Positions 1 to 39,403 of a stretch of 39,403 bases of DNA are shown here, in pieces. This DNA comes from Clostridia bacterium (lineage in GTDB: Bacteria; Bacillota; Clostridia; UBA1212). Position numbers and translations under genes: made by a program. The notes beneath the pieces are model-generated. The model searched no databases. It saw nothing but the letters and a program-made list of their open reading frames with translations, and was not told the DNA's origin. The DNA lies in assembly GCA_017848335.1 (NCBI GenBank), contig JAGDAX010000169.1:1-39403 (forward strand). Reading direction: 5' to 3'. Positions within the stretch are counted from its first letter, which is position 1. The number at the start of each line of letters is the position of its first letter.

Positions 1-100
1 AATAGGTCTTGCCAACCTGACGCGCGCCCTGCAGGATAAGCGGTTTCCGGTTCGCACATGTTCTCCATTCTTCCAGATACCCACTGATTTTGCGGTACAT
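1..100 (-). CDS. AAA ATPase, DUF4143-type, N-terminal fragment cut by window edge
   Basis: Only the first 33 codons are in the window. Read on the minus strand from the ATG at 98-100, the protein starts MYRKISGYLEEW and reaches a P-loop, GARQVGKT, near residues 25-32. The pattern of a short start, then L-x-x-W, then KPLILQGARQVGKT, is typical of the bacterial ATPases whose C-terminal half is DUF4143. They are often accessory genes and their cellular role is poorly known. An AGGTG ribosome binding site lies just upstream (about 107-111), and a near-consensus promoter lies at 130-158. The C-terminal half cannot be seen, so the assignment to this exact ATPase family rests on the N-terminus alone. 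Confidence 0.72.
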   Translation of the reverse strand, partial: MYRKISGYLEEWRTCANRKPLILQGARQVGKTY

Positions 101-129
101 AATAACACCTCACTTGTTTATTCAGCAGT

Positions 130-158
130 ATTATACCATACTTTCGTGTTAAAGTCAA
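130..158 (-). promoter_or_regulatory. sigma-A-type promoter for the AAA ATPase
   Basis: On the minus strand the -35 box TTGACT (153-158) and the -10 box TATAAT (130-135) are separated by exactly 17 bp. The promoter points at the ATPase start 30 bp downstream. Confidence 0.8.
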
Positions 159-278
159 TGGGTTTTGACGAAAAAACTGCATCAAACTGCACGAATAATT
201 TTGAGAATGCCGCACTATTTGGCATCAATGCCGCCTTGATTCATATAGAGTATAATTGACGCTGAAATTGAGGAAAAA

Positions 279-809
279 TTGCGAAGCGAACCAAAGCATC
301 AGAGCGATCTGCCCCCGATTGCGTTTTCGGACAAATACTACAATATGAGCGATACCGACATGACCAAGCTTCTGTTCCGGACCGTGAATGCCGAAAAGAT
401 CAAGAAGGTTTTTATCGGACAATGCTCTGCGGACGTTTCGGCACTGACTTCTATTAAGGATGACGACCAGTTGCACGGACTTGCGTCAGGAGTTTTCAAG
501 ACAATGGTGCTTTCCAAAGCCGAAAACAAAAGTATTTATGCGCTTGCGGAATACGGTATGGAACAGTTCTGGGACGACCTGACCAACGAGGGGTGTACTT
601 ACGAGGGTATGTTCCGGCAGTGGTTTGTCAGTGACGTACGCCCGATCGACGTGATGATGACGATCAACCGTATGCGTGGGTTTGAATTTTCGTTAAAAAT
701 AGAGACATTATTTGATTTTGTATCCGAAAAAGCGAACTGCTATCCAAACGGTCTATGGATTCCCCGCATTTCAGCTGATACAATGTGTTCAACAGGCGGC
801 GCCGTCTGA
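279..809 (+). CDS. unrecognised protein, possible gene remnant
   Basis: I do not recognise this 176-residue reading frame. The frame is open from 249. The best start is the TTG at 279, which has AGG at 271-273 and so only weak initiation signals. An ATG at 345 has no ribosome binding site. Residues about 10-130 look like a real soluble, acidic protein (for example SDTDMTKLLF and GMEQFWDDL). The last 40 or so residues have atypical composition and may be out-of-frame sequence after an old frameshift or fusion. The stop lies 20 bp before the ATG of the next gene, so coupling to the XRE regulator is possible. It could be a degraded accessory gene. No function is proposed. Confidence 0.4.
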   Translation: MRSEPKHQSDLPPIAFSDKYYNMSDTDMTKLLFRTVNAEKIKKVFIGQCSADVSALTSIKDDDQLHGLASGVFKTMVLSKAENKSIYALAEYGMEQFWDDLTNEGCTYEGMFRQWFVSDVRPIDVMMTINRMRGFEFSLKIETLFDFVSEKANCYPNGLWIPRISADTMCSTGGAV

Positions 810-829
810 ATAAAAAGGAGGTACGATCA

Positions 830-1636
830 ATGTACACGATTGGCGATAAAATCGCAGAATTAAGAAAAAACAGAAAAATGACGCAGGAGGAACTTGCAAA
901 TATCGTAGGTGTTTCGGCTCAATCGGTTTCCAAATGGGAAAACAGCCAGACGATGCCGGATATTATGCTTCTTCCTACGATTGCAAGCGCACTTGACGTT
1001 ACGGTAAACGATTTGTTTTCTATAGTATCAAACGCAGATCACTATGAAAGCGTCCACCCGGACAAAACACCGGAATACGCGCACAAAGAACTTTTCAAGG
1101 CGCTTCAACAAGGACTATGCGATACCGAATCCGTTTCAAAAGAAGAGATTTTCAAAACATTGGACAGATTGCGCGACGGAGAATACGGTCAATCCGGGCT
1201 TGTTTCTTACGAGAACGGCGAGATAAACGGCGCTGTGTACGTAAACAAAAACATTGCTCTGAGTCTTGTTAAATCGAAAGCAGACGCTGTTTCACTTTTC
1301 GACAACGAAAAGACCGCTGGGGCGTTATTGCTCCTCTCCGATTCAAACGTACGAAAACTGTTAAAATATATGCTGACAAACGGTAATGCAACAGTGACCG
1401 CCGCAGTCGCGGCAAACAAATGCAGGATCGAGGTCAACGAAGCGGAAATCGCATTTAATAAATTCGCGTCGTTGGGGCTTGTGAGCATTCAGCAAGTTGA
1501 CACTGGTGAAGATAGTCCGCTTGGAGTTTATCATTTGATTAAGGAATACAAGGTGTATATGGCGGTCTATCCTTTATTTGAACTTGCAAGAATTATTGTT
1601 GACTGGCACGAGGGATGGATAGGCTTTAGATGTTAA
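830..1636 (+). CDS. XRE-family helix-turn-helix regulator with a C-terminal sensor-like region
   Basis: This 268-residue protein starts at the ATG at 830, which has a strong AAAGGAGG site at 815-821. The longer frame from 785 has no such signal. Residues about 5-60 form a Cro/C1-type helix-turn-helix (IAELRKNRKMTQEELA, then VSAQSVSKWE), which binds operator DNA as a dimer. Residues 65-268 hold no family that I recognise. They contain a helix-rich stretch around 175-230 that could be a second winged-helix-like unit, and they end in a Trp-rich tail. This architecture, an XRE head with a long unknown C-terminal part, is common in Clostridia and usually regulates adjacent genes. Here those would be the unknown ORF upstream or the ATPase. 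No transmembrane segment is visible. Confidence 0.8.
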   Translation: MYTIGDKIAELRKNRKMTQEELANIVGVSAQSVSKWENSQTMPDIMLLPTIASALDVTVNDLFSIVSNADHYESVHPDKTPEYAHKELFKALQQGLCDTESVSKEEIFKTLDRLRDGEYGQSGLVSYENGEINGAVYVNKNIALSLVKSKADAVSLFDNEKTAGALLLLSDSNVRKLLKYMLTNGNATVTAAVAANKCRIEVNEAEIAFNKFASLGLVSIQQVDTGEDSPLGVYHLIKEYKVYMAVYPLFELARIIVDWHEGWIGFRC

Positions 1637-1641
1637 ATGTA

Positions 1642-1674
1642 TTTTTGCCGCCGGAGAAATTCGGCGGCAAAAAA
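1642..1674. other. inverted repeat between convergent genes
   Basis: The sequence at 1642-1653 (TTTTTGCCGCCG) pairs with 1662-1673 around an 8-nt loop. The stem includes a GC core flanked by T:A pairs. It lies between the convergent regulator and hydrolase genes and probably helps end transcription. It lacks the free T-tract after the stem that a standard intrinsic terminator needs on either strand. Confidence 0.45.
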
Positions 1675-1719
1675 ATGTGGACAAATTCCGGTTTGTTTGA
1701 TAGTTAAGAGGGACAAACA

Positions 1720-2778
1720 TCATACCGTATCAAAGATGCATTTTAAGCCAACCGGCATAGTACCATTTAGCAGCAACTCCGAAAAGTTCAAATCATGGTC
1801 ATGATTTTCAAATATGTTGACATATAGGTTCGTTTTTCCGATATTGTCAAAAACCTCTCTGATATCGTAAGCATATTGAACAGGACAGCTCGTATCATCC
1901 CTGCCATGAAAAATGTAAATTGGTAAATCCAACTGTGGTAACACTTTTTTTGTAGGTTCCAAAGAAAAATGTTCATTGAACCAACCTGCTGTAAGCTTGA
2001 TTATAGGATTAATATAGTTTGTTTTCAACCATTCATCGTCATACCTGGAAATTGCATCAAGAAGTTCGTCGAGATATGGTTTTTGAAGCGATGCAAGATC
2101 AGATACATCAATTCGTCCGTCTGAATTAAAGTCAAAGTTTTCAAAAGAACGTCCATTGAACAATGCTTTGACTTTTTCATCTGCGGTTTCATAATCTTCT
2201 TTTGAAATATATCCTTTATTGCTTTTATCAAAGTGTTTTCTTAAATTGATGAAAGAAGAATTTCCGCTCAATTGCCATATTAAATTATCTTTCAAATTCT
2301 CATTACAATATCCCGCAAGTAACAGCGCATCGACTCTAACGTTTTTGCGTAAAGCGACGAGCGGTGCAATAATTGTGCCTTCACTCCAACCCAGTAAGTG
2401 TATTTTCGCATTTCTAAGTTCTGGCAAATCTGTTAAAAAGCGGATGATGGATTCAATATCTTTGACAGAATTCATCGGTTTATACTTTTTATACTCATTT
2501 TCATCAACAGAAACAAATAACGGTTCAGTATCACCTAAATCAATACCGCGTGTATTATAAGTGCAATATGCTATATTTTTGGAAGCAAATTCATCTCTAA
2601 AAAAGTCGTGATAATTAAAGAAACCGCCGTTAGGATTTTTACGCTTATTGTCGTATGTGTTTTGACCTGAGCCATTGACGTAAATGACAAGCTTTTCAAC
2701 CGGTATATTATCCGGATACGAATATCTAATTTTAATTTCGCTTTTGTCATAAAGGAGTATTTTCTTCACTTTGTCCAT
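1720..2778 (-). CDS. alpha/beta hydrolase with inserted EF-hand/dockerin-like calcium loops
   Basis: This 352-residue protein is a serine hydrolase of the alpha/beta fold. The nucleophile elbow is GWSEG with Ser132. The likely acid is Asp294 or Asp295 in HGRDDTS, and the likely base is His326 or His328 in ENHDHD. The oxyanion region is VNGSGQN near residue 35. Between the elbow and the acid, in the lid position, are two calcium-loop motifs: DKSNKGYISKED (184-195) and DFNSDGRIDVSD (216-227). The second fits the EF-hand/dockerin pattern D-x-N-x-D-G-x-I-x-x-x-D closely. No signal peptide is visible, so it is probably cytoplasmic. The start is the ATG at 2778, with GGAG 9 nt upstream, rather than the TTG at 2799. 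The gene is visibly richer in A+T than the core genes, which suggests transfer. The substrate is unknown; esterase or peptidase activity are both possible. Confidence 0.8.
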   Translation of the reverse strand: MDKVKKILLYDKSEIKIRYSYPDNIPVEKLVIYVNGSGQNTYDNKRKNPNGGFFNYHDFFRDEFASKNIAYCTYNTRGIDLGDTEPLFVSVDENEYKKYKPMNSVKDIESIIRFLTDLPELRNAKIHLLGWSEGTIIAPLVALRKNVRVDALLLAGYCNENLKDNLIWQLSGNSSFINLRKHFDKSNKGYISKEDYETADEKVKALFNGRSFENFDFNSDGRIDVSDLASLQKPYLDELLDAISRYDDEWLKTNYINPIIKLTAGWFNEHFSLEPTKKVLPQLDLPIYIFHGRDDTSCPVQYAYDIREVFDNIGKTNLYVNIFENHDHDLNFSELLLNGTMPVGLKCIFDTV

Positions 2779-2840
2779 AACAATAATCTCCGATAACAAT
2801 ACGCGCCTAAATATCCGATTTATACTAGCTTTCCTTTAGG

Positions 2841-2872
2841 AAAAACCGCCCCGGAATCGATCCCAGAGCGGT
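2841..2872 (-). terminator. intrinsic terminator of tRNA-Ser
   Basis: On the minus strand a 12-bp stem with a TCGA loop (2845-2872) is followed directly by a run of T (2841-2845). It starts 4 nt after the CCA end of the tRNA. Confidence 0.85.
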
Positions 2873-2876
2873 GTTC

Positions 2877-2965
2877 TGGCGGAAGCGGTGGGATTCGAAC
2901 CCACGATACGTTGCCGTATACCTGATTTCGAGTCAGGGCCGTTATGACCACTTCGATACGCTTCC
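2877..2965 (-). tRNA. tRNA-Ser with anticodon CGA
   Basis: Read on the minus strand, the 7-bp acceptor stem GGAAGCG/CGCTTCC is complete. The discriminator base is G and an encoded CCA lies at 2877-2879. The anticodon loop CTCGAAA gives anticodon CGA, which reads the serine codon UCG. A long variable arm (TATACGGCAACGTATC region) marks it as a class II tRNA, as expected for serine. The T arm contains GGTTCGAATCC. The 3' end faces the AT-rich accessory genes at 1-2778, so the gene could be an integration site. Confidence 0.95.
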
Positions 2966-3230
2966 ATATGCATTTATGTGCGAACTTTGATAGGCAGCTG
3001 TAAGGCGTCTTTTCTTTTTCCTGCAAGCCAAAGCCGCGAAAACCGCAGGAAAACGGAGCTTTTGCGAGAAAACCGGAGCTTTCGCGCTGTACCGAGTGAC
3101 GAAACCGAGCCGCTTTCGAGTCAGCCCCGTTATGACCACTTCGATACCTCTCCGTATTTAATTTGGGCGAACTTTGACAGGCGGCTGTAAGACGCCTGTT
3201 CTGATTCCGCAAGTAAAGATCGCGAAAACC
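2926..3230. repeat. diverged tandem duplication of the tRNA-Ser 5' half and its upstream DNA
   Basis: The segment 2926-3044 (second half of the anticodon stem, D arm, acceptor 5' strand, and about 80 bp upstream of the tRNA) is repeated at 3114-3230. The two copies are 188 bp apart. Shared stretches include CGTTATGACCACTTCGATAC, GCGAACTTTGA and CGCGAAAACC, with scattered substitutions and a few one-base shifts. Confidence 0.85.
3114..3153 (-). pseudogene. truncated tRNA-Ser fragment (5' half)
   Basis: On the minus strand this copy retains an acceptor-like GGAGAGG, the D arm and the anticodon loop CTCGAAA. The downstream strand no longer pairs properly, and no T arm or acceptor 3' strand follows. 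It is a relic of the duplication at 2926-3230, not a functional tRNA. Confidence 0.8.
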
Positions 3231-3562
3231 TGCGTCAAACTGATATTTGCGCGATAACGCGGCCTTTTTGAGGCTTCAAAAGTTTAGCAATAAATTGAGC
3301 TTTTGTCAACAACGAACTTTTGCCGCTGCGGTACCGCGGCACCGGGTCAAAGCGCAGGCAAAATCAGGTGTGGGTCGAAGGCGACGCTGATTAAATTGTT
3401 GGGACAGGAATAAGTATAAGTGTATACGGCAAGCTCGAGCGCAGGGACGAATGCCGGTCAAAGCATTTCGACGGCACGGGAATTGAGCGGGAATCGTCTT
3501 GAAACGGCAGCCTCACCACTGCGAAACCGAAACGAAGCCGCTGAAAACGACGCCTAAATAAG

Positions 3563-3591
3563 TGGACTTTTGACTTGTTATTTTGTATAAT
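3563..3591 (+). promoter_or_regulatory. promoter for the Eis-like acetyltransferase
   Basis: A TGGACT -35 box (3563-3568), a 17-bp spacer and a perfect TATAAT (3586-3591) lie 35 bp before the start codon at 3626. Confidence 0.65.
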
Positions 3592-3625
3592 CAAAATATG
3601 AATTGTGCGTAAGCGGAGTGAATTC

Positions 3626-4870
3626 ATGGAAAGTTTTATTACACAGCGAAAAGGTGAAAACAGTATAACGATCAAGGCGAAAAATGACTCGGGTGAATTC
3701 GTATCGACCGGGGATTTTCGCGTTGAGAAGGTCCGGTTCTGCTCACGTTACGTCGATATGCTGCTTTGCTGCGGTATTGAGACGAAGCCTTATGCCAGAC
3801 GCAAAGGACTTGTGGGCAGGATGCTTTCAATGGGCGAGGCATTCGGACGTTCGCGCGGCGCTGTGTTTTCCGTTCTGCACCCTTTTTCATTCTCGTTTTA
3901 CAGAAAATACGGATATGAACGCGTCAGCGATACCCTCATTATTTCATTCCCGATAAGAGCGCTCGATTTTGTTCCTTACTGCAATGATCTGAGGCCGCTG
4001 ACGGCTGAGATGGTGCCTCGTTTCCGCGAATATTACGACAGCTTCAACGAAAAAAGGAATCTTATGTTCGGGCTGCCGGAGGATTATAAGGCGCCGGGCA
4101 ATATGTACGTTTTGACGGACGGCGGGGAAATACGGGGGCACGTTCTTGTAGACAATCCCAAAACCTTTGACGGGGTCAATAAAATGAACGGCGACGGTCT
4201 GACCGTTCGCGAGATGGGCTTTGCGGATCCCAGGAGTCTCGGGCGCATTCTCGGGTTTTTGAGAATGTTTGAATCAGAGCAGCCAAGGGTTATTATTAAG
4301 GACGCGGGGCCTTTGCCGGAGGTCGATACGTACCTCAAGCATTATATGGATACGTCCTACGTTTTGAGGCCCGACATAATGGCAAAGGTGCTGGACTCGG
4401 AGAAGGCGCTGCGGCTGGTTCGATATCGCAAAGCCTCGGGAAACCTTAATGCTTTGGGAAACCTTAACGTCTCGGGAAACCTAAACGCTTCGGGAAACCT
4501 TAACGTCTCGGGAAACCTAAACGCTTCGGGAACCCCTGACGCTTCGGGGGCAAAATGCGATTCGGGGACATTCACGGTCAGGATAAATTCCGCGGAGCCC
4601 GAGGTCGGCGGAACGTTTCAGATAATTCCGGACGCCGACAGCCCTGCTGTGACCCGGCTCTGCAAAGCGGACGAAGCGCACGGTGCGGACGGGACGGCGA
4701 ACCACGATATTGAGGTATCTGCGCAGGCATTGTCGCGTCTTGTTTTCGGATGCGACAGCTACACAGCGGAGACGGCGGCATATCTTCCCGGCGTTGTGTT
4801 AAGCGAGACCTCGCAGAAGGTGCTTGACGCGTTCCCAAAGCAGATCAACGGCAATTTTTACCATTTTTGA
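3626..4870 (+). CDS. Eis-like GNAT N-acetyltransferase with SCP2-like C-terminal domain
   Basis: This 414-residue protein matches the Eis-type layout of two GNAT halves followed by a sterol-carrier-like domain. The acetyl-CoA loop is YARRKGLVGRM, near residues 56-66, and the following YRKYGYERV is the usual GNAT beta-strand end. Residues 330-410 (FTVRINSAEPEVGGTF, then LSRLVFGCDS) fit the SCP2-like part. The protein ends in Phe. In mycobacterial Eis the C-terminal Phe carboxylate takes part in catalysis, so the matching end is suggestive. A hexapeptide linker (G-N-L-N-A/V-S repeats, residues about 271-309) separates the two parts and is encoded by an 18-bp tandem repeat. The start is the ATG at 3626, with GGAG at 3614-3617. 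The acceptor amine (an antibiotic, peptide or metabolite) cannot be told. Confidence 0.82.
   Translation: MESFITQRKGENSITIKAKNDSGEFVSTGDFRVEKVRFCSRYVDMLLCCGIETKPYARRKGLVGRMLSMGEAFGRSRGAVFSVLHPFSFSFYRKYGYERVSDTLIISFPIRALDFVPYCNDLRPLTAEMVPRFREYYDSFNEKRNLMFGLPEDYKAPGNMYVLTDGGEIRGHVLVDNPKTFDGVNKMNGDGLTVREMGFADPRSLGRILGFLRMFESEQPRVIIKDAGPLPEVDTYLKHYMDTSYVLRPDIMAKVLDSEKALRLVRYRKASGNLNALGNLNVSGNLNASGNLNVSGNLNASGTPDASGAKCDSGTFTVRINSAEPEVGGTFQIIPDADSPAVTRLCKADEAHGADGTANHDIEVSAQALSRLVFGCDSYTAETAAYLPGVVLSETSQKVLDAFPKQINGNFYHF
4436..4549 (+). repeat. intragenic 18-bp tandem repeat in the acetyltransferase gene
   Basis: Unit starts (TCGGGAAACC-type) fall exactly at 4436, 4454, 4472, 4490, 4508, 4526 and 4544. 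The encoded residues alternate Ala and Val, showing a 36-bp dimer that was itself duplicated. The period is a multiple of three, so the reading frame is kept. Confidence 0.95.
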
Positions 4871-4926
4871 AGATGCAAGCAACAGACACGGCTGCCACGC
4901 CGTGCACATACGGAGACCGCTGAAAC

Positions 4927-7900
4927 ATGGATATATTTGACAAGCTTAATGACAAACAGCGCGAAGCTGTTATGGCGACGGAAGGGTACGTGCGCGTCAT
5001 CGCGGGCGCCGGCAGCGGCAAGACCAAGCTTCTGGTGAGCCGTTACGCATACCTTGTCACGGAGTACGGTATTGACCCCGCCAATATTCTCTGCGTCACG
5101 TTTACAAATAAAGCGGCAGGGGAGATGAAGCGACGCATCAGGGCCCTGATCGGGCCTGAGTACGATACTACGCTGATCTGCACTTTTCACGGCTTTTGCG
5201 CCAGGCTGCTGCGGGAGAATCCTGAGAAGATATTCTTCAGCAAGGGCTTCCAGATAATCGACCAGTCGCAGCAGAAGCAGATCATGGAGGAGATCTACCA
5301 GAAGCACGAGCTGAAGCTGGATCACGCCAGCTTTGAGATGATGCTCAAGAAGCTTGGCGCGTTCAAGTTCACGCCGGAGTACGTGCCCCGGTTCATCAGT
5401 TCCGACACCGTCCCCATTATGAGGGATATCTTGAATTTTGACGACGTTCTGATGGAGGAATTCCTGCAGCGGCAGAAGGCTATTTATGCGCTGGATTTTG
5501 ACGACCTGATGAACTTCGCGATTTACCTGCTGGAAAATGACGCCGAGATCCGCGAGAAATGGCAGACGCGCCTTAATTACATTCAGGTGGATGAATTTCA
5601 GGACAGCTCACGCTGCGAGATGCAGCTCATAAACCTCCTTTCGGACAGGTACAAAAATCTGATGATCGTGGGCGACCCTGACCAGAATATTTACGAGTGG
5701 CGCGGGTCGGAGATTGCTCTTCTCGTGGATTTCGACAAGACGCACGTGCCAACCACGACCATCCTTTTGACGCAGAATTACCGCTCGACGCCGCAGATCC
5801 TGAAGTGCGCAAATAATCTTATCGAGAAGAACGAGCTTCGCATAAAAAAAGACCTTTTTACCAACGCGAAGCCTGGCGCCGACGTCATTCATTATCACTC
5901 AAAGAGCGACGAGCTCGAGACGGACAAAATGGTGGAGACCATTAAAAAACTCACTAAAAAGGAGGGCTTCAGTTACTCGGACTGTGCGGTTCTGTACAGA
6001 TCCGGCTTTCTCTCGCGCATTATCGAGAAGAAGCTCACGGAGTCAAACGTTCCGTACGAGATTTTCGGAGGCGTCAGGTTCTTTCAGCGCATGGAGATCG
6101 TGGACTTGGTGTCGTATCTCAGGCTTGTAGAGTACGGCGACGACATTTCCTTCAGGCGCGTTGTAAACAGACCGGCAAGGCGTTTCGGCAGGGCGAGAAT
6201 GGCCTTCCTGGAGGAGTCCCGCGAGAATTATTCCGCAAGCTGCGAGGGCAGCAGCGAGATCACGCTTTACGAGATGCTGAAGCTTTGCATGGACAGCAAG
6301 GTCATCAGGTCAAGCGGCGTTCTGCCGTTCATCAACGCGATCGATTCCATCAGGAAGGACGTGCCGGACCTTCGCATTTCCGAGATCGTAAACCGCGTAT
6401 GCGTTGATACCGGCTATGAGAAATATATCAGAGAGCTGGGCGACGAGGAGAGGCTGGAAAACCTGGCTGAATTTAAGCGTATTGCGAGCGAGTTTGAGTC
6501 CGGCTTCGGCGAGAATATATCCCTGCGCACCTTCCTGCAGCAGGTGGCTCTACAGTCGGGCGAGGACAGGGACCAGCCCCGCGACGCCGTGAAGCTTATG
6601 ACGATCCACGCGTCCAAAGGCCTGGAGTTTCCGGTGGTTTTCATTGTCGGGCTCTCGGAAAGCATTTTCCCGTCCTCCAAGACGATCGAGGAGCGCAAAA
6701 AGCTGGGCCTCGAGGAGGAGCGGCGGCTTTGCTACGTGGCGATTACGCGCGCCATGAAGCGGCTGTTTCTTATGGATTCGGAGGGCTTTACCGAGAAGGG
6801 GTCGAAAAAGCTGCCTTCAAGGTTCCTTGAGGAGATCGGCACCGACAATTACGTCCGCGTCGGCAAGATTCCGCAGGAGCTTCTGCTGGCCGCCAAGGGG
6901 CAGACGATGCGTTCCGACAAGGCAGCCGCCGGGGATTTCGCTTTTAAGATCGGGGACGAGGTCAATCACCACGTTTTCGGCAGGGGAGTGGTGGAGGCTC
7001 TGGACACGAAGCGGGGCAGCTATATCATTAAGTTCGACAGGCTTCCCATGACGCGCAATATTTCGGGGGCGTATTTTCAGAGCGAGCACAGGCTCCCGGA
7101 GGATGCCGGAAATTCTGAGAGTCCCGCGAATGCCGGGAATGACGTGAGCACCGCAAGTCCCGTGGATCCGGCAGAGGGAGGCCGTGATGCTTCCTGCGAA
7201 ATTGATCCTGCAGGACTTCATTCCGGAGCTCCGGATCATTCCGAAAAGAAGCCCGCCGCGATATATGATTACCTTTTGGAGGATGAGGACGGTTTGCCTG
7301 ATGCCGGCAAGCCCGGCGGCACTCCCTTTTTGACGCCTCCTTTTTCGCCTCCTTTGTCACCTCCTTCGAATTCTTCTTTGGGGCAACTCCGGGGAATGCC
7401 TGATTTTACGCCGACTGTTGCGGTTCCGCCCGTTCAGGGTCAGCCTTCCGCGAAGGCCTCGAAAGCGTCGCAGATTGCCGCGCCCGGGCCTGAAGCAAAT
7501 CAGGGCAGGGTCGTTTCGCCTGAGCTTCAAAAGCAGCTTGAAGAGTCCGACAATCTATGGAAAAGGGATGACGTTCCCCATACCGGCTGGGTGTGCACAG
7601 GTATTTCTGACCTTGGAGAGCCTGCCGCCGTTTGCCAGATGTGCGGGTATCAGATAATCAGATACGTTCATCACATGCAACATCCGGACTTCAGGCCGCT
7701 TAACGTGGGCTGTCACTGCGCAGGTAAAATGGAGGGCGATCCCGAGGCCGCCCAAAAGAGGGAACAGGATTTCAAAAACAGGCAGCAGCGCCTCGACAAT
7801 TTCATGAACCGCAAATGGAAGCAGTCGCGGAACGGGAACGATTACCTTAAAATCAAGGATCATTTGATCGTGCTTTACAAGGTCAGCGGCCTCGAGAAGT

Positions 7901-8004
7901 ACAAGTATTCTCTTGACGGTGTTTTCTGCGCGGGCTACTTTAATGCGCGCGAGGATGCGGTCAGAGCTGCCTTCGAGGCTCTCGAAAAGATACCCGGCAG
8001 CTGA
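4927..8004 (+). CDS. UvrD/PcrA-family superfamily 1 DNA helicase with C-terminal cysteine domain fusion
   Basis: This 1025-residue ATP-dependent 3'-5' DNA helicase carries all SF1A motifs: Walker A AGAGSGKT (26-33), VDEFQDS (221-227), GDPDQNIYEWRG, QNYRST, TIHASKGLEF (559-568) and EERRLCYVAITRA. A Tudor-like segment typical of PcrA C-termini (IGDEVNHHVFGRGVV) starts near residue 675. Residues about 720-870 are low-complexity and rich in Pro, Ala and Ser. Residues 875-1025 form an extra domain with GWVCTG, CQMCGYQIIRYVHHM and VGCHCAGKM, whose Cys and His could bind zinc, followed by a basic helical stretch and a small terminal fold. PcrA usually ends near residue 730-750, so this tail is an addition. 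The role is presumably repair or replication restart. GGAG lies about 11 nt before the ATG, and the gene follows the acetyltransferase by 56 bp. The stop codon lies inside the first unit of a tandem repeat. Confidence 0.93.
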   Translation: MDIFDKLNDKQREAVMATEGYVRVIAGAGSGKTKLLVSRYAYLVTEYGIDPANILCVTFTNKAAGEMKRRIRALIGPEYDTTLICTFHGFCARLLRENPEKIFFSKGFQIIDQSQQKQIMEEIYQKHELKLDHASFEMMLKKLGAFKFTPEYVPRFISSDTVPIMRDILNFDDVLMEEFLQRQKAIYALDFDDLMNFAIYLLENDAEIREKWQTRLNYIQVDEFQDSSRCEMQLINLLSDRYKNLMIVGDPDQNIYEWRGSEIALLVDFDKTHVPTTTILLTQNYRSTPQILKCANNLIEKNELRIKKDLFTNAKPGADVIHYHSKSDELETDKMVETIKKLTKKEGFSYSDCAVLYRSGFLSRIIEKKLTESNVPYEIFGGVRFFQRMEIVDLVSYLRLVEYGDDISFRRVVNRPARRFGRARMAFLEESRENYSASCEGSSEITLYEMLKLCMDSKVIRSSGVLPFINAIDSIRKDVPDLRISEIVNRVCVDTGYEKYIRELGDEERLENLAEFKRIASEFESGFGENISLRTFLQQVALQSGEDRDQPRDAVKLMTIHASKGLEFPVVFIVGLSESIFPSSKTIEERKKLGLEEERRLCYVAITRAMKRLFLMDSEGFTEKGSKKLPSRFLEEIGTDNYVRVGKIPQELLLAAKGQTMRSDKAAAGDFAFKIGDEVNHHVFGRGVVEALDTKRGSYIIKFDRLPMTRNISGAYFQSEHRLPEDAGNSESPANAGNDVSTASPVDPAEGGRDASCEIDPAGLHSGAPDHSEKKPAAIYDYLLEDEDGLPDAGKPGGTPFLTPPFSPPLSPPSNSSLGQLRGMPDFTPTVAVPPVQGQPSAKASKASQIAAPGPEANQGRVVSPELQKQLEESDNLWKRDDVPHTGWVCTGISDLGEPAAVCQMCGYQIIRYVHHMQHPDFRPLNVGCHCAGKMEGDPEAAQKREQDFKNRQQRLDNFMNRKWKQSRNGNDYLKIKDHLIVLYKVSGLEKYKYSLDGVFCAGYFNAREDAVRAAFEALEKIPGS

Positions 8005-8094
8005 TCCGGGCATCTTCGGCTGATCCGGGCGCCTTTGGCTGATCCGGGCATATTCGGCTGATCCGGGCATATTCGGCTGATTCGGGCGCCTTTG
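8000..8094 (+). repeat. 19-bp tandem repeat starting at the helicase stop codon
   Basis: Units begin with GCTGATCCGGGC at 8000, 8019, 8038, 8057 and 8076 (the last has GCTGATTCGGGC). The first unit contains the helicase TGA stop (8002-8004). The unit tails alternate between CATNTTCG and GCCTTTG. The period is not a multiple of three, so the array is not coding. Confidence 0.95.
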
Positions 8095-8116
8095 GGCAGA
8101 ATCAGGCAGAATTCGG

Positions 8117-8128
8117 CCAAAATTTTGG
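8117..8128. other. perfect 12-bp palindrome CCAAAATTTTGG
   Basis: The palindrome is flanked on both sides by AATTCGG-type sequence (from 8111 and from 8129). It lies 37 bp before the rplS promoter and could be an operator. No direct evidence of function is visible. Confidence 0.55.
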
Positions 8129-8164
8129 AATTCGGTAAATTCAGGAAAAATTCTGAAAAAGCGC

Positions 8165-8193
8165 TTGACTTTCCTTTAAAAGTTTTTTATACT
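8165..8193 (+). promoter_or_regulatory. rplS promoter
   Basis: TTGACT (8165-8170), a 17-bp spacer and TATACT (8188-8193) form a strong sigma-A promoter. The start codon is about 107 bp downstream, which leaves an untranslated leader of about 100 nt. Confidence 0.85.
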
Positions 8194-8299
8194 TGCAAGG
8201 CTGTCTTTCGAAAGTACTTCCCGTTACTTAGACGGCATATAAGGGTGGTCCTCTGTTATTCATCACACGAACGCCTACGAGGAGAGGAGAGTGAATTCA
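8194..8299 (+). promoter_or_regulatory. rplS mRNA leader, possible autoregulatory structure
   Basis: The leader is long for one ribosomal protein gene. CCTCT at 8250-8254 can pair with AGAGG at 8283-8287, inside the ribosome binding region, and TCCTC at 8249-8253 can instead pair with GAGGA at 8279-8283. An upstream CTTTCGAAAG palindrome lies near 8203. L19 leaders that bind their own product are known in Firmicutes. I cannot confirm a match to that family by eye. Confidence 0.4.
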
Positions 8300-8641
8300 A
8301 TGGATATTATTAAAGCAGTAGAAGCGGATTACATTAACAACGATAAGACCGAGCTCAGGATCGGCGATCACGTTAAGGTACAGTTCAAGGTTATTGAAGG
8401 AAGCCGCGAGAGAATCCAGATTTTTGAAGGTACTGTTATCGGAATGCGCGGCGAAGGCCTCAACGAGACGTTCACGGTTCGTAAGATTTCTTACGGCGTA
8501 GGCGTTGAGAGAGTTTTCCCGGTACATTCGCCCAAGATTGCCGGTATCGACGTGGTTAGACACGGTAAGATCAGACGTGCCAAGCTTTACTATCTCAGAG
8601 ACAGAGTCGGTAAGGCCGCTAAGATTAAAGAGAAGCTTTAA
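8300..8641 (+). CDS. rplS: 50S ribosomal protein L19
   Basis: This 113-residue protein is a full-length L19, located at the interface of the 30S and 50S subunits. Diagnostic segments are [30 protein letters not shown] and [21 protein letters not shown]. The start chosen is the ATG at 8300, matching the usual MDIIK-type N-terminus of the family. A GTG at 8291 is in frame but sits too close to the GGAGAGGAG site. The gene stands alone, with its own promoter upstream and a hairpin terminator downstream. The usual partner genes trmD and rimM are not next to it. Confidence 0.97.
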
Positions 8642-8663
8642 TTCCGGACTGATTTTTGTTTTG

Positions 8664-8712
8664 AAAGCATCACGGTTTGCGCAAGTGTTTACTGCAGACT
8701 GTGGTGCTTTTT
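8664..8712 (+). terminator. rplS intrinsic terminator
   Basis: AAAGCATCAC (8664-8673) pairs with GTGGTGCTTT (8701-8710), with one T-G pair, around a 27-nt loop, and a T-run follows. The loop is longer than usual. Confidence 0.6.
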
Positions 8713-8714
8713 GA

Positions 8715-8743
8715 TTTACAGGGGCGGGAATTTACTGTATAAT
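8715..8743 (+). promoter_or_regulatory. promoter for the RpiB-like isomerase
   Basis: TTTACA (8715-8720), a 17-bp spacer and TATAAT (8738-8743) point at the ATG at 8801. The -35 box directly adjoins the T-run of the rplS terminator. Confidence 0.8.
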
Positions 8744-8800
8744 GACACAAGGAATGCTGCGTGGATCGCGGTATATTCACGGACAAAAGAGGTGTACGGT

Positions 8801-9382
8801 ATGAAAACGATCAAGGACAAGTATTTGCTGGTAGGCGCGGACTTCGCGGGTTATCCGCTTAAGGAAGCCGTATGTGCGCATCTTCGCGCGAAGGGCTGGA
8901 AAATCACCGACGTTGGTGTCGTGGAGGGCAGCGATCCCGACAAGGACACCGACCTCATGTTTCACCGCATAGGGCTCCGCGTCGGAAGTCTGATCTCAGA
9001 GGGCGAATTTGAAAGGGCGCTGGCTTTTTGCGGCACGGGCATGGGTATTCATATAGCTGCGTCGAAATGTCCGGGAGTGCATGCGGGTGTGGTCGAGAGT
9101 GTTCCGGCCGCTCTTCGCGCGATTACCGGCAACGGCGTGAACGTTCTTGCCATGGGCGCCTTTTACGTGGCGCCTCAGATGGGCTGTGACATTGCGGATG
9201 CGTACCTTAGCGCGTCGCTCGGCTCGGGCTATGAATGGTGGCACAATTTTTACGAATTCCACAAGCTTGCCATTGACGAGCTGGACGCCTTCAATTATGA
9301 GGAGTACAAGGCCAACGGCTTCAGGCTGAAGCACCTCGGCGATTTTCCGCTGAAGCTGGAAACAAAGCCTGAGGATATCTGA
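8801..9382 (+). CDS. RpiB/LacA/LacB-family sugar-phosphate isomerase, divergent active site
   Basis: This 193-residue protein belongs to the RpiB/LacAB isomerase family, which interconverts aldose and ketose phosphates. The N-terminal phosphate-site motif is GADFAGYPLK (12-21), and the catalytic loop FCGTGMG retains Cys77. In RpiB the residue after Asp14 is His, but here it is Phe15. The ring-opening His of the RQHNDTN segment is replaced in ITGNGVN (108-114). The protein is longer than RpiB (about 150 residues) because of a C-terminal extension with WWHNFYEFHK and a Lys-rich end. Ribose 5-phosphate is therefore unlikely to be the substrate; a tetrose or deoxy sugar phosphate is possible. The ATG at 8801 has AGAGGTG upstream, and the longer frame from 8711 would run through the promoter. 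It is monocistronic. Confidence 0.83.
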   Translation: MKTIKDKYLLVGADFAGYPLKEAVCAHLRAKGWKITDVGVVEGSDPDKDTDLMFHRIGLRVGSLISEGEFERALAFCGTGMGIHIAASKCPGVHAGVVESVPAALRAITGNGVNVLAMGAFYVAPQMGCDIADAYLSASLGSGYEWWHNFYEFHKLAIDELDAFNYEEYKANGFRLKHLGDFPLKLETKPEDI

Positions 9383-9519
9383 CTTTTGCGGTGATTTTTC
9401 TGACCTTTGGGTTGGCTGTTTCTGGCTTTTCGGCGATCCAGCTGGCTTTTCGTCGATCCAGATTACTTTTCGTCGATCCAGCTGGCTTTTCGGCGATCCA
9501 GCTGACTTTTACAGTGATT
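9380..9519 (+). repeat. 20-bp tandem repeat after the RpiB-like gene
   Basis: Exact 20-bp units start at 9421, 9441, 9461, 9481 and 9501 (consensus CTGGCTTTTCGGCGATCCAG). The last unit (GCTGACTTTTACAGTGATTT) closely resembles the sequence over the gene's own stop, CTGACTTTTGCGGTGATTTT, at 9379-9398. This ties the array to the gene end. Confidence 0.92.
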
Positions 9520-9541
9520 TTCTTTTGCACGTAGATTTCTT

Positions 9542-10012
9542 ATGGATGGTGAATTCAGGATGCCAGGCGTGCCTGCGGTGCCCGTCAAGGCGTTGAAGCT
9601 GAAGGAGGCGGCTGTTGTGCCGGCCTACGGTACGGATTATTCCGCGGGAGCCGATTTGTATTCGGGAGAAGACGATATAACGATCATCGCGCCGGGCACC
9701 ACCGTGCTTGTGCATACAGGTATCGTGCTGGAGATTCCGGAGGGCCTTTGCGGGCTGATTTTTGCCAGGTCAGGGCTTGCTACAAAGCAGGATCTGGCGC
9801 CTGCGAATATGGTGGGAGTCATTGACAGCGATTATCGCGGCGAGATCATGGTTGCGCTCAAAAATTACGGCCGCGAGGTTCGATTCGTAAAGCCCGGCGA
9901 CCGTATTGCGCAGATTGTTTTCGTGCCCTATTTTAAGGGCATTTTTGAGATTGCCGATGAGCTATCGGACACGGAAAGGGGCGCCGGCGGATTTGGTTCG
10001 ACCGGGAAGTGA
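9542..10012 (+). CDS. dut: dUTP diphosphatase (trimeric dUTPase)
   Basis: The enzyme hydrolyses dUTP to dUMP and diphosphate, keeping uracil out of DNA and supplying dUMP for dTMP synthesis. All five dUTPase motifs are present: AGADLYS (I), ARSGLA (II), GVIDSDYRGEI (III, with the catalytic Asp), GDRIAQIVF (IV) and RGAGGFGSTG (V). The length of 156 residues is normal. The start is uncertain: the ATG at 9542 has no clear ribosome binding site, while the in-frame ATG at 9560 has GGTGA about 8 nt upstream. No good promoter is visible, because the upstream stretch is the 20-bp repeat array. The 3' end of the coding sequence is itself the first unit of a 31-bp repeat. Confidence 0.95.
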   Translation: MDGEFRMPGVPAVPVKALKLKEAAVVPAYGTDYSAGADLYSGEDDITIIAPGTTVLVHTGIVLEIPEGLCGLIFARSGLATKQDLAPANMVGVIDSDYRGEIMVALKNYGREVRFVKPGDRIAQIVFVPYFKGIFEIADELSDTERGAGGFGSTGK

Positions 10013-10083
10013 GCAGGGCGGCTTTGTCCTGACCGGGAAGTGAGCAGGGCGGCTTTGTCCTGACCGGGAAGTGAGCAGGGCGG
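10000..10083 (+). repeat. 31-bp tandem repeat made from the dut 3' end
   Basis: Units start with GACCGGGAAGTGAGCAGGGC at 10000, 10031 and 10062, and the third is cut after 22 bp. The first unit contains the last codons and TGA of dut, so the gene end was copied downstream. Confidence 0.96.
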
Positions 10084-10265
10084 ATCTCTGCTCACGGGAA
10101 ATCAGGCAGTACGAATCTCCCTTGACGGGAAAGTCGGCAGTTCTGCCGGCGGTTTCCGCAGCTGTCCTGATGATTTCGAAAAACAGATTTGCCGCATGGC
10201 TTGCCGGTCAGCGTTCAATCACTAAGCCGCGCAATCGTGCGATCAATCAATTTACAACCAAAGAA

Positions 10266-11552
10266 TCATGCAAGACCGGGTTTGATCTCCCGGCCTTTTT
10301 CTTTTTTATCATAAAAATACAGCTCCTCGGTCGCAAGCGCCATCTTTGTCACCGCGAAGTCTTCTTCGTCAGGGAAAACGTACCAGGTGTCGGTAAGCGT
10401 GTTCAGATCCACGCAGTCACCGTATTTACCGAGATACTCATATTCTATGTGGCACGAGTACAGGGAGGGCACTGATTTGTGCATTTCGTACTCTGTTCCG
10501 TCGGGCGCTGTGCACTTCGCGCGGAAGCCGTCCATATCGTGAACAAGCGTGCCCTTGCCGAGGTCGATGAATTTCTTCGCGTTGGGGAGCGACTTTACGT
10601 GCATTCTGAGGGTGCCGGAGCTGTACGTGCCTGCTTCTATCTCCTTGCGGACCTCCGCCCGTTCCCATTCGTACCAGTCGGGGACGTGCTCGAAGCCTTT
10701 TTGGGCCGGGCTTTCGGGGATTAGGCGCATGTATTCATTGACGAGCCATCTGCTGCCGCAGGAATTGCAGAAAAGCTCCGTGCCCTTGGAGCCCATTTTG
10801 AACTCGGTGCCGCACACGGGGCATTTGTACAGGATCTTGTGAAGGCCTTCCGCACGCTTCTTGTACTTGATGCTGATTTTGCGGTCATAGAGCCACTGAT
10901 AGTCGTCATATTGGAATTTATCCACGATCAGGCGGTTGATTTCCTCAACTGACTTTTCGGCCACCTGCCCGGGCGTGAGAAGCAGCTCCATTTCCGCCTC
11001 GGTCGGAGCAACCCTGCGGTCGCGGAGGTTCCAAAACGGGGAATTGACGTGGTGACCGTGGCACATTAAGGTTACAACCGGCACCTTGAGAAGCTTCGCG
11101 AGCTTTCCGATCGACTCGGGCAGGACCGCCGTTGTGCCGCAGAGAGAATATCTTGCCTCGGGATACATTATCGCGACGTCGCCGTTCTTCACGGTCTGCG
11201 CAAGGTTTCGCACCAGCGTGATGTCGCTCGTGAATTTGCGGGTGCAGATGCAGCCTATGTCGCGAAGAAGCTTCTCGCGCCCGATGAAGCCGTCGATCGC
11301 CACCACGTAGTTTGCGCAGTAAGGTGAAATTGCCTTGACCGCGACCTTGAAATCCATAAAAGCGTTGTGATTGCACAGGAGCAGATACGGGGGCTTGATA
11401 TTTTCCATGCCTGCCTTGGTGAGCCTGTTTCGGTGGATCAAAAGATCGGGAAGGCTGAGAATGCGAAGAAGCGGCCTGAGGTACCATTTGGTGTGACGCG
11501 GCGGTTCGGTCATATCGTAGCGTTCAAATGAGTCATTCATGTACTGTTGCAT
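10266..11552 (-). CDS. PlsC-like acyltransferase with internal zinc ribbon
   Basis: Residues about 35-215 form a 1-acylglycerol-3-phosphate acyltransferase domain. Block I is NHNAFMD (His62, Asp67, HX4D), and block III appears as YPEARYS (130-136) in place of the usual FPEGTRS. Such enzymes move acyl chains onto lysophosphatidate or related lipids at the membrane. The domain is followed by a zinc ribbon with Cys244, Cys247, Cys262 and Cys265 (CPVCG and CNSCG). A C-terminal region of about 150 residues follows, without a recognised fold. Ordinary PlsC has about 240 residues, so at 428 residues this is an enlarged version. The ATG at 11552 is the first in frame; AAAGG lies only 2-3 nt before it, so the ATG at 11540 is an alternative. 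It is transcribed alone, convergent with dut. Confidence 0.82.
   Translation of the reverse strand: MQQYMNDSFERYDMTEPPRHTKWYLRPLLRILSLPDLLIHRNRLTKAGMENIKPPYLLLCNHNAFMDFKVAVKAISPYCANYVVAIDGFIGREKLLRDIGCICTRKFTSDITLVRNLAQTVKNGDVAIMYPEARYSLCGTTAVLPESIGKLAKLLKVPVVTLMCHGHHVNSPFWNLRDRRVAPTEAEMELLLTPGQVAEKSVEEINRLIVDKFQYDDYQWLYDRKISIKYKKRAEGLHKILYKCPVCGTEFKMGSKGTELFCNSCGSRWLVNEYMRLIPESPAQKGFEHVPDWYEWERAEVRKEIEAGTYSSGTLRMHVKSLPNAKKFIDLGKGTLVHDMDGFRAKCTAPDGTEYEMHKSVPSLYSCHIEYEYLGKYGDCVDLNTLTDTWYVFPDEEDFAVTKMALATEELYFYDKKEKGREIKPGLA
10276..10307 (+). terminator. dut-side intrinsic terminator overlapping the convergent acyltransferase gene
   Basis: CCGGG (10276-10280) pairs with CCCGG (10289-10293), and an uninterrupted T-rich tract (10296-10307) follows. 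The same bases encode the C-terminal residues of the minus-strand acyltransferase. Confidence 0.7.
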
Positions 11553-11911
11553 ATCCTTTTCGCGAAAATATAATGAGAGCGCGTGCTTTCATACCATGTG
11601 ATTTTAGCAAAATCGGCGTGTGTTGTAAAACGAAAGTTTGCAGGGTGGCGGTGGCGGGTGCGGTTGCGGGCGCGGTGGCGGCGGTGCTTGACGTCGGATC
11701 GTGGATGCGGTGGGTGCCGTTTGGGTCGCGGGTGTTGTGTGAGGTTGGCCCTCGGATATCGTGGCACGTGAATGTCGTGCGTTCCTGTGAATCCGTTCGG
11801 TTCGCGCAGAGTTTGAGGCTACGAGCTTCTGCCGTTGTTCCGTATGACGTTCCGCAATTTACCGGCGCGGATTCCGACTTATTTGCCTTGTGATTTTTCC
11901 GGAATTTCAAA

Positions 11912-11931
11912 GGCTTTTTCCGGAAAAAGCC
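11912..11931. other. perfect 20-bp palindrome GGCTTTTTCC/GGAAAAAGCC
   Basis: The palindrome lies 27 bp upstream of the -35 box of the yifB promoter. It could be an operator or a cruciform-forming site. It has no spacer loop, so as RNA it would be a poor hairpin. Related TTTTTCCGGAA sequence precedes it at 11894-11904. Confidence 0.7.
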
Positions 11932-11958
11932 GGAAAATAACGGTTTCTATTTTACGGT

Positions 11959-11987
11959 TTGACAAGGCTTGACGACTGTTTTACAAT
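11959..11987 (+). promoter_or_regulatory. promoter for yifB-dprA
   Basis: A perfect TTGACA (11959-11964), a 17-bp spacer and TACAAT (11982-11987) lie 45 bp before the start codon. Confidence 0.85.
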
Positions 11988-12032
11988 CATCTCACTCACG
12001 GTTTTTACGCTAAAAAATGTCAGGAGAATTGT

Positions 12033-13625
12033 ATGGATTCCGGAATAATAACATTTGGCCTCAAGGGCGCTTCTGCTTATTCCGTTACGGCGGAGACGGA
12101 TGTCAGGAACGGGTTGCCTTACTATGAGATTATCGGGCAGGGCAGCGAATCCGTAAAGGAGTCACGCAAGAGGGTAAAATCTGCGGTCATTAACAGCGGG
12201 TTCGATTTTCCGAAGGGGCACGTGACGCAGAATCTTTCGCCCGGCGACGTGAAGAAATACGGAACTCTTTTTGATCTGCCGCTGGCGCTCAGTATATTGT
12301 CGGAGATCAGAAGAAAGACCTCCGCGGCCTTTCCCGCAGAGAATCATAAGGCGATAGGGGTGATGGGTGAATTGTCTCTGGACGGGCGCGTGCTTCCCGT
12401 TAAGGGCATTCTACCTTGTATGGTCTGCGGCAGGAATTCGCGCGTAAATCATTTCATAGTCCCCGAGGATAATTACAGACAGGCGGTTTTGTGTCCTGAT
12501 ATTTTTGTATATCCCGTGAGAACTCTCAGGGAGGCGGCGGAGGCCTTCGCAATGAGCCTCGATTTGTTTGAAAAGACCTGCGGAGAGAGGCTGCCCGTTG
12601 ATTCCGGACAATCCCGAATCACAAAACAGACTGAAGGCTCGAAAATACCGGCGCCGCCTGAGATACCGGATCTTTCAGACATAGTGGGGCAGGAGGGCGC
12701 CAAAAGAGCGCTTCTTATCGCTGCGTGCGGAAACCACAATATTCTGATGGCAGGAAGTCCTGGCTGCGGGAAAACCATGCTGGCGACGGCTCTTCGCGGG
12801 ATCCTTCCTGAGATGACCTTCGAAGAATATTTCGAGGTGCTGTCTTTATACGACACATTCGGACTCGGTGACGTTATCGGCGAATCGCGGGAGCGGCCCT
12901 TCAGGATCGTTCATCAGGGGGTCACAAAGCATGCGCTTATTGGAGGGGGGAGGCCCATTGAAATAGGAGACATAAGCCTTGCGCACAACGGCGTGCTTTT
13001 TCTTGACGAGATTTCTGAGATGCAGAGAAATATCGTTGAAGCTCTGAGACTGCCGCTGGAGGAAAGAAAGGTCTATATAAACAATTGCGGGATCAAAGAG
13101 GTGCTGCCGGCGGATTTTATGCTGGTTGCCGCCGCCAATCCGTGCCCATGCGGTAATCTTTACGAGAAGCCGGGGCTCTGCACTTGTACCTCCAATATGA
13201 TCAAGACGTACGCCGCCAAGCTTTCGGGAGCCATCAGGGACCGTATCGACATTAAAATAAATATGAGATCTGTAGAGGTCAAGGATATTGAAAAGCCTAA
13301 GGGAGCCTGTTCAAAGGACGTGAGGGAGACCGTGAAGCGTGTTCGCGGGCTGCAGAAGGTAAGATTTGAGGACTGCTCATTTAAGACAAACAGCGGCATA
13401 CCGCGAGTTGAAAGCTGTGAATGCTGCAGATTGTCTGCGGGCTCGCGGGAGATCATAAACTCGGCTGTGGAAAAATTCGGGCTCAGCATAAGAGGCCGCG
13501 AGAAGACCGTCAAGGTGGCACGAACTATTGCCGATATCGAGGGACACGGCTTGATAACGGACGATGATATTCTTGAGGCGCTCCAGTACAGAATAGTGAG
13601 CGACGAAAAGGAGGGGGTGTTCTGA
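12033..13625 (+). CDS. YifB/ComM-family Mg-chelatase-like AAA+ ATPase
   Basis: This 530-residue protein has the full family layout. Residues about 1-175 form the N-terminal Lon/S5-like domain (VKESRKRVKSAV, then GELSLDGRVLPVKG). A Mg-chelatase-type AAA+ module follows, with Walker A AGSPGCGKT (240-248), Walker B GVLFLDEISE and the AANPCPCG sensor motif. A C-terminal helical domain ends the protein. In naturally transformable bacteria ComM is a hexameric helicase that extends recombination intermediates. Its translational overlap with dprA (TGATG at 13623-13627) supports a shared role in handling incoming single-stranded DNA. The ATG at 12033 has AGGAG 8 nt upstream. Confidence 0.93.
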   Translation: MDSGIITFGLKGASAYSVTAETDVRNGLPYYEIIGQGSESVKESRKRVKSAVINSGFDFPKGHVTQNLSPGDVKKYGTLFDLPLALSILSEIRRKTSAAFPAENHKAIGVMGELSLDGRVLPVKGILPCMVCGRNSRVNHFIVPEDNYRQAVLCPDIFVYPVRTLREAAEAFAMSLDLFEKTCGERLPVDSGQSRITKQTEGSKIPAPPEIPDLSDIVGQEGAKRALLIAACGNHNILMAGSPGCGKTMLATALRGILPEMTFEEYFEVLSLYDTFGLGDVIGESRERPFRIVHQGVTKHALIGGGRPIEIGDISLAHNGVLFLDEISEMQRNIVEALRLPLEERKVYINNCGIKEVLPADFMLVAAANPCPCGNLYEKPGLCTCTSNMIKTYAAKLSGAIRDRIDIKINMRSVEVKDIEKPKGACSKDVRETVKRVRGLQKVRFEDCSFKTNSGIPRVESCECCRLSAGSREIINSAVEKFGLSIRGREKTVKVARTIADIEGHGLITDDDILEALQYRIVSDEKEGVF

Positions 13626-14740
13626 TGAGATCCCACGAAGACTATTGCGCGGCATACTGGCTCCAGCTGCTGGGCAAGAATTGCCTGAATACCGGTGGAG
13701 TGCTTTCGCGCATATTCGGTTCCTACAGAGACGCCTTCGAGGCACCGGTTAAAATGCTTGTGAGGGAAGCCGCGTGTTTAAAGGAAAAAAGCGCGGAGCT
13801 TTACGAAAGAATCAGTGATGAGTCTCTTAAGGACAAAGCAAAGGAGGTTATTGAAAGAGCGAAGCAGCTCGGTCAGAATATAGTGCTTTTCGATGAAGCT
13901 GATTATCCCGCGCTCCTTGGCGAGTATTCGCATAAGCCGATGCTTCTTTTTTACTACGGCGATATCAAAAGGGTAAATCAGATCGCTCATTCTATGGGAG
14001 TAGTGGGTTCCCGAAACGTTACTCCTTACGGCAAAGACGCGACCGTAAAAGCAGTGGAGGTATTGTCGGGGCGCGACGTTATGATAGTAAGCGGAATGGC
14101 AAGGGGAATTGACGCAATTGCGCACAGGACGGCGCTTGATAATGGGATTTTTACGGCGGCGGTGCTTGGGTGCGGCTGCAACGTGGTCTATCCGGCAGAA
14201 AACATAAGTGTATTCAAAAGGATCAAGGAGCAGGGTCTTATTCTGAGCGAGCTTCCGCCTGACACGAAGCCCTTTAAATCTCATTTCCCGGCACGGAACA
14301 GAATAATCGCAGGGCTTTCGGAGCTTGTGCTTGTTACTGAAGCGGGGACCTCGTCCGGGGCGCTTATCACTGCTGATTTTGCGCTTGACGGAGGGAGGGA
14401 CGTAATGTCCGTGCCTCACAGGATCGACGTGCCCGGAGGAGCAGGCTGCAATCTTTTGATAAAGAACGGTGCATACGTGTACACGGCGCCGGGAGATATT
14501 CTTCAGGCGTTTGGGTTTGATGCAGGTGAAGGAGCTTTCAGACAGATTTCGGACGACGCTCTCTGTGAAGAGGAACGGATAATTTTCAGAATAATACAGA
14601 ATCTCGGAGAATCAAATGAGGATGAGATAATAGCCGGGCAGGATTGCCTTGACGCGCGGGCGGTCAGGAAGTATCTTACGACGCTTGAGCTTTGCGGCTT
14701 TATAAAGAGGAATTCCTGCGGAGGGTATTCCTGCTGCTGA
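13625..14740 (+). CDS. dprA: DNA-processing protein DprA
   Basis: This 371-residue protein loads RecA onto single-stranded DNA during transformation. The Rossmann-like DNA-binding core begins with VGSRNVTPYG (near residues 127-136), continues with SGMARGID (156-163) and CNVVYP, and ends with FPARNRIIAGLS and EAGTSSGALITA. An N-terminal SAM-like part (1-80) and a C-terminal winged helix (310-371) match the extended DprA layout. The start codon overlaps the yifB stop by one base, so translation is coupled. No other competence genes lie in the window. DprA and ComM are widely kept in bacteria not known to be competent, so competence is not proven. Confidence 0.96.
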   Translation: MRSHEDYCAAYWLQLLGKNCLNTGGVLSRIFGSYRDAFEAPVKMLVREAACLKEKSAELYERISDESLKDKAKEVIERAKQLGQNIVLFDEADYPALLGEYSHKPMLLFYYGDIKRVNQIAHSMGVVGSRNVTPYGKDATVKAVEVLSGRDVMIVSGMARGIDAIAHRTALDNGIFTAAVLGCGCNVVYPAENISVFKRIKEQGLILSELPPDTKPFKSHFPARNRIIAGLSELVLVTEAGTSSGALITADFALDGGRDVMSVPHRIDVPGGAGCNLLIKNGAYVYTAPGDILQAFGFDAGEGAFRQISDDALCEEERIIFRIIQNLGESNEDEIIAGQDCLDARAVRKYLTTLELCGFIKRNSCGGYSCC

Positions 14741-14904
14741 GGATTTTAGCCTTCGGGTATCATGGAATTATGATAACGGTTGTCATGATCAATTCGCTGA
14801 GCTGTCTGAGCTTGTTTCAGTCTTTACTGAACGCTTTTTGAACCTTTATTTGAAAGTAATTTTGAAGTTTTTTGTGTTTTTTTGGTACGCGGCTTATATT
14901 GTCC

Positions 14905-14934
14905 TTGACAAGGTTTCGATATTTATTTTATAAA
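14905..14934 (+). promoter_or_regulatory. promoter for topA-trmFO
   Basis: TTGACA (14905-14910), an 18-bp spacer and TATAAA (14929-14934) lie 55 bp before topA, so the topoisomerase can be expressed independently of yifB-dprA. The rest of the gap (14741-14904) shows no clear terminator. Confidence 0.8.
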
Positions 14935-14989
14935 TAAAGATGAGTGTGTTTTGACGCATTCATATTATCCACCATCCGGAGGTATTATT

Positions 14990-17113
14990 ATGGCTTCAAA
15001 ATTGGTTATATTGGAGTCTCCGTCTAAAACCGGGACCGTATCCGGCATTCTGGGCTCCGAGTATACCGTTTTGGCATCCAAGGGACATATCAGAGACCTT
15101 CCCGAGACAATGCTGGGAGTTAAGATAGAGGACGATTTCGAGCCCGTCTACGTTAATTTGCGGAGACAGACTCAGATTATCAATCAGCTTAAAAAGAGCG
15201 CGATGGAGGCTTCCTGCATCTATCTCGCGTCCGACCCCGACCGTGAGGGAGAGGCTATAGCGTGGCATCTTTCCTATATTCTCAAAAACGTCACGTGTCC
15301 GGTTTACCGCGTAACGTTTAATGAGATTACCCGAAAGGGCGTGCTCGAGGGCATGAACAATCCCAGGGAAATTGATTTGAACCTGGTGGATTCATACCAG
15401 GCGAGGCGTGTTCTTGACAGGCTTGTCGGATATCAGATCAGCCCTGTTCTGTGGAAAAAGGTCAAAAAGAACCTCAGTGCAGGCAGAGTTCAGTCTGTGG
15501 CTACGAGGCTTATCGTCGACCGCGAGGAAGAGGTGAACGCCTTCGTTCCGCAGGAATACTGGACCATTTGCAGCATGTTTTCAAAGGACGGAACAAAAAA
15601 TGAGTCCTTTAAAGCAGAATATTTCAACCGCGGGGGCGGCTCCAAAAAGGAAACTGTCAGCGACGAGGCGACGTGCAATGAAATTATCGCGGCTATCGGC
15701 GACGGGATATTTAACGTGTCCGACGTAAAAAAGTCTGAACGGAAGCAGTCTCCGATGCCTCCCTTCAATACAAGTGCGCTTCAGCAGGACGCGGCTCACA
15801 GACTGGGTTTTGCTCCTTCAAAGACAATGAGAATAGCCCAGCAGCTTTACGAGGGCGTAAACGTGCCCGGTATCGGAAATACGGGTCTTATTACGTACAT
15901 AAGAACCGACTCACTGAGGGTCTCAGACGATGCCTACAATGCGGCTAAAGCCTATATTAAGGAAAAATACGGCGAAGCCTTCGTTCCGGCCAAAAGGCGT
16001 ATATTCAAAAACAAGAACAATTCGCAGGACGCTCACGAGGCGATAAGGCCTTCACACTTTGAGGTGCTTCCCGAGCGCGTAAGTCAGGTTCTTACGTCGG
16101 ATCAGTATAAGCTCTACAAGCTCATTTTTGAGCGGTTTATCGCATCGCAAATGAGCGACGCATCCTTCTATCAAACCGTCATAACGCTTAAGCACGACGA
16201 TATTGTTTTCAGGGCAACAGGCAGTACGGTCAAATTCAAGGGATTCCTGTCGGTCTACGATTATAAGCCTGCCTCAAAGACTGACGGGGAGGCCGAAAAC
16301 GAGAAGCTTCCGGCTTTGAAAGCAGGTGACGTGCTCAAGTCCTTCGGGCTCCAAAAGAAGCAGCATTTTACGCAGCCGCCTGCCAGATACAATGAGGCGT
16401 CTCTGGTTAAAGCCTTAGAGGAGCTTGGCATCGGCAGGCCAAGCACTTACGCTACCATTGTTTCCACGATCGAGAGCCGCGAATACGTCAAGAACGAGAA
16501 GAGAGTCCTCTACCCCACGGAGATCGGCAAGATCGTTACCGACATTATGAAGAAGGGCTTCCCGGAGATCGTGGACGTCAAGTTTACCGCTAACGTGGAG
16601 GACAGGCTCGACAGGGTGGCTTCCGGCGACGTTAAGTGGAAGGAAGTTATTCGCGATTTTTACGGCCCCTTCAGTAAGGAGCTGAAGGCCGCCGAGGATA
16701 ATATCGAAAAGGTAAGGATCCTTCCTAAGGAGAGCGACGAGGTCTGCCCCAACTGCGGACGCACACTGGTCTATCGCAAGAGCCGGTACGGAGAATTTCT
16801 GGGATGCCCCGGTTATCCTCATTGCAAATATATTAAGCCCATTGCCGATGAGGTTGGCAAAAACTGTCCTCAGTGCGGCAAGCCTCTGGTATACAAAAAA
16901 TCCTCCAAAGGGCGCAAATTTATATCCTGCTCCGGTTATCCGGACTGCAAGTTTACGTCGCTTTACGTGCCCACAGGAGAGCTTTGCCCGCAATGCGGCA
17001 GCCATATGATTTATAAGACAGGCAAGAACCGCAGGAAGTATATTATCTGCAGCAATAACAGCTGCAAGTATCTTCCTTCGGCCGCCCAAAAGGATTCGGA
17101 CGGTGAGTCCTGA
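14990..17113 (+). CDS. topA: DNA topoisomerase I
   Basis: This 707-residue type IA topoisomerase relaxes negative supercoils. The TOPRIM domain begins LVILESPSKTGTV and holds the metal motif SDPDREGEA. The catalytic tyrosine is Tyr303 in GLITYIRTDS. QDAHEAIRP and GIGRPSTYATI are also diagnostic. The C-terminus carries three four-Cys zinc ribbons (CPNCG, CPQCG and CPQCG units, residues about 585-705), which bind single-stranded DNA. The ATG at 14990 has GGAGG at 14978-14982, and the longer frame from the TTG at 14951 has no such site. The stop overlaps the start of trmFO, the classic Firmicutes gene pair. Confidence 0.98.
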   Translation: MASKLVILESPSKTGTVSGILGSEYTVLASKGHIRDLPETMLGVKIEDDFEPVYVNLRRQTQIINQLKKSAMEASCIYLASDPDREGEAIAWHLSYILKNVTCPVYRVTFNEITRKGVLEGMNNPREIDLNLVDSYQARRVLDRLVGYQISPVLWKKVKKNLSAGRVQSVATRLIVDREEEVNAFVPQEYWTICSMFSKDGTKNESFKAEYFNRGGGSKKETVSDEATCNEIIAAIGDGIFNVSDVKKSERKQSPMPPFNTSALQQDAAHRLGFAPSKTMRIAQQLYEGVNVPGIGNTGLITYIRTDSLRVSDDAYNAAKAYIKEKYGEAFVPAKRRIFKNKNNSQDAHEAIRPSHFEVLPERVSQVLTSDQYKLYKLIFERFIASQMSDASFYQTVITLKHDDIVFRATGSTVKFKGFLSVYDYKPASKTDGEAENEKLPALKAGDVLKSFGLQKKQHFTQPPARYNEASLVKALEELGIGRPSTYATIVSTIESREYVKNEKRVLYPTEIGKIVTDIMKKGFPEIVDVKFTANVEDRLDRVASGDVKWKEVIRDFYGPFSKELKAAEDNIEKVRILPKESDEVCPNCGRTLVYRKSRYGEFLGCPGYPHCKYIKPIADEVGKNCPQCGKPLVYKKSSKGRKFISCSGYPDCKFTSLYVPTGELCPQCGSHMIYKTGKNRRKYIICSNNSCKYLPSAAQKDSDGES

Positions 17114-18450
17114 TGTACAGTATATTGGTTGTAGGAGGCGGCCTTGCCGGGTGTGAAGCGGCGCTGAGGCTTTCGCGCAGGGGATACCGCGTGACGCTCT
17201 TCGAAATGAAGCCTGTAAAGTTTTCTCCCGCGCATAAGTCCGCGGAGCTTGCCGAGCTGGTCTGCTCCAATTCCTTGAAGGCGCTTAATCTCGAATCGGC
17301 TTCGGGGCTTCTTAAAGAGGAAATGCGGCTTTTGGGCTCGGTATGTATTGAGGCGGCGTACAGTTCGCGAGTTCCGGCGGGACAGGCGCTGGCGGTAGAC
17401 CGCGATAAATTCGCTTCATACGTTACTGAAGTCCTTGCAAAGTCTCCCGGAATTGAAATTGTCCGTGAGGAATTTACTGATCTTAGGCTTATCAAGGAAT
17501 ATGACGCAGCCATAATAGCTACAGGACCGTTGACTTCCGACAGTCTGGCAGCCGGGATCGCCGGGATCACAGGGGATTCGGCGCTTTCATTCTTTGACGC
17601 CGCCGCCCCTATAATATACGCGGATTCTATTGATGCGGACAAGGTTTACAGGGCCTCCAGATACGGGAAGGGTACCGACGACTATATCAACTGTCCTATG
17701 GATAAAAACGAATATGACGCGTTCTACGATGCGCTGATAAGTGCAGAGACCGCGGAGGTTCACGATTTTGATTCGCTGAAGCTTTATGAGGGCTGTATGC
17801 CGGTGGAGTCAATGGCGGCAAGGGGTCGTGATACGTTAAAATTCGTACCGCTCAAGCCCGTAGGACTCAGGCGCCCCGACGGAACAATGCCCTATGCCGT
17901 CGTTCAGCTGCGGCAGGACAACGAGGAAGGCACGCTCTACAATATTGTCGGGTTTCAGACGAGGCTTAAATTCTCCGAGCAGAAAAGGGTATTCGGGATG
18001 ATTCCCGGACTTTCCCATGCGGAATTTGCGAGATACGGTGTGATGCACCGCAACACTTATCTGAAATCGCCGGGTATTCTTTCGAGAGCTTTTGAGTTTA
18101 CTGACACTTATTGCGGCGTTCCGCTTTTCTTCGCGGGCCAGATGACAGGTGTTGAGGGCTATATGGAGTCTGCGGCGTCGGGAATTGCCGCCGCCGTCGG
18201 TGCGGAAACGAGGCTTAAGTACGGCAATGCACTTTATCTTCCTGATTCGACTATGATCGGCGCCCTGGCGGCGTACGTCGCGGATTTTAAGGGCAAGGAT
18301 TTCCAGCCAATGGGAGCCAACTTCGGTATTGTCAACAGCCATGACGTTTTTGAGGGAAAGAGAATTCGCGACAAGAATCTCAAAAAGAGGATGATTGCTG
18401 AAAATTCGCTTGAGAAGCTCAGAGCTTTCATAACTGAGCATGATTTGTAA
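17113..18450 (+). CDS. trmFO: FADH2/folate-dependent tRNA U54 methyltransferase TrmFO
   Basis: TrmFO makes 5-methyluridine at position 54 of tRNA, using methylene-tetrahydrofolate and FAD instead of S-adenosylmethionine. The N-terminal FAD-binding motif is VVGGGLAGCEAALRL (6-20). It is followed by the family hallmarks FEMKP, HKSAELAELVCSNSLK (with a conserved Cys), YINCPMDKNEYDAFY and QMTGVEGYMESAASG. The length of 445 residues is normal. The ATG overlaps the topA stop by one base (TGATG), so the two are translationally coupled. The downstream amidase gene follows after 15 bp. Confidence 0.97.
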   Translation: MYSILVVGGGLAGCEAALRLSRRGYRVTLFEMKPVKFSPAHKSAELAELVCSNSLKALNLESASGLLKEEMRLLGSVCIEAAYSSRVPAGQALAVDRDKFASYVTEVLAKSPGIEIVREEFTDLRLIKEYDAAIIATGPLTSDSLAAGIAGITGDSALSFFDAAAPIIYADSIDADKVYRASRYGKGTDDYINCPMDKNEYDAFYDALISAETAEVHDFDSLKLYEGCMPVESMAARGRDTLKFVPLKPVGLRRPDGTMPYAVVQLRQDNEEGTLYNIVGFQTRLKFSEQKRVFGMIPGLSHAEFARYGVMHRNTYLKSPGILSRAFEFTDTYCGVPLFFAGQMTGVEGYMESAASGIAAAVGAETRLKYGNALYLPDSTMIGALAAYVADFKGKDFQPMGANFGIVNSHDVFEGKRIRDKNLKKRMIAENSLEKLRAFITEHDL

Positions 18451-18465
18451 AAGGAATATACGCGC

Positions 18466-19350
18466 ATGAACAAAAAGTTTCTATACATAATACTGGCGGC
18501 GCTTTTTTGCGTGGCTCTTGTGCTTGGAATAGTTGTACTTATCGTTTCTTCGGGGCAGTCCGGGATCAATAAGCCCGGAAGCAGTCCCACGCCCGAGCCC
18601 TCATTGAGTACCGAGATCCCGGAGGCAACTGCCGGGCCCGAAGAGACAGAAGAGCCTACCGCCGAGCCGTATATTCCGCTTGCGGGATTAATAATAGGGA
18701 TCGATGCCGGTCACCAGGCTGCCGCCAATCTTGACAAGGAGCCCTGCGCTCCCTGGGGGCCTGAGGCAAATCCTTCGGTCAACAATCTTACCATGAAGAC
18801 AAAGACGACTGCAGGGACGGAGGGTAAATTTACACGCGTTCCGGAATACGTGGCGACTCTAAATATTTCGCTTAAGGTAAGGGATAAGCTTGAGGCTCTG
18901 GGAGCAACCGTTGTCATGACGCGCGAGACCCATGACGTCAACATTTCCAACATAGACCGGGCGAACATCTGCAATGAAGCGAAATGCGACGTGGTCGTGC
19001 GCATCCATTGTAACGGAGCTGACAATCCTGACGTGTCCGGAGTCGAGGCCTGGATAAGGGGCGGCGGAGACGGAACGCCCGAATACCGCGAGCTTTCAGA
19101 GTACGAGAGGAAGCTTGCTGACGAGCTTCTTGCGTATTTTGTGAATGCCACGGACTGCGTAAAAAGAAACGTCAACAAGTCCGATTCGTACACCGGTCTT
19201 AACTGGTCCACCGTGCCGAGTATTATTCTCGAGTGCGGCTTTATGTCCAATGAAACCGAGGACAACCGCCTTGTATCAGAGGAATACCAGTATAAGATCG
19301 CGGACGGAATCGCAGAATGGCTTATTAATTCAAATGCGTTGAAACGCTGA
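18466..19350 (+). CDS. N-acetylmuramoyl-L-alanine amidase (Amidase_3), membrane-anchored
   Basis: This 294-residue protein cuts the bond between muramic acid and the stem peptide of peptidoglycan outside the cell. Residues about 5-28 form one membrane helix with a short positive N-terminus (signal anchor). A Pro/Glu/Thr-rich linker follows to about residue 73. The zinc amidase domain contains GIDAGHQ, VPEYVATLNI, VRIHCNG and ILECGFMSN. These supply the expected His, Glu and His ligands and the catalytic Glu. The insert between the first His and the Glu is long. An AAGGA site lies before the ATG at 18466. The position between trmFO and proB suggests co-transcription rather than a shared pathway. 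Confidence 0.92.
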   Translation: MNKKFLYIILAALFCVALVLGIVVLIVSSGQSGINKPGSSPTPEPSLSTEIPEATAGPEETEEPTAEPYIPLAGLIIGIDAGHQAAANLDKEPCAPWGPEANPSVNNLTMKTKTTAGTEGKFTRVPEYVATLNISLKVRDKLEALGATVVMTRETHDVNISNIDRANICNEAKCDVVVRIHCNGADNPDVSGVEAWIRGGGDGTPEYRELSEYERKLADELLAYFVNATDCVKRNVNKSDSYTGLNWSTVPSIILECGFMSNETEDNRLVSEEYQYKIADGIAEWLINSNALKR

Positions 19351-19369
19351 CAGAGGAGATTTTTGTGTT

Positions 19370-20176
19370 ATGATTGCGGGTCTCAAAAGAAACAGACTTA
19401 AAGAGGTCAAAAGAATTGTAATAAAGATCGGCACCACCAGTCTCACGTATGAGAACGGCCACGTTAATCTGAAGCGCATCAGAAAGCTTACCGAGATCAT
19501 ATGCGACCTCATGAATATGGACAAGGAGGTTATTCTGGTGTCCTCTGGTGCCATCGGAATCGGCGTGGATAAGCTGCAGCTTCCCGGAAGGCCGCAAACC
19601 GTGTCCGGCAAGCAGGCCGTGGCGGCTGTGGGCCAGCTGATGCTCATGAATATTTACGAGCGGTTCTTCTCGGAGCTTTCTCAAAACGTGGCGCAGATCC
19701 TTCTCACCAAGGACGTCACCGAGGGTGCCGAAACGCGGCAGAACGTTATCAATACCTTCAACGAGCTTCTGAAAATGCGCGTTATTCCTATTGTTAACGA
19801 AAACGACAGTGTTTCCGTGGATGAAATCAAATTCGGCGACAATGACTTCCTGTCATATATTGTCGCGACCATTACGGGCTCCGACCTTCTGATTATTTTA
19901 ACTGACATCGACGGATTTTACGACAAAAATCCCAGAGATTACAACGACGCGATACTTATGCATAATATTACGGACCTTTCCGAAAAGATCGAAGAGGCCG
20001 CCGGGGGGTCTGATTCCGAGCTTGGGACCGGAGGCATGCTGACAAAGGTACACGCCTCAAGGCTTGCTGCCGAGAAGGGCGTGGCAGCGGTTATCTGCAA
20101 CGGAGAGGACCCGGCGATTATTTACGATATTCTTGACGGCAAGGACGTCGGAACAATGTTTATACCGGAGGATTAA
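19370..20176 (+). CDS. proB: glutamate 5-kinase, without PUA domain
   Basis: ProB phosphorylates glutamate in the first step of proline synthesis. The amino-acid-kinase fold is complete: VIKIGTTSLTYENG near the N-terminus, LVSSGAIGIGVDKL, NENDSVSVDEIKFGDND and ILTDIDGFYDKNPR. The length of 268 residues shows that the C-terminal RNA-binding-like PUA domain found in longer ProB proteins is absent, a known short form. GAGGAG lies about 11 nt before the ATG. The stop codon directly touches the ATG of proA, so the two form a coupled unit. proC is not in the window. Confidence 0.97.
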   Translation: MIAGLKRNRLKEVKRIVIKIGTTSLTYENGHVNLKRIRKLTEIICDLMNMDKEVILVSSGAIGIGVDKLQLPGRPQTVSGKQAVAAVGQLMLMNIYERFFSELSQNVAQILLTKDVTEGAETRQNVINTFNELLKMRVIPIVNENDSVSVDEIKFGDNDFLSYIVATITGSDLLIILTDIDGFYDKNPRDYNDAILMHNITDLSEKIEEAAGGSDSELGTGGMLTKVHASRLAAEKGVAAVICNGEDPAIIYDILDGKDVGTMFIPED

Positions 20177-21451
20177 ATGAACAGTACAGCTATAAGTGAC
20201 AGAGAATATATAGAGGATATCTGCAGGCGCAGCAGGAACGTTTCAAGACTGGGAATGACTCTTTCCTCTACGTTGAAGAATAAAGCGCTGCTGAGGATCG
20301 CAGACCTTCTTGCGGAAAATGAAGAGGAGATTTTAGCAGCCAACCGTATCGACGTGGAAAAAGCTCACGAACACGGCATAGGCGAGGTGATGGCAGACAG
20401 GCTGACCATAAATTCCAAAAGGCTTGCCGGGATAAGCGACGGCATAAGACAGGTGGCCGCTCTCAAGGATCCCGTGGGCGAGATCCTCTGGGGCACCAAA
20501 AGGCCCAACGGGCTTGAGATCATTAAGAAGCGCGTGCCGCTGGGCGTTATCGGAATTATCTATGAATCCAGACCTAACGTAACCTGCGACTGCGCGGCTC
20601 TGTCTCTTAAATCCGGCAACGCGGCTATTCTGAGGGGCGGCAGCGAGGCAGTAAACACTAACCGCGCGCTTGTAAAGGTGATCCGGAGGGGTCTTGCCGA
20701 CGCAGGCATTCCTGAGGACTTCGTCATTCTTATCGAGCGGACGGACAGAAGCCTCGTAAACCTGTTTATGACAATGAACGACTACGTGGATATATTGATT
20801 CCGAGGGGCGGCAAGGGCCTCATTTCGAACGTTGTCGAAAATTCCAGAATACCAGTTATCAGAACAGGCACCGGCAACTGTCACACTTATATTGATGACG
20901 GGTTCGACCCGCAAATGGCGCTCGATATTGTCATAAATGCCAAGACTCAGCGTCCGTCAGTATGCAACGCGATGGAAACGCTCCTGGTGTCCGAAAAGGC
21001 TGCCGTGTCGTTTCTTCCCGTAATCGCAGATGCTCTTATAGAAAGGGGAGTCGAGCTTAGAGGATGCGAAAAAACTGTCGCCCTCTGCGGCAGCAAAATC
21101 GTACCCGCTTCGGAGCTTGATTACGAGACCGAATACAACGATCTGATACTTGCCGTTAAGGTCGTATCCGACGTAAACGAGGCCATTGAACACGTCAATA
21201 AATACGGTTCAGGGCACTCGGAGGCTATCATTACAAGGAGCTATGAGAACGCAAAGCTGTTTCAGGACAAGGTAGACGCCGCCTGCGTATACGCAAACTG
21301 TTCCACAAGGTTCACAGACGGATTTGAGTTTGGCTTCGGCGCCGAAATAGGCATAAGCAATCAGAAGCTTCACGCAAGAGGGCCGATGGGGCTGGAAGAG
21401 CTCACGTCCGTGAAGTATATAATCAACGGCGACGGGCAAATAAGGACCTGA
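20177..21451 (+). CDS. proA: gamma-glutamyl phosphate reductase
   Basis: ProA reduces glutamyl 5-phosphate with NADPH to the semialdehyde that cyclises towards proline. The catalytic Cys263 lies in RPSVCNAMETL. Other hallmarks are VPLGVIGIIYESRPNVT, LIPRGGKGLI, YNDLILAVKVV and FGFGAEIGISNQKLHARGP. The length of 424 residues is normal. The start directly abuts the proB stop with no intervening base. No terminator is evident after the gene; instead a 14-bp repeat array follows about 40 bp downstream. Confidence 0.98.
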   Translation: MNSTAISDREYIEDICRRSRNVSRLGMTLSSTLKNKALLRIADLLAENEEEILAANRIDVEKAHEHGIGEVMADRLTINSKRLAGISDGIRQVAALKDPVGEILWGTKRPNGLEIIKKRVPLGVIGIIYESRPNVTCDCAALSLKSGNAAILRGGSEAVNTNRALVKVIRRGLADAGIPEDFVILIERTDRSLVNLFMTMNDYVDILIPRGGKGLISNVVENSRIPVIRTGTGNCHTYIDDGFDPQMALDIVINAKTQRPSVCNAMETLLVSEKAAVSFLPVIADALIERGVELRGCEKTVALCGSKIVPASELDYETEYNDLILAVKVVSDVNEAIEHVNKYGSGHSEAIITRSYENAKLFQDKVDAACVYANCSTRFTDGFEFGFGAEIGISNQKLHARGPMGLEELTSVKYIINGDGQIRT

Positions 21452-21854
21452 GGCGGAGTTGTGAAACGCGTGTTTTTTGGCCTTTGTTAATTGAACGTGA
21501 GTTTGGAACGTGAGAACCGGGACGTGAGTTTTCGGACGTGAGTTTTGGGACGTGAGTTTTTGGATCTAAGACGCGGTTTAAGCGTTATCCTTTTGCAACG
21601 CATCTTAAAGCGTTTAGCGTTCAATTGTACGTTCTTTGGTTTTGAGATCATGGGTATTTAAATATGAAGAAAAGCGCCTTTTTGTGCGGTGTTATTCCGT
21701 CATTATTTGCTTATTATTGTTCTATTGAAGCCGCCACGCAAATTCGGTTTATTTATCAAGATATATCACGCAGATTATCTCTGCGTTGAGAAAACATATA
21801 GCTGTTTTGACAGTAGTTAGCTCACAAATAAATGCAATCCAGGAGGTGCACTAT
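21452..21854 (+). other. proA to ABC exporter intergenic region
   Basis: After the repeat array the stretch turns AT-rich (from about 21600). It holds a small stem at 21770-21786 (CGCAGA/TCTGCG) but no gene and no promoter that I would call. The change in composition marks the edge of the exporter insertion. Confidence 0.6.
21493..21561 (+). repeat. 14-bp tandem repeat after proA
   Basis: GGACGTGAG/GAACGTGAG units start at 21493, 21506, 21520, 21534 and 21548, spaced 13, 14, 14 and 14 bp. The unit resembles the proA stop sequence GGACCTGAG (21445-21453), with TGA in the same place. Confidence 0.9.
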
Positions 21855-23657
21855 TTGAATAAAGTCACGTCGCGTTTAAAACAAAAAATGACACAGGTTA
21901 TGTATATTATTCAAATTTTGAAAAAAACAAAATATGGGAATAAATACATGGCGCTGCGCATTTTTAATATGGTATGCGACAGTTTGTTTCCTTTAATATT
22001 GATGGTTATTCCGGGTCTTATAATTAATGAGCTCTCTTCGGGTAAACTAATATACAGACTTATTGTTTTTGTCCTGATTCTCTGCCTTTACCCGATCCTA
22101 AATCATATTAAAGATTTAACGATAGGATTGTATCTTGGTAAATTAGAAAAAGAAATATCCAGGGAGTTCGAAATCAGTCTCCACTCGTATATTGCCGATA
22201 TGGATTACTCCTCTCTTGAAAGCCCGGAAATAGCCATACAAACAAACAGAATACTAGACAATGCACCAAATGCCCCGATTGATGTAATGAATCTCATTAT
22301 CAATTTCTGTAGATCGGTAATTGGAGTGATTTCAATTATAGCAATCATTTCGTACCTTGATCCTCTTGTCATAATCTTTTTAGTGCTGTTTGTAATCGCA
22401 AACTACTTTGTGAATAAGAAAAAAGGCAAGCTTATTTATGAACACGGAGTGGAACGTAGCAAATTGAATCTCTTTTTCTGGAGTGATTCCGGGAATCTAT
22501 CTGATCCAGCATACGGAAAAGAAATGAGAGCCTATGGTTTAAAGGATTTTTTTGTCGAAAGATACAAGAATATTTGTTCTCGGATGGATGATCTTCAGTA
22601 TCAAAAAGACAGAAACATCTGCTTTACAAATACCTTCAACGTGATTGTTGGAGCATTACAGCAGGCGCTTTTATATTTTTTCCCCATTTACAAGGTTTTG
22701 TCTGGCAATATGGAGATTGGAACCATGACTATCTTTATATCAGCAGGCAATCAGTTTGCTTCTTGCATTAACGGAATAACAAAAGGGCTTCTGGATATTT
22801 CAAATTACTGTATGCATATTGATGAAATACAAAAGTTCATGGGAAGGCCTTCAATGCAGGATAGCGGAGGAAGGGAAACTCCATCATTTGGAAATGATTC
22901 AATTATCGAGTTTAAAAATGTTTCCTTCGTATATCCTGGTAGCGAAACCTTAGCTCTGCAGAACATTAATATACGAATTCCATGTAATCAAAAACTGTGC
23001 ATTGTTGGTGAAAATGGTTCAGGGAAATCAACATTTATTAAACTGCTGCTCGGATTATATGAACCGACTAGTGGAGTGATTAGCTTAGACGGGAAGGATA
23101 TAAAGTCATTTGACCGAAAGAAATATATTGGATTGTTTGCTCCTGTATTTCAGGATTATGCAAAATACAGCTTGCCTCTTTCTTTAAACATTGCGCTGGA
23201 AGAATCATACAGTAATGAACAATTAGAAGAAGCTGTTGAAAAAAGCGGATTATCGGAACTAATAATGAACTTGTCAAAAGGACTGAACACGTATGTTGGA
23301 AAACGTGTTGACGAATCAGGCTTTGAACCTTCCGGCGGAGAAGGGCAAAAAATGGCAATTGCAAGAGCCATATATCATGATAGACCAATCTATCTTTTGG
23401 ATGAACCAACGGCTGCTTTAGACCCGATTGCAGAGCACGAGATTTACTCAACTTTCACCAGAGTAATGAAGGCGCGCACAACTGTTTTTACTACGCACAG
23501 GATGTCGGCAGTCAAGTTGGCCGATAAGCTGGCGGTATTCAAAAACGGACAAATAATTGAATATGGGTCGCACTCAGAGCTTCTCGCTAAAGACGGTATA
23601 TATGCAGAAATGTTCAATATGCAAGCCAGGCTTTATCGAGATAGTGCTAAGCAATGA
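21855..23657 (+). CDS. ABC transporter, fused permease and ATPase (half-transporter exporter)
   Basis: This 600-residue protein probably works as a homodimeric exporter in the membrane. Residues about 40-320 contain several hydrophobic helices (for example LILMVIPGLIINEL and LIVFVLILCLYPIL). The ATPase part has Walker A GENGSGKSTF, Q-loop VFQDYAKYSL, signature PSGGEGQKMAIARA, Walker B YLLDEPTAALDP and switch His in TTHRMSA. The signature differs from LSGGQ, as in many peptide or lantibiotic exporters. The start is the TTG at 21855, set by a perfect AGGAGGTG 6 nt upstream. An in-frame TTG at 21786 has no such site. The gene is AT-rich compared with its neighbours, stands alone, and probably came by transfer. 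No peptide substrate gene was found beside it. Confidence 0.88.
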   Translation: MNKVTSRLKQKMTQVMYIIQILKKTKYGNKYMALRIFNMVCDSLFPLILMVIPGLIINELSSGKLIYRLIVFVLILCLYPILNHIKDLTIGLYLGKLEKEISREFEISLHSYIADMDYSSLESPEIAIQTNRILDNAPNAPIDVMNLIINFCRSVIGVISIIAIISYLDPLVIIFLVLFVIANYFVNKKKGKLIYEHGVERSKLNLFFWSDSGNLSDPAYGKEMRAYGLKDFFVERYKNICSRMDDLQYQKDRNICFTNTFNVIVGALQQALLYFFPIYKVLSGNMEIGTMTIFISAGNQFASCINGITKGLLDISNYCMHIDEIQKFMGRPSMQDSGGRETPSFGNDSIIEFKNVSFVYPGSETLALQNINIRIPCNQKLCIVGENGSGKSTFIKLLLGLYEPTSGVISLDGKDIKSFDRKKYIGLFAPVFQDYAKYSLPLSLNIALEESYSNEQLEEAVEKSGLSELIMNLSKGLNTYVGKRVDESGFEPSGGEGQKMAIARAIYHDRPIYLLDEPTAALDPIAEHEIYSTFTRVMKARTTVFTTHRMSAVKLADKLAVFKNGQIIEYGSHSELLAKDGIYAEMFNMQARLYRDSAKQ

Positions 23658-23788
23658 AGCTGGTATAAAACATAAATGCTATGGATATAAAAGAATTACT
23701 GTAGTTTTCAGAACGGCGCTTTTCTGATTCGAAAGCTGTAAAGCTGTAAAGCAGTACAGTCGTAATGCGTCCTGACTGATGAAGCCGC

Positions 23789-23915
23789 GGGAAATCATGG
23801 GAAATCATGGGAAATCATGAGAACTCAAGGGAAATCATGGCAAATCCCGGGGAAATCATGGGAAATTCCGTGGAAATCCCGGGATTTGCGGGGACTTGCG
23901 GGAGATCACTGTTCC
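23789..23915 (-). repeat. 10-bp tandem repeat after the P-loop kinase gene
   Basis: On the minus strand the kinase stop reads TGATCTCCCG, followed by about eleven degenerate 10-bp units ending in repeated TGATTTCCCA. On the plus strand these are GGGAAATCAT units at 23789-23880. Units near the gene are diverged and distal ones are nearly identical. Confidence 0.92.
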
Positions 23916-24439
23916 TTCAGGATGACGTGGCCGAGGAAGGCAGTGAAGTCGTTTGCAAGAGTCTCTATGTCGGGAGCGTTGTTGACGAACACGAAATCGT
24001 AGTCGCAGGATTCGACGTCATCGTCGGAGGTGTTGCCGAGCGCCTCGTGGCTGTAACCGGAGGTTTCGCGCTTGACGAGCAGCGTAAACACTCGGCACAG
24101 GGGACTGACGCAGCTTTTGAATTTTGCGATCTCAGAGGCTTCCCGGATATGCGCAAACATGATTTCGGAGTCGTTGCCGGCGGAAAGAAATTCATCGAGA
24201 CAGTTAACGAGATAGGAGTTGCAGAGATCGTTGTAGTCTGTGAAGATCTTCTTGAGATCGGCGAGCATTTTGCGGGAGGCAGGGTCCTTTTCGCCGTTCC
24301 AGCCGGCCAGCCTTGCGATGTTCTTGACGGGCGTGATGCTGGAAACGTTCATCACGCGATAGTGCTCGGCGGTGATGTCGCACAGCGTATCCTTGCCGCA
24401 GCCGCCGCGGCCGTTGATGATGATGACTGTCTTGTTCAT
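23906..24439 (-). CDS. P-loop nucleotide kinase-like protein
   Basis: This 177-residue protein starts with a beta strand and a P-loop, IIINGRGGCGKDT (Walker A at 10-18). The Lys-Asp-Thr ending is typical of dephospho-CoA kinase, adenylate kinase and deoxynucleotide monophosphate kinase relatives. A central helical lid-like region follows, then IMFAHIREASEIAKF, which resembles the acceptor part of dNMP kinases, and a C-terminal FVFVNNAPDIETL. The exact substrate cannot be told. The ATG at 24439 has GGAG 11 nt upstream. The gene lies 45 bp downstream of the XRE-cupin-ligase gene on the same strand, so the two may share a transcript. Confidence 0.7.
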   Translation of the reverse strand: MNKTVIIINGRGGCGKDTLCDITAEHYRVMNVSSITPVKNIARLAGWNGEKDPASRKMLADLKKIFTDYNDLCNSYLVNCLDEFLSAGNDSEIMFAHIREASEIAKFKSCVSPLCRVFTLLVKRETSGYSHEALGNTSDDDVESCDYDFVFVNNAPDIETLANDFTAFLGHVILKEQ

Positions 24440-24484
24440 TTGAAGAAATTGCTCCGGTAAGATGTCAAATAGGTGGTTCCTTGC

Positions 24485-26800
24485 TTATTTACAGTTGTTC
24501 CTGAGGTCGGTGCGCTTGATTTTGCCGCTGATCGTCTTTGGAAGCTCGGGTACGAAATCGACGATTCTTGGGTACTTGTATGGCGCGGTCTGCTTCTTGA
24601 CGTAGTTCTGGATTTCCTTCTTGAGCTCGTCTGTGGGAACGGTTCCCTTGGTGAGGACGACGGTGGCTTTGACGACCTGGCCTCTTATCGGGTCGGGGGC
24701 GCCTGTAACAGCGCATTCGAGCACGTATGGGAGTTCCATGATGACGCTCTCGATTTCGAAGGGGCCGATGCGGTAGCCGGAGGACTTGATGAGGTCGTCG
24801 GTTCTTCCGACGTACCAGAAGTACCCGTCCTCGTCGCGCCAGGCGGTGTCGCCGGTGTGGTAAATGCCGTCGTGCCAGGCGAGGTTGGTGTTCTCCTCGT
24901 CATTGTAATAGCCCAGGAAGAGGCCGACCTGAGAGCCGCCTTTCTCTGCATAGACTACTATCTCGCCCACGTCGCCGGGCTTTGAGGGCTTGCCGTCGGG
25001 ATCGATAAGTCCCACGTTGTACATTGGGGAGGGCTTGCCCATGGAGCCTACCTTGGGAGTCATGCCGGTAAGGTTACCGACTGTGAGCGTGGTCTCGGTC
25101 TGGCCGAAGGCCTCCATTATCTTGAGGCCGGTAAGCCGCAGGAAGCACTGGAATACCTCCGGGTTGAGCGCCTCTCCGGCGACGGTGGCATACCTTAGGC
25201 TTGAGAGGTCGTAGCTCTCGAGGTTGTCCTTGATGAAGAAGCGGTACATTGTCGGCGGCGCGCAGAAGGTCGTGATGTTGTACTTCGCGAACATGGGAAG
25301 AATCTCTTCGGATCTGAATCTGTCGAAATCGTACACGAAAACAGCGGCGCCGCAGAGCCATTGCCCGTAAAGCTTTCCCCAGAGGGCCTTGCCCCAGCCG
25401 GTGTCGGAAATGGTGAAGTGGATGCCCTGAGGGTCGACCTTATGCCAGTAGCGTGCGGTTATGAAGTGGCCAAGAGCGTATGTGTGTGCGTGGACAGCGA
25501 TCTTCGGGTAGCCCGTGGTGCCTGAGGTGAAGAACATTATCGCGGGTTCGTTGCCCTGCGGTCTGTCTGCCGCAGGCGCTGTATAAACGTCGCTGAACAT
25601 CTCGAGGTCGCTGTTGAAGTCCTTCCAGCCGTCTCTTTCGGCGCCCACAAGCACCTTGATCTCGAGGCTCGGACTTTTTGGCTCCGCAAGGTCGATCTCC
25701 TTCGCAACGTTTCCGTCAGCAGTTGCCAGCACGGCCTTGACGCCAGCGGCGTTGAACCTGTATGTGAAGTCGTGCTCGACCAGCTGGTTGGTGGCGGGAA
25801 TTGCCACGGCGCCAAGCTTGTGAAGCGCGAGAATAGAAAACCAGAACTGATAGTGCCTCTTCAGCACCAGCATTACGCGGTCTCCTTTTTTGATGCCAAG
25901 CGATTTGAGGTAATTTGCGGTCTTGTTGGAATATCTTCTGATATCCGCGAAGGTAAACCGGTGCTCCTCGCCGGTGGTGCTGACGTGAAGCATTGCAAGC
26001 CTCCCGGGCTCTCTTTCGGCGATCCTGTCGACGACGTCGAACCCGAAATTGAAAACGTCCGTGTTCTTGAATCTTATGTCGGCAAGGTTTCCGTGGCCGT
26101 CCTCGGTGAGCTCGATGAAATCCTCGTAAATATAAGCGGGATAATTGTAAACGTCGCCCGGGGCGGATCGTTCCTCCGCCGTCGGAGCTTCCACGTCTAC
26201 CGACGCCGGCTGCTCGTAGAACAGCGCGTTGCCGGTGCTGTCTGTCAGAATCGCCAGGAATTCGCAGGGGGCGCCGCCTATGGCGACCATTCCGTGAGGT
26301 GTCTCGCTGTTGTAATAGACGCTGTCGCCGGCGTTCAGTATCTCAAAATGCGTTCCGATCTGCACGCGAAGGCTGCCCTTTAACACGTAATCGAATTCGA
26401 CTCCGCGATGGGATGAAAGACGAATGCCGGCTTCCTCCGCGCCTTCAACGTACGGTGCCGTCACAAGGAAGGGCTCGGTCTGCTTGTCCTTAAAATTGAC
26501 GGCAAGGTGATTGTAGCTGAAGCCCTTGCGGCGGGCGAGAGGGAAGCCTTCGCCGTTCCTGACCACCTGATATGTGGACAGCTTCGGATTTTCGCCGGAC
26601 AATAGATCGTACACGTCAAGGCCGAATATTTTTGCGCATTTGTACAAAAAGGTAAAGGAGAAATCGGTGGTGCCGGTTTCGTATTCCTTGTATTGACGCT
26701 CTGAAATGCCGATGATATCCGCCATCTCGGCGGTGGATTTACCTGCGAGCGCTCTCGCTTCTTTAACTCTCTCGGCAATTACTTTTAACTGGTTTTCCAT
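24485..26800 (-). CDS. fusion of XRE repressor, cupin sensor and AMP-forming acyl-CoA synthetase
   Basis: One continuous 771-residue frame holds three modules. Residues 1-68 are an XRE helix-turn-helix (AERVKEARALAGKSTAEMA, ISERQYKEYE). Residues about 110-190 are a cupin with His131, Glu135 and His169 (SSHRGVEFDYVLKG, PHG), as in XRE-cupin regulators. Residues 220-771 are a complete ANL-family ligase. It has the P-loop FFTSGTTGYPK (423-433), EAFGQTETT (563-571), YHTGDTAWRDEDGY with Asp651, and the catalytic Lys760 in TISGKIKR. The ligase activates a carboxylate as acyl-AMP and then forms a CoA thioester; medium-chain or aryl acids are likely. The design suggests a regulator that senses or makes its own ligand. 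GGAGG lies 5 nt before the ATG. The promoter region carries operator-like repeats. Confidence 0.92.
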   Translation of the reverse strand: MENQLKVIAERVKEARALAGKSTAEMADIIGISERQYKEYETGTTDFSFTFLYKCAKIFGLDVYDLLSGENPKLSTYQVVRNGEGFPLARRKGFSYNHLAVNFKDKQTEPFLVTAPYVEGAEEAGIRLSSHRGVEFDYVLKGSLRVQIGTHFEILNAGDSVYYNSETPHGMVAIGGAPCEFLAILTDSTGNALFYEQPASVDVEAPTAEERSAPGDVYNYPAYIYEDFIELTEDGHGNLADIRFKNTDVFNFGFDVVDRIAEREPGRLAMLHVSTTGEEHRFTFADIRRYSNKTANYLKSLGIKKGDRVMLVLKRHYQFWFSILALHKLGAVAIPATNQLVEHDFTYRFNAAGVKAVLATADGNVAKEIDLAEPKSPSLEIKVLVGAERDGWKDFNSDLEMFSDVYTAPAADRPQGNEPAIMFFTSGTTGYPKIAVHAHTYALGHFITARYWHKVDPQGIHFTISDTGWGKALWGKLYGQWLCGAAVFVYDFDRFRSEEILPMFAKYNITTFCAPPTMYRFFIKDNLESYDLSSLRYATVAGEALNPEVFQCFLRLTGLKIMEAFGQTETTLTVGNLTGMTPKVGSMGKPSPMYNVGLIDPDGKPSKPGDVGEIVVYAEKGGSQVGLFLGYYNDEENTNLAWHDGIYHTGDTAWRDEDGYFWYVGRTDDLIKSSGYRIGPFEIESVIMELPYVLECAVTGAPDPIRGQVVKATVVLTKGTVPTDELKKEIQNYVKKQTAPYKYPRIVDFVPELPKTISGKIKRTDLRNNCK

Positions 26801-26840
26801 TTCAACCTCCCGGTTGTGTTCAGAAGTTATGTTACTTAAA

Positions 26841-26891
26841 ATTTACTGATTCTTAACATTTACTTGATCTTGTAATTATCGTTTCACAAGA
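26841..26891 (-). promoter_or_regulatory. operator-like repeats at the XRE-cupin-ligase promoter
   Basis: Two direct repeats, ATTTACTGATTCTT (26841-26854) and ATTTACTTGATCTT (26858-26871), adjoin an inverted repeat TCTTGT-N12-ACAAGA (26868-26891). The inverted repeat begins 10 bp downstream of the -10 box, over the expected transcription start. Autoregulation by the gene's own XRE domain is an inference. Confidence 0.6.
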
Positions 26892-26900
26892 TTTCCGTTT

Positions 26901-26929
26901 CGTATAGTTTACGAGGCGTATTAAGGCAA
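26901..26929 (-). promoter_or_regulatory. promoter for the XRE-cupin-ligase gene
   Basis: On the minus strand TTGCCT (26924-26929), a 17-bp spacer and TATACG (26901-26906) lie about 100 bp before the ATG. The boxes are moderate matches. Confidence 0.55.
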
Positions 26930-27022
26930 CAGATTCGCGCGAAGGGTTCGCGCCGGCACATTCCCGGCGGGATCCCCGGTGAACGTTCAGTGAAAATCCG
27001 TTGACATAAATTTTACCCGGGT

Positions 27023-28234
27023 TTACTCCGTTACCACGCTCACGTGCTCTTTGAGGTAATCGAGCACAAACTCGATAATGATGGAATTGCAGACGTTCTC
27101 GATCCCCACTTCCTCGACAAGCTGCTTCGGGCTTTCATAATTGTAATTCTCCGCGATAAGAGCCGCCTTTTCGTCAAATTCCGCCTGGGACAGCGTGAAT
27201 TTTTCGTTCTGGCAGATCGCCGACATGATCCCCTTGGTGGCAACCTGATATCTCGCGAGCTCGTTGAAATCCTCCTCGGAGGAAAGCCCGCCGTAGGCGT
27301 AGTAGAGATAGACTTCAGTCGTCACGCCGTATGTTCTTGCGGCGTCCTCCACGCTCCTTTTGAAGGAATCGATCTCGATCTGCGGGAGCTCCTTGAAGGT
27401 CGACTCTGTGTAAAGCTTGTACATGATGGTGCTCTCGAGATTATCCTCAAAGGATTGCTCGCGGTCACGGGTCAGCTCCCCGGTAATATATTGCCTGTAC
27501 TCGGCGGCGGTGGTGTAGGAGGGCGTGAATTCCTCGCTGTCATCGGTCTTGGTCTCGTCGAAGTTTCTCTTCTCGGCGTCCGAAAGGAGCTTCGCGGATT
27601 CGTCGCTGAGGCCCGGCAAAATATGGTGGATGAGTATCTCAAACGTCACGTCCTTATTCTCGAGGTCTCTGTTCTGGGGGTAGGAGGAGGGGAAGGTGAC
27701 CGTAATGTCAAAGGGGGTGCCTGCCTTGTGCCCGACAATACTCTCCTCGAACCCTGGAATGAAATGCCCCGAGCCGAGCATCGTGTAGTTGTAATACGCA
27801 ATTCCTCCCGTGAGGGGGCCTTCCTCAGTCCTGCCGCTGTAATCAAAGCAGATGATGTCGCCTTCCTTGCATTCTATCCCGGCGGGAACCAGCTTTACGA
27901 GCTCGTCGTAAATTCCGTCAATTACAGGCGGGTCGGCGGTGAAGTCGTTCCGCTGCGCAATGACCGTGATCGCATCCAGATACATTTGGGCAACGTCCTC
28001 GTCGGTCACCGTAAGATTCTTTGTGACAGTCACATTGTTGTAGTCCGCAAGCTTGTCGATGTATGATACGTCGTAGGACGCATAGGTGTTGAGGCCCTTC
28101 AGAATGTCTGAATCCGAGGAGGGCTTATTCGTCTGCTGAGGCTGCGGCTGATTCCCCTTATCGCATCCAGCAAAAGCGGTGGCGATAAGGATTATTGCGA
28201 TAATTGTGCAAATGATTGAAATTGTTTTTTTCAT
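27023..28234 (-). CDS. secreted lipoprotein with FKBP and trigger-factor-like chaperone domains
   Basis: This 403-residue protein begins with a lipoprotein signal (KK, a hydrophobic core, then FAGC), giving Cys24 as the lipidated residue and a low-complexity tether rich in Gln, Pro and Ser. Residues 122-205 are an FKBP-type prolyl isomerase (GDIICFDYSG, GSGHFIPGFEESIVGHKAG, then VTFEILIHHI). Residues about 235-400 are helical and resemble the C-terminal chaperone arms of trigger factor (FEDNLESTIMYKLYTES, LARYQVATKG). The N-terminal ribosome-binding domain is missing. It probably folds exported proteins at the outer face of the membrane, as PrsA does in Bacillus with a different isomerase type. 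It follows prfC by 84 bp on the same strand. Confidence 0.87.
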   Translation of the reverse strand: MKKTISIICTIIAIILIATAFAGCDKGNQPQPQQTNKPSSDSDILKGLNTYASYDVSYIDKLADYNNVTVTKNLTVTDEDVAQMYLDAITVIAQRNDFTADPPVIDGIYDELVKLVPAGIECKEGDIICFDYSGRTEEGPLTGGIAYYNYTMLGSGHFIPGFEESIVGHKAGTPFDITVTFPSSYPQNRDLENKDVTFEILIHHILPGLSDESAKLLSDAEKRNFDETKTDDSEEFTPSYTTAAEYRQYITGELTRDREQSFEDNLESTIMYKLYTESTFKELPQIEIDSFKRSVEDAARTYGVTTEVYLYYAYGGLSSEEDFNELARYQVATKGIMSAICQNEKFTLSQAEFDEKAALIAENYNYESPKQLVEEVGIENVCNSIIIEFVLDYLKEHVSVVTE

Positions 28235-28272
28235 GAGATTAATTCCCTTTGCGAAGTCAATAGGTGAGTCTG

Positions 28273-28327
28273 TTTGCGAATAATTGTTGTTTGTGAATAA
28301 ATACTGTTTGCGAAATTTTTATTTGCG
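28273..28327 (-). repeat. 17-bp tandem repeat at the prfC 3' end
   Basis: On the plus strand TTTGCG/TTTGTG occurs at 28273, 28290, 28307 and 28322 (spacing 17, 17 and 15). On the minus strand the first unit is the prfC end CGCAAATAA. The array fills most of the gap to the lipoprotein gene. Confidence 0.8.
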
Positions 28328-29911
28328 GATGTCGGTGAGCCTGAGCCCGGGATTCTTGTCGAGGGCCCTGTCGACGCTCCATTCGTTCTCGAAAATGAGA
28401 ACCACGTCGCCCCGGTCGTCTTCCGCAATGATCGTCTGGCTCGGCAGCTGCAGCCTGCGGGGGTCCGCCACGGCGGACTCGATCCATCGCGCGTAATGGT
28501 GAGGCATTATGCTTATCGAGATGGGGCAGCCGTATTCCGCCTCAAGCCTGTACTGGAGCACCTCGAACTGGAGCACGCCCACGGCGCCGATTATGAGAGT
28601 CTCGACTCCGATATCGAGCTGCTTGAAGGCCTGCACGGCGCCTTCCTGGGTAAGCTGCTGTATGCCCTTCTGGAACTGCTTGCGCTTCATGGAATCCTTG
28701 AAGGTCACTCTTGCAAAATGCTCGGACGGGAACGTGGGAATGTCGTCGTATTTAAGCTTTGAATCCGTGGAGGACAGCGTGTCGCCTATGTGGAAAATGC
28801 CCTGGTCGAAGAGCCCGATAATATCACCCGCGTAAGCCTCCTCGACAATGCTGCGTTCCTGGGCCATAAACTGCGTGGGCTGCGACAGCTTGACCTTGTG
28901 CTCGCCCTGACCGTGGAAGGCCTCGCAGCCTTTTTCGAACTTGCCGGAGCATATGCGCATAAACGCAAGCCTGTCCCTGTGGGCGGGATTCATGTTTGCC
29001 TGGATTTTGAATATAAAGCCGGAGAAGGGCGTCTCCACGGGGTCGACGATGGTCTCGCCGGCAAGCCTGGCCTGAGGGCAGGGAGCCATCTTGATGAATT
29101 CAAGCAGGAAGGGGAGCACGCCGAAATTTGTCATCGCCGAACCGAAGAATACGGGAGTCAGCTGACCCGAAAGAACGCGGCCGGGATCAAATTCTTCGCC
29201 CGCCATATCGAGAAGCTCTATCTCCTCCATAAGCCTTCCGTGGTAATAGTCCCCAAGCGTTTTGGCGAATGCCTCGTCGTCGCAGCTTCCGGTGGTCGAA
29301 TTGACAAAGGAGGTGCCGTGGTTGCCGCCGTCAAAAAGCTCAATAAGCTTTTTCTGCCTGTCGTAAATGCCTTTAAAGTCGCCGTCCGTGCCGATGGGCC
29401 AGTTCATCGGATAGGAGGAAATGCCCAGCACGTCCTCGATCTCCTTCATGAGGTCGAAGGGGTTTTTGGCGGCCCGGTCCATCTTGTTGATGAACGTAAA
29501 GATCGGGATGCCGCGCATTTTGCAGACGTGGAAAAGCTTGATGGTCTGGGCTTCGACGCCCTTGGCGCCGTCAATGAGCATTACCGCCGAATCGGCGGCC
29601 ATGAGCGTTCTGTAGGTGTCCTCGGAAAAATCCTGGTGTCCCGGCGTATCAAGAATATTGATGCAGTAGTTGTCATATTCAAACTGAAGCACGGAGGAGG
29701 TGACAGAGATGCCTCTTTGCTTCTCGATTTCCATCCAGTCGGAGACGGCGTGCTTGCCTGCCTTCCGCGCCTTCACGGAGCCTGCAAGTCTGATGGCCCC
29801 GCCGTAAAGCAAAAGCTTCTCGGTCATGGTTGTTTTTCCGGCGTCAGGGTGGGAAATTATGGCGAAGGTCCTTCTCCGTGATACCTCTTTTGAGATTGCG
29901 TTTGTGTCCAT
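28319..29911 (-). CDS. prfC: peptide chain release factor 3
   Basis: RF3 is a GTPase that releases RF1 and RF2 from the ribosome after termination. The G motifs are SHPDAGKTT (20-28), DTPGHQDFSEDTYRTL and NKMDRA. The rest matches RF3, including MAPCPQARLAGE, FIFKIQANMNPAHRDRLAF and FEVLQYRLEAEYG. At 530 residues from the ATG at 29911 it has the normal length. The frame extends to 29980, but the extra 23 residues are not family-like. GGAG lies about 12 nt before the ATG. Its last codons form the first unit of a 17-bp repeat. Confidence 0.98.
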   Translation of the reverse strand: MDTNAISKEVSRRRTFAIISHPDAGKTTMTEKLLLYGGAIRLAGSVKARKAGKHAVSDWMEIEKQRGISVTSSVLQFEYDNYCINILDTPGHQDFSEDTYRTLMAADSAVMLIDGAKGVEAQTIKLFHVCKMRGIPIFTFINKMDRAAKNPFDLMKEIEDVLGISSYPMNWPIGTDGDFKGIYDRQKKLIELFDGGNHGTSFVNSTTGSCDDEAFAKTLGDYYHGRLMEEIELLDMAGEEFDPGRVLSGQLTPVFFGSAMTNFGVLPFLLEFIKMAPCPQARLAGETIVDPVETPFSGFIFKIQANMNPAHRDRLAFMRICSGKFEKGCEAFHGQGEHKVKLSQPTQFMAQERSIVEEAYAGDIIGLFDQGIFHIGDTLSSTDSKLKYDDIPTFPSEHFARVTFKDSMKRKQFQKGIQQLTQEGAVQAFKQLDIGVETLIIGAVGVLQFEVLQYRLEAEYGCPISISIMPHHYARWIESAVADPRRLQLPSQTIIAEDDRGDVVLIFENEWSVDRALDKNPGLRLTDIRK

Positions 29912-30295
29912 GTAATTATATGCTCCGAAAATAATAATTCTGAAACCGTATCTTTGTCTGATGCCCGCCTTTCCCGACAATGCGATCGATTCGCCGCCGC
30001 GGATTGTGCAGGCAGTATGATATGTGGTATAATCATTTTGAGAGTTTTTGACCGTAACGGCGGCGCGAAACTCTAACTTTATATTATATTAAATACACGA
30101 TGAATAATCAATTTATTTCGTGTGCGTGAGGCTGCAGAAGCTTGCAGAGCTTCTGCAGGGATATGCCGGAACCGGGCCCGGTGATAAAGCGGTAATTCAG
30201 CCGGAATATCGCCGGCTCAAAGCCCGATCGTGAGTCCGGGAATCGTATTATCGCGGAAATAACTTGCGGATCGTTGCGGCAGGTGTTTAAAAGCA
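29912..30295. other. prfC/yigZ divergent intergenic region
   Basis: No gene is seen. A TATAAT at 30028-30033 (plus strand) has a weak TTGTGC -35 box 18 bp upstream, and could start a leader of about 260 nt for yigZ. That leader includes GAGTTT/AAACTC pairing (30040-30071) and the hairpins at 30132-30182. Confidence 0.5.
30132..30182 (+). promoter_or_regulatory. strong hairpin and palindrome in the yigZ leader
   Basis: CTGCAGAAGCT (30132-30142) pairs perfectly with 30148-30158 around a 5-nt loop. A perfect palindrome ACCGGGCCCGGT follows at 30171-30182. Neither has a T-run, so this does not look like a terminator. A regulatory leader structure or a protein site is possible. Confidence 0.6.
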
Positions 30296-30955
30296 ATGGA
30301 ACAGTCAGCAATGGAACATTCAAAAGAATTATCATACAAAATGCCTCTCGTAAGCGCCGCATTCAGCTTCACAGAAAAAAAGTCTGAATTCATAGGCCGC
30401 ATATATCCTGTTCTAAGTGACTCTGAGGCTGAATCAATAATCGAATCCGTCCGGAAATCAAATCCGGATGCGCGGCACAACGTATTTGCATACAGGCTGT
30501 ACGGAAGCGTTCTGAGGGAAAAATTCTCGGACGACGGAGAGCCCAAAGGCACCGGCGGCAAGCCCTGCCTGGACGTGATTCAAAAGAATGACGTCCATAA
30601 CGCTCTTATCGTGGTGACAAGGTATTTCGGCGGAATACTTCTCGGTGCGCCGGGCCTCACAAGAGCTTATTCCAAAGCCGCAGCAGGAGCGTTCGCGGAG
30701 GCTGAAATTATCGAGATGAGGCTTTGCAGGGGAATGGAACTGACGTTCGGTTACGACCTGTACGGTAAGATCAGCCGGTTCCTGGAGGGGAAGCCTCTGA
30801 AAACAGAGCCTCCCGTTTTCGCCGGGAACGTCAGGCTGAAGCTCAAGGTACCCGTCAGCGAATGCGAGAGGCTCACAAAGGATATTATCGACCTGACGTC
30901 AGCGGCCTGCGAGCTCCTGCTTCTTGAAGACAGCTTTTGCCATATAGAAGGCTGA
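30296..30955 (+). CDS. YigZ/IMPACT-family protein
   Basis: This 219-residue protein belongs to the UPF0029 (YigZ/IMPACT) family. The N-terminal domain has the hallmarks FSDDGEPKGTGGKPCLDVI and VVTRYFGGILLGAPGLTRAYSKA. The C-terminal domain (about 140-215) is the ferredoxin-like EF-G-IV-type fold of YigZ. The family is linked to translation control in eukaryotes, and its bacterial role is uncertain. The ATG at 30296 has AGGTG about 11 nt upstream; an in-frame ATG at 30311 has none. The last 57 bp overlap, in antisense, the 3' end of the convergent PAP2 gene. Confidence 0.93.
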   Translation: MEQSAMEHSKELSYKMPLVSAAFSFTEKKSEFIGRIYPVLSDSEAESIIESVRKSNPDARHNVFAYRLYGSVLREKFSDDGEPKGTGGKPCLDVIQKNDVHNALIVVTRYFGGILLGAPGLTRAYSKAAAGAFAEAEIIEMRLCRGMELTFGYDLYGKISRFLEGKPLKTEPPVFAGNVRLKLKVPVSECERLTKDIIDLTSAACELLLLEDSFCHIEG

Positions 30956-31444
30956 GACAGAGCAAAGAACCGCCAGAATGAAACCGCCGATTATGTCGGT
31001 GGGGTAGTGAACGTAGAGGTACATTCGCGAAAATGCCAGGAGCGCCGCCGCGAGAAGGGCGAATGCTCCCGGTATTTTTTTGTAATAAAACACAACGAGC
31101 GCCGTGTTGAAGCCTGCCAGCGTGTGGCCCGACGGGAATGAGTAGTCGCTCGGCTTTTTGATAAGCAGATCCGCGACGCCGATCAGCGCGTTGGCGTCGT
31201 TGTAGGGCCTGGGCCTTGCGAAAACGTTCTTCAGTATGAGATTCCCGATAAGAGTCCCCAGCGTCAGCGCCAAAAGCACCGTTACGCCGATTTTGCGTGT
31301 TTTTTTAAATATTATCAGCAGGACCGCGAGCGCGATGAAAACGACCGCTTCTCCGAGGTGCGTATAATACTTGAAAAATATATCCATACCGGGCGACTGA
31401 AGGTGCTCCTGTATTCCGTTCAGAAAAGATATTTCGGGGTTCAT
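30899..31444 (-). CDS. PAP2-family membrane phosphatase
   Basis: This 181-residue integral membrane protein has the three phosphatase motifs: KNVFARPRP (K-x6-RP), FPSGH and SRMYLYVHYPTD (SR-x5-H-x3-D). About five hydrophobic segments surround them. Such enzymes remove phosphate from undecaprenyl diphosphate or from phosphatidate and diacylglycerol pyrophosphate at the outer membrane face. A BcrC-like role in recycling the cell-wall lipid carrier is the first guess. The start is the ATG at 31444. The 3' end overlaps yigZ, which runs the other way. Confidence 0.93.
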   Translation of the reverse strand: MNPEISFLNGIQEHLQSPGMDIFFKYYTHLGEAVVFIALAVLLIIFKKTRKIGVTVLLALTLGTLIGNLILKNVFARPRPYNDANALIGVADLLIKKPSDYSFPSGHTLAGFNTALVVFYYKKIPGAFALLAAALLAFSRMYLYVHYPTDIIGGFILAVLCSVSAFYMAKAVFKKQELAGR

Positions 31445-31500
31445 TAATTTATTTCAGCTGCTATGCAGATCTAATACTATTACGTCGGAAAACGCCGGGA

Positions 31501-31622
31501 TTGCCCGCGGTTACGCATGATCAAAGCAATTACAAGCGATTGCACGCGATTCCGCGAAATTACACGCGATTACGCGTGATCGTACACGATCTTACATTGT
31601 CTTCCGAACGTAATGCGATTCA
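31501..31622 (-). repeat. 10-bp tandem repeat after the glycosidase gene
   Basis: A strict 10-bp rhythm runs over 31501-31600 (TTACGCATGA, TCAAAGCAAT, TACAAGCGAT, TGCACGCGAT and so on). On the minus strand the glycosidase stop reads TGAATCGCATTACG, which resembles the unit AATCGCGTGNA, so the array starts at the gene end. Confidence 0.85.
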
Positions 31623-33146
31623 GTGTTCCTTCCTTCGAATAAGCGAGACCGCCGCGAGTGCAATTACAGCAGCAGGGACAGCGGTGAAGCCGGTCATACC
31701 GCCGCAGCCTTTGTTATTGGCGGTGTCTGAGTGCTTGGCAGTGGATGCTTCGTTCGACTGCGGTGAGGGTGTCTCTTCGGGGGTGGGCTCCTCGGTGGGC
31801 TCGGCCTCATTGATCACCGAAAGAATTATCGAATTTACAACGGTTCTGGGGGCGCCGTAGGTGCCGTCCTCAAACTTGTCGCAGGGATGGTTGATGAGGT
31901 CATATCCGCCTTCTTCATTGATATTTACCATCGTGGCGCTGCCGCCGCCGTCGAGAAGGAAGCAGTTCTCATATCCGAGCTCCACCAGGAATTTGGGCAT
32001 ATCGGAAATCTTCATGCCTGTGGCGTAGCCGGGCTGGCGTCCGTCCATTGTTGTGAAGAGGATCTTGCCGTCCTTAGTATTGCCGATAATCGACGTGGGA
32101 TATCTGGTGCCGTCGCCTACTGACTGGGCTTTTCCGTTCTTCACGAGGATCATATGGCCGCCCACCGCGTTAACGACCTCCTGCCAAATATCGTTGTCCT
32201 TTTTGCCGCCGCTTAATTCAAAAGAGAATTCAAGTTCGTCGCCAATCTTGATGTCCGAGACTGTTGAAATATATTTCGCGCCACGGGCCGTCATAATGAA
32301 TCTGTTGGGCTTCATTTTCGGATTCTCGTCGCCGGGTTTGCAGATGGCGGTAACCGTGCCCTTAATGGAAGAATTCTGGGTGATTTTGTAATCGTGATCG
32401 CAGTCAATGACAAGCTCGTAAGCGTCGTCGAGTGAAGCCGTATCCGGAGCGCCTCTGTCTGAATAGAGCATAATCGCTTTATTCGCGGGAAGGCGGTTTA
32501 ATCCGGTAATCTTGAAGGCGTCAGTTCCCTGAGTGAGATTTTTGCAGTTGATCTTCATGGTGGGAGTACCGAGAATGGTTCTGCCGTCCGCTGTGATTCC
32601 GAAGCAGTCAAAAGCACCCTCGAGCGGAGTCTCCGCGGAGGAGTGAGGGCTGCAGATGATCTCGCCGTTGTAAATGTTCAGTCCGCGCGGAAGTGTCATG
32701 GAGTGGGTTACCACAGGGTCGCTGTAGCCGCCGTAAGACGTGCCGCTGCCCTCGATACGGGCGTGGGCATATGAAACCATCCAGAGGTCGCCGTTAATGG
32801 CTGCAATCGGTACCTTTCCTTCGCCGTTTTCTTCCTTGAATTTTTCGACCGTCGACTTGACTGTCTTCAGGTTCACTGCGTATTCACCGCCGCAGGTGAC
32901 GTCAACTGCCAGATCTTCTCTGGTGGGGTCAAATTCGACCACCCAGATTTCCTGCTCGCCGTATTTAGAATCGGCGCCGAAGGAAATGTGGGTTTCGGTG
33001 ATGCCCTCGTAAAGCGTACGGCTGGATATCCTGGCTTCGCCCTTGAATGAATTTTCGTCTATATCAAGGGCAAATACACCGATGCTTGTCATGGAGGCAA
33101 ATATTACCGCGCATAATAAAACAGTCAGTATTTTCTTAATATTCAT
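31620..33146 (-). CDS. secreted phosphodiester glycosidase-family protein with C-terminal membrane anchor
   Basis: This 508-residue protein has an N-terminal signal peptide (about 1-26, cleavage near VFA-LD). Its large body fits the phosphodiester glycosidase (NAGPA-like, PF09992) family: VAAINGDLW-type sequence, PTSIIGNTKDGKILFTTMDG, LGYENCFLLDGGGSATM and a final RTVVNSIIL. These enzymes remove N-acetylglucosamine-type groups from phosphodiesters; in bacteria the substrate is often unknown and may be cell-wall polymer. A Pro/Glu/Thr linker (near 450-470) leads to GCGG (480-483), a hydrophobic segment and RRK. This tail looks like a membrane sorting signal, not an LPXTG motif. AAGGAG lies 8 nt before the ATG. 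Confidence 0.9.
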   Translation of the reverse strand: MNIKKILTVLLCAVIFASMTSIGVFALDIDENSFKGEARISSRTLYEGITETHISFGADSKYGEQEIWVVEFDPTREDLAVDVTCGGEYAVNLKTVKSTVEKFKEENGEGKVPIAAINGDLWMVSYAHARIEGSGTSYGGYSDPVVTHSMTLPRGLNIYNGEIICSPHSSAETPLEGAFDCFGITADGRTILGTPTMKINCKNLTQGTDAFKITGLNRLPANKAIMLYSDRGAPDTASLDDAYELVIDCDHDYKITQNSSIKGTVTAICKPGDENPKMKPNRFIMTARGAKYISTVSDIKIGDELEFSFELSGGKKDNDIWQEVVNAVGGHMILVKNGKAQSVGDGTRYPTSIIGNTKDGKILFTTMDGRQPGYATGMKISDMPKFLVELGYENCFLLDGGGSATMVNINEEGGYDLINHPCDKFEDGTYGAPRTVVNSIILSVINEAEPTEEPTPEETPSPQSNEASTAKHSDTANNKGCGGMTGFTAVPAAVIALAAVSLIRRKEH

Positions 33147-33293
33147 GTCTTGTCTCCTTACGATTTCATGATATTTGGCTTTGTGATCTGAATTTGCTTT
33201 GGGTGCGGCGAACGCATTTTAAAAGCGTCGCCTTGTGTTGTGTAATTTTATCAAATTGGGCGGGGGATGTAAACAGAAATTGAGAACTGATGA

Positions 33294-33384
33294 TTGGGAC
33301 TCGAGCTATGGGACTGGAGTTATGGGACTGGAGTTATGGACTGTGCGCTATGGGATGTGAGTTATGGGATTCGGGTTGTGAGTT
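33294..33384. repeat. 14-bp tandem repeat in a divergent promoter region
   Basis: ATGGGACTGGAGTT-type units start at 33294, 33308, 33322, 33336, 33350 and 33364, with an exact 14-bp period. Unlike most arrays in the window it does not adjoin a stop codon. Confidence 0.92.
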
Positions 33385-33553
33385 GACACTACTGATGCGC
33401 AGCGCGCCGGCCACCTGCAGCCGCGTTTTGCGCGTGTAAATATAAGTTTAAGCTACGTGCTGCGAGTTGCGTGCCGGCGCACGCCGGCATCCGGGCGTCC
33501 GTATGCCTGCTTAAATTCTCCTTAAAGGCTGACGTTGGAAAATATTATTCAAA

Positions 33554-33582
33554 TTGAATAATTGACGGATAGGTGGTATAAT
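33554..33582 (+). promoter_or_regulatory. clpP promoter
   Basis: TTGAAT (33554-33559), a 17-bp spacer and TATAAT (33577-33582) lie 60 bp before the start codon. An inner TTGACG is too close to serve as the -35 box. Confidence 0.78.
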
Positions 33583-33641
33583 CCCCTCTGTCGAAATTTT
33601 AGATTTTTGACGCCCGGATTTTTAGCTTGGAGGTTTTACCA

Positions 33642-34235
33642 ATGATAATAAGCCCTAATTTTTACGAAATGGACGGAGACAAGGAGAGGGGATACGATCT
33701 ATTCTCGCGCCTCTTGAGAGACAGAGTCGTGCTGCTTTTTAATGACGTGAACGACGACCTTGCCTGCACCGTTATGGCGCAGCTTCTCTACCTGCAGGCT
33801 CTTGACGAGAATAAGGAAATCACCCTTTACATAAACAGCTACGGCGGTTCGGTTTCGGCCGGCCTCGGCATATATGATACGATCAAATCCCTTAAATGTG
33901 ACGTCAAGACGGTTTGCGTCGGTATGGCTGCCAGCATGGGCGCTTTTATTCTCGCGGCGGGGACTCCCGGCAAGCGCTTTGCGCTCGAAAACAGCCAGAT
34001 CATGATCCACCAGGTGCTGGGCGGCGTCGAGGGGCAGGCCACAGATATGGTGATCGAGGCAGAGCAGATCCTCCGCATTAAGGAGCGCATCAACAGACTT
34101 CTCGCCGAAAATACCGGCAAGGACATTGAGACCGTTACAATGGACACCGAGCGGAATAACTGGATGTTCGCCGAGGACGCCAAGGATTACGGAATCATAG
34201 ATTACGTAATTTATAACGAGAGACCCTCAAAGTGA
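33642..34235 (+). CDS. ClpP-family protease with Asn at the catalytic Asp position
   Basis: This 197-residue ClpP aligns without gaps to S. aureus ClpP through residue 190. Ser98 (GMAASMG) and His123 (MIHQ) are present. The catalytic Asp172, found in the family segment DTDRDNF, is Asn172 here (DTERNNW), and the sensor Asp170 is Glu170. The substrate-strand motif NSPGGS reads NSYGGS (65-70). Listeria ClpP1, which also has Asn in the triad, is known to be weak alone and active with a second ClpP. This copy may thus be a ClpP1-type partner of another ClpP elsewhere. The start is the ATG at 33642, with GGAGG 8 nt upstream. No clpX or tig gene lies next to it. Confidence 0.94.
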   Translation: MIISPNFYEMDGDKERGYDLFSRLLRDRVVLLFNDVNDDLACTVMAQLLYLQALDENKEITLYINSYGGSVSAGLGIYDTIKSLKCDVKTVCVGMAASMGAFILAAGTPGKRFALENSQIMIHQVLGGVEGQATDMVIEAEQILRIKERINRLLAENTGKDIETVTMDTERNNWMFAEDAKDYGIIDYVIYNERPSK

Positions 34236-34248
34236 GTAAAATTGGTGC

Positions 34249-34272
34249 CGGTCTTAGGAAAGGTTAAGACCG
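34249..34272 (+). other. hairpin after clpP
   Basis: CGGTCTTA (34249-34256) pairs with TAAGACCG (34265-34272) around an 8-nt loop, 14 bp after the clpP stop. No T-run follows, so it may protect the mRNA end rather than terminate. Confidence 0.55.
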
Positions 34273-34325
34273 TGCAATGATTTTAGCGGTACCAAAGTCA
34301 AACGGCTCGATTCACGGCATTTACG

Positions 34326-34364
34326 AAACAGCGGCAGCCGTTGTTATAAAAGCTGCCGCTGTTT
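34326..34364. terminator. strong hairpin between clpP and upp
   Basis: AAACAGCGGCAGC (34326-34338) pairs perfectly over 13 bp with GCTGCCGCTGTTT (34352-34364) around a 13-nt loop. It sits between convergent genes and probably ends transcription, although the T content after the stem is low on both strands. Confidence 0.6.
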
Positions 34365-34474
34365 GGTATCTTTAGGGAAGCAATAAACGCTGACACCATA
34401 TGTCGCAATGCTTCCGGTTTGGGTGAATGCCCGAATAAGGCTTAAATTATCGTGCAATACTGCTTGTACATTAT

Positions 34475-34596
34475 TTCTTCGCACGGCATTGTTCTTCTTC
34501 GCACGGTATTGTTCGCCCGTACAGACCGTGTCTTATTCGTTCTCTCCGTGTTATTTCGTGAATATTTCGTGAATATTTCGTGATTATTTCGTGCCG
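34475..34596 (-). repeat. 11-bp tandem repeat at the upp 3' end, plus a 20-bp pair
   Basis: ATTTCGTGAAT units start at 34553, 34564, 34575 and 34586. On the minus strand the first unit is the end of upp itself, ACGAAATAA, including the stop. Further out, TTCTTCGCACGG occurs twice, 20 bp apart (34475 and 34495). From 34236 to 34474 nothing but the two hairpins was found. Confidence 0.93.
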
Positions 34597-35216
34597 AAGA
34601 GTCTGTCGCCGGCGTCGCCGAGACCGGGTACGATGTAGGCGTTTTCGTTGAGCTTCTCGTCAAGCGCAGCGCAATAGATGGGGATGTCGGGATGGGCACT
34701 CATGACCTTCTCGACGCCCTCGGGAGCCGCGACAAGGCACATAAGCTTGATGTTGGTGGCGCCGCGTCTCTTGAGCAGATCAATGGCGTCGCAGGAGCTT
34801 CCGCCGGTGGCGAGCATGGGGTCGCAGAGGATTACGAGTCTTTCGCCGATGTCCTCAGGCAGCTTGCAGTAGTAAGGAACGGGCTTGTGGGTCTTGGGGT
34901 CCCTGTAGAGACCTATGTGACCGACCTTGGCCACGGGAAGGAGATTGAGAAGTCCTTCGACCATTCCGAGGCCTGCCCTCAGAATCGGAACAATGGCGAG
35001 CTTCTTGCCTTCGACCTCTTTGGCCGTCATCTCGCAGATAGGCGTTTTTATCTTGATATCGTGAAGCGGAATATCCCTTGTGATTTCGTAGCCCATGAGA
35101 AGAGCGATTTCGCTCAGCAGCTGTCTGAAATCCTTGGAACCGGTTTCGATCTTCCTCATGATGGTAAGCTTATGCTGGATCAGCGGATGGTCAATAATGT
35201 GTAAATTGTTTGACAT
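34584..35216 (-). CDS. upp: uracil phosphoribosyltransferase
   Basis: Upp salvages uracil by joining it to PRPP to make UMP. The 210-residue protein has the PRPP loop [12 protein letters not shown] (130-141), the substrate segments [12 protein letters not shown] and LYRDPKT, and the C-terminal uracil-binding [10 protein letters not shown]. The start is the ATG at 35216, with GGAG 10 nt upstream. The frame continues to 35300 but would enter the promoter. The gene is monocistronic and convergent with clpP. The TAA stop lies in the first unit of an 11-bp repeat. Confidence 0.98.
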
Positions 35217-35265
35217 AATACAAAGCTCCTTTCGCCTGTTTGCTTTGTGCAGGCTTTCTCGTAAG

Positions 35266-35294
35266 ATGATATCAAATCGCTCGCGGATTTTCAA
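35266..35294 (-). promoter_or_regulatory. upp promoter
   Basis: On the minus strand TTGAAA (35289-35294), a 17-bp spacer and TATCAT (35266-35271) lie 50 bp before the ATG. Confidence 0.7.
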
Positions 35295-35668
35295 TATCAA
35301 CTTTGAAAAAATGAGCTAAAAACAAGGGGTATAATGAAGAAGGAATGAATGAAAAATGACGGTGAAAAGGATGGAAATTCCATGCCCCGGAATGCCGGCA
35401 AAAGTGATTCAAGGCGTTATATCAGCAGGAGATCCTGTGCCGTAAAGGGCAAATTTTATGAATAAATTTAATTACTTATAAAAAGCAACCGATCCTATAG
35501 AAAGACAACGACAGGCTTGAATTCGGAAAGACAGTCTCAGCATCCGAAAAACGCGATAAAGAGCTGATAACGGTGATTGGCTGTGAATCAAGTGTAAGAA
35601 GACGCGGGAGACCGCACTGAAGGTGTAATAAAGCGCGTAATAAAGCGCAAAAGAGCGGTTCGCTTTTT

Positions 35669-35698
35669 TTGACAAAAACGGTTGAAATTTGTTAAAAT
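35669..35698 (+). promoter_or_regulatory. promoter for the membrane protein gene
   Basis: TTGACA (35669-35674), an 18-bp spacer and TAAAAT (35693-35698) lie 29 bp before the chosen start. This makes the longer frame from 35689 impossible as a start. Confidence 0.78.
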
Positions 35699-35727
35699 AT
35701 AAGAGAATAAACGACGGAGAAAATGCC

Positions 35728-36513
35728 ATGGACGAATTTCTCGAAAAACCTGTCAAAGCTATACTGATTGCAAATATTGTACTGTCTTTTATTGCTGCGT
35801 TCAGCTGCTTTTACGTTTACAATTGCAAATTCATTGAAATGTTTTTTGAAAACGTTCTGCCGTTTTATATATACCTTGCGGCGGCTTTCGTCGGCTTTGT
35901 GCTTTTGGCGGTTTTCAGCATTCTCCAGCTTGTATTGATTTCAGAAAGGAAAAAGGTATCCGACGACAGCAAAACCAGGGACGATATTGTCAGCACAAGC
36001 ACGGGCTGGATCGACGTCAATGCCACGTCCAAAAAGTTCCGCAGAAGCAGAGAATATCAGTCAAAGGCAAGGAACACGGAGCGCTTCGCGGGGTTTGTTG
36101 GGGTATTGATCATCATACTGTTTCTGGCGGTATTTGCGGCATCGGCGCCGCCTAAAACGGTTATAGAGTTTACCAAAAAGCCCGTTGACAGGCTCATCAG
36201 TGATTTCAGAGTGATTTCGGATCTTGTTTTCCAGGCTTTCTTTGCGGTTACCGTAATTCTCTATATAACCGTTGCGCCGAAGATAGTTTCCGGTGAGAGA
36301 TCTCTCGGCAAGGTCTCGTCAATCGTTCTCTCTGTGATCCCGATCGCAGCCTGCGTAAGATTCGGATATTTCTATTTCGGAAACATTCTGGCGTTTCCGT
36401 CGCCGGTTGATTTCGCGATATTCGGGCTGTCCGCGCTTACCGCGGGACTGTTTATATTCTCGGGCTACGCGGCCGGGCGGCAAAAGATGATCAGAGATCT
36501 GACGGCGAGATAG
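35728..36513 (+). CDS. multi-pass membrane protein of unknown function
   Basis: I do not recognise this 261-residue protein. Hydropathy by eye gives about six membrane helices: near residues 11-33, 43-70, 113-133, 160-180, 185-207 and 222-245. A hydrophilic loop rich in Lys, Arg and Ser (about 72-112, with KKFRRSREYQSKARN) faces, by the positive-inside rule, the cytoplasm. No catalytic motif or transporter signature is visible. The start is the ATG at 35728, with GGAG 8 nt upstream, downstream of a near-consensus promoter. It is transcribed alone. The last four codons and stop are the first unit of a 27-bp repeat. Confidence 0.75.
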   Translation: MDEFLEKPVKAILIANIVLSFIAAFSCFYVYNCKFIEMFFENVLPFYIYLAAAFVGFVLLAVFSILQLVLISERKKVSDDSKTRDDIVSTSTGWIDVNATSKKFRRSREYQSKARNTERFAGFVGVLIIILFLAVFAASAPPKTVIEFTKKPVDRLISDFRVISDLVFQAFFAVTVILYITVAPKIVSGERSLGKVSSIVLSVIPIAACVRFGYFYFGNILAFPSPVDFAIFGLSALTAGLFIFSGYAAGRQKMIRDLTAR

Positions 36514-36565
36514 GCCTGCGATAACCTGGCGGCGGGACAGGCCTGCGATAACCTGACGGCATCCG
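36499..36565 (+). repeat. 27-bp tandem repeat made from the membrane-protein gene end
   Basis: Unit 1 (36499-36525) includes the final codons and TAG stop. Unit 2 is at 36526-36552, differing mainly where TAG became CAG, and a partial third starts at 36553. Further on, GCGGTCGCCG repeats 11 bp apart (36631, 36642), as does GTCAAACGG (36694, 36705). Confidence 0.93.
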
Positions 36566-36726
36566 CCTGAAAATTGCTTCGCATCTCTTCGTTCTCAATC
36601 GCCAGGCGAGCTGCCAATCGATCGCAAAACGCGGTCGCCGGGCGGTCGCCGATGGTTCCTGGATCAGGCCGCCAAACGGTTTTCCGGTCGGTCGTCAAAC
36701 GGTAGTCAAACGGGTCACCAATCCGA

Positions 36727-36755
36727 TTGAATTTACCCCGGTAAAGTGTTATAAT
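36727..36755 (+). promoter_or_regulatory. trpS promoter with palindromic spacer
   Basis: TTGAAT (36727-36732), a 17-bp spacer and TATAAT (36750-36755) lie 35 bp before trpS. The spacer contains the inverted repeat TTTACC-CC-GGTAAA (overlapping the -35 end), a possible repressor site. Confidence 0.72.
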
Positions 36756-36790
36756 ATGCATTTAATCCTTTTGAAAGGGGATTCAGTGAT

Positions 36791-37792
36791 ATGGAGATTA
36801 AGAAGAAAACTATTTTCAGCGGAATACAGCCCTCGGGCACGCTCACACTCGGCAATTATCTTGGCGCGCTCAAGAATTTCACGGAGCTTCAGGATGAGTA
36901 CAACTGCTATTATTGCATCGTCGACATGCATACGCTGACTGTGCGGCAGGACCCCGAGAAGCTTCGCGAGCGGTCGTATTCGCTGCTTGCGCTTTATCTT
37001 GCCTGCGGTCTCGATCCCGACAAGAACGTTCTTTTCGTGCAGTCGCACGTGCCCTGCCATGCGGAGCTTTCGTGGATTCTCGGGTGCTACACCTATATGG
37101 GCGAGCTTCAGCGCATGACGCAGTTTAAGGACAAGAGCGCGAGACATCAGGACAATATCAACGGCGGTCTTTTTACGTACCCCGTGCTTATGGCGGCTGA
37201 TATTCTTCTTTATCAGGCAGATATGGTGCCCATCGGGGCGGACCAGAAGCAGCATCTTGAGCTTGCGAGAAATCTTGCGGAGCGGTTCAACAACATTTAC
37301 GGCGAGACATTCATTGTACCTGAGCCTTTCATAAGAGGCGGCAGCGCCAGGATCATGAGTCTGCAGGAGCCGTCCAAAAAGATGTCCAAATCAGACGCCA
37401 ACGTCAATAATTTCATTCTCCTGACCGATACGCGCGACGATATCGTCAAAAAGTTCAAAAAGGCGGTTACAGATTCGGGCAGCGAGGTTCGGTATGACGA
37501 GAATGAGAAACCAGGTATTTCCAACCTTATGAACATCTACGGCGCGGTCAAAAACCTGACGGCTGCCGGGGTGGAAAAAGAATTCGAGGGTCTGCGCTAC
37601 GGTGACTTTAAGAAGGCCGTGGGCGAGGCGGTGGCTGACGTTCTCGCGCCCGTTCAGGACAGGTACAGGGAATTCAGCGAAGACAGAGCTTTCCTGGACA
37701 AGGTTCTCAAGCGAAACAGCGAGATCGCTTTTGAAGCTGCTTCCAAAACTCTCAAGGACGTCTATGAGAAGGTGGGATTTATAGTATACTGA
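36791..37792 (+). CDS. trpS: tryptophan--tRNA ligase
   Basis: This class I synthetase charges tRNA-Trp. The 333-residue protein has the HIGH-equivalent region GIQPSGTLTLGNYLGAL near the N-terminus and the KMSKS loop (KKMSKSD, Lys197-Ser201). DMHTLTVRQDP, ADILLYQADMVPIGADQKQH and GGSARIMSL are family segments. AAGGGG lies upstream of the ATG. The mRNA leader is too short for a T-box. Citrate synthase follows after 15 bp, probably on the same transcript. Confidence 0.97.
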   Translation: MEIKKKTIFSGIQPSGTLTLGNYLGALKNFTELQDEYNCYYCIVDMHTLTVRQDPEKLRERSYSLLALYLACGLDPDKNVLFVQSHVPCHAELSWILGCYTYMGELQRMTQFKDKSARHQDNINGGLFTYPVLMAADILLYQADMVPIGADQKQHLELARNLAERFNNIYGETFIVPEPFIRGGSARIMSLQEPSKKMSKSDANVNNFILLTDTRDDIVKKFKKAVTDSGSEVRYDENEKPGISNLMNIYGAVKNLTAAGVEKEFEGLRYGDFKKAVGEAVADVLAPVQDRYREFSEDRAFLDKVLKRNSEIAFEAASKTLKDVYEKVGFIVY

Positions 37793-37807
37793 AGAAGGAG
37801 ATCTGAT

Positions 37808-39190
37808 ATGCCTTTTGACATACGAAACAAAAATTACAATACAGAAGAGGAGAATCTGTTTCTCGACACGATATGCGGGGAGGCTGTGCTTCTTGACTCA
37901 TATCCGCCTGAATCCTATTCCAAATTTAACGTGAAGCGCGGGCTCAGGAATGCTGACGGCACGGGCGTTGTGGTCGGCATGACAAGGGTCGGCGACGTAC
38001 GCGGCTACCATACTGAGGACGGCGAGAAGATACCGGACGAGGGCCGGCTCTATTATCGCGGATATGACGTTTACGATATCGTAAACAACGCCGCCGCTGA
38101 GGGCAGGTTCGGCTATGAGGAGTGCTGCTATCTGCTCCTTACCGGCAAGCTTCCGACGGCTGACGAGCTCAGCGAGTTCAACAGCTACATCGGCGCCCAC
38201 AGGCAGCTGCCTTACGGCTTTACCGAGGATATGATAATGAAGGCCCCCAGCCGCAACCTTATGAACAAGCTCGCCAGAAGCGTTATGGCGTCTTATTCCT
38301 ATGACGAGAATCCCGACGACACGTCCATCAGGAACGTTTTCAGGCAGAGCCTCAACCTGATCGCACAGGCACCGACAATGGCTGCTTACGCGTACCAGGC
38401 GAAGTCGCACTATTATGACGGCAACAGCCTTGTTATCCACAGCCCCAGGAACGATCTTTCCACCGCCGAGAACATCCTTTACATGCTGCGGCCGGACTGC
38501 AACTACACCAGGCAGGAGGCTGAAACGCTGGATCTTTGCCTGATGCTTCACGCGGAGCACGGCGGCGGTAACAACTCTACGTTTACCATAAGGGTCGTGT
38601 CCTCCACAGGTACGGATACATATGCGGCGGTGACCTCCGCCATCAATTCCCTCAAGGGACCGAAGCACGGCGGCGCGAATTTCCAGTGCATGGCCATGCT
38701 TGACGACATCAAGGAGCACGTTTCCGATATCACGGACGAGGATCAGATATTCGACTATCTCGTTAAGATCCTCAACCGTGAAGCCTTTGACCGTACCGGC
38801 CTCATTTACGGTATGGGGCACGCGGTATACACCCTTTCGGATCCCCGTGCGGTTATGATCAAGGACAAAGCGGAGGAGCTTGCCCAGGCTACCGGCAGGA
38901 TGAAGGAGTGGAAGTTCATCAGCTCCGTCGAGAAGCTGGCGCCGTTTGCCTATAAAGAGGCCAAAGGCGTAGACAGGATAATGTGCGCTAACGTGGACAT
39001 GTATTCGGGCTTCGTCTATACGATGCTGGGCATTCCGCCCGAGCTGTTTACGCCGATCTTCGCCGTATCAAGGCTTCCGGGCTGGTGCGCGCACAGGATC
39101 GAGGAGATCAACGTAGATCCGCGCATAATCCGTCCTGCCTATAAGAACGTCGGCGGCATCAGAAGGTACGTCAACATAGACGCCAGGTAA
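37808..39190 (+). CDS. citrate synthase (citrate/2-methylcitrate synthase family)
   Basis: This 460-residue enzyme condenses acetyl-CoA with oxaloacetate (or propionyl-CoA for the methylcitrate type). The residues seen are His248 and His251 in HAEHGGGNNSTFTIR, His287 in GPKHGGAN, His338 in GMGHAVY, the catalytic Asp397 in NVDMYSGFVY, and RLPGWCAH. It is of the longer clostridial form. AAGGAG lies 8 nt before the ATG, which is 15 bp after trpS. Citrate synthase in an anaerobe most often feeds glutamate synthesis, which would fit proBA in the same window, but this link is inference. Confidence 0.95.
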   Translation: MPFDIRNKNYNTEEENLFLDTICGEAVLLDSYPPESYSKFNVKRGLRNADGTGVVVGMTRVGDVRGYHTEDGEKIPDEGRLYYRGYDVYDIVNNAAAEGRFGYEECCYLLLTGKLPTADELSEFNSYIGAHRQLPYGFTEDMIMKAPSRNLMNKLARSVMASYSYDENPDDTSIRNVFRQSLNLIAQAPTMAAYAYQAKSHYYDGNSLVIHSPRNDLSTAENILYMLRPDCNYTRQEAETLDLCLMLHAEHGGGNNSTFTIRVVSSTGTDTYAAVTSAINSLKGPKHGGANFQCMAMLDDIKEHVSDITDEDQIFDYLVKILNREAFDRTGLIYGMGHAVYTLSDPRAVMIKDKAEELAQATGRMKEWKFISSVEKLAPFAYKEAKGVDRIMCANVDMYSGFVYTMLGIPPELFTPIFAVSRLPGWCAHRIEEINVDPRIIRPAYKNVGGIRRYVNIDAR

Positions 39191-39287
39191 GCAGCGCGGC
39201 AAGCGTTCTCTCCGCCGTACGGGACGTGCTTTAGAGGGCCGGGATTGCGTTGCCGCCGATGCCCGGGGCGTGCTTTTATGACTGCCC

Positions 39288-39383
39288 GACGGTTTGACCT
39301 TTTGACCGTTTGGAAGCATGACCGTTTGGAAGCGTGACTGTTTGACTGTTTGACTGTTTGACTGCTTGACTGCCTGACTTTTT
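39288..39383 (+). repeat. 8-bp tandem repeat downstream of citrate synthase
   Basis: GAC begins units at 39288, 39296, 39304, 39320, 39336, 39344, 39352, 39360, 39368 and 39376, all in an 8-bp register (consensus GACTGTTT). Two 16-bp units carry GGAAGCAT or GGAAGCGT as the second half. The array begins about 100 bp after the stop. The gap 39191-39287 shows no gene. Confidence 0.92.
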
Positions 39384-39403
39384 TGCGGAAGCTGATTAAA
39401 GGA

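Follow-up and report, generated by a model that had tools for sequence, protein, structure and literature searches.

A divergent PcrA-type helicase of Clostridia fused to a cysteine- and histidine-bearing domain that also occurs alone beside defence genes of plasmids and phages

The open reading frame (ORF) at positions 4927–8004 of the window (by which we mean the whole stretch of 39,403 nucleotides analysed here, a contig from a gut Clostridia bacterium) encodes a helicase that continues, behind a long linker, into a domain with conspicuous cysteine and histidine residues. Such an arrangement raises the question of what this domain does at the end of a helicase, and whether the protein is the repair helicase PcrA, as had been assumed from the sequence. 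Our analysis shows the tail domain to be a member of an unnamed family with a strong link to defence islands, and the fusion to be a new architecture of a known kind of helicase.

Architecture of the fused protein and fold of its tail domain

The predicted helicase fusion stood: the four motifs quoted for the tail (CTG at residues 890–892, CQMCG at 903–907, RYVHHM at 912–917 and VGCHCAGKM at 927–935) are all in place, and the coordinates fit to the base. The gene comprises the following features:

4927-8004, plus strand: ORF of 1025 aa, helicase fused to the Cys/His tail domain
4927..6870, plus strand: SF1A helicase motor, UvrD N and C domains (residues 1-648), with all motifs
5002, plus strand: helicase motif AGAGSGKT (residue 26)
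5590, plus strand: helicase motif DEFQD (residue 222)
5671, plus strand: helicase motif GDPDQ (residue 249)
5776, plus strand: helicase motif NYRS (residue 284)
6601, plus strand: helicase motif TIHASKGLEF (residue 559)
6736, plus strand: helicase motif VAITRA (residue 604)
6931..7092, plus strand: PcrA-like Tudor segment (residues 669-722), KIGDEVNHHVFGRGVV...YIIKF, likeness judged by eye
7093..7539, plus strand: linker (residues 723-871), rich in Pro, Ala and Ser, with few hydrophobic residues
7540-8001 (stop codon to 8004), plus strand: whole tail domain (residues 872-1025, 154 aa)
7540..7815, plus strand: Cys/His half of the tail domain (residues 872-963), with a treble-clef-like order of strands and helix
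7816..8001, plus strand: beta3-alpha half of the tail domain (residues 964-1025), lost or truncated in two fused relatives (L027, L029)

With matches to both UvrD domains of Pfam (PF00580 UvrD-helicase, 240 bits; PF13361 UvrD_C, 215 bits) and with intact motifs, whose key residues are unchanged across 18 fused homologues, the protein belongs to the UvrD/PcrA-type SF1A superfamily. The alignment to the PcrA profile TIGR01073 spans residues 5–693, and homology to UvrD/PcrA stops at about residue 693. The Tudor-like segment, in which G676, V679, H681, F684, G685, G687 and F703 are invariant in the 18 fused helicases, has a KIGDEVNHHVFGRGVV pattern that resembles, by eye and with no profile match, the C-terminus of the PcrA encoded elsewhere in the same genome. 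The linker, predicted to be flexible and about 150 residues long, indeed comprises 149 aa (16% Pro, 12% Ala, 11% Ser, 18% hydrophobic); its length varies widely among the fused relatives and its sequence varies too, and the tail domain is retained at much the same length. Matches of the ORF to DUF5347 (E 0.01) and PRK08116 (E 0.06) lie below the cut-off and were attributed to chance.

The tail domain carries the pattern C903-x2-C906, R912, H915, M917, H919, C929-x-C931, together with C890 and W888. Among 56 diverged copies of the domain R912, M917, C931, W888, P884, G887 and G928 are invariant, and C890 (54/56), C903, C906, H915 and H919 (55/56 each) and C929 (52/56) are nearly so; R945 and E946 are also conserved. 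The window's tail aligns with this family over its full length, matching the C-x2-C, R-x2-H-x-M-x-H and G-C-x-C elements and the helix that follows, and is scored at 216 bits by the family HMM, a model that itself includes the window sequence. AlphaFold2, run on the whole tail domain with a 56-row alignment, gave a confident fold (pLDDT 96.3, pTM 0.82), as expected for a separate domain, and the Cys/His half modelled alone retained the same secondary structure (pLDDT 92.8, pTM 0.80). The predicted order of elements is strands, a CxxC knuckle, an R-Y-V-H-x-M-x-H hairpin, a CxC that starts a helix, and then a long helix. The Cys/His ligands are spaced as is usual in zinc sites, and they and the structural elements follow an order resembling a treble clef (with no solved relative matched), from which we infer that the Cys/His half may bind zinc in a treble-clef-like site.

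Database searches found no family for the tail domain in Pfam, NCBIfam, PADLOC or the PDB, and sequence searches of the PDB gave no match with either the single sequence or a profile. Foldseek with the whole tail domain returned nothing from the PDB and BFVD at E 0.001, and with the Cys/His half alone the best scores against solved structures were E 3.9 (Foldseek) and Z 2.4 (VIA). The best VIA-align hit of the whole domain, MmoD (Z 6.0), covers only the last 56 residues, and AP2, DUF1508 and dsRBD domains align with the same end at Z 3.9–4.8; this beta3-alpha unit is a common small arrangement, found in many unrelated proteins. A search of PHROGs gave stray matches only, and neither the domain nor the fusion is described in the literature searched, in which subscription journals were mostly absent.

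A rare paralogue of PcrA

The original prediction named the helicase PcrA, and this part of it has to be corrected: the window helicase is a divergent PcrA paralogue, not PcrA itself. The genome encodes a second, more typical PcrA at C119, which is 37% identical to the window helicase and scores 776.7 bits against TIGR01073, compared with 575.8 bits for the window helicase (both under 911, the curated cut-off). A tree of 58 helicases places the fused proteins in a single clade (support 100/98) whose stem measures 1.15 changes per site; the genome's own PcrA groups with its genus, apart from them. UvrD-type matches to the window helicase were found in 37 of 38 genomes of relatives, and in most of these the best one was the housekeeping-type PcrA at 35–40% identity. 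The window type is present in just three other genomes of the 38, each time with the tail (70–71% identity in two, 45–51% in the third, where it is fragmented), and no tail-less orthologue was found among the 38. Two further identities were tried and rejected: profiles of Gabija GajB give 339 bits for the window helicase versus 389 for the own PcrA, so they are non-diagnostic, and no GajA turned up beside the gene or in the 79%-complete genome; RTasHel (PADLOC, DRT), at 345 versus 402 bits, is equally non-diagnostic.

A scan of 84,980 species genomes revealed 29 more loci that encode the tail domain, with 44–71% identity. Since in all 29 a helicase of the same kind ends in it (in L009 with one intervening stop codon), the tail is not a chance appendage. 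The two relatives without an intact C-terminal end have lost about 60 residues or have them truncated, and keep the Cys/His half; overall, conservation of the tail equals that of the motor. Among genomes drawn from the class, the order and the genus, 9 of 391, 3 of 31 and 1 of 6 gave a hit with the domain profile, and the fused helicase occurs in about 2% of Clostridia genomes. A tail common in clostridial PcrA proteins was not encountered; a housekeeping PcrA with such a tail is rejected, as the genome encodes PcrA at another place and the clade of fused helicases is both separate and rare.

The neighbours of the window helicase are a GNAT acetyltransferase gene (3605–4870) and rplS. In five congeners rplS is preceded upstream by two other genes (DUF1385-like and prmC-like, assigned by eye), in whose place the window has the helicase and GNAT genes, and the DUF1385-like gene lies on a separate contig (C20) of the window genome. 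From these different genes upstream of rplS we conclude that the helicase lies in an inserted or rearranged segment. Across the 29 Clostridia loci neither conserved neighbours nor clear adjoining defence genes were found for the fused genes, whose neighbours are mostly housekeeping genes, and no OLD/GajA (PF20469) protein was detected in the window genome, which is 79% complete.

Some other features of these surroundings deserve mention. A metallophosphoesterase-like gene adjoins or is near the fused helicase in 3 of the 29 loci (L004, L008, L010). In the window, a tRNA-Ser (CGA) gene (2877–2965, minus strand) is located about 2 kb before the helicase gene, and short tandem repeats with units of 10–31 bp in 3–8 copies lie between genes or at their ends (arrays at 8000–8087, 9422–9510, 10000–10083, 21495–21564, 23789–23878 and 33295–33377), the one at 8000–8087 starting at the helicase stop codon. 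The GNAT gene contains an in-frame 18/36-bp tandem repeat (4435–4548) that encodes repeated SGNLNAS/V units.

The free-standing form and its genomic company

The suspicion that the domain also occurs alone proved correct. Using tblastn we found free-standing relatives of about 160–200 aa, with 32–54% identity, on 48 plasmids (from Rhizobium, Agrobacterium, Aeromonas, Rhodobacterales and one E. coli IncC plasmid) and in 4 phages; others are present on 41 viral contigs and in one other Clostridia genome (L095/L142). Across about 50 free-standing relatives identity spans 30–54%. The free-standing copies tested have no Pfam or PADLOC family, one tested has no NCBIfam, and the copy on the E. coli plasmid has no DNA match in RefSeq complete E. 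coli genomes. A phylogeny of 82 copies of the domain has the fused ones together on the same side of one branch (support 72/80, present in 74% of the bootstrap trees), and their nearest relatives include standalone copies from Firmicutes phages and Clostridia; a single fusion event is likely on the basis of this phylogeny. In one copy on a viral contig (L083, 4989–5447), with GajA alongside, the CxxC is gone and so is the first Cys of the CxC, which indicates that the putative metal site can decay.

Recognizable defence genes lie within 5–6 kb of the domain gene in 13 of the 17 plasmid regions read, corresponding to about eight lineages once near copies are merged; among the other four, L101/L102 are unassigned, L105 is without annotation and L106 holds a distant relative without defence genes. 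The following were found in the company of the free-standing gene:

Gabija, with the UvrD helicase GajB, plasmids: L035, L036, L037, L038, L107
CBASS (patatin, DncV-like cyclase, ThiF), plasmids: L097, L098, L099, L104
CBASS cyclase, plasmid: L108
BREX-1, plasmid: L103
OLD, plasmid: L034
RmrA-like protein and N6 methylase, plasmid: L100
Gabija, viral contig: L064 (GajB 585 bits, GajA 704 bits)
GajA and restriction-modification genes, viral contig: L083
SIR2-pAgo, viral contig: L067 (1251 bits)
HmaA, viral contig: L087 (2022 bits)
AbiJ, viral contig: L055
GmrSD-like HEC-05 gene after the domain gene, Clostridia copy: L142
WYL-WGR-domain cassette, plasmids: L034:3919-5465 (OLD), L035:2955-4494 (Gabija), L103:3925-5468 (BREX)

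The domain and GajA occur together on 12 plasmid records versus 0.04 expected (from 72,556 plasmid records, 61 with this kind of GajA and 45 with the domain), and with the co-occurrence collapsed to three independent lineages P is about 8e-6. A small control of 100 kb from two of the domain plasmids, judged by annotation words, contained no annotated defence system. The free-standing plasmid copies form clustered lineages, and part of the free-standing copies reside in plain phage early regions without a defence gene.

Regulatory genes recur in the same regions. On three Rhodobacterales plasmids the WYL-WGR-domain cassette, next to SbcCD genes, is constant and the payload differs, as if the site served for swapping defence payloads. 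A WYL gene is adjacent to the free-standing domain gene in L108, L079, L087, L063 and L075, and an XRE-IrrE or IrrE gene is directly upstream of it in L066, L100, L101 and L102. The closely related free-standing copies of L067 and L083 (regions L067:5791–8868 and L083:5523–7547) both have DNA methyltransferase genes nearby and, upstream, a gene of about 142 aa from cluster c52, and differ in payload (SIR2-Argonaute in L067 versus GajA in L083).

In phage contexts a motor gene often stands next to the domain, a descriptive observation, phage early regions being rich in such genes:

UvrD, next gene to the domain: L080
primase-helicase AAA_25/PriCT-2: L062
AAA_25: L054
ResIII helicase: L052
VapE: L033, L047
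SNF2/DUF927: L082

As the small protein is encoded repeatedly beside motors and is fused to one in a single clade, it most likely acts on the motor, in its recruitment, loading, processivity or licensing.

Proposed role and comparison with known systems

The explanation that we favour, tentatively and at nearly even chances, from sequence comparison and modelling, is that the product is an accessory SF1A helicase of patchy distribution that carries, on a tether, a metal-binding module for recognition in conflicts with mobile DNA. The Cys/His half would bind zinc and, together with the beta3-alpha half, recognize either a partner protein or some DNA structure; thanks to the flexible linker the module would search while the motor waits, and would then recruit, load or license the helicase on certain DNA, most likely foreign or damaged molecules encountered in conflict with a phage or plasmid. 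Where it stands alone, the small protein could do the same job in trans for GajB, phage UvrD, primase-helicase, VapE or SNF2 proteins, a partnership that in Clostridia would have been fused into one polypeptide, and the Tudor-like segment may also keep the helicase near RNA polymerase, as in PcrA. The single architecture of the 29 further loci, the separate clade, the near-invariant set of C, H, R, M and W residues, the defence and helicase neighbours of the free-standing form and the patchy distribution argue for this explanation; the fused genes without conserved or defence neighbours, the genome without OLD/GajA, the free-standing copies in plain phage early regions, the clustering of the plasmid lineages and the small size of the neighbourhood control argue against it. 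The small protein's association with very different effectors, some of them (CBASS) lacking a helicase, would fit a regulator equally well. An anti-phage function of the fused gene is plausible on the indirect grounds of neighbourhood and distribution, and the kinship and company of the domain suggest that helicases engaged in the conflict of bacteria with mobile DNA have a new accessory part.

The main rival regards the free-standing protein as a regulator or signal sensor of defence islands that acts with WYL or XRE-IrrE proteins and that, when fused, gates the motor on the same signal without binding DNA. It draws on the WYL-WGR-domain order that stays constant with an OLD, Gabija or BREX payload, on the adjacent WYL genes at five loci and on the XRE-IrrE or IrrE genes directly upstream at four. 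Nevertheless, we consider it unlikely: it offers no obvious reason for the fusion to a helicase or for the place after a phage primase-helicase, no HTH is recognized in the tail domain, and at several loci (Aeromonas, L067, L083, phages) no such regulator adjoins.

Alternatively, the protein could be an ordinary helicase associated with DNA repair or transcription, whose extra protein-interaction tail was recruited once from phage DNA and which now has no defence role; it keeps the Tudor-like segment, the Tudor domain of PcrA binds RNA polymerase (PMC8318588), housekeeping genes make up most of its neighbourhood and the fusion looks like a single event. This seems improbable, however, for the genome already has PcrA, the fused gene, unlike repair genes, is missing from most close relatives, and the tail, which matches the motor in conservation, has its kin concentrated in defence islands. 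It is very improbable that the domain is a small treble-clef nuclease of HNH or endonuclease VII type, which would make the protein a helicase-nuclease: pairs of this kind are common in defence, R945 and E946 are conserved, and CxxC...CxC with a hairpin that bears H915 and H919 and leads into a helix is reminiscent of zinc-containing His-Me finger nucleases, but there is no HNH-family match in Pfam and no nuclease in the PDB searches, and the helix after CxC (A-G-x-M-E/S) has no conserved Asn, His or Asp.

Returning to the recognition module that we prefer, a broader version would make it a general metal-binding sensor or adaptor of bacterial immunity, common to Gabija, CBASS, BREX, OLD, SIR2-Argonaute and further systems, and the fusion a one-gene helicase against mobile DNA, directed to the invader; we regard this as possible, though rather doubtful. 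Small unannotated proteins beside many unrelated defence systems have in the past been a source of shared sensors and regulators, such as WYL factors and CapP/CapH. As the domain has no entry in Pfam, NCBIfam or PADLOC, it is missed by annotation pipelines and defence finders. The fusion provides a testable guess at the job of the free-standing form, namely that it works on or with a helicase, and a second PcrA-like gene in a Clostridia genome should not be annotated as the repair helicase.

Compared with PcrA/UvrD (TIGR01073; the genome's own copy), the window helicase shares the SF1A motor, the helicase motifs and the Tudor-like C-terminal segment, but has about 300 extra residues (linker and Cys/His domain) and is rare and patchy. 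GajB of Gabija, which is reported to sense DNA ends and drive GajA (summarized in PMC10952713), is a UvrD-type helicase too, and several lineages have the free-standing domain gene next to GajA/GajB; the window gene, by contrast, has no adjoining GajA, and its genome no OLD-TOPRIM protein. The WYL regulators BrxR and CapW (PMC9122589, PMC9122588) accompany the same array of defence systems and are frequent neighbours of the free-standing domain gene, but they are transcription factors, and the tail domain is neither WYL nor HTH by Pfam. Zinc finger 1 of PARP-1, a sensor of DNA breaks, aligns with the Cys/His half at VIA-align Z 2.2 (noise level about 2) over 62 residues with an rmsd of 5.1 A; there is no sequence match between the two, a WGR-domain gene is found next to the free-standing form in three plasmids, and we treat the likeness as a lead only. 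HelP (PMC3542172), a small protein encoded by the mobile elements ICEBs1/Tn916, stimulates PcrA/UvrD and works in trans in conjugation, whereas the tail domain has a Cys/His cluster and is fused, with no sequence link found between them; the working idea is nonetheless the same, and HelP is a precedent for a small accessory protein of mobile DNA acting on PcrA-type helicases.
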